From positions 1 through 45,629 of the forward strand of contig JANYED010000088.1 of NCBI GenBank assembly GCA_025363315.1: DNA of 45,629 nt. The letters run 5' to 3'. The position numbers and the translations under genes were made by a program. The stretch's first letter is position 1. Every line of letters begins with the position of its first letter. The notes under the pieces are model-generated. The model was not told the DNA's origin. It was given only the letters and a program-made list of their open reading frames with translations, and made no database searches. The stretch comes from Polaromonas sp. (lineage in GTDB: Bacteria; Pseudomonadota; Gammaproteobacteria; Burkholderiales; Burkholderiaceae_C). Below, piece after piece: positions 1 to 45,629 of the stretch.

Positions 1-135
1 GCTACGCTGAATAAGCGCCGTCAAAGAACCCAGTCGGGTTGATGGCAGATCGATTTGGACTCAACACGTCGCCGCGCGACGCTGCTTGCGGCCCATCGGG
101 CCTGTTGCGCGGGTCTCACGGCTCGTTTTGTGCCC

Positions 136-1114
136 TCATGGGCGCACCTGTGCCATCAACCGTTGTCGGCTGAGGTAGATATTGGCCAGTGCCAGGGCCG
201 TGAACGCCCGTGTCGCGTTCTTGGCCAGGCCGCGGTAGCGCACCTTGCCAAAACCCCACAGCCGCCTGACCACGCCGAACACATGCTCCACGCGCGAGCG
301 GATGCGCGCCTTGTCGCGAGTTCTTCGCCTTGAGGGCCTCGTCCACGATGCCGTTGCGACGCGTGCGCTGGTTGGTGAAGTATTTGGCTTTGGGCGCTTT
401 GCCTTCAATCAGCTTTTTTTGGCTGGCATAGGCTGAGTCACCGCACACGCGCCGCTCTTGCCCATGCAGCAAGTCAGGCAACGGATGCTTGTCGTGCACA
501 TTGGCCGCTGTGACGACGGCGCTGTGCGTCAGACCGCTTTGGCTGTCCACTGCGCTGCGCAGCTTCATGCCGAAGTACCACTACTGGGCCTTGCGGGTTT
601 GATGCATTTCGGGGTCGCGCGCCTTGTCCGCGTTCTTGGTGGAGCTGGGTGCGCCGATGATGGTGGCGTCCACGATGGTGGCGGTGTTGACCTTGAAGCC
701 TCGGGCCTGCAGTTCTTGCCCCACCTGCGCGAACAGCGCCTCACCGAGCTTGTTGTTATTGAGTAGGCGCCGAAACTTCAGCAGCGTGGTGGCATCAGGC
801 ACCGGCTCACTGCCCAGATCGATACCCACGAAGCGGTGCAGACTGGCACTATCGTACAACGCCTCCTCGCAGGCCAGACCGGCTTGGTTGAAACAGTGCT
901 GGATAAAGTGAATGCGCAGCATGCGCTCCAGGCCAATGGGCGGACGGCCATTACCGACCTTCGGGTAGTGCGGCTCGATGACTGCGCACAGCGCCTCCCA
1001 TGGCATGATCGCCTCCATGGTCGCCAGAAACTCGTCTCGCCTCGTCCGCTTGTGGTACTGCTCGTACCCCGATTGGTCAGCGGCCATGGCAAGGGTCTGT
1101 TGTTTCATCGTCAT
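136..1114 (-). pseudogene. IS5-family transposase, broken by a stop codon and a frameshift
   Basis: This is a DDE transposase of the IS5 group, the enzyme that cuts and joins insertion sequence ends. The N-terminal piece begins at 1114 with MTMKQQTLAMAADQSGYEQY and carries the family's DATIIGAPSSTKNADKARDP stretch. A TAG at 581-583 (minus strand) interrupts it exactly where the family has a Gln before WYFGMK, so CAG to TAG is the likely change. The reading frame continues past the stop (GLTHSAVVTAANVHD, GDSAYAS) until about position 319, where one extra base shifts it; the correct C-terminus (RVEHVFGVVRRLWGFGKVRY, ALALANIYLSR) resumes in the next frame and ends at 136. Two independent lesions mean the element cannot make its own transposase. 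Terminal inverted repeats were not resolved by eye. Family assignment is firm; the exact IS name is not. Confidence 0.9.
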
Positions 1115-1497
1115 GTAACGTTTCAGCCTCGCCTGCCGTGGACCTTAATCAGCATTACCTTAACTTATTTGCAACTCAAAAAACCGATGTTATGCCCACC
1201 GTCCGTAAAGCACGTTTTTTGGGGGCAGGGTCAGATGTTCATCACGAGACTAACCGTAAGAATGAGGTGTTTGATACCAATCTAGTTTCGTGAATCAAAA
1301 AAAGCCCCTCACTTAGAACGGGATGTCCTTGAGGTTGGCCGGAGACGGCCTGGCGTGCCTAGAATACTATCAGAGCAGCCCAAAGAGTTGTGTGGTGACA
1401 GCACAAAAAAAACTCAGTTGTCTGAGGTTCAAATTCAACAACCGTAAGCAGACTCCTTAATCAACTGATTTTTACCTGCAGACCAAAAACACACAAC
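1115..1497. other. Gene-free stretch between transposase remnant and the biosynthetic cluster
   Basis: No convincing coding region is seen here. The first few dozen bases probably belong to the insertion sequence end. A small hairpin GGCCG-GAGA-CGGCC lies near 1338-1351 without a following T-run. The promoter of the downstream cluster must lie in this stretch or further left, but I could not identify a clear -35/-10 pair. The first gene at 1498 has no recognisable Shine-Dalgarno sequence; the bases before it are A/C-rich. Confidence 0.5.
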
Positions 1498-2691
1498 ATG
1501 ACTACACAGTTTTCAAAAGTTGACGATTCTTACGACATTCGCTTTGACGTTCCTCAGGTTCAGCGTTTACGTTTTACAAAAGATGTGTTCAGCGCAGACA
1601 TCGAAGTTCTAACGGCGCTAATCGAGCGCTCGGGCCCAGCACCCGCAAAGGTGCAGATCTGGGTGGACAACGGCCTCCAGGCCTCACAAGGCGACGCCTT
1701 CAAAAAGCTACATGCCCGACTCAATGACGAAGAGCATATTGATGTGGTGGACGATGTCCAGTTTGTACCGGGCGGGGAAGACTGCAAACGTGACCCACGC
1801 TTAGTTGAATCAATGTTGTCAACGTTTAACAAGGCAAACCTTGACAGAAGAAGCTACGTGCTTGTAATCGGTGGTGGAGCTGTGCTTGACGCGGTCGGGT
1901 TTGCTGCAGCAACTGCACACCGAGGCATACGGCTGATTCGAATTCCCACGACCACGCTCGCGCAAGGCGATTCTGGTGTGGGCGTCAAGAACGCCATTAA
2001 TTTTTTTGAAAAGAAAAATTGGCTTGGTACTTTTGCGACGCCTTGGGCAGTCATCAATGACGCCAAAATATTGGAGACACTGCCGAATCGTGATTTCAGA
2101 TGCGGGTTTGCCGAGGCAGTCAAAGTGAGTCTGCTTAAATCAGCGGAACAGTTTGAGACTTTGGTTGCCAATGCCTCCCTGATCTTTAACCGAGATGCAG
2201 AAAAAACCCATCAGGCGCTTAAACACTCTGTGCTGCTGCATCTGGAGCACATCACGCGCGGCGGAGACCCTTTTGAGGCTGAAATGGCCAGACCACTGGA
2301 CTTTGGACATTGGAGCGCGCACAAGCTTGAACCGCTGTCGAACTACACACTGCGCCACGGCGAAGCAGTGTCTATCGGTGTAGCGCTTGACAGTCTGTAC
2401 AGCTCACGCGTGTACGGGCTGTCAAAGGTTGATGCGCACCGGGTTGTGGGTTGTTTAGCCCAAATTGGTTTGCCAACTTCGCATCCACGTCTCGCAGACA
2501 AAAAAACACTCTTTGATGGGCTGGAAGAGTTCCGCCAGCATCTTGGTGGAGAGCTCACAATCACGATGATTGACCAGCCTGGTCAGCCGGTGAACGTAAA
2601 CACCATTGATTACGTTGAAATGGGTGCTGCGATTGACGAGCTTATTGAAATTTCCGGTGGCCCGAACGCGATTGGGCGAGAGTTTTCGTGA
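1498..2691 (+). CDS. EboD-like sugar phosphate cyclase (3-dehydroquinate synthase superfamily)
   Basis: Predicted NAD- and metal-dependent cyclase of the dehydroquinate synthase / sugar phosphate cyclase superfamily, closest by eye to the EboD branch rather than to AroB. Visible motifs are PGGEDCK (91-97), the dinucleotide-binding GGGAVLD (125-131), RIPTTTLAQGDSGVGVKNAI (148-167), the metal-ligand Glu in FAEAVKV (204-210) and the metal-ligand His residues in LDFGHWSAHKL (about 267-277) and LRHGEA (285-290). All catalytic-type residues appear intact. The length (397 aa) suits the EboD type. These enzymes close linear sugar phosphates into cyclitols; the substrate here cannot be read from sequence. 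It is the first gene of a nine-gene run, and its stop codon overlaps the GTG start of the next gene (GTGA at 2688). No UbiA-like, TatD-like or xylose-isomerase-like Ebo partners are present, so this is not a classical ebo operon. Confidence 0.85.
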   Translation: MTTQFSKVDDSYDIRFDVPQVQRLRFTKDVFSADIEVLTALIERSGPAPAKVQIWVDNGLQASQGDAFKKLHARLNDEEHIDVVDDVQFVPGGEDCKRDPRLVESMLSTFNKANLDRRSYVLVIGGGAVLDAVGFAAATAHRGIRLIRIPTTTLAQGDSGVGVKNAINFFEKKNWLGTFATPWAVINDAKILETLPNRDFRCGFAEAVKVSLLKSAEQFETLVANASLIFNRDAEKTHQALKHSVLLHLEHITRGGDPFEAEMARPLDFGHWSAHKLEPLSNYTLRHGEAVSIGVALDSLYSSRVYGLSKVDAHRVVGCLAQIGLPTSHPRLADKKTLFDGLEEFRQHLGGELTITMIDQPGQPVNVNTIDYVEMGAAIDELIEISGGPNAIGREFS

Positions 2692-3665
2692 CACAAGTCG
2701 GCTTGGGTGATGTCGTAGATTTTGCCAGGGTGGGTGGATTGGCTGGAGTAGGTCATGCGGTCGCTGTTCAATTAGCCTTCCTGCGAGAGCTCAACGATAT
2801 CAAACGGCTTTACGCCCAAAACCTTGGATCGCACTCCTATGCAACCCACATTTTTTTGAGGGCTACCGAACCACTCCGCTCAGGCCAGCCACTGCAAGCT
2901 GATGCGTGGTGCGCTGCAATTGTGGGTGCTGCACGCCTAGGCGCTATTACGCCAAGTGTCCTTCAAGACGTTGGTATCGGTCAGTCTGACAGGCTCGTTG
3001 TACTGTCAAATTCCATACTGGCCCAGCAGTCCCTTACAAAGTCAATGAGTGATACGTTGACTGCTGCTTGTGATCAGCTTGACAAGATTTATGCGCAGGC
3101 CCCTACCAAGGTACCGACTTGGGTGACGCTGTCAACAGCGTCACCACGGGCCGGCGCAACCTGCCCAGGCAAACCACGCATTGCACTTGAGCCCGCAGAG
3201 ATGCACAGCGACCATTGCATCATGGTCGCGGTCTATGCTTTTTTGTTAGCTGACATATTTGGCGCGGACCGGGAAGACGCTTGGCTGATTGGGCTTTGCC
3301 ATCACCTCCACAATGCGTACCTGCCTGATGCCGGCTTTACCGGTGAGGTACTTTTGGGTGACCACTTAGACCGTGTAATCAGCGCATTGCGTTTGCGTGC
3401 GTTGGGTGCATTTTCGGAGCAATATTGCACCCGGGTGAGTCGCCTTTTTGATGAGATCAACAATCTTGCCTCGCCCCTTGCCCGAGCGTTTCATGCGGCA
3501 GACACCATCGACCGTGTCGTGCAGATGGAGCATTACGAACGGACAGCACAGTTCAGGGTTGCGACCGCGCTAGAAGAGTTCAATCTGGTTCACGAAGGCG
3601 CAGCTCAAGAGTTTCAGCATGCCTTGTTACAATCAGTAGGTATTTCTTACAAAACCGCTTTATGA
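2688..3665 (+). CDS. Divergent HD-domain-like protein
   Basis: A 325-residue protein of uncertain function. The C-terminal half resembles an HD-type metal-dependent phosphohydrolase: HSDH at 173-176, CHHLHN at 204-209 where the family has the His-Asp doublet, and HAADTIDRV at 269-277 supplying a late Asp. The Asp of the HD doublet is His here, so either the metal site has changed or the protein is inactive. The N-terminal half (1-150) matches nothing I recognise. The start is GTG and overlaps the stop of the cyclase gene by four bases; its own stop overlaps the next ATG (ATGA at 3662), so it is translationally coupled on both sides and should belong to the same pathway. A role such as removing a phosphate from the cyclase product is possible but is inference only. 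Confidence 0.55.
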   Translation: MTQVGLGDVVDFARVGGLAGVGHAVAVQLAFLRELNDIKRLYAQNLGSHSYATHIFLRATEPLRSGQPLQADAWCAAIVGAARLGAITPSVLQDVGIGQSDRLVVLSNSILAQQSLTKSMSDTLTAACDQLDKIYAQAPTKVPTWVTLSTASPRAGATCPGKPRIALEPAEMHSDHCIMVAVYAFLLADIFGADREDAWLIGLCHHLHNAYLPDAGFTGEVLLGDHLDRVISALRLRALGAFSEQYCTRVSRLFDEINNLASPLARAFHAADTIDRVVQMEHYERTAQFRVATALEEFNLVHEGAAQEFQHALLQSVGISYKTAL

Positions 3666-5905
3666 GCCCGCGTTGGTTTGAGTTGCTTGACCCCGTCACG
3701 CGTGCGCGGTTGAAGTTTCACGCGGTTGGAGAAAACACCGCGTTTGGGTATTGGTCGAGTGAAGGCAGCGCTCAAACGTGGCCGATGGTCTTTGACATCA
3801 GTTTTCTCCGTGTTGATCGGGCAGAACTTGCAACGCAGGTGTGTACGCTTGTCAAAATGCAAGACTTCGCCAACGCGGCTGCTTTACTGTTACAGGACAC
3901 AGACGACTTCGCCCCGACCATTGCTCCGCTTAGCGAATGTCACCGCATCGCTGAGCGATTGCTAGCCAACGACCCCGAACTTCTTGCCTGCGACGTGATG
4001 CAAGCGCTCGAATTTGGGCCGGTTGCAGATTACTTTGCACTGCGCGGCTCAGCCCCCACATTTTTTTCAGGACTTGGCCTTTTAAAGCTTGGCGTGCAAC
4101 CTGGCCAGCCGTTGATTGAGGTGGGATGCGGCGTAGGCCATTTTTTAAATTGGCTGACAACGCGCGGAATCACTGCTCTTGGCACTGACTCGGTTTTTAG
4201 CAAACTTTGCTTGGCGAGCCGCTACATGGCCGTTAAACCCAACCTTCTCTTGTGCGCTGTTTCTGGAAAAAAAACACCGCTCCCGATAGAGACTTTTCAG
4301 CCCAGCAATGTTTTTTGCCACGATGTGTTCTATTTCATAGATGACAAGCCAAGTGCAATTGCAGATTTTCGACGTTTGGCGGGCTTGGCTGGCAACATCA
4401 TGGTGGGTCACGCTCACTTGGCTACTGCTGATCATGGGATCGTTTCAGGTTACCCGCTGTCCATAGATGCTTATCGTCAAATCGCGTTGAAAGAAGCCTG
4501 TTTTTTTGACGATGCGGCTCTTGCATCCATTGACCTTACAGGCGCTCGCCTTCAGCCTAAGATTGCCGAAACAGCCGAAGCCATTTCATTTATCGAAGGA
4601 GAACTGGCGGCAGGCAATTCGCGCTGGTGGAACTTTGCAAATGAAGTCTTGTTTGCACCGATACACTTGACTTGGTCTCATATTGATCGCCTGACCACCA
4701 TGAATTGGCCGAGTCAAGCATTTGCGCAAGAGTACCAATCGTCGGACTATCTCGTGTCAACTGAGAACCCTTTCGAGTATTTGCCATTCCAGGGCAACAG
4801 TGAGTCTCTACCCCTTCATCCGGGGCTAGCCGTTGCGGCACCTTTCTTCGCGCTAGGTGTTAAACCTTTGCGTTGGGGCATTATTGGCGGTGGGTGGATT
4901 GCTGCAGATTATTTCGTCCCAGCATTTCAGTTTTGTCCCCATGCTCAGCTTGTTGCAGTTTGCGACATAAAAAACGAGCGCCTAAATGCGTTTTCCCATA
5001 TCGCTGGACTGCAGCTGTTCTCGGAGCTGCGTGAAATGCTTGTGGCCTGTAGGCTTGATGCTGTGTACATCGCCACACCTAATTGCTTTCACGCAGAAAT
5101 TTTTGAAGCAGTTGCCGCATACGGCATTCGCATACTGAGCGAAAAACCACTGGCGACTAATCAAGCTGATTTAGACAAAATCCGGGCCTGCACGGTTTCA
5201 TCACCAGAATTTTTCCAAACTGCATTCGACCAAAGGTATCACCCGGCTCATGTTCAGTTGGCGCGGCGTCTTGCTGGAGGGGTTTTGGGTACTGTGACAC
5301 AAGTTCGTATGCATTACGCTTGTTGGCTAGACGATGGTTGGAGCAAAGTGTCAGCAACGGAAAATTGGCGAATTGACCCACACCGCGCGGGCGGTGGAGC
5401 AGGCTTTGATTTGCTACCGCATTGTCTTGACTTGATGCTGATGCTGACCGATGACGCGGTCGCGGCGGCGCATTTGTTCTACCAGCGACGGATTCACAAT
5501 TACTCAACTGTCCTGGGGGTGGATGACGGTGCAGTTATGACCGTCATGACTCAAAAAGGAGTTCTCGTAAGTATGCATGTTGGTTATAACTGCCCCGAAA
5601 ACCAACCGCGTCGCCGAATCGAGATTCTTGGAACACATGGCCGTGTTGAGGCACACAACACTATGGGACAGGACGCTGGTGGTGAGTTGGTTTGGCAGAT
5701 TCAAGGTCACGAATCCCGCGAAATTTTTCCAGATGGCTTGGCAGCTGGTCCTTTTGTTCGGCAACTGGACACGCTTTCCCGTCAATGGATAAGGGGTGAT
5801 CTGCCTCGGTTTCCCATACAGCGAGACATTGACTTAGCAGAATGTTTGGTCCGTTGCGACAGTCAGGCAACGGACATATTGGGTCTGCAAGGTGTGCATT
5901 CATGA
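3662..5905 (+). CDS. Fusion: SAM methyltransferase + Gfo/Idh/MocA oxidoreductase
   Basis: A 747-residue two-enzyme protein. Residues 1-140 are an N-terminal region of unknown type. Residues about 145-300 form a class I SAM-dependent methyltransferase with motif I LIEVGCGVGHFL (151-162) and an acidic residue after the next strand (GTD, 174-176). Residues about 403-745 form a Gfo/Idh/MocA dehydrogenase with the Rossmann start RWGIIGGGWIAADYF (404-418), the strand AVYIATPNCFH (467-477), the catalytic-lysine motif SEKPLA (493-498) and a His-containing GFDLLPHCLDL. Gfo/Idh/MocA enzymes oxidise or reduce sugars and cyclitols, inositol being the classic substrate, which suits a neighbour that makes cyclitols. 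No frameshift separates the halves, so the fusion looks genuine. ATGA overlaps at both ends couple it to its neighbours. Substrates are unknown. Confidence 0.85.
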   Translation: MSPRWFELLDPVTRARLKFHAVGENTAFGYWSSEGSAQTWPMVFDISFLRVDRAELATQVCTLVKMQDFANAAALLLQDTDDFAPTIAPLSECHRIAERLLANDPELLACDVMQALEFGPVADYFALRGSAPTFFSGLGLLKLGVQPGQPLIEVGCGVGHFLNWLTTRGITALGTDSVFSKLCLASRYMAVKPNLLLCAVSGKKTPLPIETFQPSNVFCHDVFYFIDDKPSAIADFRRLAGLAGNIMVGHAHLATADHGIVSGYPLSIDAYRQIALKEACFFDDAALASIDLTGARLQPKIAETAEAISFIEGELAAGNSRWWNFANEVLFAPIHLTWSHIDRLTTMNWPSQAFAQEYQSSDYLVSTENPFEYLPFQGNSESLPLHPGLAVAAPFFALGVKPLRWGIIGGGWIAADYFVPAFQFCPHAQLVAVCDIKNERLNAFSHIAGLQLFSELREMLVACRLDAVYIATPNCFHAEIFEAVAAYGIRILSEKPLATNQADLDKIRACTVSSPEFFQTAFDQRYHPAHVQLARRLAGGVLGTVTQVRMHYACWLDDGWSKVSATENWRIDPHRAGGGAGFDLLPHCLDLMLMLTDDAVAAAHLFYQRRIHNYSTVLGVDDGAVMTVMTQKGVLVSMHVGYNCPENQPRRRIEILGTHGRVEAHNTMGQDAGGELVWQIQGHESREIFPDGLAAGPFVRQLDTLSRQWIRGDLPRFPIQRDIDLAECLVRCDSQATDILGLQGVHS

Positions 5906-7170
5906 GGATCTGCTTTATTTCCCGTCGCTACTTTCCCGCAATAAGTGGCATGAGCGTGTACGCCCAAAACTACCTGCGCGAAATGGTAGCTCTTGGACAC
6001 GATATCGTGATGATTTCTCAATATCGCAACGACGAAGCTGGCACCAAAATTTACGGTGGTGGCCCACCGGGCAAAGTTAAAGGCGTTACCGTTATCGGTT
6101 TGGAGTCGCTTGGCGAGCAGCGTGTGAACTTGGGGCAACCAGCAGACTTTGAAGCGGATATCGCCGCCATGGTTAACGCAGGGGTTGCACAACATCAAAT
6201 CAAACCCTTTGACGTTGTGCACGCTCAGTATGCGTACCCGAACGGCTTTGCAGCGATTGAAATCTCTCGACGACTGGACATTCCAAACGTCGTGAGTATT
6301 CAGGGAGGCGATGGTCATTGGGTCGGGCTGTGCTGTGAGACCCACCGACGCGCCATTGGTGCTGTTTTTAACCATGCCAACGAACTCATCATTGGTTGTG
6401 CTTCATTCGCTCAAGAAGTGCACTGCCACCATGGTGTGCCACTGGAGCGATTTACCCTTGTTCCAGGTGCTATCAACGCCGATCATTTTCGTCCACGAAC
6501 AGATCGTTTGCTTGGTGGTGTTGGGACTCCTGCTGTTTTGCTTTATCACGGACGTGTTGATAAGCGCAAAGGGGTGCTGGAGCTTATTGAAGCGCTGGGT
6601 CTCCTCGCCGCTGCGGGCCGAAATGTGCGCTTAGTCATCAGTGGAATTGGGCCAGATCTTGCAGCCGCTAAAGATCTGGCAAGTACGATTCGACTGGACC
6701 ACATCATTGACTTCACAGGCCATGTTTCATACGAAAATGTGCCTGAGGTGTATCGATCCGCCGACCTTTTTGTGTCGCCAACTTGGTCTGAGGGGTTTTC
6801 CAACACCATACTCGAAGCAATGGCTAGCGGACTGCCAATCGTTGCAGCGCGCGCCATTGGTGTGGTCGATTGCCTGACTGACGGTGTAAATGCGCTTTTT
6901 CATGAGATTCATGACGTTGTTGGCTTAAGCACGCAGATCGGTACGCTGCTTGACAACGACTTGCTGCGACGCCAGCTCGCAACAAATGCGATGCGAGAAG
7001 TCCAAAGCAAGTATCGTTGGCCTGCGATCGCATTGCAGCTAGCTGGAAGGCTAAGCCACGTCTTATCTGCAGCACCCGACAACACATGGACTGAGAACTA
7101 TTCGCCCACAACATCTATTGCCGACGCCGATCTAGGGTGTCGCTTCAGGCAGGCACCGCATCTGCTATGA
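5902..7170 (+). CDS. GT4-family glycosyltransferase
   Basis: A GT-B-fold retaining glycosyltransferase of family 4 (422 aa). The N-terminal acceptor domain starts MRICFISRRYFPAISGMSVY; the C-terminal donor domain has LLYHGRVDKRKGVLELIEAL with the Arg/Lys that bind the donor phosphates, and the E-x7-E motif at Glu297 and Glu305 (EGFSNTILEAMASGLPIVAA). I chose the ATG at 5902 because it forms an ATGA overlap with the upstream stop and begins the fold properly; an in-frame start 60 bases upstream would add unrelated residues. Family members include MshA and BshA, which put GlcNAc on inositol phosphate or malate before a PIG-L enzyme deacetylates it; here a PIG-L gene follows directly. The natural donor and acceptor are not known. 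Confidence 0.9.
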   Translation: MRICFISRRYFPAISGMSVYAQNYLREMVALGHDIVMISQYRNDEAGTKIYGGGPPGKVKGVTVIGLESLGEQRVNLGQPADFEADIAAMVNAGVAQHQIKPFDVVHAQYAYPNGFAAIEISRRLDIPNVVSIQGGDGHWVGLCCETHRRAIGAVFNHANELIIGCASFAQEVHCHHGVPLERFTLVPGAINADHFRPRTDRLLGGVGTPAVLLYHGRVDKRKGVLELIEALGLLAAAGRNVRLVISGIGPDLAAAKDLASTIRLDHIIDFTGHVSYENVPEVYRSADLFVSPTWSEGFSNTILEAMASGLPIVAARAIGVVDCLTDGVNALFHEIHDVVGLSTQIGTLLDNDLLRRQLATNAMREVQSKYRWPAIALQLAGRLSHVLSAAPDNTWTENYSPTTSIADADLGCRFRQAPHLL

Positions 7171-7937
7171 GCGCCATTCTCGTTTTGTCGCCCCACCTGG
7201 ACGACGCTGCTTTTTCACTTGGACCGTTGCTTGCTGAGTTGTCTGTTCGAGCACAAATTTTCGTCGCGACTGCTTTTACCAAATCGAATTCCACGCTGAG
7301 CGAGTTCGCGCTGGCTTGCCAACTAGATAAAGGTTTGTCCGCCGATGTCGATTACATGGCCATCAGGCGCCACGAAGACCTTGAATGGTCACGGCGAATT
7401 GGCGTTCAAACAATACACGGCAATTTTGCCGAGGCACCGCATCGGGGCTACCAGTCTGCCAAAGAGTTATTTGGCGATGTGCTGGCAACAGACCAGCTTG
7501 AAGACGCTTTGAAAGTATGGTTAGAAACACTGACCAGCACAATTAAACCGACAGTAATCCTTTGTCCAATTGGCGTCGGCGGTCATGTGGATCATGTGTG
7601 GATTCGCAAAGTCGCAAGCGCAGCGCTTGGCCATAGATTTCCGTTGTTTTTCTTCAAAGACCTGCCGTATGCATCAACATTGAGTTTTTTTAATGCTGAT
7701 GCGCATTTGGGCAACTCCAGCACTTGTCGAGAGCTGAACGTGCCCCTTCCCCAAGCCGCGTTTTTAACGGCACAATTTGCCGCCGAGGCGTATCAGACCC
7801 AAATTGCTTTTCAATTTGGCAATGTCGGGCAGATGAAGAAAACACTTAACGAAGCTTGGACACAGGGTCTACCGCTGTATCACACACACGCTTGCTCAGA
7901 CTCAACTAAGGCGTTTCTAATCATGGAACATGATTGA
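7167..7937 (+). CDS. PIG-L/LmbE-family N-deacetylase
   Basis: A zinc-dependent deacetylase of the PIG-L family (256 aa), the group that includes MshB and BshB and removes acetyl from N-acetylglucosaminyl conjugates. The zinc and catalytic motif PHLDD is at residues 9-13 (His10, Asp12, Asp13) and the second motif GHVDH ends at His143. Both are intact. The start at 7167 is chosen because it forms ATGA with the stop of the glycosyltransferase gene; the longer in-frame start lies inside that gene. Pairing directly after a GT4 gene suggests that the glycosyltransferase adds an N-acetylated amino sugar and this enzyme frees the amine for later acylation. That order of events is inference from MshA/MshB and BshA/BshB. 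Confidence 0.9.
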   Translation: MSAILVLSPHLDDAAFSLGPLLAELSVRAQIFVATAFTKSNSTLSEFALACQLDKGLSADVDYMAIRRHEDLEWSRRIGVQTIHGNFAEAPHRGYQSAKELFGDVLATDQLEDALKVWLETLTSTIKPTVILCPIGVGGHVDHVWIRKVASAALGHRFPLFFFKDLPYASTLSFFNADAHLGNSSTCRELNVPLPQAAFLTAQFAAEAYQTQIAFQFGNVGQMKKTLNEAWTQGLPLYHTHACSDSTKAFLIMEHD

Positions 7938-7939
7938 TC

Positions 7940-8803
7940 ATGCCCGGCCTAGCTGTATTTTTACCGTCTCTTGAACTGCCGGCCTGCGTCTGCAGAAACT
8001 GTGGATTTTGGCAACGAAGTTTTTTGAAACCCATCGACTGTCCAATCTGCAAAGATTTCAGGCATATATTGCCGCCTACTGGCTGGGATTTTTACACCTC
8101 AGATGAGGCAAGTCTGATGTTCCCGATGGGCTGGGAGGAAATACTGCCCGGCTTATGGCATTTTTGGAACGATCCAGTTGACGGCATCGGAAGCCATTCC
8201 TACTTGGTGCAACGCGAGCAAGGAAATCTAGTTTTTGAGGGCGCAACAATTTATTCTGCCAGTGCGCTTGAACACATTGCCGCTTTGGGTGGCGTTCAAT
8301 TTGCTTCCGCTTCACACCCTCATACTTACGGCGCGCTGTGGCAATTGCAAGACCATTTTGACGCACACATTGCACTTCACAAAGGCGATCTGGCCTGGAC
8401 AAGTGCTTTTCGAGTGACGCATCCGTTCGATGACAAACTGGATTTCTCGCCGCGCCTTAGATTACTGCACGCAGGGGTGCATTTTGAAGGGCAGGCTTTC
8501 CTCGTTGATGAGGATCGCGGCCTCATTTTTTGCGGTGATGCGATGAAGTTTGACCTTAGAAAAGATAACCCGCGCTCCGCCGTAGCGATTTCGTCCCATA
8601 AATCTTATGTCCGTAGCATATCTCTGACTGCTGGTGAAATAACACAGTACCGTGCCGTTTTTCGTCAAAACAAGTTCAATAAAGTCTACAGTCCGTTTGA
8701 ACAGGTGCACAACGTCGACTCTGAAATGGTTGACAGGTATTTGTCCCGCTTGGCAGAACAGTTCCCACAAGCAAATTTTATCGATCTTGCTGATCTTTTA
8801 TAG
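7940..8803 (+). CDS. Metallo-beta-lactamase-fold protein with N-terminal zinc ribbon
   Basis: A 287-residue protein with two parts. Residues 16-37 hold CVCRNC and CPIC, giving C18-x2-C21 and C34-x2-C37, a rubredoxin-like or zinc-ribbon knuckle. Residues about 60-260 look like a metallo-beta-lactamase fold: a SHPHTYG motif with His126 and His128, a later His in LLHAGVHFEG and a FCGDAM motif providing the bridging Asp. The usual Asp-His of HxHxDH is replaced by Tyr-Gly, so the metal site is incomplete compared with hydrolytic members. The ATG at 7940, two bases after the previous stop, is preferred; a TTG at 7934 would overlap that stop and is also possible. Function is unknown; it may handle a redox or hydrolytic step in the cluster. 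Confidence 0.7.
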   Translation: MPGLAVFLPSLELPACVCRNCGFWQRSFLKPIDCPICKDFRHILPPTGWDFYTSDEASLMFPMGWEEILPGLWHFWNDPVDGIGSHSYLVQREQGNLVFEGATIYSASALEHIAALGGVQFASASHPHTYGALWQLQDHFDAHIALHKGDLAWTSAFRVTHPFDDKLDFSPRLRLLHAGVHFEGQAFLVDEDRGLIFCGDAMKFDLRKDNPRSAVAISSHKSYVRSISLTAGEITQYRAVFRQNKFNKVYSPFEQVHNVDSEMVDRYLSRLAEQFPQANFIDLADLL

Positions 8804-8810
8804 CTTGAAC

Positions 8811-8855
8811 ATGGGTATGAATATTTCGAACAATTTTCCAGCAGATAAAAGTTAA
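8811..8855 (+). other. Possible 14-codon leader ORF coupled to the GNAT gene
   Basis: In the 51-base gap before the GNAT gene an ATG at 8811 opens a 14-residue frame (MGMNISNNFPADKS) whose TAA shares its last A with the GNAT start (TAATG, 8853-8857). It may only carry ribosomes to the next start. It could also be chance, and no clear ribosome binding site marks it. Confidence 0.2.
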
Positions 8856-9724
8856 TGAGCAACTTAGTCGTGGCGAATCAAACAACGTCCGCATCTGAAA
8901 TATCAATACTTCCAAAGCGGTGGGATGTCGCGTTTCCGCTAGACAAAAAAACGCTTTTCAGAGTATCTCAAGGCGGTTCAGGCCAGCAAATTGGCGTTGT
9001 GGTGCGGCAGTACAGTGCCCACGAAGCAAGGTTTGTGCTGCGCGGAGAAATCAAGTCACCAAAAGACCTTGTTACTTGTCTCGAATTGGCGGAGGCAACT
9101 GCTCGTCAGCTGGGTTGTGATGCCCTAACAACTCAAGAAAAAGTACCCCCTCAATGGTGCGACGCTTTCGTCATTTTTCAAAAACAAGGGTTCACAGCAG
9201 TAGATGAGTCTTGGGTTTTTAATGGCTCGTTTGAATCTTTTGCCGACCGAATTCAACGAATAGCGTCAATGCTCAGTCTTAAAAAAGCGATCCCTCAAGG
9301 AGCAAGAATCAGCAGTCTGGCTGAGGCAAAGGATCAAGTCCGAGCGTTACTAAACGAATCGCTGATGATGGATGATTTTGAGTTTGACAATCGCTTCAAG
9401 AATTCGAACCCGAAACCAATTTCTGCCGCGTACAGTCAAATTGCCTGGCATGGACAGAAAATTGTTGGCGTGTTGCTGGTCGCACCCACCAATGACTGGC
9501 GCGTATACGACATCCCGATGCGATATGTTCTACCCGACTACCGACAAACTTGGGTCAACGCACTGCTGATTGCGGCTAGCATTCAGCATGGTAGAAATCT
9601 AGGCGCACAATATATTCAATTCGAGGCAAATCTGAAACTCCACCCGGAAACTTTGATCCTTGCCCAAAAGACCGGGTGCAGGCGCGTTGCAGTTTTCAAC
9701 CGATTTGAAAAATCACTGCTTTAA
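8855..9724 (+). CDS. Tandem GNAT-fold acyltransferase
   Basis: A 289-residue protein that appears to hold two GNAT (N-acyltransferase) domains. The N-terminal half (about 45-130) ends in FQKQGFTAVDESWVF, the typical last strand region of a GNAT fold. The C-terminal half (about 155-289) has SSLAEAKDQVRALLNESLMM, a central strand region around IAWHGQKIVGVLLVAP and a second end, LAQKTGCRRVAVFNRF. The acetyl-CoA pyrophosphate loop (Q/RxxGxG/A) is not clear in either half, so catalytic competence is uncertain. Mycothiol synthase MshD is also a tandem GNAT protein, and here the gene follows GT4 and PIG-L genes, so acylation of the amine freed by the deacetylase is a reasonable guess. The ATG at 8855 overlaps the stop of a mini-ORF; the YcaO gene begins nine bases after its stop. 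Confidence 0.7.
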   Translation: MSNLVVANQTTSASEISILPKRWDVAFPLDKKTLFRVSQGGSGQQIGVVVRQYSAHEARFVLRGEIKSPKDLVTCLELAEATARQLGCDALTTQEKVPPQWCDAFVIFQKQGFTAVDESWVFNGSFESFADRIQRIASMLSLKKAIPQGARISSLAEAKDQVRALLNESLMMDDFEFDNRFKNSNPKPISAAYSQIAWHGQKIVGVLLVAPTNDWRVYDIPMRYVLPDYRQTWVNALLIAASIQHGRNLGAQYIQFEANLKLHPETLILAQKTGCRRVAVFNRFEKSLL

Positions 9725-9733
9725 AAATTTTGT

Positions 9734-11269
9734 ATGCAAATTGACACCCACCAATTGAATTCTGCTATTGCAACGTATCGCCAATTTCTTGAGGGTAATA
9801 GTCTTCAGATATTCGATATTTCAAGTTTGGATCGCATTGGAATTCCAATCTTCTTGGCTTCCCTGCGAGCTGACGGCGGTTTTATTAATAACGGTGTTGG
9901 TTATGGCAACACTTCTAACGAAGCGCTGGTTGGCGCGCTGGGCGAGTTGTCGGAAACATTCCATGTCCATCGCGCACTGCAGTCTGCCCCTGCGTGTGAG
10001 GCAATCTGCTACACCGAGATGGTGAATCATTTCGGAGCTGATCAGGTCATTGACCCCCTAACACTCTGTTTGTCCGCTGGCTATCCGTATCACGACACAC
10101 TGCCGCTGCGGTGGGTGGCCGTGACCAGGTTGGGTGACAGTGTGCGTTGCTGGGCGCCGCGAGAGGCTGTGGCGTTCAGCGGTTTTAGTTACGACATGCA
10201 CTCTAGCCATGTCGTGCTGCAGAGCAACAAAGAAAGCGCCAAGCTTTTTCCGCCAATTACTTGTGGTCTCGGCGCGGGGCTGACTCTTGAGCAGGCTTTG
10301 TCACACGGTGTTTTGGAGCTCTTACAACGTGACGGCAACTGCACCTCTTTTCGCGCCATGGATCAAGGCGTTGACATTGAACTTGATGTGATTGAAAGCA
10401 AGGAAATAAAAGCGACACTGTCGCACCTAGGCAGCCTTGGTCTTCGAATACGGGCCAAGCTTGCTTCTACTGAATTTGGGCTGGTAAACCTTTTTGTTAT
10501 TGCTGAGCCAATTGATAGTAGCAGCGCAAACGAGACGTTTCCCCTTGTAGCCACAGCGTGTGGCGAAGCCGTGCATCAAAATCGTGAGCGGGCCCTTGGC
10601 AAAGCACTGCACGAATTCATTTCGTCCAGGAGCCGAAAGACTTTCATGCACGGATCCATTGACAAAGTACGAGCGCTGGCACCATCTGAGTATCTGCAAA
10701 ACAGCCTTGAAGCAGCTCAGCCAAAGTGGGAAGAACCCAAAGCATTAACTGAAATGACAAGCTGGCTCAAAAAGTCCCAGGCAGAACTATTTGACCTGCT
10801 GCGAAATACGATGTTTTCCTCGCGTGAGACTGTTAAGTTCTCGTCACTGACCAGTACTCTGGATGATCTTGTCTATGACCCAAAACACCGATTAGATGAT
10901 CTCGTCAGAAGGCTGGCAACACAGGACATTTGTATTTACTACTTTGACGGTTCTCCAAGCGGAGCAGGTAGCCCAGCGGTGGTTAGAGCCATTGCCCCAG
11001 GTCTTGAAGGCGAAACGCTGAGTTACTGGCGAATGGGTGCACGTGGAGCCAAGAGGCTTCTTGCCCGGCAATCGAGTTTGATTTCACAGAAGCTTCCGCA
11101 AGCACAACACCTTGCCATTGCGCTGCGCCCTGCAGCCCAAGAAGCGCTCGGTGGGCCGATTTACTTCAAAGTTCCTGAATGGGAAAAAATTCTTCACGGA
11201 CACTACCCGCTTTATCGTGAACCTTCGCCGCACACGACGCAAAAATACATGGGTAACCATGGAGCCTAA
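9734..11269 (+). CDS. Standalone YcaO-domain protein
   Basis: A YcaO-superfamily protein (511 aa). YcaO enzymes use ATP to phosphorylate an amide oxygen, giving azolines, amidines or thioamides in peptides and other substrates. Three nucleotide/Mg motifs are visible: GNTSNEALVGALGELSETFH (58-77; Glu71, Glu74), GLTLEQALSHGVLELLQRDG (182-201; Glu195 and Gln198) and a third around RERALGKALHEFISSR. Gln198 stands where classic members have a second Glu (ELxERD), which may be a subfamily trait. No E1/ocin-ThiF partner, TfuA, dehydrogenase or obvious precursor peptide lies nearby, so a peptide substrate is not indicated. The C-terminus lacks the PxPxP tail of azoline-forming members. The gene is tightly packed between the GNAT and acyltransferase genes and its last 11 bases overlap the latter. 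Confidence 0.9.
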   Translation: MQIDTHQLNSAIATYRQFLEGNSLQIFDISSLDRIGIPIFLASLRADGGFINNGVGYGNTSNEALVGALGELSETFHVHRALQSAPACEAICYTEMVNHFGADQVIDPLTLCLSAGYPYHDTLPLRWVAVTRLGDSVRCWAPREAVAFSGFSYDMHSSHVVLQSNKESAKLFPPITCGLGAGLTLEQALSHGVLELLQRDGNCTSFRAMDQGVDIELDVIESKEIKATLSHLGSLGLRIRAKLASTEFGLVNLFVIAEPIDSSSANETFPLVATACGEAVHQNRERALGKALHEFISSRSRKTFMHGSIDKVRALAPSEYLQNSLEAAQPKWEEPKALTEMTSWLKKSQAELFDLLRNTMFSSRETVKFSSLTSTLDDLVYDPKHRLDDLVRRLATQDICIYYFDGSPSGAGSPAVVRAIAPGLEGETLSYWRMGARGAKRLLARQSSLISQKLPQAQHLAIALRPAAQEALGGPIYFKVPEWEKILHGHYPLYREPSPHTTQKYMGNHGA

Positions 11270-11999
11270 GCGAAGTAATTCCATTTTGTCCGCGGATTCG
11301 TTAGATTTCACAACGCATTTCGGTGTGCCCGAAATGTGGTCCCGCTTGCTTGGGCTTCGCGCTGCTGAGGCATATTGCAAAACCTTGCCTGTTTCGGCCG
11401 GATTGGCTGCCTGCGTCGACCGAGTGGCGCTTGATTACGGGCTTGACGTTGAACACATCAAAAATGCTGCCAGGCCTATTCCACAGACCGGGGCGCTTTT
11501 CGTGACTGCAAATCACCCCACCGGAATTCTTGACGGTGTGGTGTTGCTGTGCGCGCTACTGAGCCGCCGCAGCGATGTGCGGATTGTTGCAAATGATTTG
11601 CTGTGCAGCATCCCTGTTTTAGGACATCGGGTGATCCCAATCAAAAAAACGCGTGTTGGAGACAGTAACGGGACTGGTGCGCTACTGGGTATTCGACGCG
11701 CCTGGAAACGCAATGAGTGTGTGGTGGCGTTCCCGGCTGGCACGGTTTCCCATTGGCAATGGAAAGGTATGGCAATCGCGGATGCGCCTTGGACAAACGG
11801 CATTCAAAATTTTTCAGCATCATTGAACGTACCTGAATACCGAGCCTGCCTTACGATCCGAAATCCTGACTGGTTTCACATTTGTGCGGCGTTTTCGCGG
11901 AGCGCTCGCTTGGCTTTGCTGCTTCGCGCTTTTCTCTCAAACGCCGTCCGTCAGCCATCTCACCCCGTCGAGTTCAGCTTACTTGACAGAACTCTTTGA
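11259..11999 (+). CDS. PlsC-like acyltransferase (hemolysin-type NHP...D)
   Basis: A 246-residue acyltransferase related to PlsC and to the hemolysin/OlsA-type O-acyltransferases that load fatty acyl groups onto lysophospholipids or hydroxylated amines. The catalytic motif is NHPTGILDG (His-x5-Asp, the spacing of the hemolysin-type branch rather than the HX4D of PlsC). The glycerol-phosphate-type motif appears as FPAGTVS (usually FPEGTRS), and RIVANDLLCSIPVLGHRVIP supplies the conserved central block. The ATG at 11259 is preferred because it overlaps the YcaO stop and removes an unrelated basic leader. As the last gene of the run it may acylate the cluster product, which would make it membrane-bound; the substrate is not known. 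Confidence 0.75.
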   Translation: MEPKRSNSILSADSLDFTTHFGVPEMWSRLLGLRAAEAYCKTLPVSAGLAACVDRVALDYGLDVEHIKNAARPIPQTGALFVTANHPTGILDGVVLLCALLSRRSDVRIVANDLLCSIPVLGHRVIPIKKTRVGDSNGTGALLGIRRAWKRNECVVAFPAGTVSHWQWKGMAIADAPWTNGIQNFSASLNVPEYRACLTIRNPDWFHICAAFSRSARLALLLRAFLSNAVRQPSHPVEFSLLDRTL

Positions 12000-12090
12000 G
12001 CACATTGGTTTTTAAGCAGTGCTTAGTTTGTATCACCTTTTATTCCACCCATAAATAATCTTCCACGCAACGCTGTGAGCGACTAAACGA

Positions 12091-13146
12091 ATGCTTAATA
12101 TTTTTGGTCAAAAAGGGCAGAAAGTTTTGGTTACTGGCGGTGCTGGATACATCGGCTCCCATACAACCTTGGCTTTGCTTCAGGCCGGCGCAGACGTAGT
12201 GGTATTAGACAATTTACAAAACAGCTCTGCGCAATCTCTGCACCGCGTTGCTCAAATCGCTGGGCGCTCGCCCATTTTCGTGAAAGGAGATGTTCGTGAT
12301 CGGGCTGTTTTAGAAGCTATATTTGCCGAACACTCTGTTAGCGCTGTCTTGCATTTTGCTGGCCTAAAAGCGGTTGGCGAAAGCGTTGGTGCACCTTTAA
12401 CTTATTACGACAACAATGTTCATGGCAGCCAAGTTCTACTTCAGGTAATGGACAAAGCAAACGTGCGCTGTCTTGTTTTTAGTTCATCAGCAACTGTTTA
12501 TGGCGTGCAAACCCAAATGCCAATTGCGGAGACTTGTCCGGCAGGCCAACTTAATAACCCGTATGGGCGTAGCAAGCTGGTTGTAGAGTGCATGTTGCGT
12601 GACGTGGCAGCCTCAGATTCGCGCTGGAAACTGGCAATACTTCGCTACTTCAACCCCGTTGGAGCGCATAAAAGTGGATTGATTGGGGAGGACCCCAGAG
12701 GTATTCCAAACAATCTGCTGCCTTATATCTGTCAAGTTGCACTCGGTAAGCGCCCATTCTTAACGGTGTTTGGAGGCGACTATCCGACCCATGATGGAAC
12801 GGGCGTAAGGGATTACATACACGTTGTTGATCTGGCTGATGCCCATTTGTGCGCCCTTAAGGCAATCCAAAGTCGGACGGGGGCACATGTCTGGAATTTA
12901 GGCACAGGTATGGGTTACAGCGTGCTGGAGGTTGTCTCTGCCTTCGAGGCTGCCAGCCAGCGAAAGGTGCCCTATCGCACAACTGAGCGGCGTGTTGGCG
13001 ACGATGCGATCTGTTTTGCAGACTCAACCAAGGCAGAGCGTGAAATTGCTTGGAAAGCATCTCGTGGTTTATCTGAAATGATGAGTGACGCCTGGAGGTG
13101 GCAGAGCATGAATCCAAATGGCTACGTTAACACCCCAGAACTGTGA
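12091..13146 (+). CDS. galE: UDP-glucose 4-epimerase
   Basis: An extended short-chain dehydrogenase that interconverts UDP-glucose and UDP-galactose (some members also the N-acetyl forms). NAD-binding GGAGYIG is at residues 16-22, the catalytic Ser lies in VFSSSATVYG and the Tyr-x3-Lys is YGRSK. The C-terminus (VRDYIHVVDLADAH, NLGTGMGYSV) is complete; at 351 aa it is slightly longer than E. coli GalE because of a short N-terminal extension, and a later start is possible. It sits 91 bases after the acyltransferase gene on the same strand and has the same AT-rich look as the cluster, so it may supply a nucleotide sugar to the cluster glycosyltransferase, or it may be an independent surface-sugar gene. 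Confidence 0.93.
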   Translation: MLNIFGQKGQKVLVTGGAGYIGSHTTLALLQAGADVVVLDNLQNSSAQSLHRVAQIAGRSPIFVKGDVRDRAVLEAIFAEHSVSAVLHFAGLKAVGESVGAPLTYYDNNVHGSQVLLQVMDKANVRCLVFSSSATVYGVQTQMPIAETCPAGQLNNPYGRSKLVVECMLRDVAASDSRWKLAILRYFNPVGAHKSGLIGEDPRGIPNNLLPYICQVALGKRPFLTVFGGDYPTHDGTGVRDYIHVVDLADAHLCALKAIQSRTGAHVWNLGTGMGYSVLEVVSAFEAASQRKVPYRTTERRVGDDAICFADSTKAEREIAWKASRGLSEMMSDAWRWQSMNPNGYVNTPEL

Positions 13147-13253
13147 AAAAATCCACATCATTGACTTAAGTGCTATCTCCCTCCCCCAAGACGATTGCAG
13201 AGACAGAGCGGAACACGCCCGCTTGTTGCACAAACAGGCTGCACAGGGTTGGC

Positions 13254-13289
13254 TTTTGTGGGTACTTTTGTGGGTACTTTTGCGGGTAC
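13254..13289. repeat. Triple 12-bp direct repeat beside tRNA-Ser
   Basis: Three head-to-tail copies of TTTTGTGGGTAC, the third with one change (TTTTGCGGGTAC), lie 57 bases from the 3' end of tRNA-Ser(GCU). Clusters of short direct repeats next to a tRNA 3' end are typical of integrase arm-binding sites at island junctions. No integrase gene is visible in the window, so the role is inference. Confidence 0.6.
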
Positions 13290-13303
13290 TCCGGAAAATA
13301 AAA

Positions 13304-13332
13304 AAGCCGCAAACCCAATGGGGATGCGGCTT
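13304..13332. terminator. Bidirectional hairpin terminator downstream of tRNA-Ser
   Basis: AAGCCGCA (13304-13311) pairs perfectly with TGCGGCTT (13325-13332), with an inner CCC/GGG pair. On the minus strand it is followed by a T-rich tail and lies just past the tRNA-Ser 3' end; on the plus strand it could also end transcription after galE. Confidence 0.8.
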
Positions 13333-13345
13333 TCTTCACTTTTAC

Positions 13346-13438
13346 TGGCGGAATCGGAGAGATTCGAACTCTCGATGAGGCTCTACACCCCATACTCCCT
13401 TAGCAGGGGAGCACCTTCGGCCACTCGGTCACGATTCC
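13346..13438 (-). tRNA. tRNA-Ser (anticodon GCU)
   Basis: The minus strand reads GGAATCGTGACCGAGTGGCC at the 5' end and GATTCCGCCA at the 3' end, a perfect acceptor stem with encoded CCA. The anticodon arm is CTCCC-CTGCTAA-GGGAG, giving anticodon GCU (serine, AGC/AGU codons). The long variable arm of class II tRNAs and a GTTCGAATC T-loop are present. Length is 93 nt with CCA. Confidence 0.97.
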
Positions 13439-13473
13439 AAAAGCCAGATTATGTCACGACTTGGCTTGCGCTT

Positions 13474-14742
13474 TCAGGCAGTTGGCTGGTCCAGGTCAAA
13501 TGCCTTGTGAAGCGCCCGCACCGCCAGCTCCATGTATTTTTCGTCAATCACCACCGAGGTTTTGATCTCGCTAGTCGAAATCATTTGGATGTTGATCCCG
13601 TCTTCGGCCAGCACCCGAAACATTTTGCTGGCAATGCCCACATGGCTGCGCATGCCGATACCCACAATGCTGACCTTGCAGATTTTGGCGTCGCCAGTCA
13701 CCTCGGTTGCATTCAATGCAGGCAACACTTTGGCTTTGAGCAAGTCCATCGCTTTGGCATAGTCGGCTCTAGGCACGGTAAAGCTGAAGTCTGTTTTGCC
13801 TTCTTTGCTGATGTTTTGAATGATCACATCCACTTCAATGTTGGCGTCGGCAATCGTGCCCAAAATCTGGTACGCGATGCCGGGCGTATCTGGCACGCCG
13901 AGCACGGAAATTTTGGCCTCGTCGCGGTTAAATGCGATGCCCGACACGACGGCTTGTTCCATTTTTTCGTCTTCCTCAAAACTGATGAGCGTGCCAGATT
14001 TGGCCTCTTCGTTGATGTCAATGTCCCAGTCGGTAAAGCTGGACAGTACCCGCAGCGGCACTTTGTATTTGCCCGCAAACTCAACCGAGCGAATTTGCAA
14101 AACTTTCGAGCCCATCGACGCCATTTCCAGCATCTCTTCAAAGCTCACCGTTTGCAGCCGGCGCGCTTCAGGCACCACGCGCGGGTCGGTGGTGTAAACG
14201 CCATCCACGTCGGTATAAATCAGGCACTCATGTGCTTTGAGGGCTGCGGCAATCGCCACGGCTGAAGTGTCTGAGCCGCCGCGCCCGAGGGTGGTGATGT
14301 GGCCTGCGTCGTCCACACCCTGAAAGCCAGTAATGATGACGACCTTGCCAGCATTCAGATCGGCGCGCACTTTTTTATCGTCGATGGATTCGATGCGTGC
14401 CTTGGTGTAGGCCGAGTTGGTTTTAATCGCGACTTGCCAGCCCGCGTAGCTGACCGATGGCATGCCCTCGGCTTGCAGCGCAATGGCCAGCAGCGCGCTG
14501 GATGCCTGCTCGCCAGTGGCGGCAAGCGCGTCAAGTTCGCGGCTGTGTGTGTCGCCCGGTTTTGCCAGCGACAGCTCTTTGGCCAAGCCGAGCAAACGAT
14601 TGGTTTCGCCCGACATGGCGCTGGGCACCACCACCATCTGATGGCCAGCGCGTGCCCACTTGGCCACGCGCTTGGCAACGCTCTTGATGCGCTCCGTTGA
14701 GCCCATCGACGTGCCGCCGTATTTATGAACGATTAAAGCCAT
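13474..14742 (-). CDS. lysC: Aspartate kinase
   Basis: Catalyses phosphorylation of aspartate, the first step to lysine, threonine, methionine and diaminopimelate. The kinase domain opens with MALIVHKYGGTSMGS and contains VVVPSAMSGETNRLL, GRGGSDTSAVAIAAAL and YTDVDGVYTTDPR. The C-terminal third carries two ACT regulatory domains (around ISVLGVPDTPGIAYQI and VSIVGIGMRSHVGIASKMF), which usually mediate feedback by lysine and threonine. The length of 422 aa matches single-function betaproteobacterial enzymes. A hairpin lies just upstream, between this gene and tilS. Confidence 0.97.
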   Translation of the reverse strand: MALIVHKYGGTSMGSTERIKSVAKRVAKWARAGHQMVVVPSAMSGETNRLLGLAKELSLAKPGDTHSRELDALAATGEQASSALLAIALQAEGMPSVSYAGWQVAIKTNSAYTKARIESIDDKKVRADLNAGKVVIITGFQGVDDAGHITTLGRGGSDTSAVAIAAALKAHECLIYTDVDGVYTTDPRVVPEARRLQTVSFEEMLEMASMGSKVLQIRSVEFAGKYKVPLRVLSSFTDWDIDINEEAKSGTLISFEEDEKMEQAVVSGIAFNRDEAKISVLGVPDTPGIAYQILGTIADANIEVDVIIQNISKEGKTDFSFTVPRADYAKAMDLLKAKVLPALNATEVTGDAKICKVSIVGIGMRSHVGIASKMFRVLAEDGINIQMISTSEIKTSVVIDEKYMELAVRALHKAFDLDQPTA

Positions 14743-14762
14743 TTTTTGTTTGAATGAAAAGA

Positions 14763-14782
14763 CTTTGCCGTACCTGGCAAAG
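14763..14782 (-). terminator. Hairpin between tilS and lysC
   Basis: CTTTGCC and GGCAAAG form a perfect 7-bp stem with a 6-base loop. On the minus strand it follows the tilS stop and is trailed by TCTTTTC. It may end tilS transcription or act in the lysC leader. Confidence 0.5.
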
Positions 14783-14813
14783 CCTTAAATTATAGCCAGC
14801 CTCAGCTGGCAGA

Positions 14814-15842
14814 TCAGGGTAAATACGCAAGCGCATCACCGCGCCGTTCCACGTAGCCGCTGGCTACCTTGAGGTGGAGTTGCTTGCCTTTGTCGGTGCA
14901 GTTGGCAAGCTGTCTTTGCAGCTCTGCCAGTTGTGCGGCGCTGGGGCTGGCCTGGTAAGTGGTTTTTAGCCAGTGGCGCAGCAGATTTGCCTGACGCTCC
15001 GGACTGAACCTTTGCAGCTCAAAAATTTTGGGTGGGTTGCCTGTTGTTGCTATATCTTCAGTAGCTACCTGCACAAGCAATGATTGAGCAGCAGCTGCAT
15101 GCTCTGCTGACCGCGCGAAGGTTTGCCTGAATTGCGGAAAGATGTTTTCAAGCGACGGGATCAGCTCGTGCCGAATGTGGTTGCGGGTAAATCGCGTGTC
15201 CGTGTTGGTTGGGTCTTCTACCCAGCCCTGGCCAAGATTGGCGCTGCCTGGATGCCGCGCACCCAAGCCTTGTTCGGCCAAATACGCGCGGATTTCAAGC
15301 GATGTCATCCCGAGCAGCGGCCGCACAAATTCAACGCCATCGCGCTGCCAGGCAGCAGGCATGGCGGACAAACCCGGCAGCCCCGCCCCACGGCTAAGGG
15401 CCAGCAACAGCGTTTCAATCTGGTCATCCGCATGCTGCGCAATTGCTACAGTGTTAATAGCTGATTGCGCCCGTATTTCAGGGGCTACAGCACTATTTAA
15501 TTCTTTAACTTTGTGGACTAGCGCCGCATAGCGCGCCCGGCGCGCAGCATCCTCAGGGCTTTGCCCGGTTGCAGCGCTTGCATCCACATCCACCACATGC
15601 AGCAGCACGCCCAGTGCTGCACAAAACGCCGCACAATGCGCCGCAAAGTCACCCGCCGCCGCCTGCAAACCATGGTGAATGTGAATCGCCTGCACCTGGC
15701 CCGGGTGTCGCCGTGCCAACATCAAAAGCAAAGCGGTGGAATCTGCGCCGCCGCTGTAGGCAACGGCTACAGGCGTCTGAATCTCAATATTCAGACGCAC
15801 CAAGCTATTTGTTGTCCGCTTTGGTATCGGTAAATCGGCCAT
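14814..15842 (-). CDS. tilS: tRNA(Ile)-lysidine synthase
   Basis: Makes lysidine at position 34 of tRNA-Ile(CAU) so that it reads AUA. The ATP-pyrophosphatase P-loop is [18 protein letters not shown] near the N-terminus, followed by HIHHGLQ and [16 protein letters not shown], both typical of TilS. The start at 15842 (MADLPIPKR) lies inside the 3' end of accA; a start 18 bases upstream is also possible. At about 342 aa it is shorter than E. coli TilS and lacks most of the C-terminal domain, as in many related bacteria. The segment [19 protein letters not shown] (about 15445-15507), just before the HADDQ motif, is encoded by a dispersed repeat and looks like an in-frame insertion. Two inverted repeats lie in the 5' part. 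Confidence 0.92.
15445..15500 (+). repeat. Dispersed Comamonadaceae-type repeat, copy inside tilS
   Basis: The sequence runs from GCTACAGTGTTAATAGCTG through the core ATTGCGCCCG to GGGGCTACAGC, matching the other copies in the window in order and spacing. It lies within the tilS coding region and keeps the frame open on the minus strand. Confidence 0.75.
15773..15798. repeat. Perfect 10-bp inverted repeat in the tilS 5' region
   Basis: GCGTCTGAAT and ATTCAGACGC are perfectly complementary with a 6-base loop. A second inverted pair, CTGTAG/CTACAG, lies immediately to the left (about 15754-15772). Both fall within the coding sequence just before the P-loop. Confidence 0.7.
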
Positions 15843-16782
15843 AACTCTGCAGCCGCTCATAGCGCCGGTCCAGCAGCTCCTTGACCTTCAAATCACTGAC
15901 CTGCCTGAACGCATCGTTCAGTGCGCGCTTTAAAAATGCTGCCATCTGTTTGTGGTCGCGGTGCGCGCCACCTACCGGCTCGTTCACAATTTTGTCAATG
16001 ACGCCCAAGGCTTTCAGCCGGTGCGCGGTGATGCCGAGTGCTTCGGCGGCCACTTCGGCTTTGTCAGAGGTTTTCCACAAAATCGACGCACAGCCTTCGG
16101 GGCTGATAACCGAGTAGATCGAGTATTGCAACATCACAACCTGGTCAGCCACCGAAATAGCCAATGCGCCACCGGAGCCGCCTTCACCAATAATGGTGGT
16201 GATGATGGGCACTTCCAGCTGCGCCATTTCAAAAATATTGCGGCCAATGGCTTCTGACTGGCCGCGCTCTTCGGCGTCAATACCGGGGTAAGCGCCGGGC
16301 GTGTCGACGAAGGTAAAAACGGGCAACTTGAACTTTTCAGCCGTCTTCATCAGGCGCAGCGCCTTGCGGTAGCCTTCGGGTTTGCTCATGCCAAAGTTAC
16401 GCAGGCCGCGCTCCTTGGTGTCGCGCCCCTTTTGGTGGCCCAGCACCATGCAGGCCGTGCCGTTGAAACGCGCCAGCCCGCCAACGATGGATAGGTCGTC
16501 CGAAAAATGCCGGTCTCCGTGGAGCTCGACAAAATCTGTGAAGATGTCACGCACGTAATCCAGCGTGTAGGGGCGCTCGGCGTGGCGGGCAATTTTGGTG
16601 ATTTGCCAGGGTGTCAAATCACTGTAAATGTCTTTGGTCAGCTGCTGGCTTTTTTTGGCGAGCTGGTCAATCTCGTCCGAAATATCGACAGCTGATTCGG
16701 TTTGTACGTAGCGCAGCTCTTCGATTTTTCCTTCCAGGTCAGCAATCGGTTGCTCAAAATCAAGGAAAGTTTTTTTGGCCAT
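15805..16782 (-). CDS. accA: Acetyl-CoA carboxylase carboxyltransferase subunit alpha
   Basis: Alpha subunit of the carboxyltransferase that moves CO2 from biotin to acetyl-CoA, the committed step of fatty acid synthesis. It starts [20 protein letters not shown] and shows [38 protein letters not shown] and the oxyanion-hole region [13 protein letters not shown]. The length (325 aa) is standard. The C-terminal coding bases overlap the start of tilS. It forms a minus-strand run with the DNA glycosylase and cysS upstream. Confidence 0.98.
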
Positions 16783-16809
16783 GAATTATTCCTTCATTGG
16801 GTTTTTTCG

Positions 16810-17469
16810 TCACGCTTTGTTGACGGGAATCGTGTCCAACGAGCGCCAAATATACCAAGTTGCCACACTGCAATACGGTGCCCACGCCGCAGCCACCTCG
16901 CGCGCGTCGCTCCGGCTAACGGCTTCGCCTGAAAAGTAATTTTTGGCAATGCCGTTGATCAGCCCGACATCGTCAAGCGGCAGCACGTTGGGTCGGCGCA
17001 GGTAAAACATCAAAAACATCTCGGCCGTCCAGCGACCAATGCCGCGAATGGCGACCAACTCGGCAATGATGGCTGCATCGTCCATCGCCTGCCAGTCTTT
17101 GACGTGCACAGTGCCATCGTCAAAGTGAATTGACAAGTCCACCAAGTATTCAACTTTGCGGGCGCTCAGGCCTGCGGCGCGCATGTCGTCGACTTTCAGT
17201 TTCAAAACATGACCAGGAGTCATCTTTTTAGGAAGCGCCTCAAACCTGTGCCACACGGTTTGCGCGGCTTTGACCGATATTTGCTGGCCCACAATGCTGC
17301 GCGCCAACGTGCTGAAGGCGTCGCCACGTGATTGCAGCGTGCTGTCTGGGAATTGCGGAATCAGCCGCTTCATGACCCGGTCTTTTTTAATCAGGTGTTT
17401 GCAGGCGTCAGCCCAATAGTCGGGCACTTGAACGACCTGAGGAGGATCGGCAGCAGCTACGGTTTTCAT
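16810..17469 (-). CDS. DNA-3-methyladenine glycosylase II (HhH-GPD)
   Basis: A base-excision repair glycosylase of the AlkA-like HhH-GPD superfamily (219 aa). The helix-hairpin-helix is LVAIRGIGRWTAEMFLMF and the catalytic Asp follows in NVLPLDDVGL. SIVGQQISVKAAQTVWHRF is the conserved N-terminal block that helps to distort DNA. No iron-sulfur cysteine cluster is present, as expected for AlkA types. The first codons (MKTVAAAD) lie inside a dispersed repeat, so the repeat supplies the start codon; the conserved PDYWADACKHL requires a start at or upstream of this region, and I see no better one. Confidence 0.9.
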   Translation of the reverse strand: MKTVAAADPPQVVQVPDYWADACKHLIKKDRVMKRLIPQFPDSTLQSRGDAFSTLARSIVGQQISVKAAQTVWHRFEALPKKMTPGHVLKLKVDDMRAAGLSARKVEYLVDLSIHFDDGTVHVKDWQAMDDAAIIAELVAIRGIGRWTAEMFLMFYLRRPNVLPLDDVGLINGIAKNYFSGEAVSRSDAREVAAAWAPYCSVATWYIWRSLDTIPVNKA

Positions 17470-17505
17470 AGCTGCTCGCGCCCGATTTTATTGGCTTGGA
17501 GGCCT
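17456..17505 (+). repeat. Dispersed repeat at the glycosylase start
   Basis: GCTACGGTTTTCATAGCTGCTCGCGCCCG followed by an AT-rich piece ending TTGGCTTGG matches the repeat consensus. It contains the start codon of the minus-strand glycosylase gene. Confidence 0.75.
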
Positions 17506-17521
17506 AAATGGCAGGTGAAAA

Positions 17522-18898
17522 TCATGTTTTTGTAACCCAGATCGTGCCGTTTGGTGAATCTTTGAGCTCAACGCCCTGCGCCAACAGGTGTTGCCTGATG
17601 CGGTCAGCCTCGGCAAAGTTTTTGGCCAGCTTGGCCGCTGCTCGCTGCACTATAAAGTGCTGAATACTGGCCTCATCCAGAACCGACCCCGCTTTCAGGA
17701 AGGCTGCTGGGTCGCCTTGCAGCAGGCCCAGGCATGCGCCCAAACCCTTGAGCAAGCCAGCCAGATGTGAAGACCGCGTTTTGTTCAATTCGGTGGCGAC
17801 ATCAAACAGCACCGCTACCGCCTCGGGCGTGCCAAAGTCTTCGTCCAGTGCAGCTTTAAAACGGGCTGCATATGGCGTTGTCCAGTCAATGGCCACGTCA
17901 GCCGACGGGACTGCATCAAGCGCGGTGTACAAGCGCTTCAAAGCCACGCGCGCATCGTCCAGATGCACATCGCTGTAGTTCAACGCGCTGCGGTAATGCG
18001 CCCTTACCAAAAAGAACCGAACCGTCTCGGCGTCGTATTTTTTAAGCACCTCGCGCACCGTGAAAAAATTGCCCAGGCTTTTGGACATTTTTTCGTTGTC
18101 GATGTTGACAAAGCCGTTGTGCATCCAGTACTTGGCCATCGGCTTGCCAAAGGCGCCTTCGCTTTGGGCGATTTCGTTTTCGTGGTGCGGGAACTGCAAA
18201 TCCGCGCCGCCGCCGTGAATGTCAAAGCTCTCACCCAGCAACGCGCAGGCCATCGCCGAGCACTCGATGTGCCAGCCGGGTCGGCCTGGGCCGTAATTGC
18301 TGCCCCACTTCGCATCATCGGGTTCGGTGGGTTTGGCACACTTCCAGAGCACAAAGTCAAGCGGATCAGTTTTGCCGTCGTCAACGGCCACCCGTTCGCC
18401 CGCGTGCAGTTCGTCAAGGGACTTGCCGGACAGCTTGCCGTAGCCCGTGAACTTGCGCACTGCAAAGTTCACATCACCATTGCTGGCGTGATAGGCCAGT
18501 CCGCTGCCCACGAGCTTTTCAGTGATATCAAGCATTTGCGGCACGTAGGCGGTGGCGCGTGGCTCGTGATCGGGCCGGGCAATGCCCATGGCGTCAAAGT
18601 CGCGGTGCATCTCCTGGACCATTCGGTCGGTCAGGGCTTTGATGGGCTCACCGTTTTTGACGGCTCTCGCGATGATTTTGTCGTCAATGTCGGTGATGTT
18701 GCGTACAAAAGTCACCGCATAGCCGCTGCTGCGCAGCCAGTTTTGGACGACATCAAACGCCACATAGGCTCGCGCGTGGCCGATATGACACAGGTCATAG
18801 ACGGTGATGCCGCAAACATACATGCGCACCCGACCGGGAATCAAAGGCGAAAACTCTTCCGCGCGACGGCTCAGCGTGCTGTAAATGCGAAGGCTCAT
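17522..18898 (-). CDS. cysS: Cysteinyl-tRNA synthetase
   Basis: Class I aminoacyl-tRNA synthetase that charges tRNA-Cys. Zinc ligand Cys in [20 protein letters not shown] also carries the HIGH signature (HIGHA); the second zinc region is GWHIECSAM and [20 protein letters not shown]; the KMSKS loop is [12 protein letters not shown]. The C-terminal anticodon-binding part ends with DSPNGTIW. The length of 458 aa is normal. It points away from the TPR gene, leaving a short divergent region (18899-19037) that should hold promoters for both. Confidence 0.98.
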
Positions 18899-19037
18899 GG
18901 ATTGGCTGGTTACGGGGTGGTTCTGACCGAATGGAACCTCACCCCTCGGCTACAATCAGTCAGTATATCCAGCCCGCTTGAACGGCCCAAACAGGTTCGA
19001 AAGTGGGTTCAAAAGCATTACAAATTCAAGAGGTCTT

Positions 19038-20171
19038 ATGGTCACGCCAGCATCGATACCGAGCAAGTCCATCACCACACATTTCACCGCATCGCTGCGC
19101 TCCTTGTGCGTATCGTCTACGCTCGCCCTTTTTGGCACGGTGGCCATGCTGGGTGCGACTGCCGCCCACGCTGACGAGTACGCTGATGTGAACGTGCTGG
19201 TGCGCTCAGGCAAGCTGGCTGAAGCCCTGGCCAAGGCTGACCAATACCTAGCCGGCAAGCCGCGTGACCCGCAAATGCGATTTATCAAAGGCGTGATTCA
19301 AACGGAAGCTGGCAAACCTGCTGACGCCATCGGCACGTTCACGCAAATCACCCAAGACTACCCTGAGCTGCCTGAGCCATACAACAACCTCGCAGTACTG
19401 TACGCCGGCCAAAGCCAGTTTGACAAGGCGCGTGCTGCCCTTGAAATGGCGATTCGCACAAATCCCAGCTACGCCACGGCGCATGAAAACTTAGGCGACG
19501 TGTACGCCAAGCTGGCCAGCCAGGCGTACAGCAAGGCCTTGCAGCTTGACGGCGGCAACACGGCTGTTCAGCCCAAGCTGGCGCTGATTCGCACGTTGTT
19601 TGCGCCAGATGCCAAAAACCAGCGTCCCGGCACCGGCGCGCAGTCATCGGGCCCTGCCACTGCAGCGCCTGTAGCCGCAGCCAAACCGCCACCGGCCACA
19701 ACCAAAGCACCAGTGACAGCCCCTGCAGTTGTAGCCGCTGCGCCCGTAGTAACGCCAACCCCTGCTGCACCTGCTGCAGTGCCAACACCCGCTGCGCCTG
19801 CTGCGCCAGCTGCATCTGCTGCGGTCAACAGCGGTGCTGAAAAAGATATTGAAGCCGCTGTCCGAAACTGGGCCACCGCCTGGGCCGCCAAAGACATGGC
19901 AGGCTACCTTGGCAGCTACGGCAAAGACTTCAACCCGCCTGGCAAGGCAAGCCGAAAAGCCTGGGAAGACGACCGCAGAAGCCGGATTACCGGCAAGTCC
20001 AGCATCAGCGTCAAGCTGGGCGACATGTCCGTTGTCGTTAATAGCAGCAAAGCGACCGTCAAGTTCAAACAGGTCTACAGCGCAGACGCGCTGAACGTGA
20101 CCAGTCGCAAAACGCTGGACCTGGTTAAAGCCGGTGACCGCTGGGTCATCGTCAGGGAATCCACAGGTTGA
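19038..20171 (+). CDS. Secreted TPR protein with Ala/Pro linker and NTF2-like C-terminal domain
   Basis: A probable periplasmic protein. I choose the ATG at 19038, which has AGAGG upstream and leads into a long signal-peptide region ending near AAHADEYAD. About 115 residues of TPR repeats follow (GKLAEALAKADQYLAGKP, YNNLAVLYAGQSQFDKARAA, AHENLGDVYAKL). A low-complexity Ala/Pro/Thr linker of roughly 80 residues then leads to a SnoaL/NTF2-like domain (AVRNWATAWAAKDMAGYLGS ... KAGDRWVIVRES). The same kind of C-terminal domain ends the neighbouring L,D-transpeptidase, so the two probably work together at the cell wall. No catalytic residues are obvious; a scaffold or regulatory role is likely. 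Confidence 0.8.
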   Translation: MVTPASIPSKSITTHFTASLRSLCVSSTLALFGTVAMLGATAAHADEYADVNVLVRSGKLAEALAKADQYLAGKPRDPQMRFIKGVIQTEAGKPADAIGTFTQITQDYPELPEPYNNLAVLYAGQSQFDKARAALEMAIRTNPSYATAHENLGDVYAKLASQAYSKALQLDGGNTAVQPKLALIRTLFAPDAKNQRPGTGAQSSGPATAAPVAAAKPPPATTKAPVTAPAVVAAAPVVTPTPAAPAAVPTPAAPAAPAASAAVNSGAEKDIEAAVRNWATAWAAKDMAGYLGSYGKDFNPPGKASRKAWEDDRRSRITGKSSISVKLGDMSVVVNSSKATVKFKQVYSADALNVTSRKTLDLVKAGDRWVIVRESTG

Positions 20172-20258
20172 TCCCTAAAGAACCACTTGCCGGACTGGCT
20201 GAGTCGAGCGGCTTTGCCGTCGTTCACGTGACATTTGTTTAATGTGCTCAAGCTACCC

Positions 20259-21581
20259 ATGAAGCGGGCGATGAAGGTCACAACGGCTTCGTTTTTGGCA
20301 CTGACCGTGTTGGGCTTGGCGTTGCCGCTCATATCGTTCGCGGCACCCGCGGCGTCAAACAAGCCGCAAAAGTCGCCTACCGCAAGCCGCACCTCAGCCG
20401 CTGAAAGCCCAAAAACCCCGCTGCGCAAACCACAACGAGCGGCTGGTGGGAAAGCCAAAGCCGACACGCGCGGTGGTCAGGCTGAAGCCCGGCTGATCGA
20501 TATCTACAAACTGATCGGCCAGGCCAGGACCCGTGAAGCGCTGCCGTTGGCCGAAAGCCTGGTGCGCGACAACCCAAACTTTCAGCTTGCGCAACTGGTG
20601 TACGGCGATTTGCTAACGGCCCAATTGCGCCCTGTCCGCAACCTGGGCGATGTGCCAGACACGACAGCCAGGGCCGCTGCACCGCAATTGGCCGAGTTGC
20701 GCCGCGAGTCCCAACTGCGGCTCCAGGCGCTGCGCGAGCGGCCAGCTCCAGGGCTGATTCCATCGCAATTTATTGCACTGTCTGCACAAAACAAGCACGC
20801 CATTGCGATCGATGCCGGCAAGTCGCGGCTTTACTTGTTTGAAAACTCGCCCACCGGTTTGAAGTTGCTCGGTGACTACTACATATCGGTGGGTAAATCA
20901 GGCACAGAAAAAACCGCCGAAGGCGATTTGCGTACCCCGCTGGGCGTGTACTTCATCACCAGCAACCTCAACCCCAAATCGCTCAAAGCGTTTTACGGCG
21001 CTGGCGCGCTGCCGATCAACTACCCCAACCCGCTGGACGTCAAGCGCGGTAAAACCGGCAGCGGCATCTGGCTGCACGGCACGTCATCGGCGCAATATTC
21101 ACGCGCACCATTGGCCACCGACGGGTGCGTCGTGCTGGCCAACCCCGACCTGCAACGTATCATCAAAACAGTGCAGGTGCGCACCACACCGGTGGTGATT
21201 GCGCAAAACCTCAAGTGGATTGCCCCTGTCACCGCCAAAGCCGACAGCAAAACGTTTGAAGACGCGCTGACCGCCTGGAGTATGGCCAAATCTACTGGCG
21301 ACATGACGCGCCTGATGGCCTGGTACACGTCAGACTTCAACAGCTACGGCAAAACGCTGGCCGAATTTGCGCCCGCAGTTCAGCTTGAGCTCAAACAACT
21401 CGGTGGGCGCAGTGTGCAACTCAAGGATGTGTCCTACTTACGATGGCTCGATAGCAATGACACGATGGTGGTAACCTTTGGCGAACTCGCGCAAGGTGCC
21501 AGATCAGGCCACACCAAACGACAATACTGGACCCGCCAGGGCAGCCAGTGGAAGATTTTTTTTGAAGGAACCATAGGATGA
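20259..21581 (+). CDS. L,D-transpeptidase (YkuD) with C-terminal NTF2-like domain
   Basis: A periplasmic peptidoglycan cross-linking or protein-anchoring enzyme. The ATG at 20259 begins MKRAMKVTTASFLALTVLGL, a signal peptide ending near SFAAPA; a TTG at 20235 is less likely. The YkuD domain (about 170-310) has IAIDAGKSRLYLF, the substrate-loop TPLGVYFIT, IWLHGTSS and the catalytic Cys in PLATDGCVVLANPDL (the common SHGC is DGC here, as in many proteobacterial members). Residues about 330-440 form an NTF2/SnoaL-like domain (LTAWSMAKSTGDMTRLMAWY ... SQWKIFFEGTIG), similar to that of the upstream TPR gene. Its stop overlaps the next ATG (ATGA at 21578). Confidence 0.9.
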   Translation: MKRAMKVTTASFLALTVLGLALPLISFAAPAASNKPQKSPTASRTSAAESPKTPLRKPQRAAGGKAKADTRGGQAEARLIDIYKLIGQARTREALPLAESLVRDNPNFQLAQLVYGDLLTAQLRPVRNLGDVPDTTARAAAPQLAELRRESQLRLQALRERPAPGLIPSQFIALSAQNKHAIAIDAGKSRLYLFENSPTGLKLLGDYYISVGKSGTEKTAEGDLRTPLGVYFITSNLNPKSLKAFYGAGALPINYPNPLDVKRGKTGSGIWLHGTSSAQYSRAPLATDGCVVLANPDLQRIIKTVQVRTTPVVIAQNLKWIAPVTAKADSKTFEDALTAWSMAKSTGDMTRLMAWYTSDFNSYGKTLAEFAPAVQLELKQLGGRSVQLKDVSYLRWLDSNDTMVVTFGELAQGARSGHTKRQYWTRQGSQWKIFFEGTIG

Positions 21582-22195
21582 ATCTCGCATTTTCAACAAC
21601 TCGGCGCAAGGGCGTTATTGCGGCTCTGCTGTCCGCAGCCGTGGCGCTGTCTGCCCTGCTTGCAGTAACGGCTTTTGCACAAGCCGCGCCAAAGGTGAAG
21701 TTTGCGACCAGTGAGGGCGATTTTGTCGTTGAGGTTTACCCAGCCGTTGCACCAAAAACCGTCGAAAATTTTTTGCAGTACGTCAAGGAAAAACAATATG
21801 ACGGAACCATTTTTCACCGCGTAATTGGCAGCTTTATGGTGCAGGGCGGCGGGTTTGATACCGCTTATGCACAAAAGCCAACCCGCGCACCGGTGGCCCA
21901 TGAAGGGCTGGCCGCGCTTGCCAAAGGTGGCCCAAAAAACACCGAAGGCACGCTGGCCATGGCACGCACCAGCGACCCCAACTCCGCGTCGGCGCAATTT
22001 TTCATCAACGTCAAAGACAACGAGTTTTTAAACCCCACCACCAGCAACCCCGGCTACACCGTGTTTGGCAAGGTAGTCCAGGGCATGGACGTGGTTAACA
22101 AGATCAAACTCGTGCCCACTGGCGCGGGCGGCCCTTTCCAGTCTGATGTGCCCAAAACGCAAGTCGTCATCAAATCTGCCGCACTTGTTAATTGA
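21578..22195 (+). CDS. Periplasmic cyclophilin-type peptidyl-prolyl isomerase
   Basis: Catalyses proline cis/trans isomerisation in exported proteins (PpiA type). A signal peptide (about residues 1-35, ending FAQAAP) precedes the cyclophilin fold: [60 protein letters not shown] and YTVFGKVVQGMDVV. The length (205 aa) and the bacterial-type loop are normal. It is translationally coupled to the L,D-transpeptidase gene and is followed by a second, cytoplasmic cyclophilin gene, which looks like a tandem duplication common in this group. Confidence 0.95.
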   Translation: MNLAFSTTRRKGVIAALLSAAVALSALLAVTAFAQAAPKVKFATSEGDFVVEVYPAVAPKTVENFLQYVKEKQYDGTIFHRVIGSFMVQGGGFDTAYAQKPTRAPVAHEGLAALAKGGPKNTEGTLAMARTSDPNSASAQFFINVKDNEFLNPTTSNPGYTVFGKVVQGMDVVNKIKLVPTGAGGPFQSDVPKTQVVIKSAALVN

Positions 22196-22236
22196 GTTGT
22201 TAATTTTTCAGTCTCTCATTTACTTATCGGATCACC

Positions 22237-22743
22237 ATGAGCAACCCTAAAGTCGAACTGCACATCAAAGACCACGGCATCATCACGCTTGAGCTGGACG
22301 CTGCCAAAGCGCCCAAAACCGTGGCCAACTTTTTAAGCTACGTCAGCAAAGGCCACTACGCTAACACCGTGTTTCACCGCGTGATTCCTGGCTTCATGGT
22401 GCAAGGCGGCGGCTTTGAGATTGGCATGAAGCAAAAAGCCACCGATGCAAATATCGAAAACGAAGCCACCAACGGTTTGAAAAACGACAAGTACACGGTC
22501 GCCATGGCGCGCACCAATGAGCCACATTCGGCCAGCTCGCAGTTTTTCATCAACGCCTCCAACAACGGCTTTTTAAACCACACCGCACCCAATGGTTCAG
22601 GCTGGGGCTACGCTGTGTTCGGCAAAGTGATCAGCGGCATGGACGTCGTGGACAAAATTGAAGGCGTCAAAACCGGCAACAAAGGTGGCCATGGCGACGT
22701 TCCGGTCACCGACGTAATCATTGAAAAAGCCGTGGCGCTGTAA
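22237..22743 (+). CDS. ppiB: Cytoplasmic cyclophilin B, peptidyl-prolyl isomerase
   Basis: A 168-residue cyclophilin without a signal peptide, so cytoplasmic. Motifs are [66 protein letters not shown] and [20 protein letters not shown]. Its length and loop pattern match E. coli PpiB. The last base of its stop codon is the first base of the lpxH start (TAATG at 22741-22745), so the two genes are probably cotranslated. Confidence 0.96.
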
Positions 22744-23498
22744 TGGCTCATGCGGAGTTATCGGCTCCGCCCAACTGGCTACTTGTCGACTTCATATCCG
22801 ATCTGCATCTGGAGGCCGCCGAACCTGCCACTTTCAGCGCCTGGCAGCACTACATGCAAACCACGCCCGCTGATGCGCTGTTCATCCTGGGTGATTTGTT
22901 TGAAGTTTGGGTGGGTGACGACGTGCTGCAAGAGCACTGTTTTGAACACCAGTGCGTCCAGGTCATCAAGCAAACCGCAGCCAGGCTGCCGACGTTCTTC
23001 ATGCACGGCAACCGCGACTTTCTGGTTGGCAACGACATGATGTCGGCCTGTAACACGACGCTTTTGTCTGACCCCACCGCGTTAAGTTTTAACAGCCAGC
23101 GATGGCTGTTGTCGCATGGAGATGCGCTGTGCATTGATGATGCGCCTTACATGGCGTTTCGCCAGCAGGTACGCAGCGCCGACTGGCAGCAAACATTTTT
23201 AGCCAAGCCGCTGGCTGAGCGACTAGCCATTGCGCGCGGCTTGCGCCAGCAAAGCGAAGCGCAAAAGCGGTCTGCGGCTGCCAACGCCGATGTAGACGCA
23301 AAAGCAGCACAACAACTTTTGCTGTCGGCCAACGCCAGCACGCTGATTCATGGCCACACCCACAAACCCGCAGCGCACGATTTAGGCGGTGGGTTGCAGC
23401 GCGTTGTACTCAACGACTGGGACGCGCAGGCCACACCGCCCCGCGCTGAGGTACTCAGGCTGTCAGGGGCAGGTTTGCAGCGCATCAGCGCGCTGTGA
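22743..23498 (+). CDS. lpxH: UDP-2,3-diacylglucosamine diphosphatase
   Basis: Peripheral membrane phosphoesterase of lipid A synthesis that cleaves UDP-2,3-diacylglucosamine to lipid X and UMP. The dimetal calcineurin-like motifs are all present: FISDLHLE, LGDLFEVWVGDD, HGNRDFL, LLSHGDALC and LIHGHTHKPAAH. The length (251 aa) is typical of beta-proteobacterial LpxH. The start overlaps the ppiB stop. It marks the organism as Gram-negative with lipid A. Confidence 0.96.
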   Translation: MAHAELSAPPNWLLVDFISDLHLEAAEPATFSAWQHYMQTTPADALFILGDLFEVWVGDDVLQEHCFEHQCVQVIKQTAARLPTFFMHGNRDFLVGNDMMSACNTTLLSDPTALSFNSQRWLLSHGDALCIDDAPYMAFRQQVRSADWQQTFLAKPLAERLAIARGLRQQSEAQKRSAAANADVDAKAAQQLLLSANASTLIHGHTHKPAAHDLGGGLQRVVLNDWDAQATPPRAEVLRLSGAGLQRISAL

Positions 23499-23510
23499 GG
23501 CTGCGGCGCC

Positions 23511-24305
23511 ATGCTCGACTGGCTGCGCAGGCTGACCACACCGTCACGCGCGATACCCGATGCGCTATGGCAGCACATGTTGCAGCGCTACCCTTTTTTA
23601 ACCAGCAGCGCAGGCGGCGATTCAAAGCGGCTGCGCGATTTAACAGCGCAGTTTTTAGCGCAAAAGCAGTTCAGCGGTGCCCACGGTTTGCGGGTGACTG
23701 ACGACATGGCTGTGGCCATTGCGTCACAGGCGTGCCTGCCGGTGCTCAACCTGGGGCTCAAGCTGTACGACGATTTCAAAGGCATTGTGGTGCACCCTGG
23801 CGCCATGCTGGCCCGGCGCAATGTGGTGGATGCAGCGGGCGTGCACCACTTTTACAAGGAAGTACTGGTCGGCGAAGCCATGCAGGGCGGGCCAATAACC
23901 CTGAGCTGGCATGACTCTGCCCCTTCAACCGGGCATGAGGCGCGCGGCTACAACGTTGTGATTCACGAGTTTGCGCACAAGCTCGACATGCACCCATCGG
24001 CCGGAGGCATCGCCAACGGCTGCCCGCCGCAGCCCAGCCGTGCAGCCCGGGCAGTCTGGCAAACCACCATGCAGGCAGCGTTTGACAGCTTTAAAGACCA
24101 GGTGGTGATGGCTGAACGCTTTGGTGCGTTGCCGCCCTGGCTGGACGCTTACGGCGCCACATCACCGGCTGAGTTTTTTGCGGTTGCCTGTGAAGCTTAC
24201 TTCGTTAACCGCCAGCGTTTTGAAGCGGACTTTCCCGCTGTCAAGCGGCTGTTTGATGCGTACTTTTTCGAAGCGTGGACAACAAAACTGGCTGTAGCCC
24301 AATAA
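23511..24305 (+). CDS. mtfA: M90-family zinc peptidase MtfA
   Basis: A cytosolic zinc aminopeptidase related to MtfA, known in E. coli to bind the repressor Mlc and so affect glucose uptake. The zinc-binding HEFAHKLD motif is followed by the ligand region PAEFFAVACEAYF, and FKGIVVHPGAML and YNVVIHEFAH are family blocks. The length (264 aa) is normal. The last codons (LAVAQ) and stop are formed by a dispersed repeat that overlaps the 3' end. Confidence 0.92.
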   Translation: MLDWLRRLTTPSRAIPDALWQHMLQRYPFLTSSAGGDSKRLRDLTAQFLAQKQFSGAHGLRVTDDMAVAIASQACLPVLNLGLKLYDDFKGIVVHPGAMLARRNVVDAAGVHHFYKEVLVGEAMQGGPITLSWHDSAPSTGHEARGYNVVIHEFAHKLDMHPSAGGIANGCPPQPSRAARAVWQTTMQAAFDSFKDQVVMAERFGALPPWLDAYGATSPAEFFAVACEAYFVNRQRFEADFPAVKRLFDAYFFEAWTTKLAVAQ

Positions 24306-24338
24306 ATACTGGCGTGAGCAGCTACTTTTTTAATAGCG
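24290..24338 (-). repeat. Dispersed repeat overlapping the mtfA 3' end
   Basis: On the minus strand this reads GCTATTAAAAAAGTAGCTGC followed by TCACGCCAG and ends GGGCTACAGCC, a good match to the consensus. It supplies the last codons and stop of mtfA. Confidence 0.8.
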
Positions 24339-24378
24339 TTTTGGCTTCACCCGAATCAACGCTAACCGCGCTTATCGA

Positions 24379-25542
24379 TTACTTGCGCAACTTACCGTCG
24401 CGCCCAATGATGGTCACATCGACCGCTGGCTCCACGCGGCGCTGACTGGCCGAGTAGTTGACGATGTGATCACCCAGGTCAAAACGGCCAAGTGATTGAA
24501 GCGCATTCAAGACTTTGTCACGGCTGGGGTTGGCACCTGCACGACGCAGCGCCTCAACGACCACCTTGGCGGTCATGTAGCCCTCAAGGCCCGCAAAGTT
24601 GATTTTAAGATCAGGCGCAAGCTTCTTGATGTCGCTTTGATATTCACGAACAATCCGGCGATTGTTGGCGTAAGGGTAAGGCACCGCCTGGGAGAACACC
24701 ACCCCAGCGGCGTCTTGCTCGCCAATTTTTTTGACCAGCGCTTCCCAATTGTTGATGCTGAAGGTGTAGCGGGTCACGCCTTTACCGACGTTTTCAAGAA
24801 GTGACGTCATGGCCATCGAAAATGTCGGCCCCACCGCAAAAGTGAACACAGCATCGGCTTTGAGCAGCGCTACTTTGGCGGCCGCTTGCTTGACGATTTG
24901 GACCTGCGCATCTGGCGCCGGGTTGATGTCAAAACCTACAGCACCCGCATAGTCCAGGCCCGCATCCTTGACGATTTTTTCAAATACCGGCGCAAACAGG
25001 GGCCCCTGCGACGTGTTGTAGTAAAAATAAGCCACCCGCTTTTGCCCCACCGCTTTCATCTGGCGGGCCAAAGCGGCAATTTCGTCGTCATAGGTTGAGC
25101 GCAGTGCAAAGACATTGGCGCCCGCTAGCACTTTTGCGTCGCCAGTAAAAGGGCCGACCACAGCAATTTGCGACGTGGTCAAGATACCTCCCTTAATCAG
25201 CGCAGCCGTGCCTGGCGTGCCTTGTGGCGACACCAGCGCCAGCACCTTGTCTTTTTCAATCAGCTCGGCGGCACTGGCCACCACCTGTTCGGGCTTGAAC
25301 CCGTCGTCACGAAAAATAACCCGCAGCTTTTGGCCCTTGACGCCACCCGCGTCGTTGATTCACTTGATGTACAAATCAAATCCTTCAGCCGCCGCCACGG
25401 TGGTCGGCGATGCGATCGGACTTGTCACCGACCCCATGCGGCCAATCAATAAATCGCCAGCCGCAGCATGCACCACCACGGCAAAGCCCCACAAGCCGGC
25501 TGCAGTGATCCATTTATATGGGTTATTCGATGTCGTTGGCAT
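24379..25542 (-). pseudogene. Branched-chain-amino-acid-type ABC binding protein, interrupted by TGA
   Basis: A periplasmic type I substrate-binding protein of the LivJ-like family, which captures amino acids or related small molecules. A signal peptide (WITAAGLWGFAVVVHAAAGD) is followed by IGRMGSVTSPIASPTTVAAA and GFDLYIK, then a TGA at 25360-25362 and the continuation INDAGGVKGQKLRV in the same frame. The family has Trp in YIxWIN at that spot, so TGG to TGA is the likely change. The rest of the gene (VSPQGTPGTAALIKGGI, YMTAKVVVEALRRAGANPSR) is intact to 24379. No permease or ATPase genes adjoin it. It could be a recent single-mutation pseudogene or a sequencing error. Confidence 0.85.
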
Positions 25543-25692
25543 TTGTCTCCCTTGTCATTGATGTTGGCTTGTACAAGCTGGCGTTGCACCCGCTTTCGCC
25601 CTTTGGGCTGCCAAAGTTTATCTGAAAGAAGCGGTTGTCTCCAAGCAGTATTTCATTGGTTTAACTGCTGGGCACGCCACTTTCTATCGTCA

Positions 25693-27114
25693 CTAGAGCC
25701 AGCGCTTGAGCAACCCCATGACCTGGTCAAAGCGTTTGCCATAGGGTGGGTAAAACAAATCGCCACGGGCCCACCTGGACTGCACCAGCACGGGCTTTTG
25801 CATGGTCAGGCGCAAAAACCCAGCCTCGCCGTGGTAACTGCCCCAGCCACTGTCGCCGATGCCGCCAAACGGCAGGTTTTCGTGGGCGATGTGCATGAGG
25901 GTGTCGTTGATGGTCACGCCGCCGCTCACGGTCTGGGCCAGCACCTTGCCCTGCGCGGCGTTGTCGGTGCCAAACCAGTACAGCGCCAGCGGGCGCGGCC
26001 GGGCGTTGATGTACTCGATTGCTGCATCAAGCGAATCGTAGGTCAGCACCGGCAGAATGGGGCCGAAGATTTCTTCTTGCAGCAGCGTGCAACCAGGAGG
26101 CGCATCAAACACCAGCACAGGCGGCATTTGCCTTGACCCCTCCGTTGCCACGCCGCCAGTGTTGATGATTTGCAGCCTGGCGCCGCCCTGCTCTGCCGAA
26201 GCCAGCATGGTCTGCAGGCGCGCGTGGTGGCGCGGGCTGATGATGGCGGCATAGTCGGGGTTGCCAGCAATGGTCGGAAACAGCTTGGCCACGGCCTGGG
26301 CAAAGGCGTGGCCAAAGGCGGCCTCGCGTCCTGTGGGCAGCAGCACGTAGTCGGGTGCAATGCAGGTTTGCCCCGCATTGAGCAGCTTGCCGTGCGCGAT
26401 TTTGGTGGCGGCTGCATGAAGGTCACAGCTGGCGTCGATGATGCAGGGCGATTTGCCGCCCAGCTCTAGCGTGGTGGGCGTCAGGTTGGCCGCAGCGGCT
26501 TTGGCCACGATGCGGCCTACCGCAGTGGAGCCCGTGAAGAACAGGTGGTCAAACGGCAGGCTTGTGAATTGTGCCGCCAGCTCGCCGCCCCCCAACACCA
26601 CACACAGCTCGTCAGGAGCAAATGCCTTGCCAATCAAATCGGCCATCAGGGCGGATGTTGCCGGGGTCAGCTCGCTGGGCTTAAGCATTACCCGGTTGCC
26701 GGCAGCCAGCGCCGTGATGACCGGGCCCAGCGCCAGCTGCACAGGGTAGTTCCAGGGCGACACCACGCCCACTACGCCAAGCGGCTGGCGCTGCAAGTAG
26801 GCGCTGGCCGGTTGCAGGTACAGCGGCGTGCTGACTTTTTGCGGCTTCATCCATTTCGGCAATGACTTGAGCGTGTGCGACAGCAGCGTACGCAGCACAA
26901 ACAAATCCGCAATCTCGGTGAGCTGCGGTGAGCGCACGCCAAAGTCTTTTTGCACCGCCTGCGCCAGGGTTGCGCCGTGGTCGTCAATCAACGCCTTCAT
27001 GCGCAGCAGGCGACTGCGGCGCGTGGCCAGCGGCACGTCTGTCTGGGCGCGGCTGGCTGTATGTTGAGCATCAAAAAGTGTCTTGAGAAGGCTGTTGGGA
27101 GCTGACGGGATCAT
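25693..27114 (-). CDS. Aldehyde dehydrogenase, coniferyl-aldehyde type
   Basis: An NAD(P)-dependent aldehyde dehydrogenase (473 aa) most like coniferyl aldehyde dehydrogenase CalB, which oxidises lignin-derived cinnamaldehydes, though long-chain aldehydes are also possible. The visible motifs are VVSPWNYPVQLALGPVITAL (cofactor pocket), MLKPSELTPATS, FFTGSTAVGRIVAKAA, the catalytic Glu in LELGGKSPCII, the catalytic Cys in LLNAGQTCIAPDYVLLP and EEIFGPILPV. The C-terminus FYPPYGKRFDQVMGLLKRWL fits the CalB/FALDH branch. The gene stands alone between the broken binding-protein gene and the ruined cbpA. Confidence 0.9.
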   Translation of the reverse strand: MIPSAPNSLLKTLFDAQHTASRAQTDVPLATRRSRLLRMKALIDDHGATLAQAVQKDFGVRSPQLTEIADLFVLRTLLSHTLKSLPKWMKPQKVSTPLYLQPASAYLQRQPLGVVGVVSPWNYPVQLALGPVITALAAGNRVMLKPSELTPATSALMADLIGKAFAPDELCVVLGGGELAAQFTSLPFDHLFFTGSTAVGRIVAKAAAANLTPTTLELGGKSPCIIDASCDLHAAATKIAHGKLLNAGQTCIAPDYVLLPTGREAAFGHAFAQAVAKLFPTIAGNPDYAAIISPRHHARLQTMLASAEQGGARLQIINTGGVATEGSRQMPPVLVFDAPPGCTLLQEEIFGPILPVLTYDSLDAAIEYINARPRPLALYWFGTDNAAQGKVLAQTVSGGVTINDTLMHIAHENLPFGGIGDSGWGSYHGEAGFLRLTMQKPVLVQSRWARGDLFYPPYGKRFDQVMGLLKRWL

Positions 27115-27219
27115 CTACCCATCTTAAAAGCCAGGTGCCGCTTGAAATAGGGGAAGCGACCCAGTTTGCGTCCCTGTCTTACAGCCAGAACCAGGGGTGC
27201 CTGTCAACGTGTTACGGGG

Positions 27220-28067
27220 CGCGATTGAAGGAACTCGCTGAAGCTTATGACGTGCTGGAAAGACCCCAAAAAGCGCGCATCGTACGACCGGCTGGGAGTC
27301 AACTACAAGGCTGGGCAAGACTTTCAACCGCCACCAGACTAGGCAGGTCAAACGCAACGCAGCGGTGCTTTCGACCAGGGTGGGGTGAAGACCACAGCGC
27401 GTTTTTCCACTCGCTGTTTCGCAACATGGGTGGTGGGCAAGGCAGACAGCAACGTGGCCAACAGCGCACCCATCAGGCCTTTGACCTGCACGGCCAGGAC
27501 CAGCATGCCTAGATTCAGATCGACATCGAAGACTCTTACCTGGGTGCCACGCGCACGTTGCAGTTGCGCGTGCAGCTGCGCGTGCAGCTGCAGGACAGCG
27601 ACGGCCGACCACAGATGCAAGACCGCACCATTGGGTTTGTGATTCCCAAAGGTATTTGCGCTGGGCAGCACATTCGCTTGGCAGCGCAGGGCGGGCCCGG
27701 GATGGGCGATGCAAGCCCGGGCGACTTGTACCTGGACGTTGAAATGCTGCCGCTTCCACTGTTCAGCCTCGACGCCTACGATGTGCTGATGGACTTGCCC
27801 ATCAACCCATGGGAGGCCGCATTGGGCGCAGAAATTGAGGTGTCCACACCCACAGACCGAGTGGAGGTCAAAATCCCGGCGGGCTCGATCACCGGCCGCA
27901 AGCTGCGCCTCAAAGGGCGTCGGCTGCCCGCCAAGACGCCCGGCAATTTTTACTACGTGCTGCATGTCACGCAGCCAAATGCGAAAACTGATGCTGGCAA
28001 AAAAATCTATGAGGCCATGGCCACCACATTTGCCACTTTCAAACCGCGCCGCGCTGGCGTCGGTTGA
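27220..28067 (+). pseudogene. cbpA: Decayed CbpA/DnaJ-type co-chaperone
   Basis: Remains of a CbpA-type DnaJ co-chaperone. Only the end of the J-domain is left (ARLKELAEAYDVL near 27220-27258), so the HPD motif and the first helices are deleted. A frameshift follows, since KDPKKRASYDRLGVNYKAGQ reads in another frame and runs into a TAG near 27340. Further shifts and a stop lie before 27540. The C-terminal substrate-binding part then reads cleanly from about 27558 (GFVIPKGICAGQHIRLAAQG, GDLYLDVEMLP, INPWEAALGAEIEVSTPT) to the stop at 28067. A repeated CAGCTGCGCGTG unit near 27559-27590 marks replication slippage. Several lesions make this a clear pseudogene. Confidence 0.88.
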
Positions 28068-28097
28068 CGCTTTTGAAAAAACCCGGGAGCACGCAGG

Positions 28098-28472
28098 ATG
28101 ACACCTAATTTCATCCTCTCGACCTCCACGCAACAGGTTGATGCTTGCGTGATGGAGGATCTTGGCGATTTCACCCTGGAGGGCTTGCGCCGCGCCTGCG
28201 CGGCACAGACCGACATCTTCATTGAACTTATTGACGATGGCGTGATTGACGGCGTGGTGATGGTGCAGGGCCAAAAACCAGAGCTGTGGCGCTGTGGCGC
28301 TTTACCGGCCTGCACCTGCAGCGCGGAGGTCGTCCTGCGATTGAGGCGCGACCTGGGTGTGAACTTTGCTGGAGCGGCTCTGGCCCTGCAACTTATGGAG
28401 CAGCTTGAGGCGCTGCGCAGGCACGTTGTGGACGGTCAGGCCAGGCAATCAGTTTCATGCCAGCCGGGTTAA
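28098..28472 (+). CDS. cbpM: CbpM-like chaperone modulator, locally frameshifted
   Basis: A small protein (124 aa) of the CbpM family, which binds the J-domain of CbpA and tunes its activity. Family features are LEGLRRACAAQTDIFIELID and the C-terminal LRRDLGVNFAGAALALQLME. In between, GTGGCGCT is tandemly duplicated (about 28286-28301) and the frame is out until about 28330: removing one copy gives ELWRFTGLHLQR, the expected family sequence, in place of RCGALPACTC. A second small indel restores the frame. The gene is thus open but probably damaged, in keeping with the loss of its partner cbpA just upstream. Confidence 0.75.
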   Translation: MTPNFILSTSTQQVDACVMEDLGDFTLEGLRRACAAQTDIFIELIDDGVIDGVVMVQGQKPELWRCGALPACTCSAEVVLRLRRDLGVNFAGAALALQLMEQLEALRRHVVDGQARQSVSCQPG

Positions 28473-28497
28473 TGCCAGCCGAGGGGCAAAGGTCCGT

Positions 28498-28545
28498 GCT
28501 ATTTAATCGGGAGCTGCTTGCGCCCGAATCCATTGACTTTCAGCC
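28498..28545 (+). repeat. Dispersed repeat, intergenic copy
   Basis: GCTATTTAATCGGGAGCTGC followed by TTGCGCCCG and a more diverged end at CAGCC. It faces a second copy in opposite orientation at 28656-28704. The stretch between them (28546-28655) shows no gene. Confidence 0.75.
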
Positions 28546-28655
28546 GGTTTACGCCTGATATAGGCTGCTACAGTCCTTAAAACGGATTGAATCTTACGCA
28601 GTGTCAATCTGCGATGAAAAAACCGTCTTCAGAACCTCTTTTAGATATATTTTTT

Positions 28656-28704
28656 GCTGCTAGCCCAATGCATTCGGGCGCTGCTAGCTACAACCAACAT
28701 AGCA
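28656..28704 (-). repeat. Dispersed repeat abutting the hutF stop
   Basis: Read on the minus strand it goes from TGCTATGTTGGTTGTAGCTA through GCAGCGCCCG to GGGCTAGCAGC. It ends two bases from the hutF stop codon and could form the end of the hut transcript. Confidence 0.65.
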
Positions 28705-28705
28705 C

Positions 28706-30124
28706 TTAACGCCAGAGCACGCGCATCGCATTTGAAAAATCATCAGCCAGGCCCCGCCAGCTCCCAATACGGCCAGCCTGCACCACAGGCTTGCCCGCCA
28801 CGTATACCTCCGCCAACCGGGCATCGGGGCTGGAGAACACCATGGCATCCAGCAAGTGGTCAGCAGGCACGCCCAGCAGGGCGGCTGATGTGGTGTCAAC
28901 CACTGAAAAGTCAGCGCGATGGCCTGCCAGCAGCCCGCCAGTTGGCAGGCCGCAGGCTGATGAGCCGCCTGCCAGCGCGGCGTTGAACAACGCCGCCGCC
29001 GTGGACGGTTGACCTGTGGCGCCAGCCATCACATTGCGTTGCCGCCTAGCCAGGCGCTGTGAATACTCAAGCAGGCGCAGCTCTTCTTGCCAGCTTCTGG
29101 CAACGTGGCTGTCTGAGCCTACAGCCCAGCTACCTTGCATTTTTGCGTAGGTCGGCAGGTCGAACACGCCGTCGCCCAGATTGGCTTCTGTCGTGGGGCA
29201 GAGCACGATGCTAGCGCCACTGGATTTGACGCCTTGCAGCTCTGCGGGGGTGGTGTGGGTAGCATGTACCAGGTTCCAGCTGGCATCAAGCGCCACGTGG
29301 TTCAGCAACCATTCGACAGGCCGCTCACCGTGAATGGCCAGGCAATCGGTGACCTCGCCCGTTTGCTCGGCCACGTGGATGTGGATGGGCATGCGCTTGG
29401 ACGTGGCATAGGCGGCGGCTTCTTGCAAGGCGCCCTGCCCGACCGCGCGCAGAGAATGCAAGGCCAGGCCGGTGTGGACCAAGTAGCTGCCAAACTGGCT
29501 TTGAATGCCTTCGCACGTCTTAAAAATTAAATCAGGTGCTGACGCAAATCGTTGCTGGTCTCCGCGCAGTGGCCTGTCGTGCTGTAAACCTGCCGCTGAA
29601 AACCCCGAACGCATGTACAGCGTGGGAAGCAACGTGATACCGATGCCAATGCGCTGCGCAGCGCGCACCAAAGCCAGCGACATCTCCAGCGGATTTGCGT
29701 AGGGCTTGCCGCCGATGTCGTTATGCAAATAATGAAACTCGCACACCTGCGTGTATCCTGCCTGCAATAGCTCGGCATACAGCAGCGCAGCAATGGCCTC
29801 AAGCTGCTGAGGCGTGATGCGCTGGGCGGCGCTGTACATACGGTCGCGCCAGCTCCAGAAGTTATCTTGTCCGTCTTTTTCTCTTTCACCGGCTCGCTCG
29901 GTCATGCCCGCGATGGCGCGCTGAAAAGCATGGCTGTGGGAGTTGACGAGCCCTGGCAAAACGGGTCCAGTCAATCGGGTTGCATCGCGTTGTTGATCTA
30001 CGCTGGCATTGACTTGAATGCTTGCCCAGGTACCGTCATCAGCCACGCTGAGCAGCACGTCTTTGGCCCACACACCGTGGACCCAGGCCCGGTTCGCGAA
30101 GTAAATTTTCAATTTGTCAGGCAT
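28706..30124 (-). CDS. hutF: Formimidoylglutamate deiminase
   Basis: Converts N-formimidoyl-L-glutamate to N-formyl-L-glutamate and ammonia in the five-step histidine pathway. It belongs to the amidohydrolase superfamily: metal ligands in GLVNSHSHAFQRAIAG, IHIHVAEQTGEV, LVHATHT and the Asp in AVGSDSHVARSW. The start at 30124 ([14 protein letters not shown]) is chosen because it overlaps the end of hutG by a few bases; a longer in-frame start would run deep into hutG. The protein is then about 472 aa, as usual. It is the last gene of the leftward hutC-hutD-hutI-hutG-hutF operon. Confidence 0.95.
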   Translation of the reverse strand: MPDKLKIYFANRAWVHGVWAKDVLLSVADDGTWASIQVNASVDQQRDATRLTGPVLPGLVNSHSHAFQRAIAGMTERAGEREKDGQDNFWSWRDRMYSAAQRITPQQLEAIAALLYAELLQAGYTQVCEFHYLHNDIGGKPYANPLEMSLALVRAAQRIGIGITLLPTLYMRSGFSAAGLQHDRPLRGDQQRFASAPDLIFKTCEGIQSQFGSYLVHTGLALHSLRAVGQGALQEAAAYATSKRMPIHIHVAEQTGEVTDCLAIHGERPVEWLLNHVALDASWNLVHATHTTPAELQGVKSSGASIVLCPTTEANLGDGVFDLPTYAKMQGSWAVGSDSHVARSWQEELRLLEYSQRLARRQRNVMAGATGQPSTAAALFNAALAGGSSACGLPTGGLLAGHRADFSVVDTTSAALLGVPADHLLDAMVFSSPDARLAEVYVAGKPVVQAGRIGSWRGLADDFSNAMRVLWR

Positions 30125-30905
30125 ACAGAGCCTGTGTTGCCGCCAGACTGGCGTGCAGCATGCGTTTGAGGGTTGGCTGCAGCCCGAAAGCGAGCGCATC
30201 ATCGTAGGCGTAAGGACGCGTTTCCTGCATGTACAGGCTTTGGCATTTTTCAAGCTGAATGGCATGGACCCGGCTGGCGGGCTGACCGTAGTGTCGGGTT
30301 ATGTAGCCGCCCTTGAAGCGGCCGTTGACGACATGTGTGAAACCATCCACCTGACTGGCGGCCGCATCACTGATGGCCGTTGCCGCCGCCGCACCACTGG
30401 CTGTGCCGAGGTTCAGGTCAGGCAGCTTGCCCTCAAACAGCCACGGGATCTGCGAGCGAATGCTGTGCGCGTCCCACAACAGTGCAAACCCGTGAATCGC
30501 CTTGATGCGCGCCAGCTCACCAGCCAATGCATCGTGGTACGGCTGCCAGTAGATGTTGCGACGCCGTTGCACCTCTTGCGGCGGTGGCTCATGCCCCGGT
30601 TTGTACAGCGCGTCGCCGGTAAAAAAATGAGTCGGGCACAGCTCGGTGTTCGCGGCACCGGGGTACATGGGCGTGTCATCTGGTGGGCGGTTCAGGTCAA
30701 TCACATAACGTGAATATCGCGGTTGCAACACGCTGATGCCAAGGGAAGGTAAAAAGTCATACAGACGCGCCAAATGCCAATCGGTGTCTTCAATGTCCAA
30801 TGCTCTGGGTACGTAGCTGCTTTGCAAATCGAGCGGAATATCAGTGCCAACGTGCGGCATGCTGACCAGCATGGGCGCGCTGCCCGTTTGCAGCGTAAAA
30901 GTCAT
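30117..30905 (-). CDS. hutG: N-formylglutamate deformylase
   Basis: Hydrolyses N-formyl-L-glutamate to glutamate and formate, the last step of the HutF/HutG branch. It matches the N-formylglutamate amidohydrolase family: [57 protein letters not shown] and DLNLGTASG. The length of 262 aa is typical. Its 3' end overlaps hutF and its start overlaps the hutI stop, so translation is coupled. Confidence 0.96.
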
Positions 30906-32131
30906 AAAATAAGCCCATTAAACACTGTTTGCAGTCGCGGGCAGCTACCAAAAGTGTAGCTAAGCTCTGCAGGTGATTGAACATCCCACAGCAGGAAATC
31001 GGCCCGCATGCCAGCGGCCAGCACACCGCGATCCTTCAAACCCAGCGCGCGTGCGGCGTTTCGCGTTACGCCTGCCAGTGCCTCGTGCGGTGTCAACCTG
31101 AACAGTGTGCAGGCCATGTTCAGCATCAACAGCAGCGACGTACACGGCGAGCTGCCCGGGTTGCAATCAGTTGAAATCGCCAACGGCACGCCTGCGCTTC
31201 TAAGCTGCGCAATCGGCGGCAACCTGGTTTCACGCAAAAAATAAAACGCACCGGGCAACAACACTGCGGTGGTACCAGCTTGTGCCAGGGCCTGCACCCC
31301 TGCGTCGCTCAGCCATTCCAGATGGTCGCAGCTGAGGGCCTTGTAGCGTGCGGCCAATTGCGCGCCGCCGCTGTCACTGAGCTGCTCGGCATGCAGCTTG
31401 ACGGGCAAGCCAAGGACCCTGGCGGCTGCAAACACGCGCTCTGTTTGCACCACGCTAAAGCCAATTCGCTCGCAAAACGCATCTACCGCATCGACCAAGC
31501 CCTCCGCGTGCAATATCGGCAACATGCGCAGCACCTCGTCAACATACGCATCGCTGCGACCCAAAAACTCAGGCGGCACGGCGTGAGCGCCTAAAAACGT
31601 GGTGTGTACGGTCACTGGATGAGCCGCTGCCAGGGCGCGCGCCACGCGCAGCGTTTTGCGTTCATGCTCCAAAGCCAATCCATAGCCCGACTTGATCTCA
31701 ATCGTCGTCACGCCTTCGGCCATCAAGGCGAGCAAACGAGGCGCACTTTGCTTGGTAAGTTCAAGCTCTGTCGCCAGGCGTGTGGCCTGCACCGTCGATG
31801 CAATGCCGCCACCCGCCTTGGCAATGTCTTCATAACTGACGCCGTTCAAACGCTGTTCAAACTCTCCTGCCCGGTTGCCGCCGTACACCAGATGCGTATG
31901 GCAATCAATCAGGCCGGGGGTGATGAAGGCGCCCCTTGCGTCATGCACGTCATGGGTATGCAGGCAACTCGCCATCAGTTCAGCGGGCAGGTCTCTGCGC
32001 AAGCCTACCCATTTCAAACGGCCACCGCCAACGACAAGCGCCGCGTCGTCAATCAAACCGTAAGGCTGGGCAGCACCCGTCTGCATGGTGGCGGCTTTGC
32101 AATTTAGCCAGACGCTGGTAGGCGAATTCAT
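30902..32131 (-). CDS. hutI: Imidazolonepropionase
   Basis: Opens the imidazolone ring of 4-imidazolone-5-propanoate to give formimidoylglutamate. An amidohydrolase-superfamily metal enzyme: [20 protein letters not shown], the Glu/Lys region [43 protein letters not shown] and [10 protein letters not shown]. The length (409 aa) is normal. The last codons ([11 protein letters not shown]) overlap a partial copy of the dispersed repeat at 30931-30960. Both ends overlap neighbouring hut genes. Confidence 0.96.
30931..30960 (-). repeat. Partial dispersed repeat in the hutI 3' end
   Basis: On the minus strand GCTACACTTTTGGTAGCTGC followed by CCGCG matches the first half of the repeat. It encodes part of the HutI C-terminus. 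This is the weakest of the copies listed. Confidence 0.4.
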
Positions 32132-32685
32132 AGGTCAATTTCCATCAAAAGAGCACTGCTGGCTGGCACTTCAATGGTGGTGTTTGCATCGACACAGGTC
32201 CAGCCGAATGAATGAGGTGAAAGCACGTGATTTTCACTGCCAATTCGCACGACAGTCCCTTCTTTATGGGCGTACACAGCTATTATTTTGGGAGTATTTG
32301 CCGTCATTTTAAAGTTGCTGCTTAACCGCAGCATACGCGCCGCCGAGCCGCCTCGCACCATCAAATTGAAGTCTTGTGTTGCGCCCCCAAGCAACTCACA
32401 CGTCGCAATAGCCGCACCATCAAACGACAGGGGCTGATCACTCTCGCTCAGCATGTGCAAGTGGCCATCGACCGTCAAACAAACGCCATCGCCGTCTAAA
32501 ACCGCAAACCAGCGCTGTGTACCACCAAAGCTTGAAAACGGGCCTGAGTTCGCTACCTCAGCCACTGATGCTCGCCACCGCCAGGCAGCAGCCTCAGGCC
32601 ACGCCATCAGCTCGCGGGTAGTGCCGCCGCCGTTGCGCCAGGACGTTGGCGGGACATCGTTCAGCTGAACCACTCTCCATGTCAT
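32128..32685 (-). CDS. hutD: HutD-family protein
   Basis: A small bicupin-like protein (about 185 aa) found in hut operons; its Pseudomonas homologue limits excessive Hut activity, perhaps by binding a pathway intermediate such as formylglutamate or urocanate. It shows the family opening [20 protein letters not shown], then [20 protein letters not shown] and [11 protein letters not shown]. The ATG at 32685 is chosen because it forms an ATGA overlap with the hutC stop. Both neighbours are hut genes, which supports the call. Confidence 0.9.
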
Positions 32686-33389
32686 GCCTGAAACTGCCCT
32701 GCAAAACTGTAGCGTGTACCGGGATAGACCAACCGCGCGACGCTGGCCACGTGCGCCCCGCTGACGGTGCGGCGCGTGATGGCAAGGCAAGCCTCAGACG
32801 GTTTTATGCGCAACCGTTTGGCAATCTCGTTGCCGGGCAGACAGGCTTCAATCTGATAACTGGCATCGGTCAGTGGTGCGCAGGTCAGCAAATGGTGCGC
32901 GGGGGTGAAGCACGTGAAATCCGTTTGCAGAAAATCAGGCGCTGCCATCGGGTTGACGTAGCGGTCTTCGTGTTGAATGGGAATACCGTTCTCTAAATGC
33001 ACCAGCACAGTGTGAAAGACTTTGCTGCCCGTGCCCAAGCCCAGCGATTTGGCCAGCGGTGCGGCGGCTTTTTCAGAAGCTACCAGCAGCACAGTGCTTG
33101 CGTATGTGTGACCGCGCTCTTCAACTTCTTCCTTGATGTCGCGAATGGTCAACCGTGACGAAATGCGGTGCAACTCAGCCACCCGAGTACCCGAACCCTG
33201 TATCCGCGTGACCATGCCCTCCGCCGTCAGTTCGCGCAGGGCGCGGTTGACCGTCATGCGGCTGATACTGAACTGCGCCATCAGTGCAGCTTCGCTCGGT
33301 ACGGCATCGCCCGGCTTCCATGCACCGGATGTGATGCGGGTTTTGATAAACGTTTTGACCTGTTCGTAGGCAAACAGCTGAAGTTTCAT
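32682..33389 (-). CDS. hutC: Histidine utilisation repressor (GntR family)
   Basis: The local repressor of histidine breakdown, released from DNA by urocanate. The N-terminal GntR winged helix-turn-helix is AALMAQFSISRMTVNRALRE followed by the wing TRIQGSGTRV; the C-terminal UTRA ligand-binding domain includes VLLVASEKAAAPLAKSLGLG, FHTVLVHLENGIPIQHEDRY and ACLAITRRTV. The length of 235 aa fits the family. It is the first gene of the leftward operon and faces hutU across an 81-base region that carries a palindromic operator, so it probably controls both directions, including itself. Confidence 0.95.
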   Translation of the reverse strand: MKLQLFAYEQVKTFIKTRITSGAWKPGDAVPSEAALMAQFSISRMTVNRALRELTAEGMVTRIQGSGTRVAELHRISSRLTIRDIKEEVEERGHTYASTVLLVASEKAAAPLAKSLGLGTGSKVFHTVLVHLENGIPIQHEDRYVNPMAAPDFLQTDFTCFTPAHHLLTCAPLTDASYQIEACLPGNEIAKRLRIKPSEACLAITRRTVSGAHVASVARLVYPGTRYSFAGQFQA

Positions 33390-33407
33390 AACCGTAGATT
33401 ATCCCAG

Positions 33408-33436
33408 TTGACACAAGTTGTATAGACAACTACAGT
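33408..33436 (+). promoter_or_regulatory. hutU promoter with HutC-type operator
   Basis: TTGACA (33408-33413) and TACAGT (33431-33436) are spaced by 17 bases. Between them lies the palindrome AGTTGTATAGACAACT (33416-33431), with perfect 6-base arms, similar to the TTGTATxxACAA sites bound by HutC in other proteobacteria. A repressor bound here would block the hutU promoter and possibly the divergent hutC promoter. Confidence 0.75.
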
Positions 33437-33470
33437 TTGGTGGAGCACTTATTTTCAGCGGAGCAACAAT

Positions 33471-35174
<1,704 letters not shown>

Positions 35175-35180
35175 CTTCGT

Positions 35181-36731
35181 ATGGCGCACGAATTGCTGAT
35201 TCCGGGTCATGTGGGTTTGGCGCAGCTGCGCAGGCTGTGTAATAGCCAACTTTTACCTGTACACCTTGACTCGGCATGCCGCAAAGGCATTCGCGCCAGC
35301 GCAGAACTGGTATCGCGTGCAGCCGACAGCGGCAATGCGGTATACGGCGTCAACACCGGTTTTGGCAAGCTGGCCAACACCCGCATTGTCAAAACTGACT
35401 TGGCCATCTTGCAGCTGAAGCTGCTGCGCTCGCATGCAGTCGGTGTGGGCGAGCCGCTGGCCGAAAATATTGTGCGATTGATCCTGCTGTTGAAAGCCGC
35501 CAGTTTGGCGCGTGGCTATTCGGGTGTGCGTGAAGAAGTGGTCGATGCGCTTTTAGCGCTTTATAACCACGGCATTTGCCCGGTCATTCCTTGCCAGGGT
35601 TCGGTCGGTGCGTCAGGTGACTTGGCGCCGCTGGCGCATTTGTGTTTGCCGCTAGTGGGTGAAGGCGAGGTGTTTTACAAAGGCAAGCGACTTCCAGCCG
35701 TGGACGCACTGAATCAGGCGGGCTTGCAAGCGATTGCGCTATCCGCCAAAGAAGGCCTGGCGCTGATCAATGGCACGCAAGTGTCGACCGTCATGGCTGT
35801 AGCCGCCCTGTTTTCCGCGGAACGCGTTTTTGAGGCGGCGGTGATTGCAGGCGCACTCACGCTCGATGCCGCGCGCGGCAGCGACGGCCCGTTTGATGAG
35901 CGCATTCACGCCGTGCGCGGCCAGCCAGGGCAAATTGATTGCGCCGCGGCCTACCGTGCATTGACGCATGGCAGTGCCATTCGCAAGTCGCACCTTGAAG
36001 GCGATGACCGCGTACAAGACCCGTACTGCCTGCGCTGCCAGCCGCAGGTCATGGGCGCTTGCCTGGACCAAATGCGTTATGCCGCTCGTGTGCTGGTGAT
36101 TGAAGCGAATGCCGTGACCGACAACCCGCTGGTGTTTGCTGCGGATGGCGCGCTGGTTTCAGGTGGGAATTTTCATGCGGAGCCGGTCGCTCTGGTTTGC
36201 GACGCTCTGGCAGTTGTGATTGCCGAAATCGGCGCGATTTCTGAACGGCGCATTGCAATGCTGGTTGATACGCACGTGTCCGGCTTGCCAGCATTCCTCG
36301 CGCCAGATGCCGGCCTGAATTCCGGCTTCATGATCGTGCACGTCACCGCAGCAGCGCTGGCGTCTGAAAACAAATCGCTCGCCCACCCAGCCAGTGTTGA
36401 CAGCCTGCCTACTTCAGCCAATCAAGAAGACCACGTTAGCATGGCCACATTTGCCGCGCGCCGCTTGCAACCCATGCTGCACAACACCGCGCACATTGTG
36501 GGCATTGAGCTGTTGGCTGCGGCACAGGGCTTTGAGTTTTTGCGGCCCCTGAAGAGCTCGGCTCCACTTGAAAGTCTGCACGCACTGATACGCACTGCAT
36601 CGCCGGCCATGATGCAAGACCGCAGCCTGTCTCTTGAAATGACGGTCTTGCAAAGGCTGGTTATCAGCGGCGACATATCAGCTGCGCTAGACGCGCAACT
36701 ACCGGAATTACAAGCATTGCAACTGGCCTGA
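35181..36731 (+). CDS. hutH: Histidine ammonia-lyase
   Basis: First step of histidine breakdown: removal of ammonia to give trans-urocanate. The Ala-Ser-Gly that cyclises into the MIO prosthetic group is in GSVGASGDLAPLAHL; YGVNTGFGKLANTRI and QDPYCLRCQPQVMGACLDQM are further family blocks. The length of 516 aa is normal for HAL. It lies between hutU and a three-gene ABC importer, all on the same strand and closely spaced. Confidence 0.97.
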   Translation: MAHELLIPGHVGLAQLRRLCNSQLLPVHLDSACRKGIRASAELVSRAADSGNAVYGVNTGFGKLANTRIVKTDLAILQLKLLRSHAVGVGEPLAENIVRLILLLKAASLARGYSGVREEVVDALLALYNHGICPVIPCQGSVGASGDLAPLAHLCLPLVGEGEVFYKGKRLPAVDALNQAGLQAIALSAKEGLALINGTQVSTVMAVAALFSAERVFEAAVIAGALTLDAARGSDGPFDERIHAVRGQPGQIDCAAAYRALTHGSAIRKSHLEGDDRVQDPYCLRCQPQVMGACLDQMRYAARVLVIEANAVTDNPLVFAADGALVSGGNFHAEPVALVCDALAVVIAEIGAISERRIAMLVDTHVSGLPAFLAPDAGLNSGFMIVHVTAAALASENKSLAHPASVDSLPTSANQEDHVSMATFAARRLQPMLHNTAHIVGIELLAAAQGFEFLRPLKSSAPLESLHALIRTASPAMMQDRSLSLEMTVLQRLVISGDISAALDAQLPELQALQLA

Positions 36732-36796
36732 TTTTTGGCATGATCAGTGCATACATTTCCCCATCTGCTTCGCTTTTTAACCCACCGGAGAAAACC

Positions 36797-37741
36797 ATGA
36801 AAAAACTGCTTGCTCTGTCCGTTGTTGCGGTCGCTTGTGCCACCGCTCACGCCCAAGAAACCAAACTCACCTTCGCAATGTCGGGCTGGACGGGTTTTGC
36901 GCCGCTTACGCTGGCCAAAGAAGCCGGTATTTTCAAGAAAAACGGGCTCGACGTGACGATCAAGAAAATTCCGCAAAAAGACCGCCACCTGGCCATCGCC
37001 TCGGGTGACGTGCAATGCGCCGCCACTACGGTAGAGACCTGGATCGCCTGGAACGCCAACGGCGTGGCCACCACGCAGATTTTTCAGCTTGACAAAAGCT
37101 ACGGCGCTGACGGCATGGTCGTCAAAAGCGGTATCAGCAAAATCAGTGACCTGAAAGGCAAAACCATTGCCGCCAGCGCGCCAGGCACATCGCCGTACTT
37201 TGCACTGGCCTGGTTTTTAAAGAAAAACGGCATGACACCCAAAGACGTGAAAATCGTGAATCTGGAGCCGCAAGCCGCCGCCAACGCGATCATTGCTGGC
37301 GTGGCTGACCTGGACGCCGCCATGACTTACGAGCCCTACCTGAGCGCCGTACGCGCTAAGCCAGAGGCCGGCAAGATCATGGCCACCACACTCGACTACC
37401 CAATGGTGATGGACACCGTGGGCTGCACGCCGAAGTTTTTGACCGATAACCCCAAAGCCGCCAAAGCCCTGGCCGATAGCTATTTTGAGGCGCTGGAAAT
37501 GATTCAAAAAGATCCGAAAAAGAGCTTTGAAATCATGGGCGCAGACGTCAAGCAAACCGGCGAAGCTTTTGAAGGCAGCCAGAAGTTTTTACGTTGGCAA
37601 GACCGCGCGGCTAACCAGAAGTTTTTTGCGGGCGAACACGCTGCTTTCAGCAAAGAAGCTGCTGATTTGCTGATGGAAGCAGGCATCATCAAAAGTCTGC
37701 CAGACATGGCCAAACTGGCGGACACACGTTTCCTGAAGTGA
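36797..37741 (+). CDS. ABC importer substrate-binding protein (NMT1/THI5-like), hut-linked
   Basis: A periplasmic binding protein (314 aa) of the NMT1/THI5-like group that includes SsuA, TauA and ThiY. The ATG at 36797 has GGAG upstream and starts a clear signal peptide, MKKLLALSVVAVACATAHAQ. The mature part shows GFAPLTLAKEAGIFKKNGLD, DVQCAATTVETW, KTIAASAPGTSPYFALAWFL and GVADLDAAMTYEPYL. The position right after hutH, with permease and ATPase genes following without a gap, suggests uptake of histidine or urocanate. That is inference from context, since the family more often binds sulfonates or pyrimidines. Confidence 0.88.
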   Translation: MKKLLALSVVAVACATAHAQETKLTFAMSGWTGFAPLTLAKEAGIFKKNGLDVTIKKIPQKDRHLAIASGDVQCAATTVETWIAWNANGVATTQIFQLDKSYGADGMVVKSGISKISDLKGKTIAASAPGTSPYFALAWFLKKNGMTPKDVKIVNLEPQAAANAIIAGVADLDAAMTYEPYLSAVRAKPEAGKIMATTLDYPMVMDTVGCTPKFLTDNPKAAKALADSYFEALEMIQKDPKKSFEIMGADVKQTGEAFEGSQKFLRWQDRAANQKFFAGEHAAFSKEAADLLMEAGIIKSLPDMAKLADTRFLK

Positions 37742-38511
37742 AACCACTCCAGCCCGTCAGCCCCAGCGCACGCATCGCGCTGGGCATCAGTTTTTTCATC
37801 CTGTTCTTCGCGGTCTGGGCGGCGGTCACATTTGGCGGGGTGGTGCCAAAAACTTTCTTGGCCGACCCGCTGACCATGGTGCGATCAGGTTATGACTTGC
37901 TGATCAACCAAGGCTTTTTCAAAGATATTGGAATGACGGTGTGGCGCGTCTTTGGCGGCTTTGTGCTGGCTGCACTGCTGGCTGTTCCACTAGGAGTGCT
38001 GATGGGAGCGTACAAGCCGATTGAGGCGTTTTTTGAACCCTTTGTCAGCTTTGCCCGCTACCTGCCTGCCTCAGCTTTTATACCGCTGCTGATTTTGTGG
38101 GCCGGCATTGGCGAGGCGCAAAAGCTATCTGTGATTTTCATCGGCTCGTTTTTTCAGCTGGTGCTGATGATGGCCGTCAGCGTTGGCAACACCCGGCGCG
38201 ATCTGGTCGAAGCCGCCTACACGCTGGGTGCCAGCGACAAAGGCATTGTGATGCGGGTGCTGGTGCCCAGCAGCGCCCCTGAGATTTTTGAAACCCTGCG
38301 CATGGTGCTGGGCTGGGCCTGGACGTACGTCATCGTGGCCGAGCTGATTGGTGCGTCCAGCGGCATTGGCCACATGATCACTGACAGCCAGGCGCTGCTG
38401 GCCACCGATCAGATCATTTTCGGCATCATCGTGATTGGCGTGATTGGGCTGGTGACGGACCTTGCATTCAAGGTGCTAAACCGCAAGCTGTTTCCGTGGG
38501 CCAAGCTTTGA
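37738..38511 (+). CDS. ABC importer permease (SsuC/TauC type), hut-linked
   Basis: Inner-membrane permease (257 aa) of the binding-protein-dependent family. It shows several hydrophobic spans (IALGISFFILFFAVWAAVTF near the N-terminus; GGFVLAALLAVPLGVLMGAY) and the EAA loop that docks the ATPase, VEAAYTLGASDKGIVMRVLV. The start is GTG at 37738 and overlaps the upstream stop (GTGA). It works with the binding protein upstream and the ATPase downstream. Confidence 0.93.
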   Translation: MKPLQPVSPSARIALGISFFILFFAVWAAVTFGGVVPKTFLADPLTMVRSGYDLLINQGFFKDIGMTVWRVFGGFVLAALLAVPLGVLMGAYKPIEAFFEPFVSFARYLPASAFIPLLILWAGIGEAQKLSVIFIGSFFQLVLMMAVSVGNTRRDLVEAAYTLGASDKGIVMRVLVPSSAPEIFETLRMVLGWAWTYVIVAELIGASSGIGHMITDSQALLATDQIIFGIIVIGVIGLVTDLAFKVLNRKLFPWAKL

Positions 38512-39305
38512 ATATCCTGGACGTCAAAGGCGTCTCCAAAACCTTCCCAGGCACGGGCGCAGCAAAAAACACCGTCGCGCTGCAGGCGGCCGACCTGAGC
38601 GTTCAAGAAAACGACTTCATCACCATCCTCGGCCCGTCGGGCTGCGGCAAAAGCACGCTGCTCCGCATGGTGGCCGGGCTGGACACGCCAACGACAGGCG
38701 GCATCACGCTTGACGGCAAACCGGTGACTGCACCAGGCGCGGACAGGGGCATGGTGTTTCAAAGCTACACACTGTTCCCCTGGCTGACGGTGCTTGAAAA
38801 CGTCTGTTTCGGCCTGCGTGAAAAAGGCATGCCGCTGCCCGACCAACTCGCCATTGCGTACCCTTTCATCGCTAAGGTAGGCTTGACTGGATTTGAAAAT
38901 CATTTCCCCAAGCAGCTCTCGGGCGGCATGCAGCAGCGCACAGCCCTGGCCAGGGCGCTGGCCAACAACCCGCGCATACTGCTGATGGACGAGCCCTTTG
39001 GCGCGCTGGACCACCAAACCCGTGAGCTGATGCAAGAGTTGCTGCAAGGCATTTGGGAGGATGAGCGCAAAACCGTTCTGTTCGTCACGCATGACATCGA
39101 CGAGGCCATCTTCATGGGCAACCGTGTGGTTGTGATGAGCGCCCGTCCTGGCCGCATCAAATGTGACCTGCCGGTAACGATTGCTCACCCGCGACACTAC
39201 TCGGTTAAAACCACGCCCATGTTTATGGCGCTTAAAGCGCAATTGACGGAAGAAATCAGGGTTGAAGTGCAACGGGCATCAGCGCAGGTCACTTTTGGCA
39301 GCTAA
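38496..39305 (+). CDS. ABC importer ATP-binding protein, hut-linked
   Basis: The ATPase subunit (269 aa) of the hut-linked importer, of the SsuB/TauB type. Walker A is GPSGCGKST, the Q-loop is VFQSYTLFPWLTV, the signature is LSGGMQQR, Walker B is ILLMDEPFGALD and the switch His is in VTHDIDEA. The start is given as GTG at 38496; TTG at 38508, overlapping the permease stop, is an alternative. It is the last gene of the rightward hut run, and a dispersed repeat begins 3 bases after its stop. Confidence 0.94.
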   Translation: MGQALNILDVKGVSKTFPGTGAAKNTVALQAADLSVQENDFITILGPSGCGKSTLLRMVAGLDTPTTGGITLDGKPVTAPGADRGMVFQSYTLFPWLTVLENVCFGLREKGMPLPDQLAIAYPFIAKVGLTGFENHFPKQLSGGMQQRTALARALANNPRILLMDEPFGALDHQTRELMQELLQGIWEDERKTVLFVTHDIDEAIFMGNRVVVMSARPGRIKCDLPVTIAHPRHYSVKTTPMFMALKAQLTEEIRVEVQRASAQVTFGS

Positions 39306-39307
39306 TT

Positions 39308-39360
39308 GCTATTAAATGAGGAGCTGCTCGCGCCCGCATTGATTGGGCTACAGCCTATTT
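39308..39360 (+). repeat. Dispersed repeat after the hut-linked ABC genes
   Basis: GCTATTAAATGAGGAGCTGC, the core CTCGCGCCCG and the end GGGCTACAGCC are all present; this is the best-preserved copy and I used it as the reference for the others. Confidence 0.85.
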
Positions 39361-39446
39361 TTATACTTTTTTATGCTGTTTAGCAGCTAAAATCGGGCTG
39401 CACACCGTTCTCAAAGGCTTTTGGAGCCGCCCCTACACTGTTGCCC

Positions 39447-41237
39447 ATGACTACTGAACGCGCCAAAGCAAAAAGCCCCAGATCATTGTCTGGCCTGATC
39501 CCGTTTTTGCGGCCCTACCGGGGCCGCATTGCGCTGGCTGGGTTTTTTCTGGTCATGGCGGCTGCCTCGACGCTGGTGTTTCCACTGGCGCTTCGCAGCT
39601 TGATTGATGGCGGTCTGGTCAGCGCAGACACCAGTCCAGCGGGCAAAGGCCAACAACTGCTGTTGCTTCGCAATCATTTTTTTGAGCTGTTTGGTGTGGC
39701 TGCGGCGCTTGGCTTGTTTTCCGCGGGGCGCTTTTACATGGTCAGCTGGCTGGGTGAACGGGTCACCGCCGATCTGCGTAACGCGGTGTATGGCCACGTG
39801 CTCAAGCAAAGCCCCCAGTTTTTTGAAACTACCCAGACGGGCGAAGTGTTGTCGCGGCTGACAGGAGACACCACGCTGGTGCAAACGGTGGTCGGCTCGT
39901 CACTCAGTATGGGGCTGCGCAATCTGGTGATGGGCATCGGGGCGATTGGCATGCTGGTCTACACCAACCCGTATTTGATGCTGCAAATCATGGGTGCGCT
40001 GGTGCTGATCGTGGCGCCGACGGTGATTTTTGGCAGGCGGGTCAGAAAGCTGTCGCGCGCAAGCCAGGACCGGGTCGCTGATTCAAGCGCCATTGCTGCC
40101 GAGGTGCTGAACGCTATTCCGGTGGTGCAAAGCTACGCGGCTGAAACTCGTGAGGCGGAGCGCTTTAATCGCTCATCAACCAGCGCTTTTAATGTGGCGA
40201 TTCGCCGATCCCGCGCACGCACCGTGCTGGTGGCGTTTCTGATCATTGCGACGTCAGCCGCATTGCTGTGGGGGCTGTATCAGGGCACGCAGGCGGTTAT
40301 GCGCGGCGACATCACGGCAGGGCATTTGGGCGAAACCGTGGTGTACGTGATCATTTTGGCCAGCGCATCTGCCGTGCTGGGCGAAACCTATGGCGACCTG
40401 CTGCGCGCTGCGGGTGCCACCGAGCGGCTGATGGAACTACTCGACAGCAAATCGCCAATCCATTCGCCTGCCAACCCAACGCCTGCGCCCGTTATTCATG
40501 CGGGTAGTGCTATAGAATTTGAAGCAGTGAACTTCAACTATCCGTCGCGACCATCGCAGTCCGCCCTAGCCAATTTCAGCATGCACGTGGCGCCGGGTGA
40601 AACCGTGGCCATCGTCGGGCCCAGTGGCGCGGGCAAAAGTACGGTGTTTCAACTACTCCTGCGCTTTTATGACCCGCAATCGGGCCGCATTGCACTTGAC
40701 GGCGTGGCCACGCGCGACATGTCACTCACCGATTTGCGCCAACGCGTCGGCATCGTGCCGCAAGATGCGGTAATTTTCTCCACCAGCGCGCTGGAGAACA
40801 TTCGCTACGGCAAACCTGACGCCACAGATGATGACGTCAAGGCTGCCGCCAAGGCCGCCTTTGCCGACGAGTTCATCAAGCTGCTGCCTGAAGGCTACGA
40901 CACCTTCTTGGGCGAGCGCGGCGTACGCCTGTCAGGGGGCCAGCGCCAACGCATCGCGATTGCGCGCGCCATGCTGAAAAACTCGCCACTGCTGCTGCTC
41001 GACGAAGCCACCAGCGCACTCGATGCAGAGAGCGAGCGCATGGTGCAGGCTGCCCTTGAATCAGCCATGAAGGGCCGCACCACGCTGGTGGTGGCCCACC
41101 GCCTGGCCACCGTGCAGCAAGCTGACCGCATTTTGGTGCTGGACCACGGACAACTGGTAGAACAAGGTACGCACCACGAGCTGGTAGCGCGCGGCGGTGT
41201 GTATGCACGGTTGGCGGCACTGCAGTTCACAAGCTGA
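39447..41237 (+). CDS. MsbA-type ABC half-transporter (exporter)
   Basis: A half-transporter (596 aa) with an N-terminal six-helix membrane domain and a C-terminal ATPase, like MsbA and other lipid or multidrug exporters. The membrane part begins LIPFLRPYRGRIALAGFFLV and has the intracellular-loop blocks FFETTQTGEVLSRLTGDTTL and AEVLNAIPVVQSYAAE. The ATPase has Walker A VGPSGAGKSTVF, signature RLSGGQRQRIAIARAM, Walker B LLLLDEATSALD and switch His in VVAHRLATV. The ATG at 39447 is preferred over a TTG six bases upstream. The substrate is unknown; essential MsbA is possible but cannot be concluded. Confidence 0.9.
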   Translation: MTTERAKAKSPRSLSGLIPFLRPYRGRIALAGFFLVMAAASTLVFPLALRSLIDGGLVSADTSPAGKGQQLLLLRNHFFELFGVAAALGLFSAGRFYMVSWLGERVTADLRNAVYGHVLKQSPQFFETTQTGEVLSRLTGDTTLVQTVVGSSLSMGLRNLVMGIGAIGMLVYTNPYLMLQIMGALVLIVAPTVIFGRRVRKLSRASQDRVADSSAIAAEVLNAIPVVQSYAAETREAERFNRSSTSAFNVAIRRSRARTVLVAFLIIATSAALLWGLYQGTQAVMRGDITAGHLGETVVYVIILASASAVLGETYGDLLRAAGATERLMELLDSKSPIHSPANPTPAPVIHAGSAIEFEAVNFNYPSRPSQSALANFSMHVAPGETVAIVGPSGAGKSTVFQLLLRFYDPQSGRIALDGVATRDMSLTDLRQRVGIVPQDAVIFSTSALENIRYGKPDATDDDVKAAAKAAFADEFIKLLPEGYDTFLGERGVRLSGGQRQRIAIARAMLKNSPLLLLDEATSALDAESERMVQAALESAMKGRTTLVVAHRLATVQQADRILVLDHGQLVEQGTHHELVARGGVYARLAALQFTS

Positions 41238-41265
41238 CCATTCTGTAAATTGAGGCAAACTCAAA

Positions 41266-41286
41266 ACTATGCATTTTTTGCATAGT
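41266..41286. promoter_or_regulatory. Palindrome upstream of glutamate dehydrogenase
   Basis: ACTATGCA and TGCATAGT are perfect inverted 8-mers around a run of five T. It lies about 90 bases before the gdhA start and could be an operator or a small hairpin ending the ABC exporter transcript. Confidence 0.4.
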
Positions 41287-41303
41287 AATGATAAAAGCCG
41301 GCC

Positions 41304-41358
41304 TTGGACATTTCACCGGCAGACTCCTAAAGTCAGGACTTCTTTGCAAGATGTCCAA
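41304..41358 (+). promoter_or_regulatory. Possible leader hairpin before the gdhA ribosome binding site
   Basis: TTGGACAT (41304-41311) and ATGTCCAA (41351-41358) are perfect inverted 8-mers separated by 39 bases; the second arm ends four bases before the AGGAG ribosome binding site at 41362. In RNA this would form a long-loop stem directly upstream of the start region. Confidence 0.35.
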
Positions 41359-41372
41359 CCCAGGAGTTTTAA

Positions 41373-42692
41373 ATGTCTCAAGCAAGCGCCGCCAACCCAG
41401 TAGCCATCGATCACGGCAACCACCCCCTGCCCTCGTATCTAGACGCCAGCAATCTGGGCCCCTGGGGCAACTACCTGCAACAGGTAGACCGAGTCATCCC
41501 GCACCTGGGCAGCCTAGCACGTTGGGCGGAAACACTCAAGCGCCCCAAGCGGGTGTTGATTGTGGACGTGCCCATTCATATGGACGACGGCACCGTGGCG
41601 CATTTTGAAGGCTACCGCGTGCAGCACAATGTGTCACGCGGGCCGGGCAAGGGCGGCGTGCGGTTTCATCAAGACGTCACTCTGTCTGAAGTGATGGCGC
41701 TGTCGGCGTGGATGTCGGTTAAAAATGCAGCGGTAAATGTGCCTTACGGCGGTGCCAAAGGCGGTATTCGTGTCGACCCGAAAAAGCTGTCGCGTGGCGA
41801 ACTAGAGCGCATGACCCGCCGCTACACCAGCGAGATCGGCATCATCATTGGGCCCAACAAAGACATCCCCGCGCCCGACGTGAACACCAACGAGCAGATT
41901 ATGGCGTGGATGATGGACACGTATTCGATGAACACCGGCTCGACTGCCACCGGCGTGGTCACAGGCAAGCCGGTTGATTTGGGTGGCTCGCTTGGCCGGC
42001 GTGAAGCCACCGGGCGCGGTGTGTACACCGTAGGCTGCGAGGCTGCTGCGCACATTGGTCTGCAAATCAAGGGCGCACGCATTGCCGTGCAGGGCTTTGG
42101 CAATGTCGGCGGCGTGGCAGGCAAACTGTTTGCTGAAGGCGGCGCACGCATTGTCGCGGTGCAGGACCACAGCGGAACAATTTACCAGGAAGCTGGCCTG
42201 GACGTGCCGGCCCTGCTGCAACACGTAGCAGAGCAAGGCGGCGTAGGCGGTTTTAGCAAAGCGGAAACCATGGCCACTGACAGCTTTTGGGACGTGGATT
42301 GCGACATCCTGATTCCCGCCGCTCTTGAGCAGCAAATCACCGCAGCCAAAGCCAGCCGCATCAAGGCCCGCATGGTAATTGAAGGCGCCAACGGTCCGAC
42401 GACTCCGGCGGCTGACGACATTTTGCAGTCCCGCAACATTTTGGTGCTGCCCGATGTGATTGCCAACGCAGGCGGCGTGACGGTGAGTTACTTTGAATGG
42501 GTGCAAGACTTTTCAAGCTTCTTCTGGGACGAAGAAGAAATCAACGCACGGCTGGTCAAAATAATGAAGCATGCTTTTGCCGCTGTGTGGGACGTGTCGA
42601 AAGACCAAAAGGTCAGTCTGCGCACGGCCACCTTCATCGTGGCCTGCAAGCGGATTTTGCACACCCGCGAGTTGCGCGGTCTGTATCCTTAA
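41373..42692 (+). CDS. gdhA: Glutamate dehydrogenase (Glu/Leu/Phe/Val dehydrogenase family)
   Basis: Interconverts glutamate with 2-oxoglutarate and ammonia. The substrate pocket is visible in [20 protein letters not shown] and [20 protein letters not shown] (catalytic Lys in the latter); [17 protein letters not shown] follows; the NAD-binding domain has [20 protein letters not shown]. The start ATG at 41373 has a good AGGAG at 41362. At 439 aa it is of the short hexameric, often NAD-linked type. Its proximity to the hut genes, which yield glutamate, is sensible but it has its own leader region. Confidence 0.95.
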
Positions 42693-42701
42693 TCGCCATA
42701 C

Positions 42702-44435
42702 TCAAGGCGCGGCGCAGCTGTAACTGGCAGCGGCATTCAAGTCACCAGCGCCTCTGTATTTAGCGTAGCCCGGGTAGTCGCACAGCGGGCGGGTTCTGCC
42801 GGGCACGCCTGCTGTGTCCGCCACGGTTTGAGGCAGCGGTGCGACACCTTTTTCAACCCAGTTTTCAAGCGTTGTCAACGAGTCCCAAGCGGCGTTGAAC
42901 ACGCTGCTCACTGCATGGCCGTAACCCGGAATTTCATAGTACCGGGCGAAGCTGTCAACTTTGGCTGGGCCCATCGCCGTACGGATACGCTGCCAGTACT
43001 GCTGCGTAGCGCGTGTGCTGACCAGCGCGTCGTGCGAGCCATGCGCCATCAGTAGCTTGCCGCCCTTGCTGGCAAAAGCTGACAGGTCGGTTTTGTTGGT
43101 GTCTTGCAGAGCCGTTAATTGCACAATGCGGGCTTGATAAACGCCAGGGTTTTGTGGGTCCAGGCTTAGCGAGTTGAAGTTGGCATCGCGTGTCACAAAA
43201 TACTTCACCCATTGGTCCCAGAACGTCGCACCATAGGGCGGGCTGGTGGCCATTGTGGTGGTTGTGGCGGGCTTGACACCCGGCATCGGGTTGGCGGGCT
43301 GCTCAGTGCCCAGTGCGAGCGTGAGCACCGTTGGCTGCAGCGGGCTGGCGCTCGGGTTGCCAAAATCTGTGCCCCAGGCGTTGAAGCCGGGGTAGGTCGT
43401 CTCGCCACTGGCCGGTGTGTAGTTCAGCACCAGCGGTGTGTTGGTCACGACATAGCCCGCAATTTGTGCATCAGACAGGCAGGTGTCACCCGCATCAACG
43501 CCGCCCGCGCAACGCAGTGGCTTGTTGGCCAGCGTAGCGGTCGTGAGGTTAAAGCTTGCGTTGCAGGCACTTACGTTGCTGATCAGGCCATCCATCGCGC
43601 CGTCCAGCCCATCACAAGCGGCCATGGCGGCGTCATACATCAGTTTGCGTTTGGCGCGATTCGGGTAAGCGCCGGGCTTGGCCAGCTCACGCGTTATGCG
43701 GCCAAACTGCAAGTCAAGCACAGCGGCGTTCCAGGCCGGGTACAACACGATGGCACCGTCAAAGTCTTGCGGCCAGTTTTGTACGGCAAACAGTGCCTCG
43801 CGTCCGCCGGTAGAGCCGCCCGCAAAGTAGGTTTTTTGTGCCCGTGCGGCGTAGCGGGTCTGGATGATGTTAATGGCCGCGTCGCGCGTCTTTTTGATCG
43901 CGTCGGATGAAAAGTTTCTCAAGGCTTCATCGTTGGCGCCAAAGGTGCCGTCACGGCTGCCGTTGGCATTGGCCTGGTGGCCCGAGTCGCTTCCAAAAGT
44001 GGCGTAGCCGCGTGCCAGCGGCGCTGGTTTGTCAGTCGGTCCGGCCGGCACATTGCCCAGCCCGGTGGCCAGCACGCCGTTGTAGCCACCGCCGCCAAAC
44101 ATAAGCGCCTTGCCGTTCCAGTTGGCGGGCAGGTTGACCTGAAACTTGATCTTCGGTGCTGTCGGGTCGACCGGGTTGATATCTCCCAGCACCTTGCAAT
44201 ATTCAGCCACTGCCGCCACGCCAGCACCAGCAGCCGATACAACAGCGGCACTGGTCACCACAGCACCCGTGGTGGGCAAGCCGATAGTTGATGCCTTGAG
44301 GGCCAGGCCATTCAGATCAGCGCATGCTGTCGGTGTGGCTGGTGGCGCGGGCACGGTGTTGGCACAGCCCCCCGCTACCAGCAAGGCCGCTAAAGCGGTC
44401 AATCGACCCGCGCTTTGTTGAATTAAAATTTTCAT
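42702..44435 (-). CDS. Tannase/feruloyl-esterase-family hydrolase lacking the CS-HC cysteines
   Basis: An exported serine esterase (577 aa) of the tannase family, which includes feruloyl esterases and MHETase. The N-terminus MKILIQQSAGRLTALAALLV leads to AGGC, so it may be a lipoprotein. The core shows WNGKALMFGGGGYNGVL, the nucleophile GGSTGGREALFAVQNWPQDF, the Asp region LLMAHGSHDALVSTRATQQY and the catalytic His in GYGHAVSS. Most family members have Cys before the Ser (GCSTGG) and after the His (GHC), joined by a disulfide; both are absent here (Gly and Ala). Other cysteine pairs in the lid region remain. The natural ester is unknown; phenolic esters fit the nearby aldehyde dehydrogenase only loosely. 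Confidence 0.88.
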   Translation of the reverse strand: MKILIQQSAGRLTALAALLVAGGCANTVPAPPATPTACADLNGLALKASTIGLPTTGAVVTSAAVVSAAGAGVAAVAEYCKVLGDINPVDPTAPKIKFQVNLPANWNGKALMFGGGGYNGVLATGLGNVPAGPTDKPAPLARGYATFGSDSGHQANANGSRDGTFGANDEALRNFSSDAIKKTRDAAINIIQTRYAARAQKTYFAGGSTGGREALFAVQNWPQDFDGAIVLYPAWNAAVLDLQFGRITRELAKPGAYPNRAKRKLMYDAAMAACDGLDGAMDGLISNVSACNASFNLTTATLANKPLRCAGGVDAGDTCLSDAQIAGYVVTNTPLVLNYTPASGETTYPGFNAWGTDFGNPSASPLQPTVLTLALGTEQPANPMPGVKPATTTTMATSPPYGATFWDQWVKYFVTRDANFNSLSLDPQNPGVYQARIVQLTALQDTNKTDLSAFASKGGKLLMAHGSHDALVSTRATQQYWQRIRTAMGPAKVDSFARYYEIPGYGHAVSSVFNAAWDSLTTLENWVEKGVAPLPQTVADTAGVPGRTRPLCDYPGYAKYRGAGDLNAAASYSCAAP

Positions 44436-44660
44436 TTTGTCTCCTGCTTTTAGGCGGTAAATAAGTCCGAAATAGGGCCTATCAGTATCGCCCCTTTCAA
44501 GCAGGGACCGCGGAGCTGGCTCTGCCAGACCGCAGGCTGGAGGGTGCTGCTCTTAGCCCGATTGAGCAGGTTTGGAAGGGCAACAGAAGCGAAGCCTCTG
44601 GCAAGCGGCGACCTGCAAGGTGCAGGAAGTTACACGCGGTGAATGACCGTGGGGGTCATG
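44436..44660 (-). other. Structured non-coding region between ntrC and the esterase gene
   Basis: No convincing gene is seen. Two compact hairpins stand out: CTGGC-TCT-GCCAG (44516-44528) and CCTGCA-AGG-TGCAGG (44612-44626). Neither has a T-run, so they are not plain terminators. The region must hold the end of the ntrC transcript and the leader of the esterase gene, whose ribosome binding site is the AGGAG just before its start. I could not match it to a riboswitch class that I know. Confidence 0.4.
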
Positions 44661-45629
44661 TCACTCCAGATTCAGTTCCTGAATCTTGCGGGTGATGGTG
44701 TTGCGGCCAATACCGAGTTTTTGTGCCGCCTCGATCCTCCTGCCGCGCGTGTTGAGCAGCGCGGTTTGAATCAGCTTGGATTCAAATCGGCGGCTCAGCA
44801 CGTCCCACACGTCGGTGCGCCCGGTCGCCAGCAAGGCTTGCGCCTCCAGCTCCAGGTCTGCCTCCCAGCTGCGGCCGCCTGGCGCGTGATGGTTTGCATC
44901 GCCGGCAACAACGGGCCCGGCGGGAGCTGGGCTGACGAAGGGCTCGGGAGCGGATGTTGCAGTAACGTAACGCGGCATGGCTGGCTCGTGGTCTTCAGCG
45001 TCAGCCGTTTTGACGGGCGGCGCATGAACCGTACCAACTGACGGCTTGGCCATTTCAGGGACGGTGCTGATAACTTCGGGCGGCAAGTCTTTGGACTCGA
45101 TCACCTGAGAAGGTGCCATCACCGTCAACCAGTGGCAAATGTTTTCCAACTGCCGCACATTGCCTGGAAAGCCGAATTTGCTTAGCTGCTGCAAGGCGGC
45201 ATCTGAGATGCGCTTGGGCTCGACCCCCAGTTGCTTGGCGCTTTGCTGCAAAAAGTGGCGCGTGAGTGCGAACACGTCCTCTCGCCGCTCGCGCAGTGCC
45301 GGCAAACGCAGGCGAATCACATTCAGGCGGTGGTACAAGTCTTCACGAAACACGCCTTCTTTGACGCGCTGTTCCAGATCCTGATGAGTCGCAGCAATCA
45401 CCCGCGGATTGGCCTTGATGGCGTTGTGCCCGCCAACGCGGTAGAAATGCCCGTCACTCAACACACGCAGCAATCGCGTTTGCAAATCAAACGGCATGTC
45501 GCCAATTTCGTCGAGGAAAAGCGTGCCGCCTTCGGCTTGCTCAAAGCGGCCGCGACGCATGGTTTGCGCACCGGTGAAAGCCCCGCGCTCGTGGCCAAAC
45601 AGCTCACTTTCCAGCAGGTCTTTGGGAAT
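44661..45629 (-). CDS. ntrC: NtrC nitrogen regulator, C-terminal part (cut by window end)
   Basis: The sigma-54 activator and DNA-binding parts of NtrC (GlnG), which switches on nitrogen-scavenging genes when phosphorylated by NtrB. The window begins inside the AAA+ domain: [16 protein letters not shown] contains the GAFTGA loop that contacts sigma-54, followed by [20 protein letters not shown] (Walker B), [20 protein letters not shown] and [21 protein letters not shown] roughly 90-residue variable linker leads to a Fis-type helix-turn-helix, [20 protein letters not shown]. The receiver domain and start lie beyond 45629. Confidence 0.93.

What the first reader, a model, noticed from the sequence alone, without database searches (positions are those of the whole stretch)
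1498..11999. Candidate undescribed biosynthetic cluster built around an EboD-like cyclase and a YcaO enzyme
Nine plus-strand genes are packed with stop/start overlaps at most junctions (GTGA, ATGA, TAATG). They encode a sugar phosphate cyclase, HD-like protein, methyltransferase-oxidoreductase fusion, GT4, PIG-L deacetylase, MBL-fold protein, tandem GNAT, YcaO and PlsC-like acyltransferase. I know of no described pathway with this combination. EboD clusters normally include UbiA, TatD-like and xylose-isomerase-like partners, none of which is here. Together the families suggest a decorated cyclitol pseudoglycoside; the product is inference.
Basis: partly seen in the sequence, partly recalled or inferred. 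Interest (0 to 1): 0.88.

Follow-up and report, generated by a model that had tools for sequence, protein, structure and literature searches.

The report
Widespread uncharacterised cyclitol–YcaO gene cluster
Nine side-by-side bacterial genes here are a rare version of a pathway, found in distant bacterial phyla and in nearly every Methylobacterium-group genome examined, that probably builds a sugar-decorated ring compound, perhaps a natural sunscreen, and for which I found no described product.

Summary
The nine genes are real and tightly packed; 5 of 8 junctions overlap. They are one form of a conserved block. A YcaO-profile scan kept 80 loci; with 4 plasmid loci that makes 84, of which 75 span HD…YcaO…PIG-L on one strand, all 75 also with the Gfo/Idh oxidoreductase and GT4. 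Hosts lie in 8 phyla. 108 of 111 Methylobacterium-group genomes carry the YcaO family, against 1 of 299 in the window's own family: this copy was acquired, beside a tRNA-Ser.

The constant core is HD–oxidoreductase–YcaO–GT4–PIG-L; the cyclase is exchangeable. Most relatives have inositol-3-phosphate synthase plus a TIM-barrel isomerase; the window, four other loci and one found afterwards have an EboD-type cyclase and neither of those. A tree rejects one origin for this form.

Best reading: an oxidised, usually O-methylated cyclitol bearing glucosamine (MshA-like GT4, PIG-L), aminated by a YcaO acting on a non-peptide. A UV-A screen is a testable guess. Product and chemistry are inferred. My searches of one open library found no paper on the cluster.

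The parts
1498..2691 (+). EboD-type sugar phosphate cyclase; stands where most relatives have Ino1 plus an isomerase
   Evidence: NF004852 465 bits; groups with seven EboD-type proteins, apart from two S7P cyclases and two AroB
2688..3665 (+). HD-fold protein with HH in place of the HD pair; role unknown
   Evidence: HD_3 22.0 bits, cut-off 22.5; H173, H176, H205, H206, D272, D275 invariant in 28 rows; model pLDDT 89, only weak matches to HDDC2-type proteins
3662..5905 (+). Methyltransferase-oxidoreductase (Gfo/Idh/MocA) fusion; separate genes in most relatives
   Evidence: Pfam; inositol-dehydrogenase-like; K100, D188, H192 of the oxidoreductase half conserved in 79 of 81 rows
5902..7170 (+). 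GT4 glycosyltransferase; nearest solved relatives include D-inositol-3-phosphate glycosyltransferase (MshA)
   Evidence: start moved from ORF start 5842 to the ATG at 5902
7167..7937 (+). PIG-L (LmbE) de-N-acetylase, SPHLDDA...HVDH motifs intact
   Evidence: PF02585 42 bits; nearest solved relatives are glycopeptide pseudoaglycone deacetylases; motif residues in 79-80 of 80 rows
7940..8803 (+). MBL-fold metalloprotein with N-terminal Cys4 ribbon; lacks the DH of HxHxDH
8855..9724 (+). GNAT-like protein, found only in the window and L007
   Evidence: weak single GNAT hit; 44% to L007; 1 of 84 loci
9734..11269 (+). YcaO enzyme of a distinct family; no TfuA or E1-like partner among the nine
   Evidence: PF02624 131 bits; 85-row family alignment
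11259..11999 (+). PlsC-like acyltransferase (OlsF/GlsA-related), found only in the window and L007
   Evidence: PF19576 33.8 bits, NF052615 97 bits with cut-off 620; 1 of 84 loci
12091..13146 (+). galE-like gene on the same acquired segment; membership in the pathway uncertain
   Evidence: NF007956 484 bits; at most 53% to genes of three congeners, low GC3
13346..13438 (-). tRNA-Ser(GCT); the acquired segment begins at its 3' end
   Evidence: ARAGORN; homology with 3 of 3 congeners starts at 13340-13346

Best explanation
The block is a horizontally acquired pathway for a glucosaminyl-cyclitol (a pseudodisaccharide) whose ring is oxidised, O-methylated and aminated. Shown: the conserved block, its exchangeable cyclase module, conserved catalytic motifs where checked, and acquisition next to tRNA-Ser. 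Inferred steps: (1) the EboD-type cyclase closes a sugar phosphate, probably sedoheptulose 7-phosphate, to a phosphate-free cyclic polyol ketone; in the common form Ino1, the oxidoreductase and a TIM-barrel isomerase reach a comparable inosose. (2) The oxidoreductase half oxidises the ring and the methyltransferase half O-methylates the enol, as the MT-Ox protein does in gadusol synthesis. (3) The MshA-like GT4 adds GlcNAc and PIG-L frees the amine. (4) YcaO uses ATP to activate a ring carbonyl or vinylogous acid so that an amine replaces oxygen, giving an enaminone or imine, the job that ATP-grasp MysC does for mycosporines (recalled). (5) HD and MBL do unassigned phosphatase, hydrolase or redox steps. 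(6) In the window and L007 only, the GNAT-like and PlsC-like proteins acylate the product. Likely role: a polar UV-absorbing protectant.
For: Block: 75 of 84 loci span HD..YcaO..PIG-L on one strand, 75 of 75 with oxidoreductase and GT4; 8 phyla. Exchange: of those 75, 68 have Ino1 and isomerase, 3 the EboD-type cyclase and neither, 3 isomerase alone, 1 (L046) none of the three; over all 84: 69, 4, 7, 4; none of 84 has the cyclase with Ino1 or isomerase. L141, found afterwards, fits. One origin of the cyclase form is rejected, p-AU 1.9e-15; at least 3 changes. No Ino1 in the window's genome. GT4 is near MshA, PIG-L near glycopeptide pseudoaglycone deacetylases, oxidoreductase inositol-dehydrogenase-like. 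EEVS + MT-Ox makes gadusol (PMC4426668, passages). Acquisition: 1 of 299 family genomes, tRNA-Ser junction, GC3 0.45-0.53 against 0.58-0.69.
Against: No product, substrate or activity is known for any member. HD stays in the cyclase form, where no inositol phosphate needs removing. The methyltransferase was not found in 4 of 30 blocks outside Methylobacteriaceae/Beijerinckiaceae (L005, L016, L037, L058) nor in L069 and L141, so an O-methyl is not universal. L012, L017 and L060 have the isomerase but no Ino1 and L046 neither; Ino1 was not found in those four genomes (L017 and L046 start near contig ends). L014 and L020 have some kilobases around YcaO but no block. Only six cyclase-form copies are known here, several from MAGs. 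No ring-directed YcaO is known to me; EboD's own product is unknown (PMC5133447, passages).
Confidence: 0.5

Rival explanations
1. A mycothiol-like low-molecular-weight thiol or redox cofactor: cyclitol + GlcNAc (GT4), deacetylation (PIG-L), then YcaO in place of the cysteine ligase MshC and GNAT in place of MshD.
For: Ino1 in 69 of 84 loci and PIG-L in 79 of 84; an MshA-type enzyme among the nearest GT4 relatives.
Against: No cysteine ligase among the nine window proteins; GNAT in 1 of 84 loci and not a clear tandem GNAT; the Hymenobacter plasmid copy lies beside a gene annotated bshB1, so that host appears to have another thiol. Oxidoreductase and methyltransferase are not needed for a thiol.
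Confidence: 0.13
2. A surface glycolipid or envelope-glycan modification: the cyclitol-glucosamine unit is put on a lipid or glucan.
For: PimB/PimA among the GT4 relatives; PlsC-like and GNAT-like genes in the window and L007; a GT2 gene like the one annotated mdoH in L003 within the fetched stretch of 17 of 30 spanning loci outside Methylobacteriaceae/Beijerinckiaceae; MdoG beside L009.
Against: The GT2 gene is absent from all 45 Methylobacteriaceae/Beijerinckiaceae spanning loci; PlsC in 1 of 84. No polymerase or flippase showed among the 20 flanking proteins scanned; MFS-type transporters adjoin L023 and L058 only.
Confidence: 0.2
3. A peptide (RiPP) pathway with thiazole or thioamide formation by YcaO.
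For: YcaO enzymes mostly serve RiPPs (recalled); weak SagD-family similarity, 71 bits with cut-off 219.
Against: No TfuA or E1-like partner among the nine and little intergenic room for a precursor; no dedicated precursor search was run. Of three remote YcaO control loci two adjoin TfuA and none has the block. Ino1, GT4, PIG-L and isomerase are not usual RiPP enzymes.
Confidence: 0.04
4. A degenerate or variant ebo cluster.
For: The cyclase belongs to the EboD lineage.
Against: None of the usual ebo partners is among the nine genes, while 6 of 7 EboD loci looked at have UbiA and EboE; 80 of 84 relatives have no such cyclase in the fetched stretch.
Confidence: 0.03

Closest known systems
Mycothiol pathway (MshA-MshB-MshC-MshD; pathway recalled)
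   Same: Ino1 (in the common form) + MshA-like GT4 + PIG-L deacetylase logic
   Different: No MshC, no clear tandem GNAT; has oxidoreductase, methyltransferase, HD, MBL and YcaO
Gadusol pathway (EEVS + MT-Ox; PMC4426668, passages)
   Same: Sugar phosphate cyclase with a bifunctional methyltransferase-oxidoreductase
   Different: Cyclase is of the EboD lineage, oxidoreductase is Gfo/Idh; GT4, PIG-L and YcaO follow. Homology and domain order of the two fusions were not compared
Mycosporine-like amino acid pathway (MysA-MysB-MysC; recalled)
   Same: Cyclase, methyltransferase and an ATP-using amination step, if YcaO does that
   Different: No ATP-grasp enzyme among the nine proteins; glycosylation genes present
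ebo cluster (PMC5133447, passages)
   Same: Cyclase of the EboD lineage
   Different: No other ebo gene among the nine
6-thioguanine pathway YcfA (recalled)
   Same: A YcaO working on a small non-peptide molecule
   Different: Different partners and substrate; not compared here

Membership tests
ebo cluster | EboD-lineage cyclase | tested here: met
   grouped with 7 EboD-type proteins, 99/98 support against S7P cyclases and AroB
ebo cluster | UbiA-, TatD-, EboE-, EboA-type partners | tested here: not met
   none among the nine proteins
Mycothiol pathway | MshA-type inositol GlcNAc transferase | tested here: inconclusive
   among nearest solved relatives, but 80 bits on TIGR03449 with cut-off 462.5
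Mycothiol pathway | MshC cysteine ligase | tested here: not met
   no such Pfam or NCBIfam hit in the nine proteins
Mycothiol pathway | Tandem-GNAT MshD | tested here: not met
   one weak GNAT half only; gene in 1 of 84 loci
Mycosporine / gadusol pathways | DDGS- or EEVS-type cyclase | tested here: not met
   EboD lineage, apart from two annotated S7P cyclases; no characterised DDGS or EEVS sequence was in that tree
Mycosporine-like amino acids | ATP-grasp MysC | tested here: not met
   none in the nine proteins
YcaO superfamily | YcaO domain over curated cut-off | tested here: met
   PF02624 131 bits, cut-off 25.7
Azoline/thioamide RiPP clusters | E1-like or TfuA partner | tested here: not met
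   no such family among the nine
Azoline/thioamide RiPP clusters | Precursor peptide | not tested
   judged only from small gaps between genes
Glucosaminyl-cyclitol product | Chemical structure | not testable with these tools
   needs isolation or in vitro reconstitution

The most novel reading that the evidence does not exclude
A YcaO enzyme that aminates a cyclitol rather than a peptide defines a new class of glycosylated, mycosporine-like UV-A screens. The ring can be supplied either by inositol-3-phosphate synthase plus an isomerase or by a single EboD-type cyclase, and the same pathway makes methylobamine, the UVA absorber reported from Methylobacterium.
Probability: 0.22. Interest if true: 0.92.

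Novelty: new variant of a known kind. Interest (0 to 1): 0.74.

Why it matters
A pathway whose YcaO gene 108 of 111 Methylobacterium-group genomes share, and that distant phyla carry on chromosomes and plasmids, seems to have no assigned product. It would extend YcaO chemistry to a sugar-derived ring. It gives a genetic handle on EboD, whose product is unknown, since an EboD-type cyclase repeatedly stands in for Ino1 plus an isomerase. And it makes the question of which genes make the Methylobacterium UVA absorber testable by a single deletion.

Tried and rejected
A single-sequence YcaO scan of genome contigs found nothing; the five-sequence profile found 170 relatives, of which the best 80 are held and 90 were not seen. 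HD as a MIOX/PhnZ-type oxygenase is not settled: Foldseek gave no match at E <= 0.001, its top rows are bestrophins with TM-scores of 0.13-0.16, the sensible matches are HD proteins (1xx7, HDDC2), and PhnZ is weak. MBL as a specific enzyme: many generic MBL matches, no assignment. Conserved flanking genes as a clue: 20 flanking proteins scanned differ from block to block. A photoprotection neighbourhood: of the annotated plasmid loci only L003 has spore photoproduct lyase genes next door; not tested as a statistic. A direct repeat of the tRNA 3' end as attachment site: none in the window besides the tRNA itself. A first presence table by profile counted an isomerase in L046 from a shadow reading frame across YcaO, because that profile included upstream-extended frames; the tblastn recount removed it, and the table used here is that. 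Literature: 'methylobamine', 'UVA-absorbing compound/Methylobacterium/YcaO/gene cluster' (top 20 of 996 listed), 'YcaO/inositol/PIG-L/gene cluster', 'YcaO + mycosporine' (0 papers), 'YcaO + inositol-3-phosphate synthase', 'YcaO + Methylobacterium' (unrelated), 'YcaO + cyclitol'. The library holds no bioRxiv and lacks most subscription journals, so a description elsewhere is not excluded. The structure of methylobamine was not available to me.
Full report
What is in the sequence. Nine plus-strand genes run from 1498 to 11999. Corrected starts place GT4 at 5902, PIG-L at 7167, MBL at 7940 and PlsC at 11259; 5 of 8 junctions overlap and the other gaps are 2, 9 and 51 bases. Families were checked with Pfam and NCBIfam: an EboD-type sugar phosphate cyclase, an HD-like protein, a methyltransferase-Gfo/Idh fusion, GT4, PIG-L, an MBL-fold protein, a GNAT-like protein, YcaO and a PlsC-like acyltransferase. 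The 'tandem GNAT' label does not hold up: one half gives a sub-threshold hit, the other none.

Where it sits. The block's genes have GC3 0.45-0.53, while lysC, tilS and accA next door have 0.58-0.69. In 3 of 3 congeneric genomes homology begins only at 13340-13346, the 3' end of a tRNA-Ser. In a draw of 299 genomes of the window's family 14 have some match, but only the window's own is strong (804 bits; next best 63); in an order-wide draw of 399 the one other hit was weak. A transposase in two broken frames lies at the left edge. The block is therefore an acquired island.

It is a conserved block. tblastn against plasmids found four strong relatives, from Roseomonas, two Methylobacterium and Hymenobacter. 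A five-sequence YcaO profile then found 170 relatives in the collection of 84,980 species, of which the best 80 are held. With the four plasmid loci that makes 84. By tblastn, 75 of 84 span HD to PIG-L on one strand and all 75 also carry the oxidoreductase and GT4; 45 share one gene order and 19 the same order plus MBL. Of the nine others, L015, L018, L022, L024, L029 and L085 are cut by contig ends, L069 has no PIG-L found, and L014 and L020 have a few kilobases on either side without the block. The 84 are not independent: 46 are Methylobacteriaceae or Beijerinckiaceae. Hosts of the 75 lie in seven phyla by record title plus Bacteroidota. As controls, three YcaO loci of 24-26% identity were inspected: 0 of 3 has the block and 2 of 3 adjoin TfuA. 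The nearest relative, a Verrucomicrobiota MAG (L007), has all nine genes in the window's order at 45-76% identity.

A core trait of Methylobacterium. Of 111 genomes in the genus of L053 (Methylobacterium sp.), 109 had a match; 108 score 759 bits or more, one only 34.7, two none. That search looked for YcaO alone; the surrounding block was checked in the held loci, where all 45 spanning Methylobacteriaceae/Beijerinckiaceae loci have Ino1, HD, methyltransferase, oxidoreductase, YcaO, isomerase, GT4 and PIG-L. In contrast, strong matches were rare in two phylum samples: 1 of 387 around L007's genome (its own) and 2 of 392 around L010's genome (its own and one new).

The cyclase module is exchangeable. 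In the 75 spanning loci, 68 have Ino1 and a TIM-barrel (AP_endonuc_2) isomerase, 3 have the EboD-type cyclase with neither, 3 have the isomerase alone (L012, L017, L060) and one has none of the three (L046). Over all 84 the figures are 69, 4, 7 and 4, several of the last two groups being cut contigs. None of 84 has the cyclase together with Ino1 or isomerase. The window is of the cyclase kind. A later draw from Planctomycetota gave one new locus (L141): cyclase, no Ino1, no isomerase by tblastn. On a 40-row tree of YcaO + GT4 + oxidoreductase + HD the cyclase form (6 rows, named by gene content) needs 4 changes, 3 forced by well-supported branches, and a single clade is rejected (p-AU 1.9e-15). 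Cautions: long branches L005 and L141 meet there, an earlier 44-row tree had already been seen, and both trees used only part of the Methylobacterium loci. The sister pair L058 (cyclase form) and L037 (Ino1 form) shows the exchange between relatives. Genome-wide, Ino1 was not found in the genomes of the window, L007, L058 or L069 but is present in L010's; the genomes of L012, L017, L046 and L060 also lack it (several are draft MAGs), which may mean imported inositol (inference).

What the parts say. The cyclase groups with seven EboD-type proteins, 99/98 support against two S7P cyclases and two AroB; the cyclase-form proteins fall in two sets whose separation is not well supported. GT4's best solved relatives are 3c4q/3c48 (MshA, recalled) and 7qsg, D-inositol-3-phosphate glycosyltransferase; then Tll1590, BshA-type and Pim enzymes. 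PIG-L is nearest to glycopeptide pseudoaglycone deacetylases and keeps its motifs. The oxidoreductase half resembles inositol dehydrogenases and keeps K100, D188 and H192 (roles recalled). HD is an odd HD-like protein with HH at the metal pair. MBL is present in all 30 spanning loci outside Methylobacteriaceae/Beijerinckiaceae and in none of the 45 inside; it has a Cys4 ribbon and an incomplete HxHxDH motif. The methyltransferase was not found in L005, L016, L037, L058, L069 and L141. The window's extra GNAT-like and PlsC-like genes recall the paired acyltransferases of ornithine and glycine lipids (inference).

Mechanism. The logic that fits is cyclitol + GlcNAc, deacetylation, ring oxidation and, in most copies, O-methylation, and an ATP-driven step by YcaO. 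The order is inferred. The pairing of a cyclase with a methyltransferase-oxidoreductase parallels gadusol synthesis (PMC4426668, passages). YcaO with an amine nucleophile has a precedent in bottromycin amidine formation (recalled). The UV-screen idea rests on the chemistry, the near-universality in Methylobacterium, and reports of UVA-absorbing compounds in that genus (PMC12573535, passage; PMC9664959, passage; the original papers were seen only as references). It is a guess to be tested, not a result.

Known or new. No paper that describes the block was found, within an open-licence library without bioRxiv. It fails a defining feature of the mycothiol, mycosporine, ebo and azoline/thioamide RiPP systems. 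I rate it a new variant among cyclitol natural-product pathways; it would be categorically new if YcaO is shown to act on the ring.

Noticed in passing
window 116-1114: Transposase on the minus strand split into two ORFs; appears broken, near the contig's edge.
   Followed up: no
L011, L015, L029, L058: Two or three YcaO genes of this family in one block (three in L015, a Myxococcaceae MAG).
   Followed up: no
L005 10087-11135: Oxidoreductase annotated as two ORFs in the Hymenobacter plasmid copy; a gene annotated bshB1 lies beside the block.
   Followed up: no
L003, L009, L030, L076: MdoH-like GT2 or MdoG genes next to blocks of Acetobacteraceae/Skermanella type; a link to osmoregulated glucans is untested.
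   Followed up: partly
L003 17807-19928: Two spore photoproduct lyase family genes directly downstream of the Roseomonas block.
   Followed up: no
L118: In the genome of L010 (cyclase form) a separate Ino1 gene lies beside an isomerase-like gene (87 bits), away from the block.
   Followed up: no
G718, G724, G744: The three Methylobacterium-group genomes without a strong YcaO match are large (6.9, 8.8, 7.7 Mb); their species and habitat are not told.
   Followed up: no
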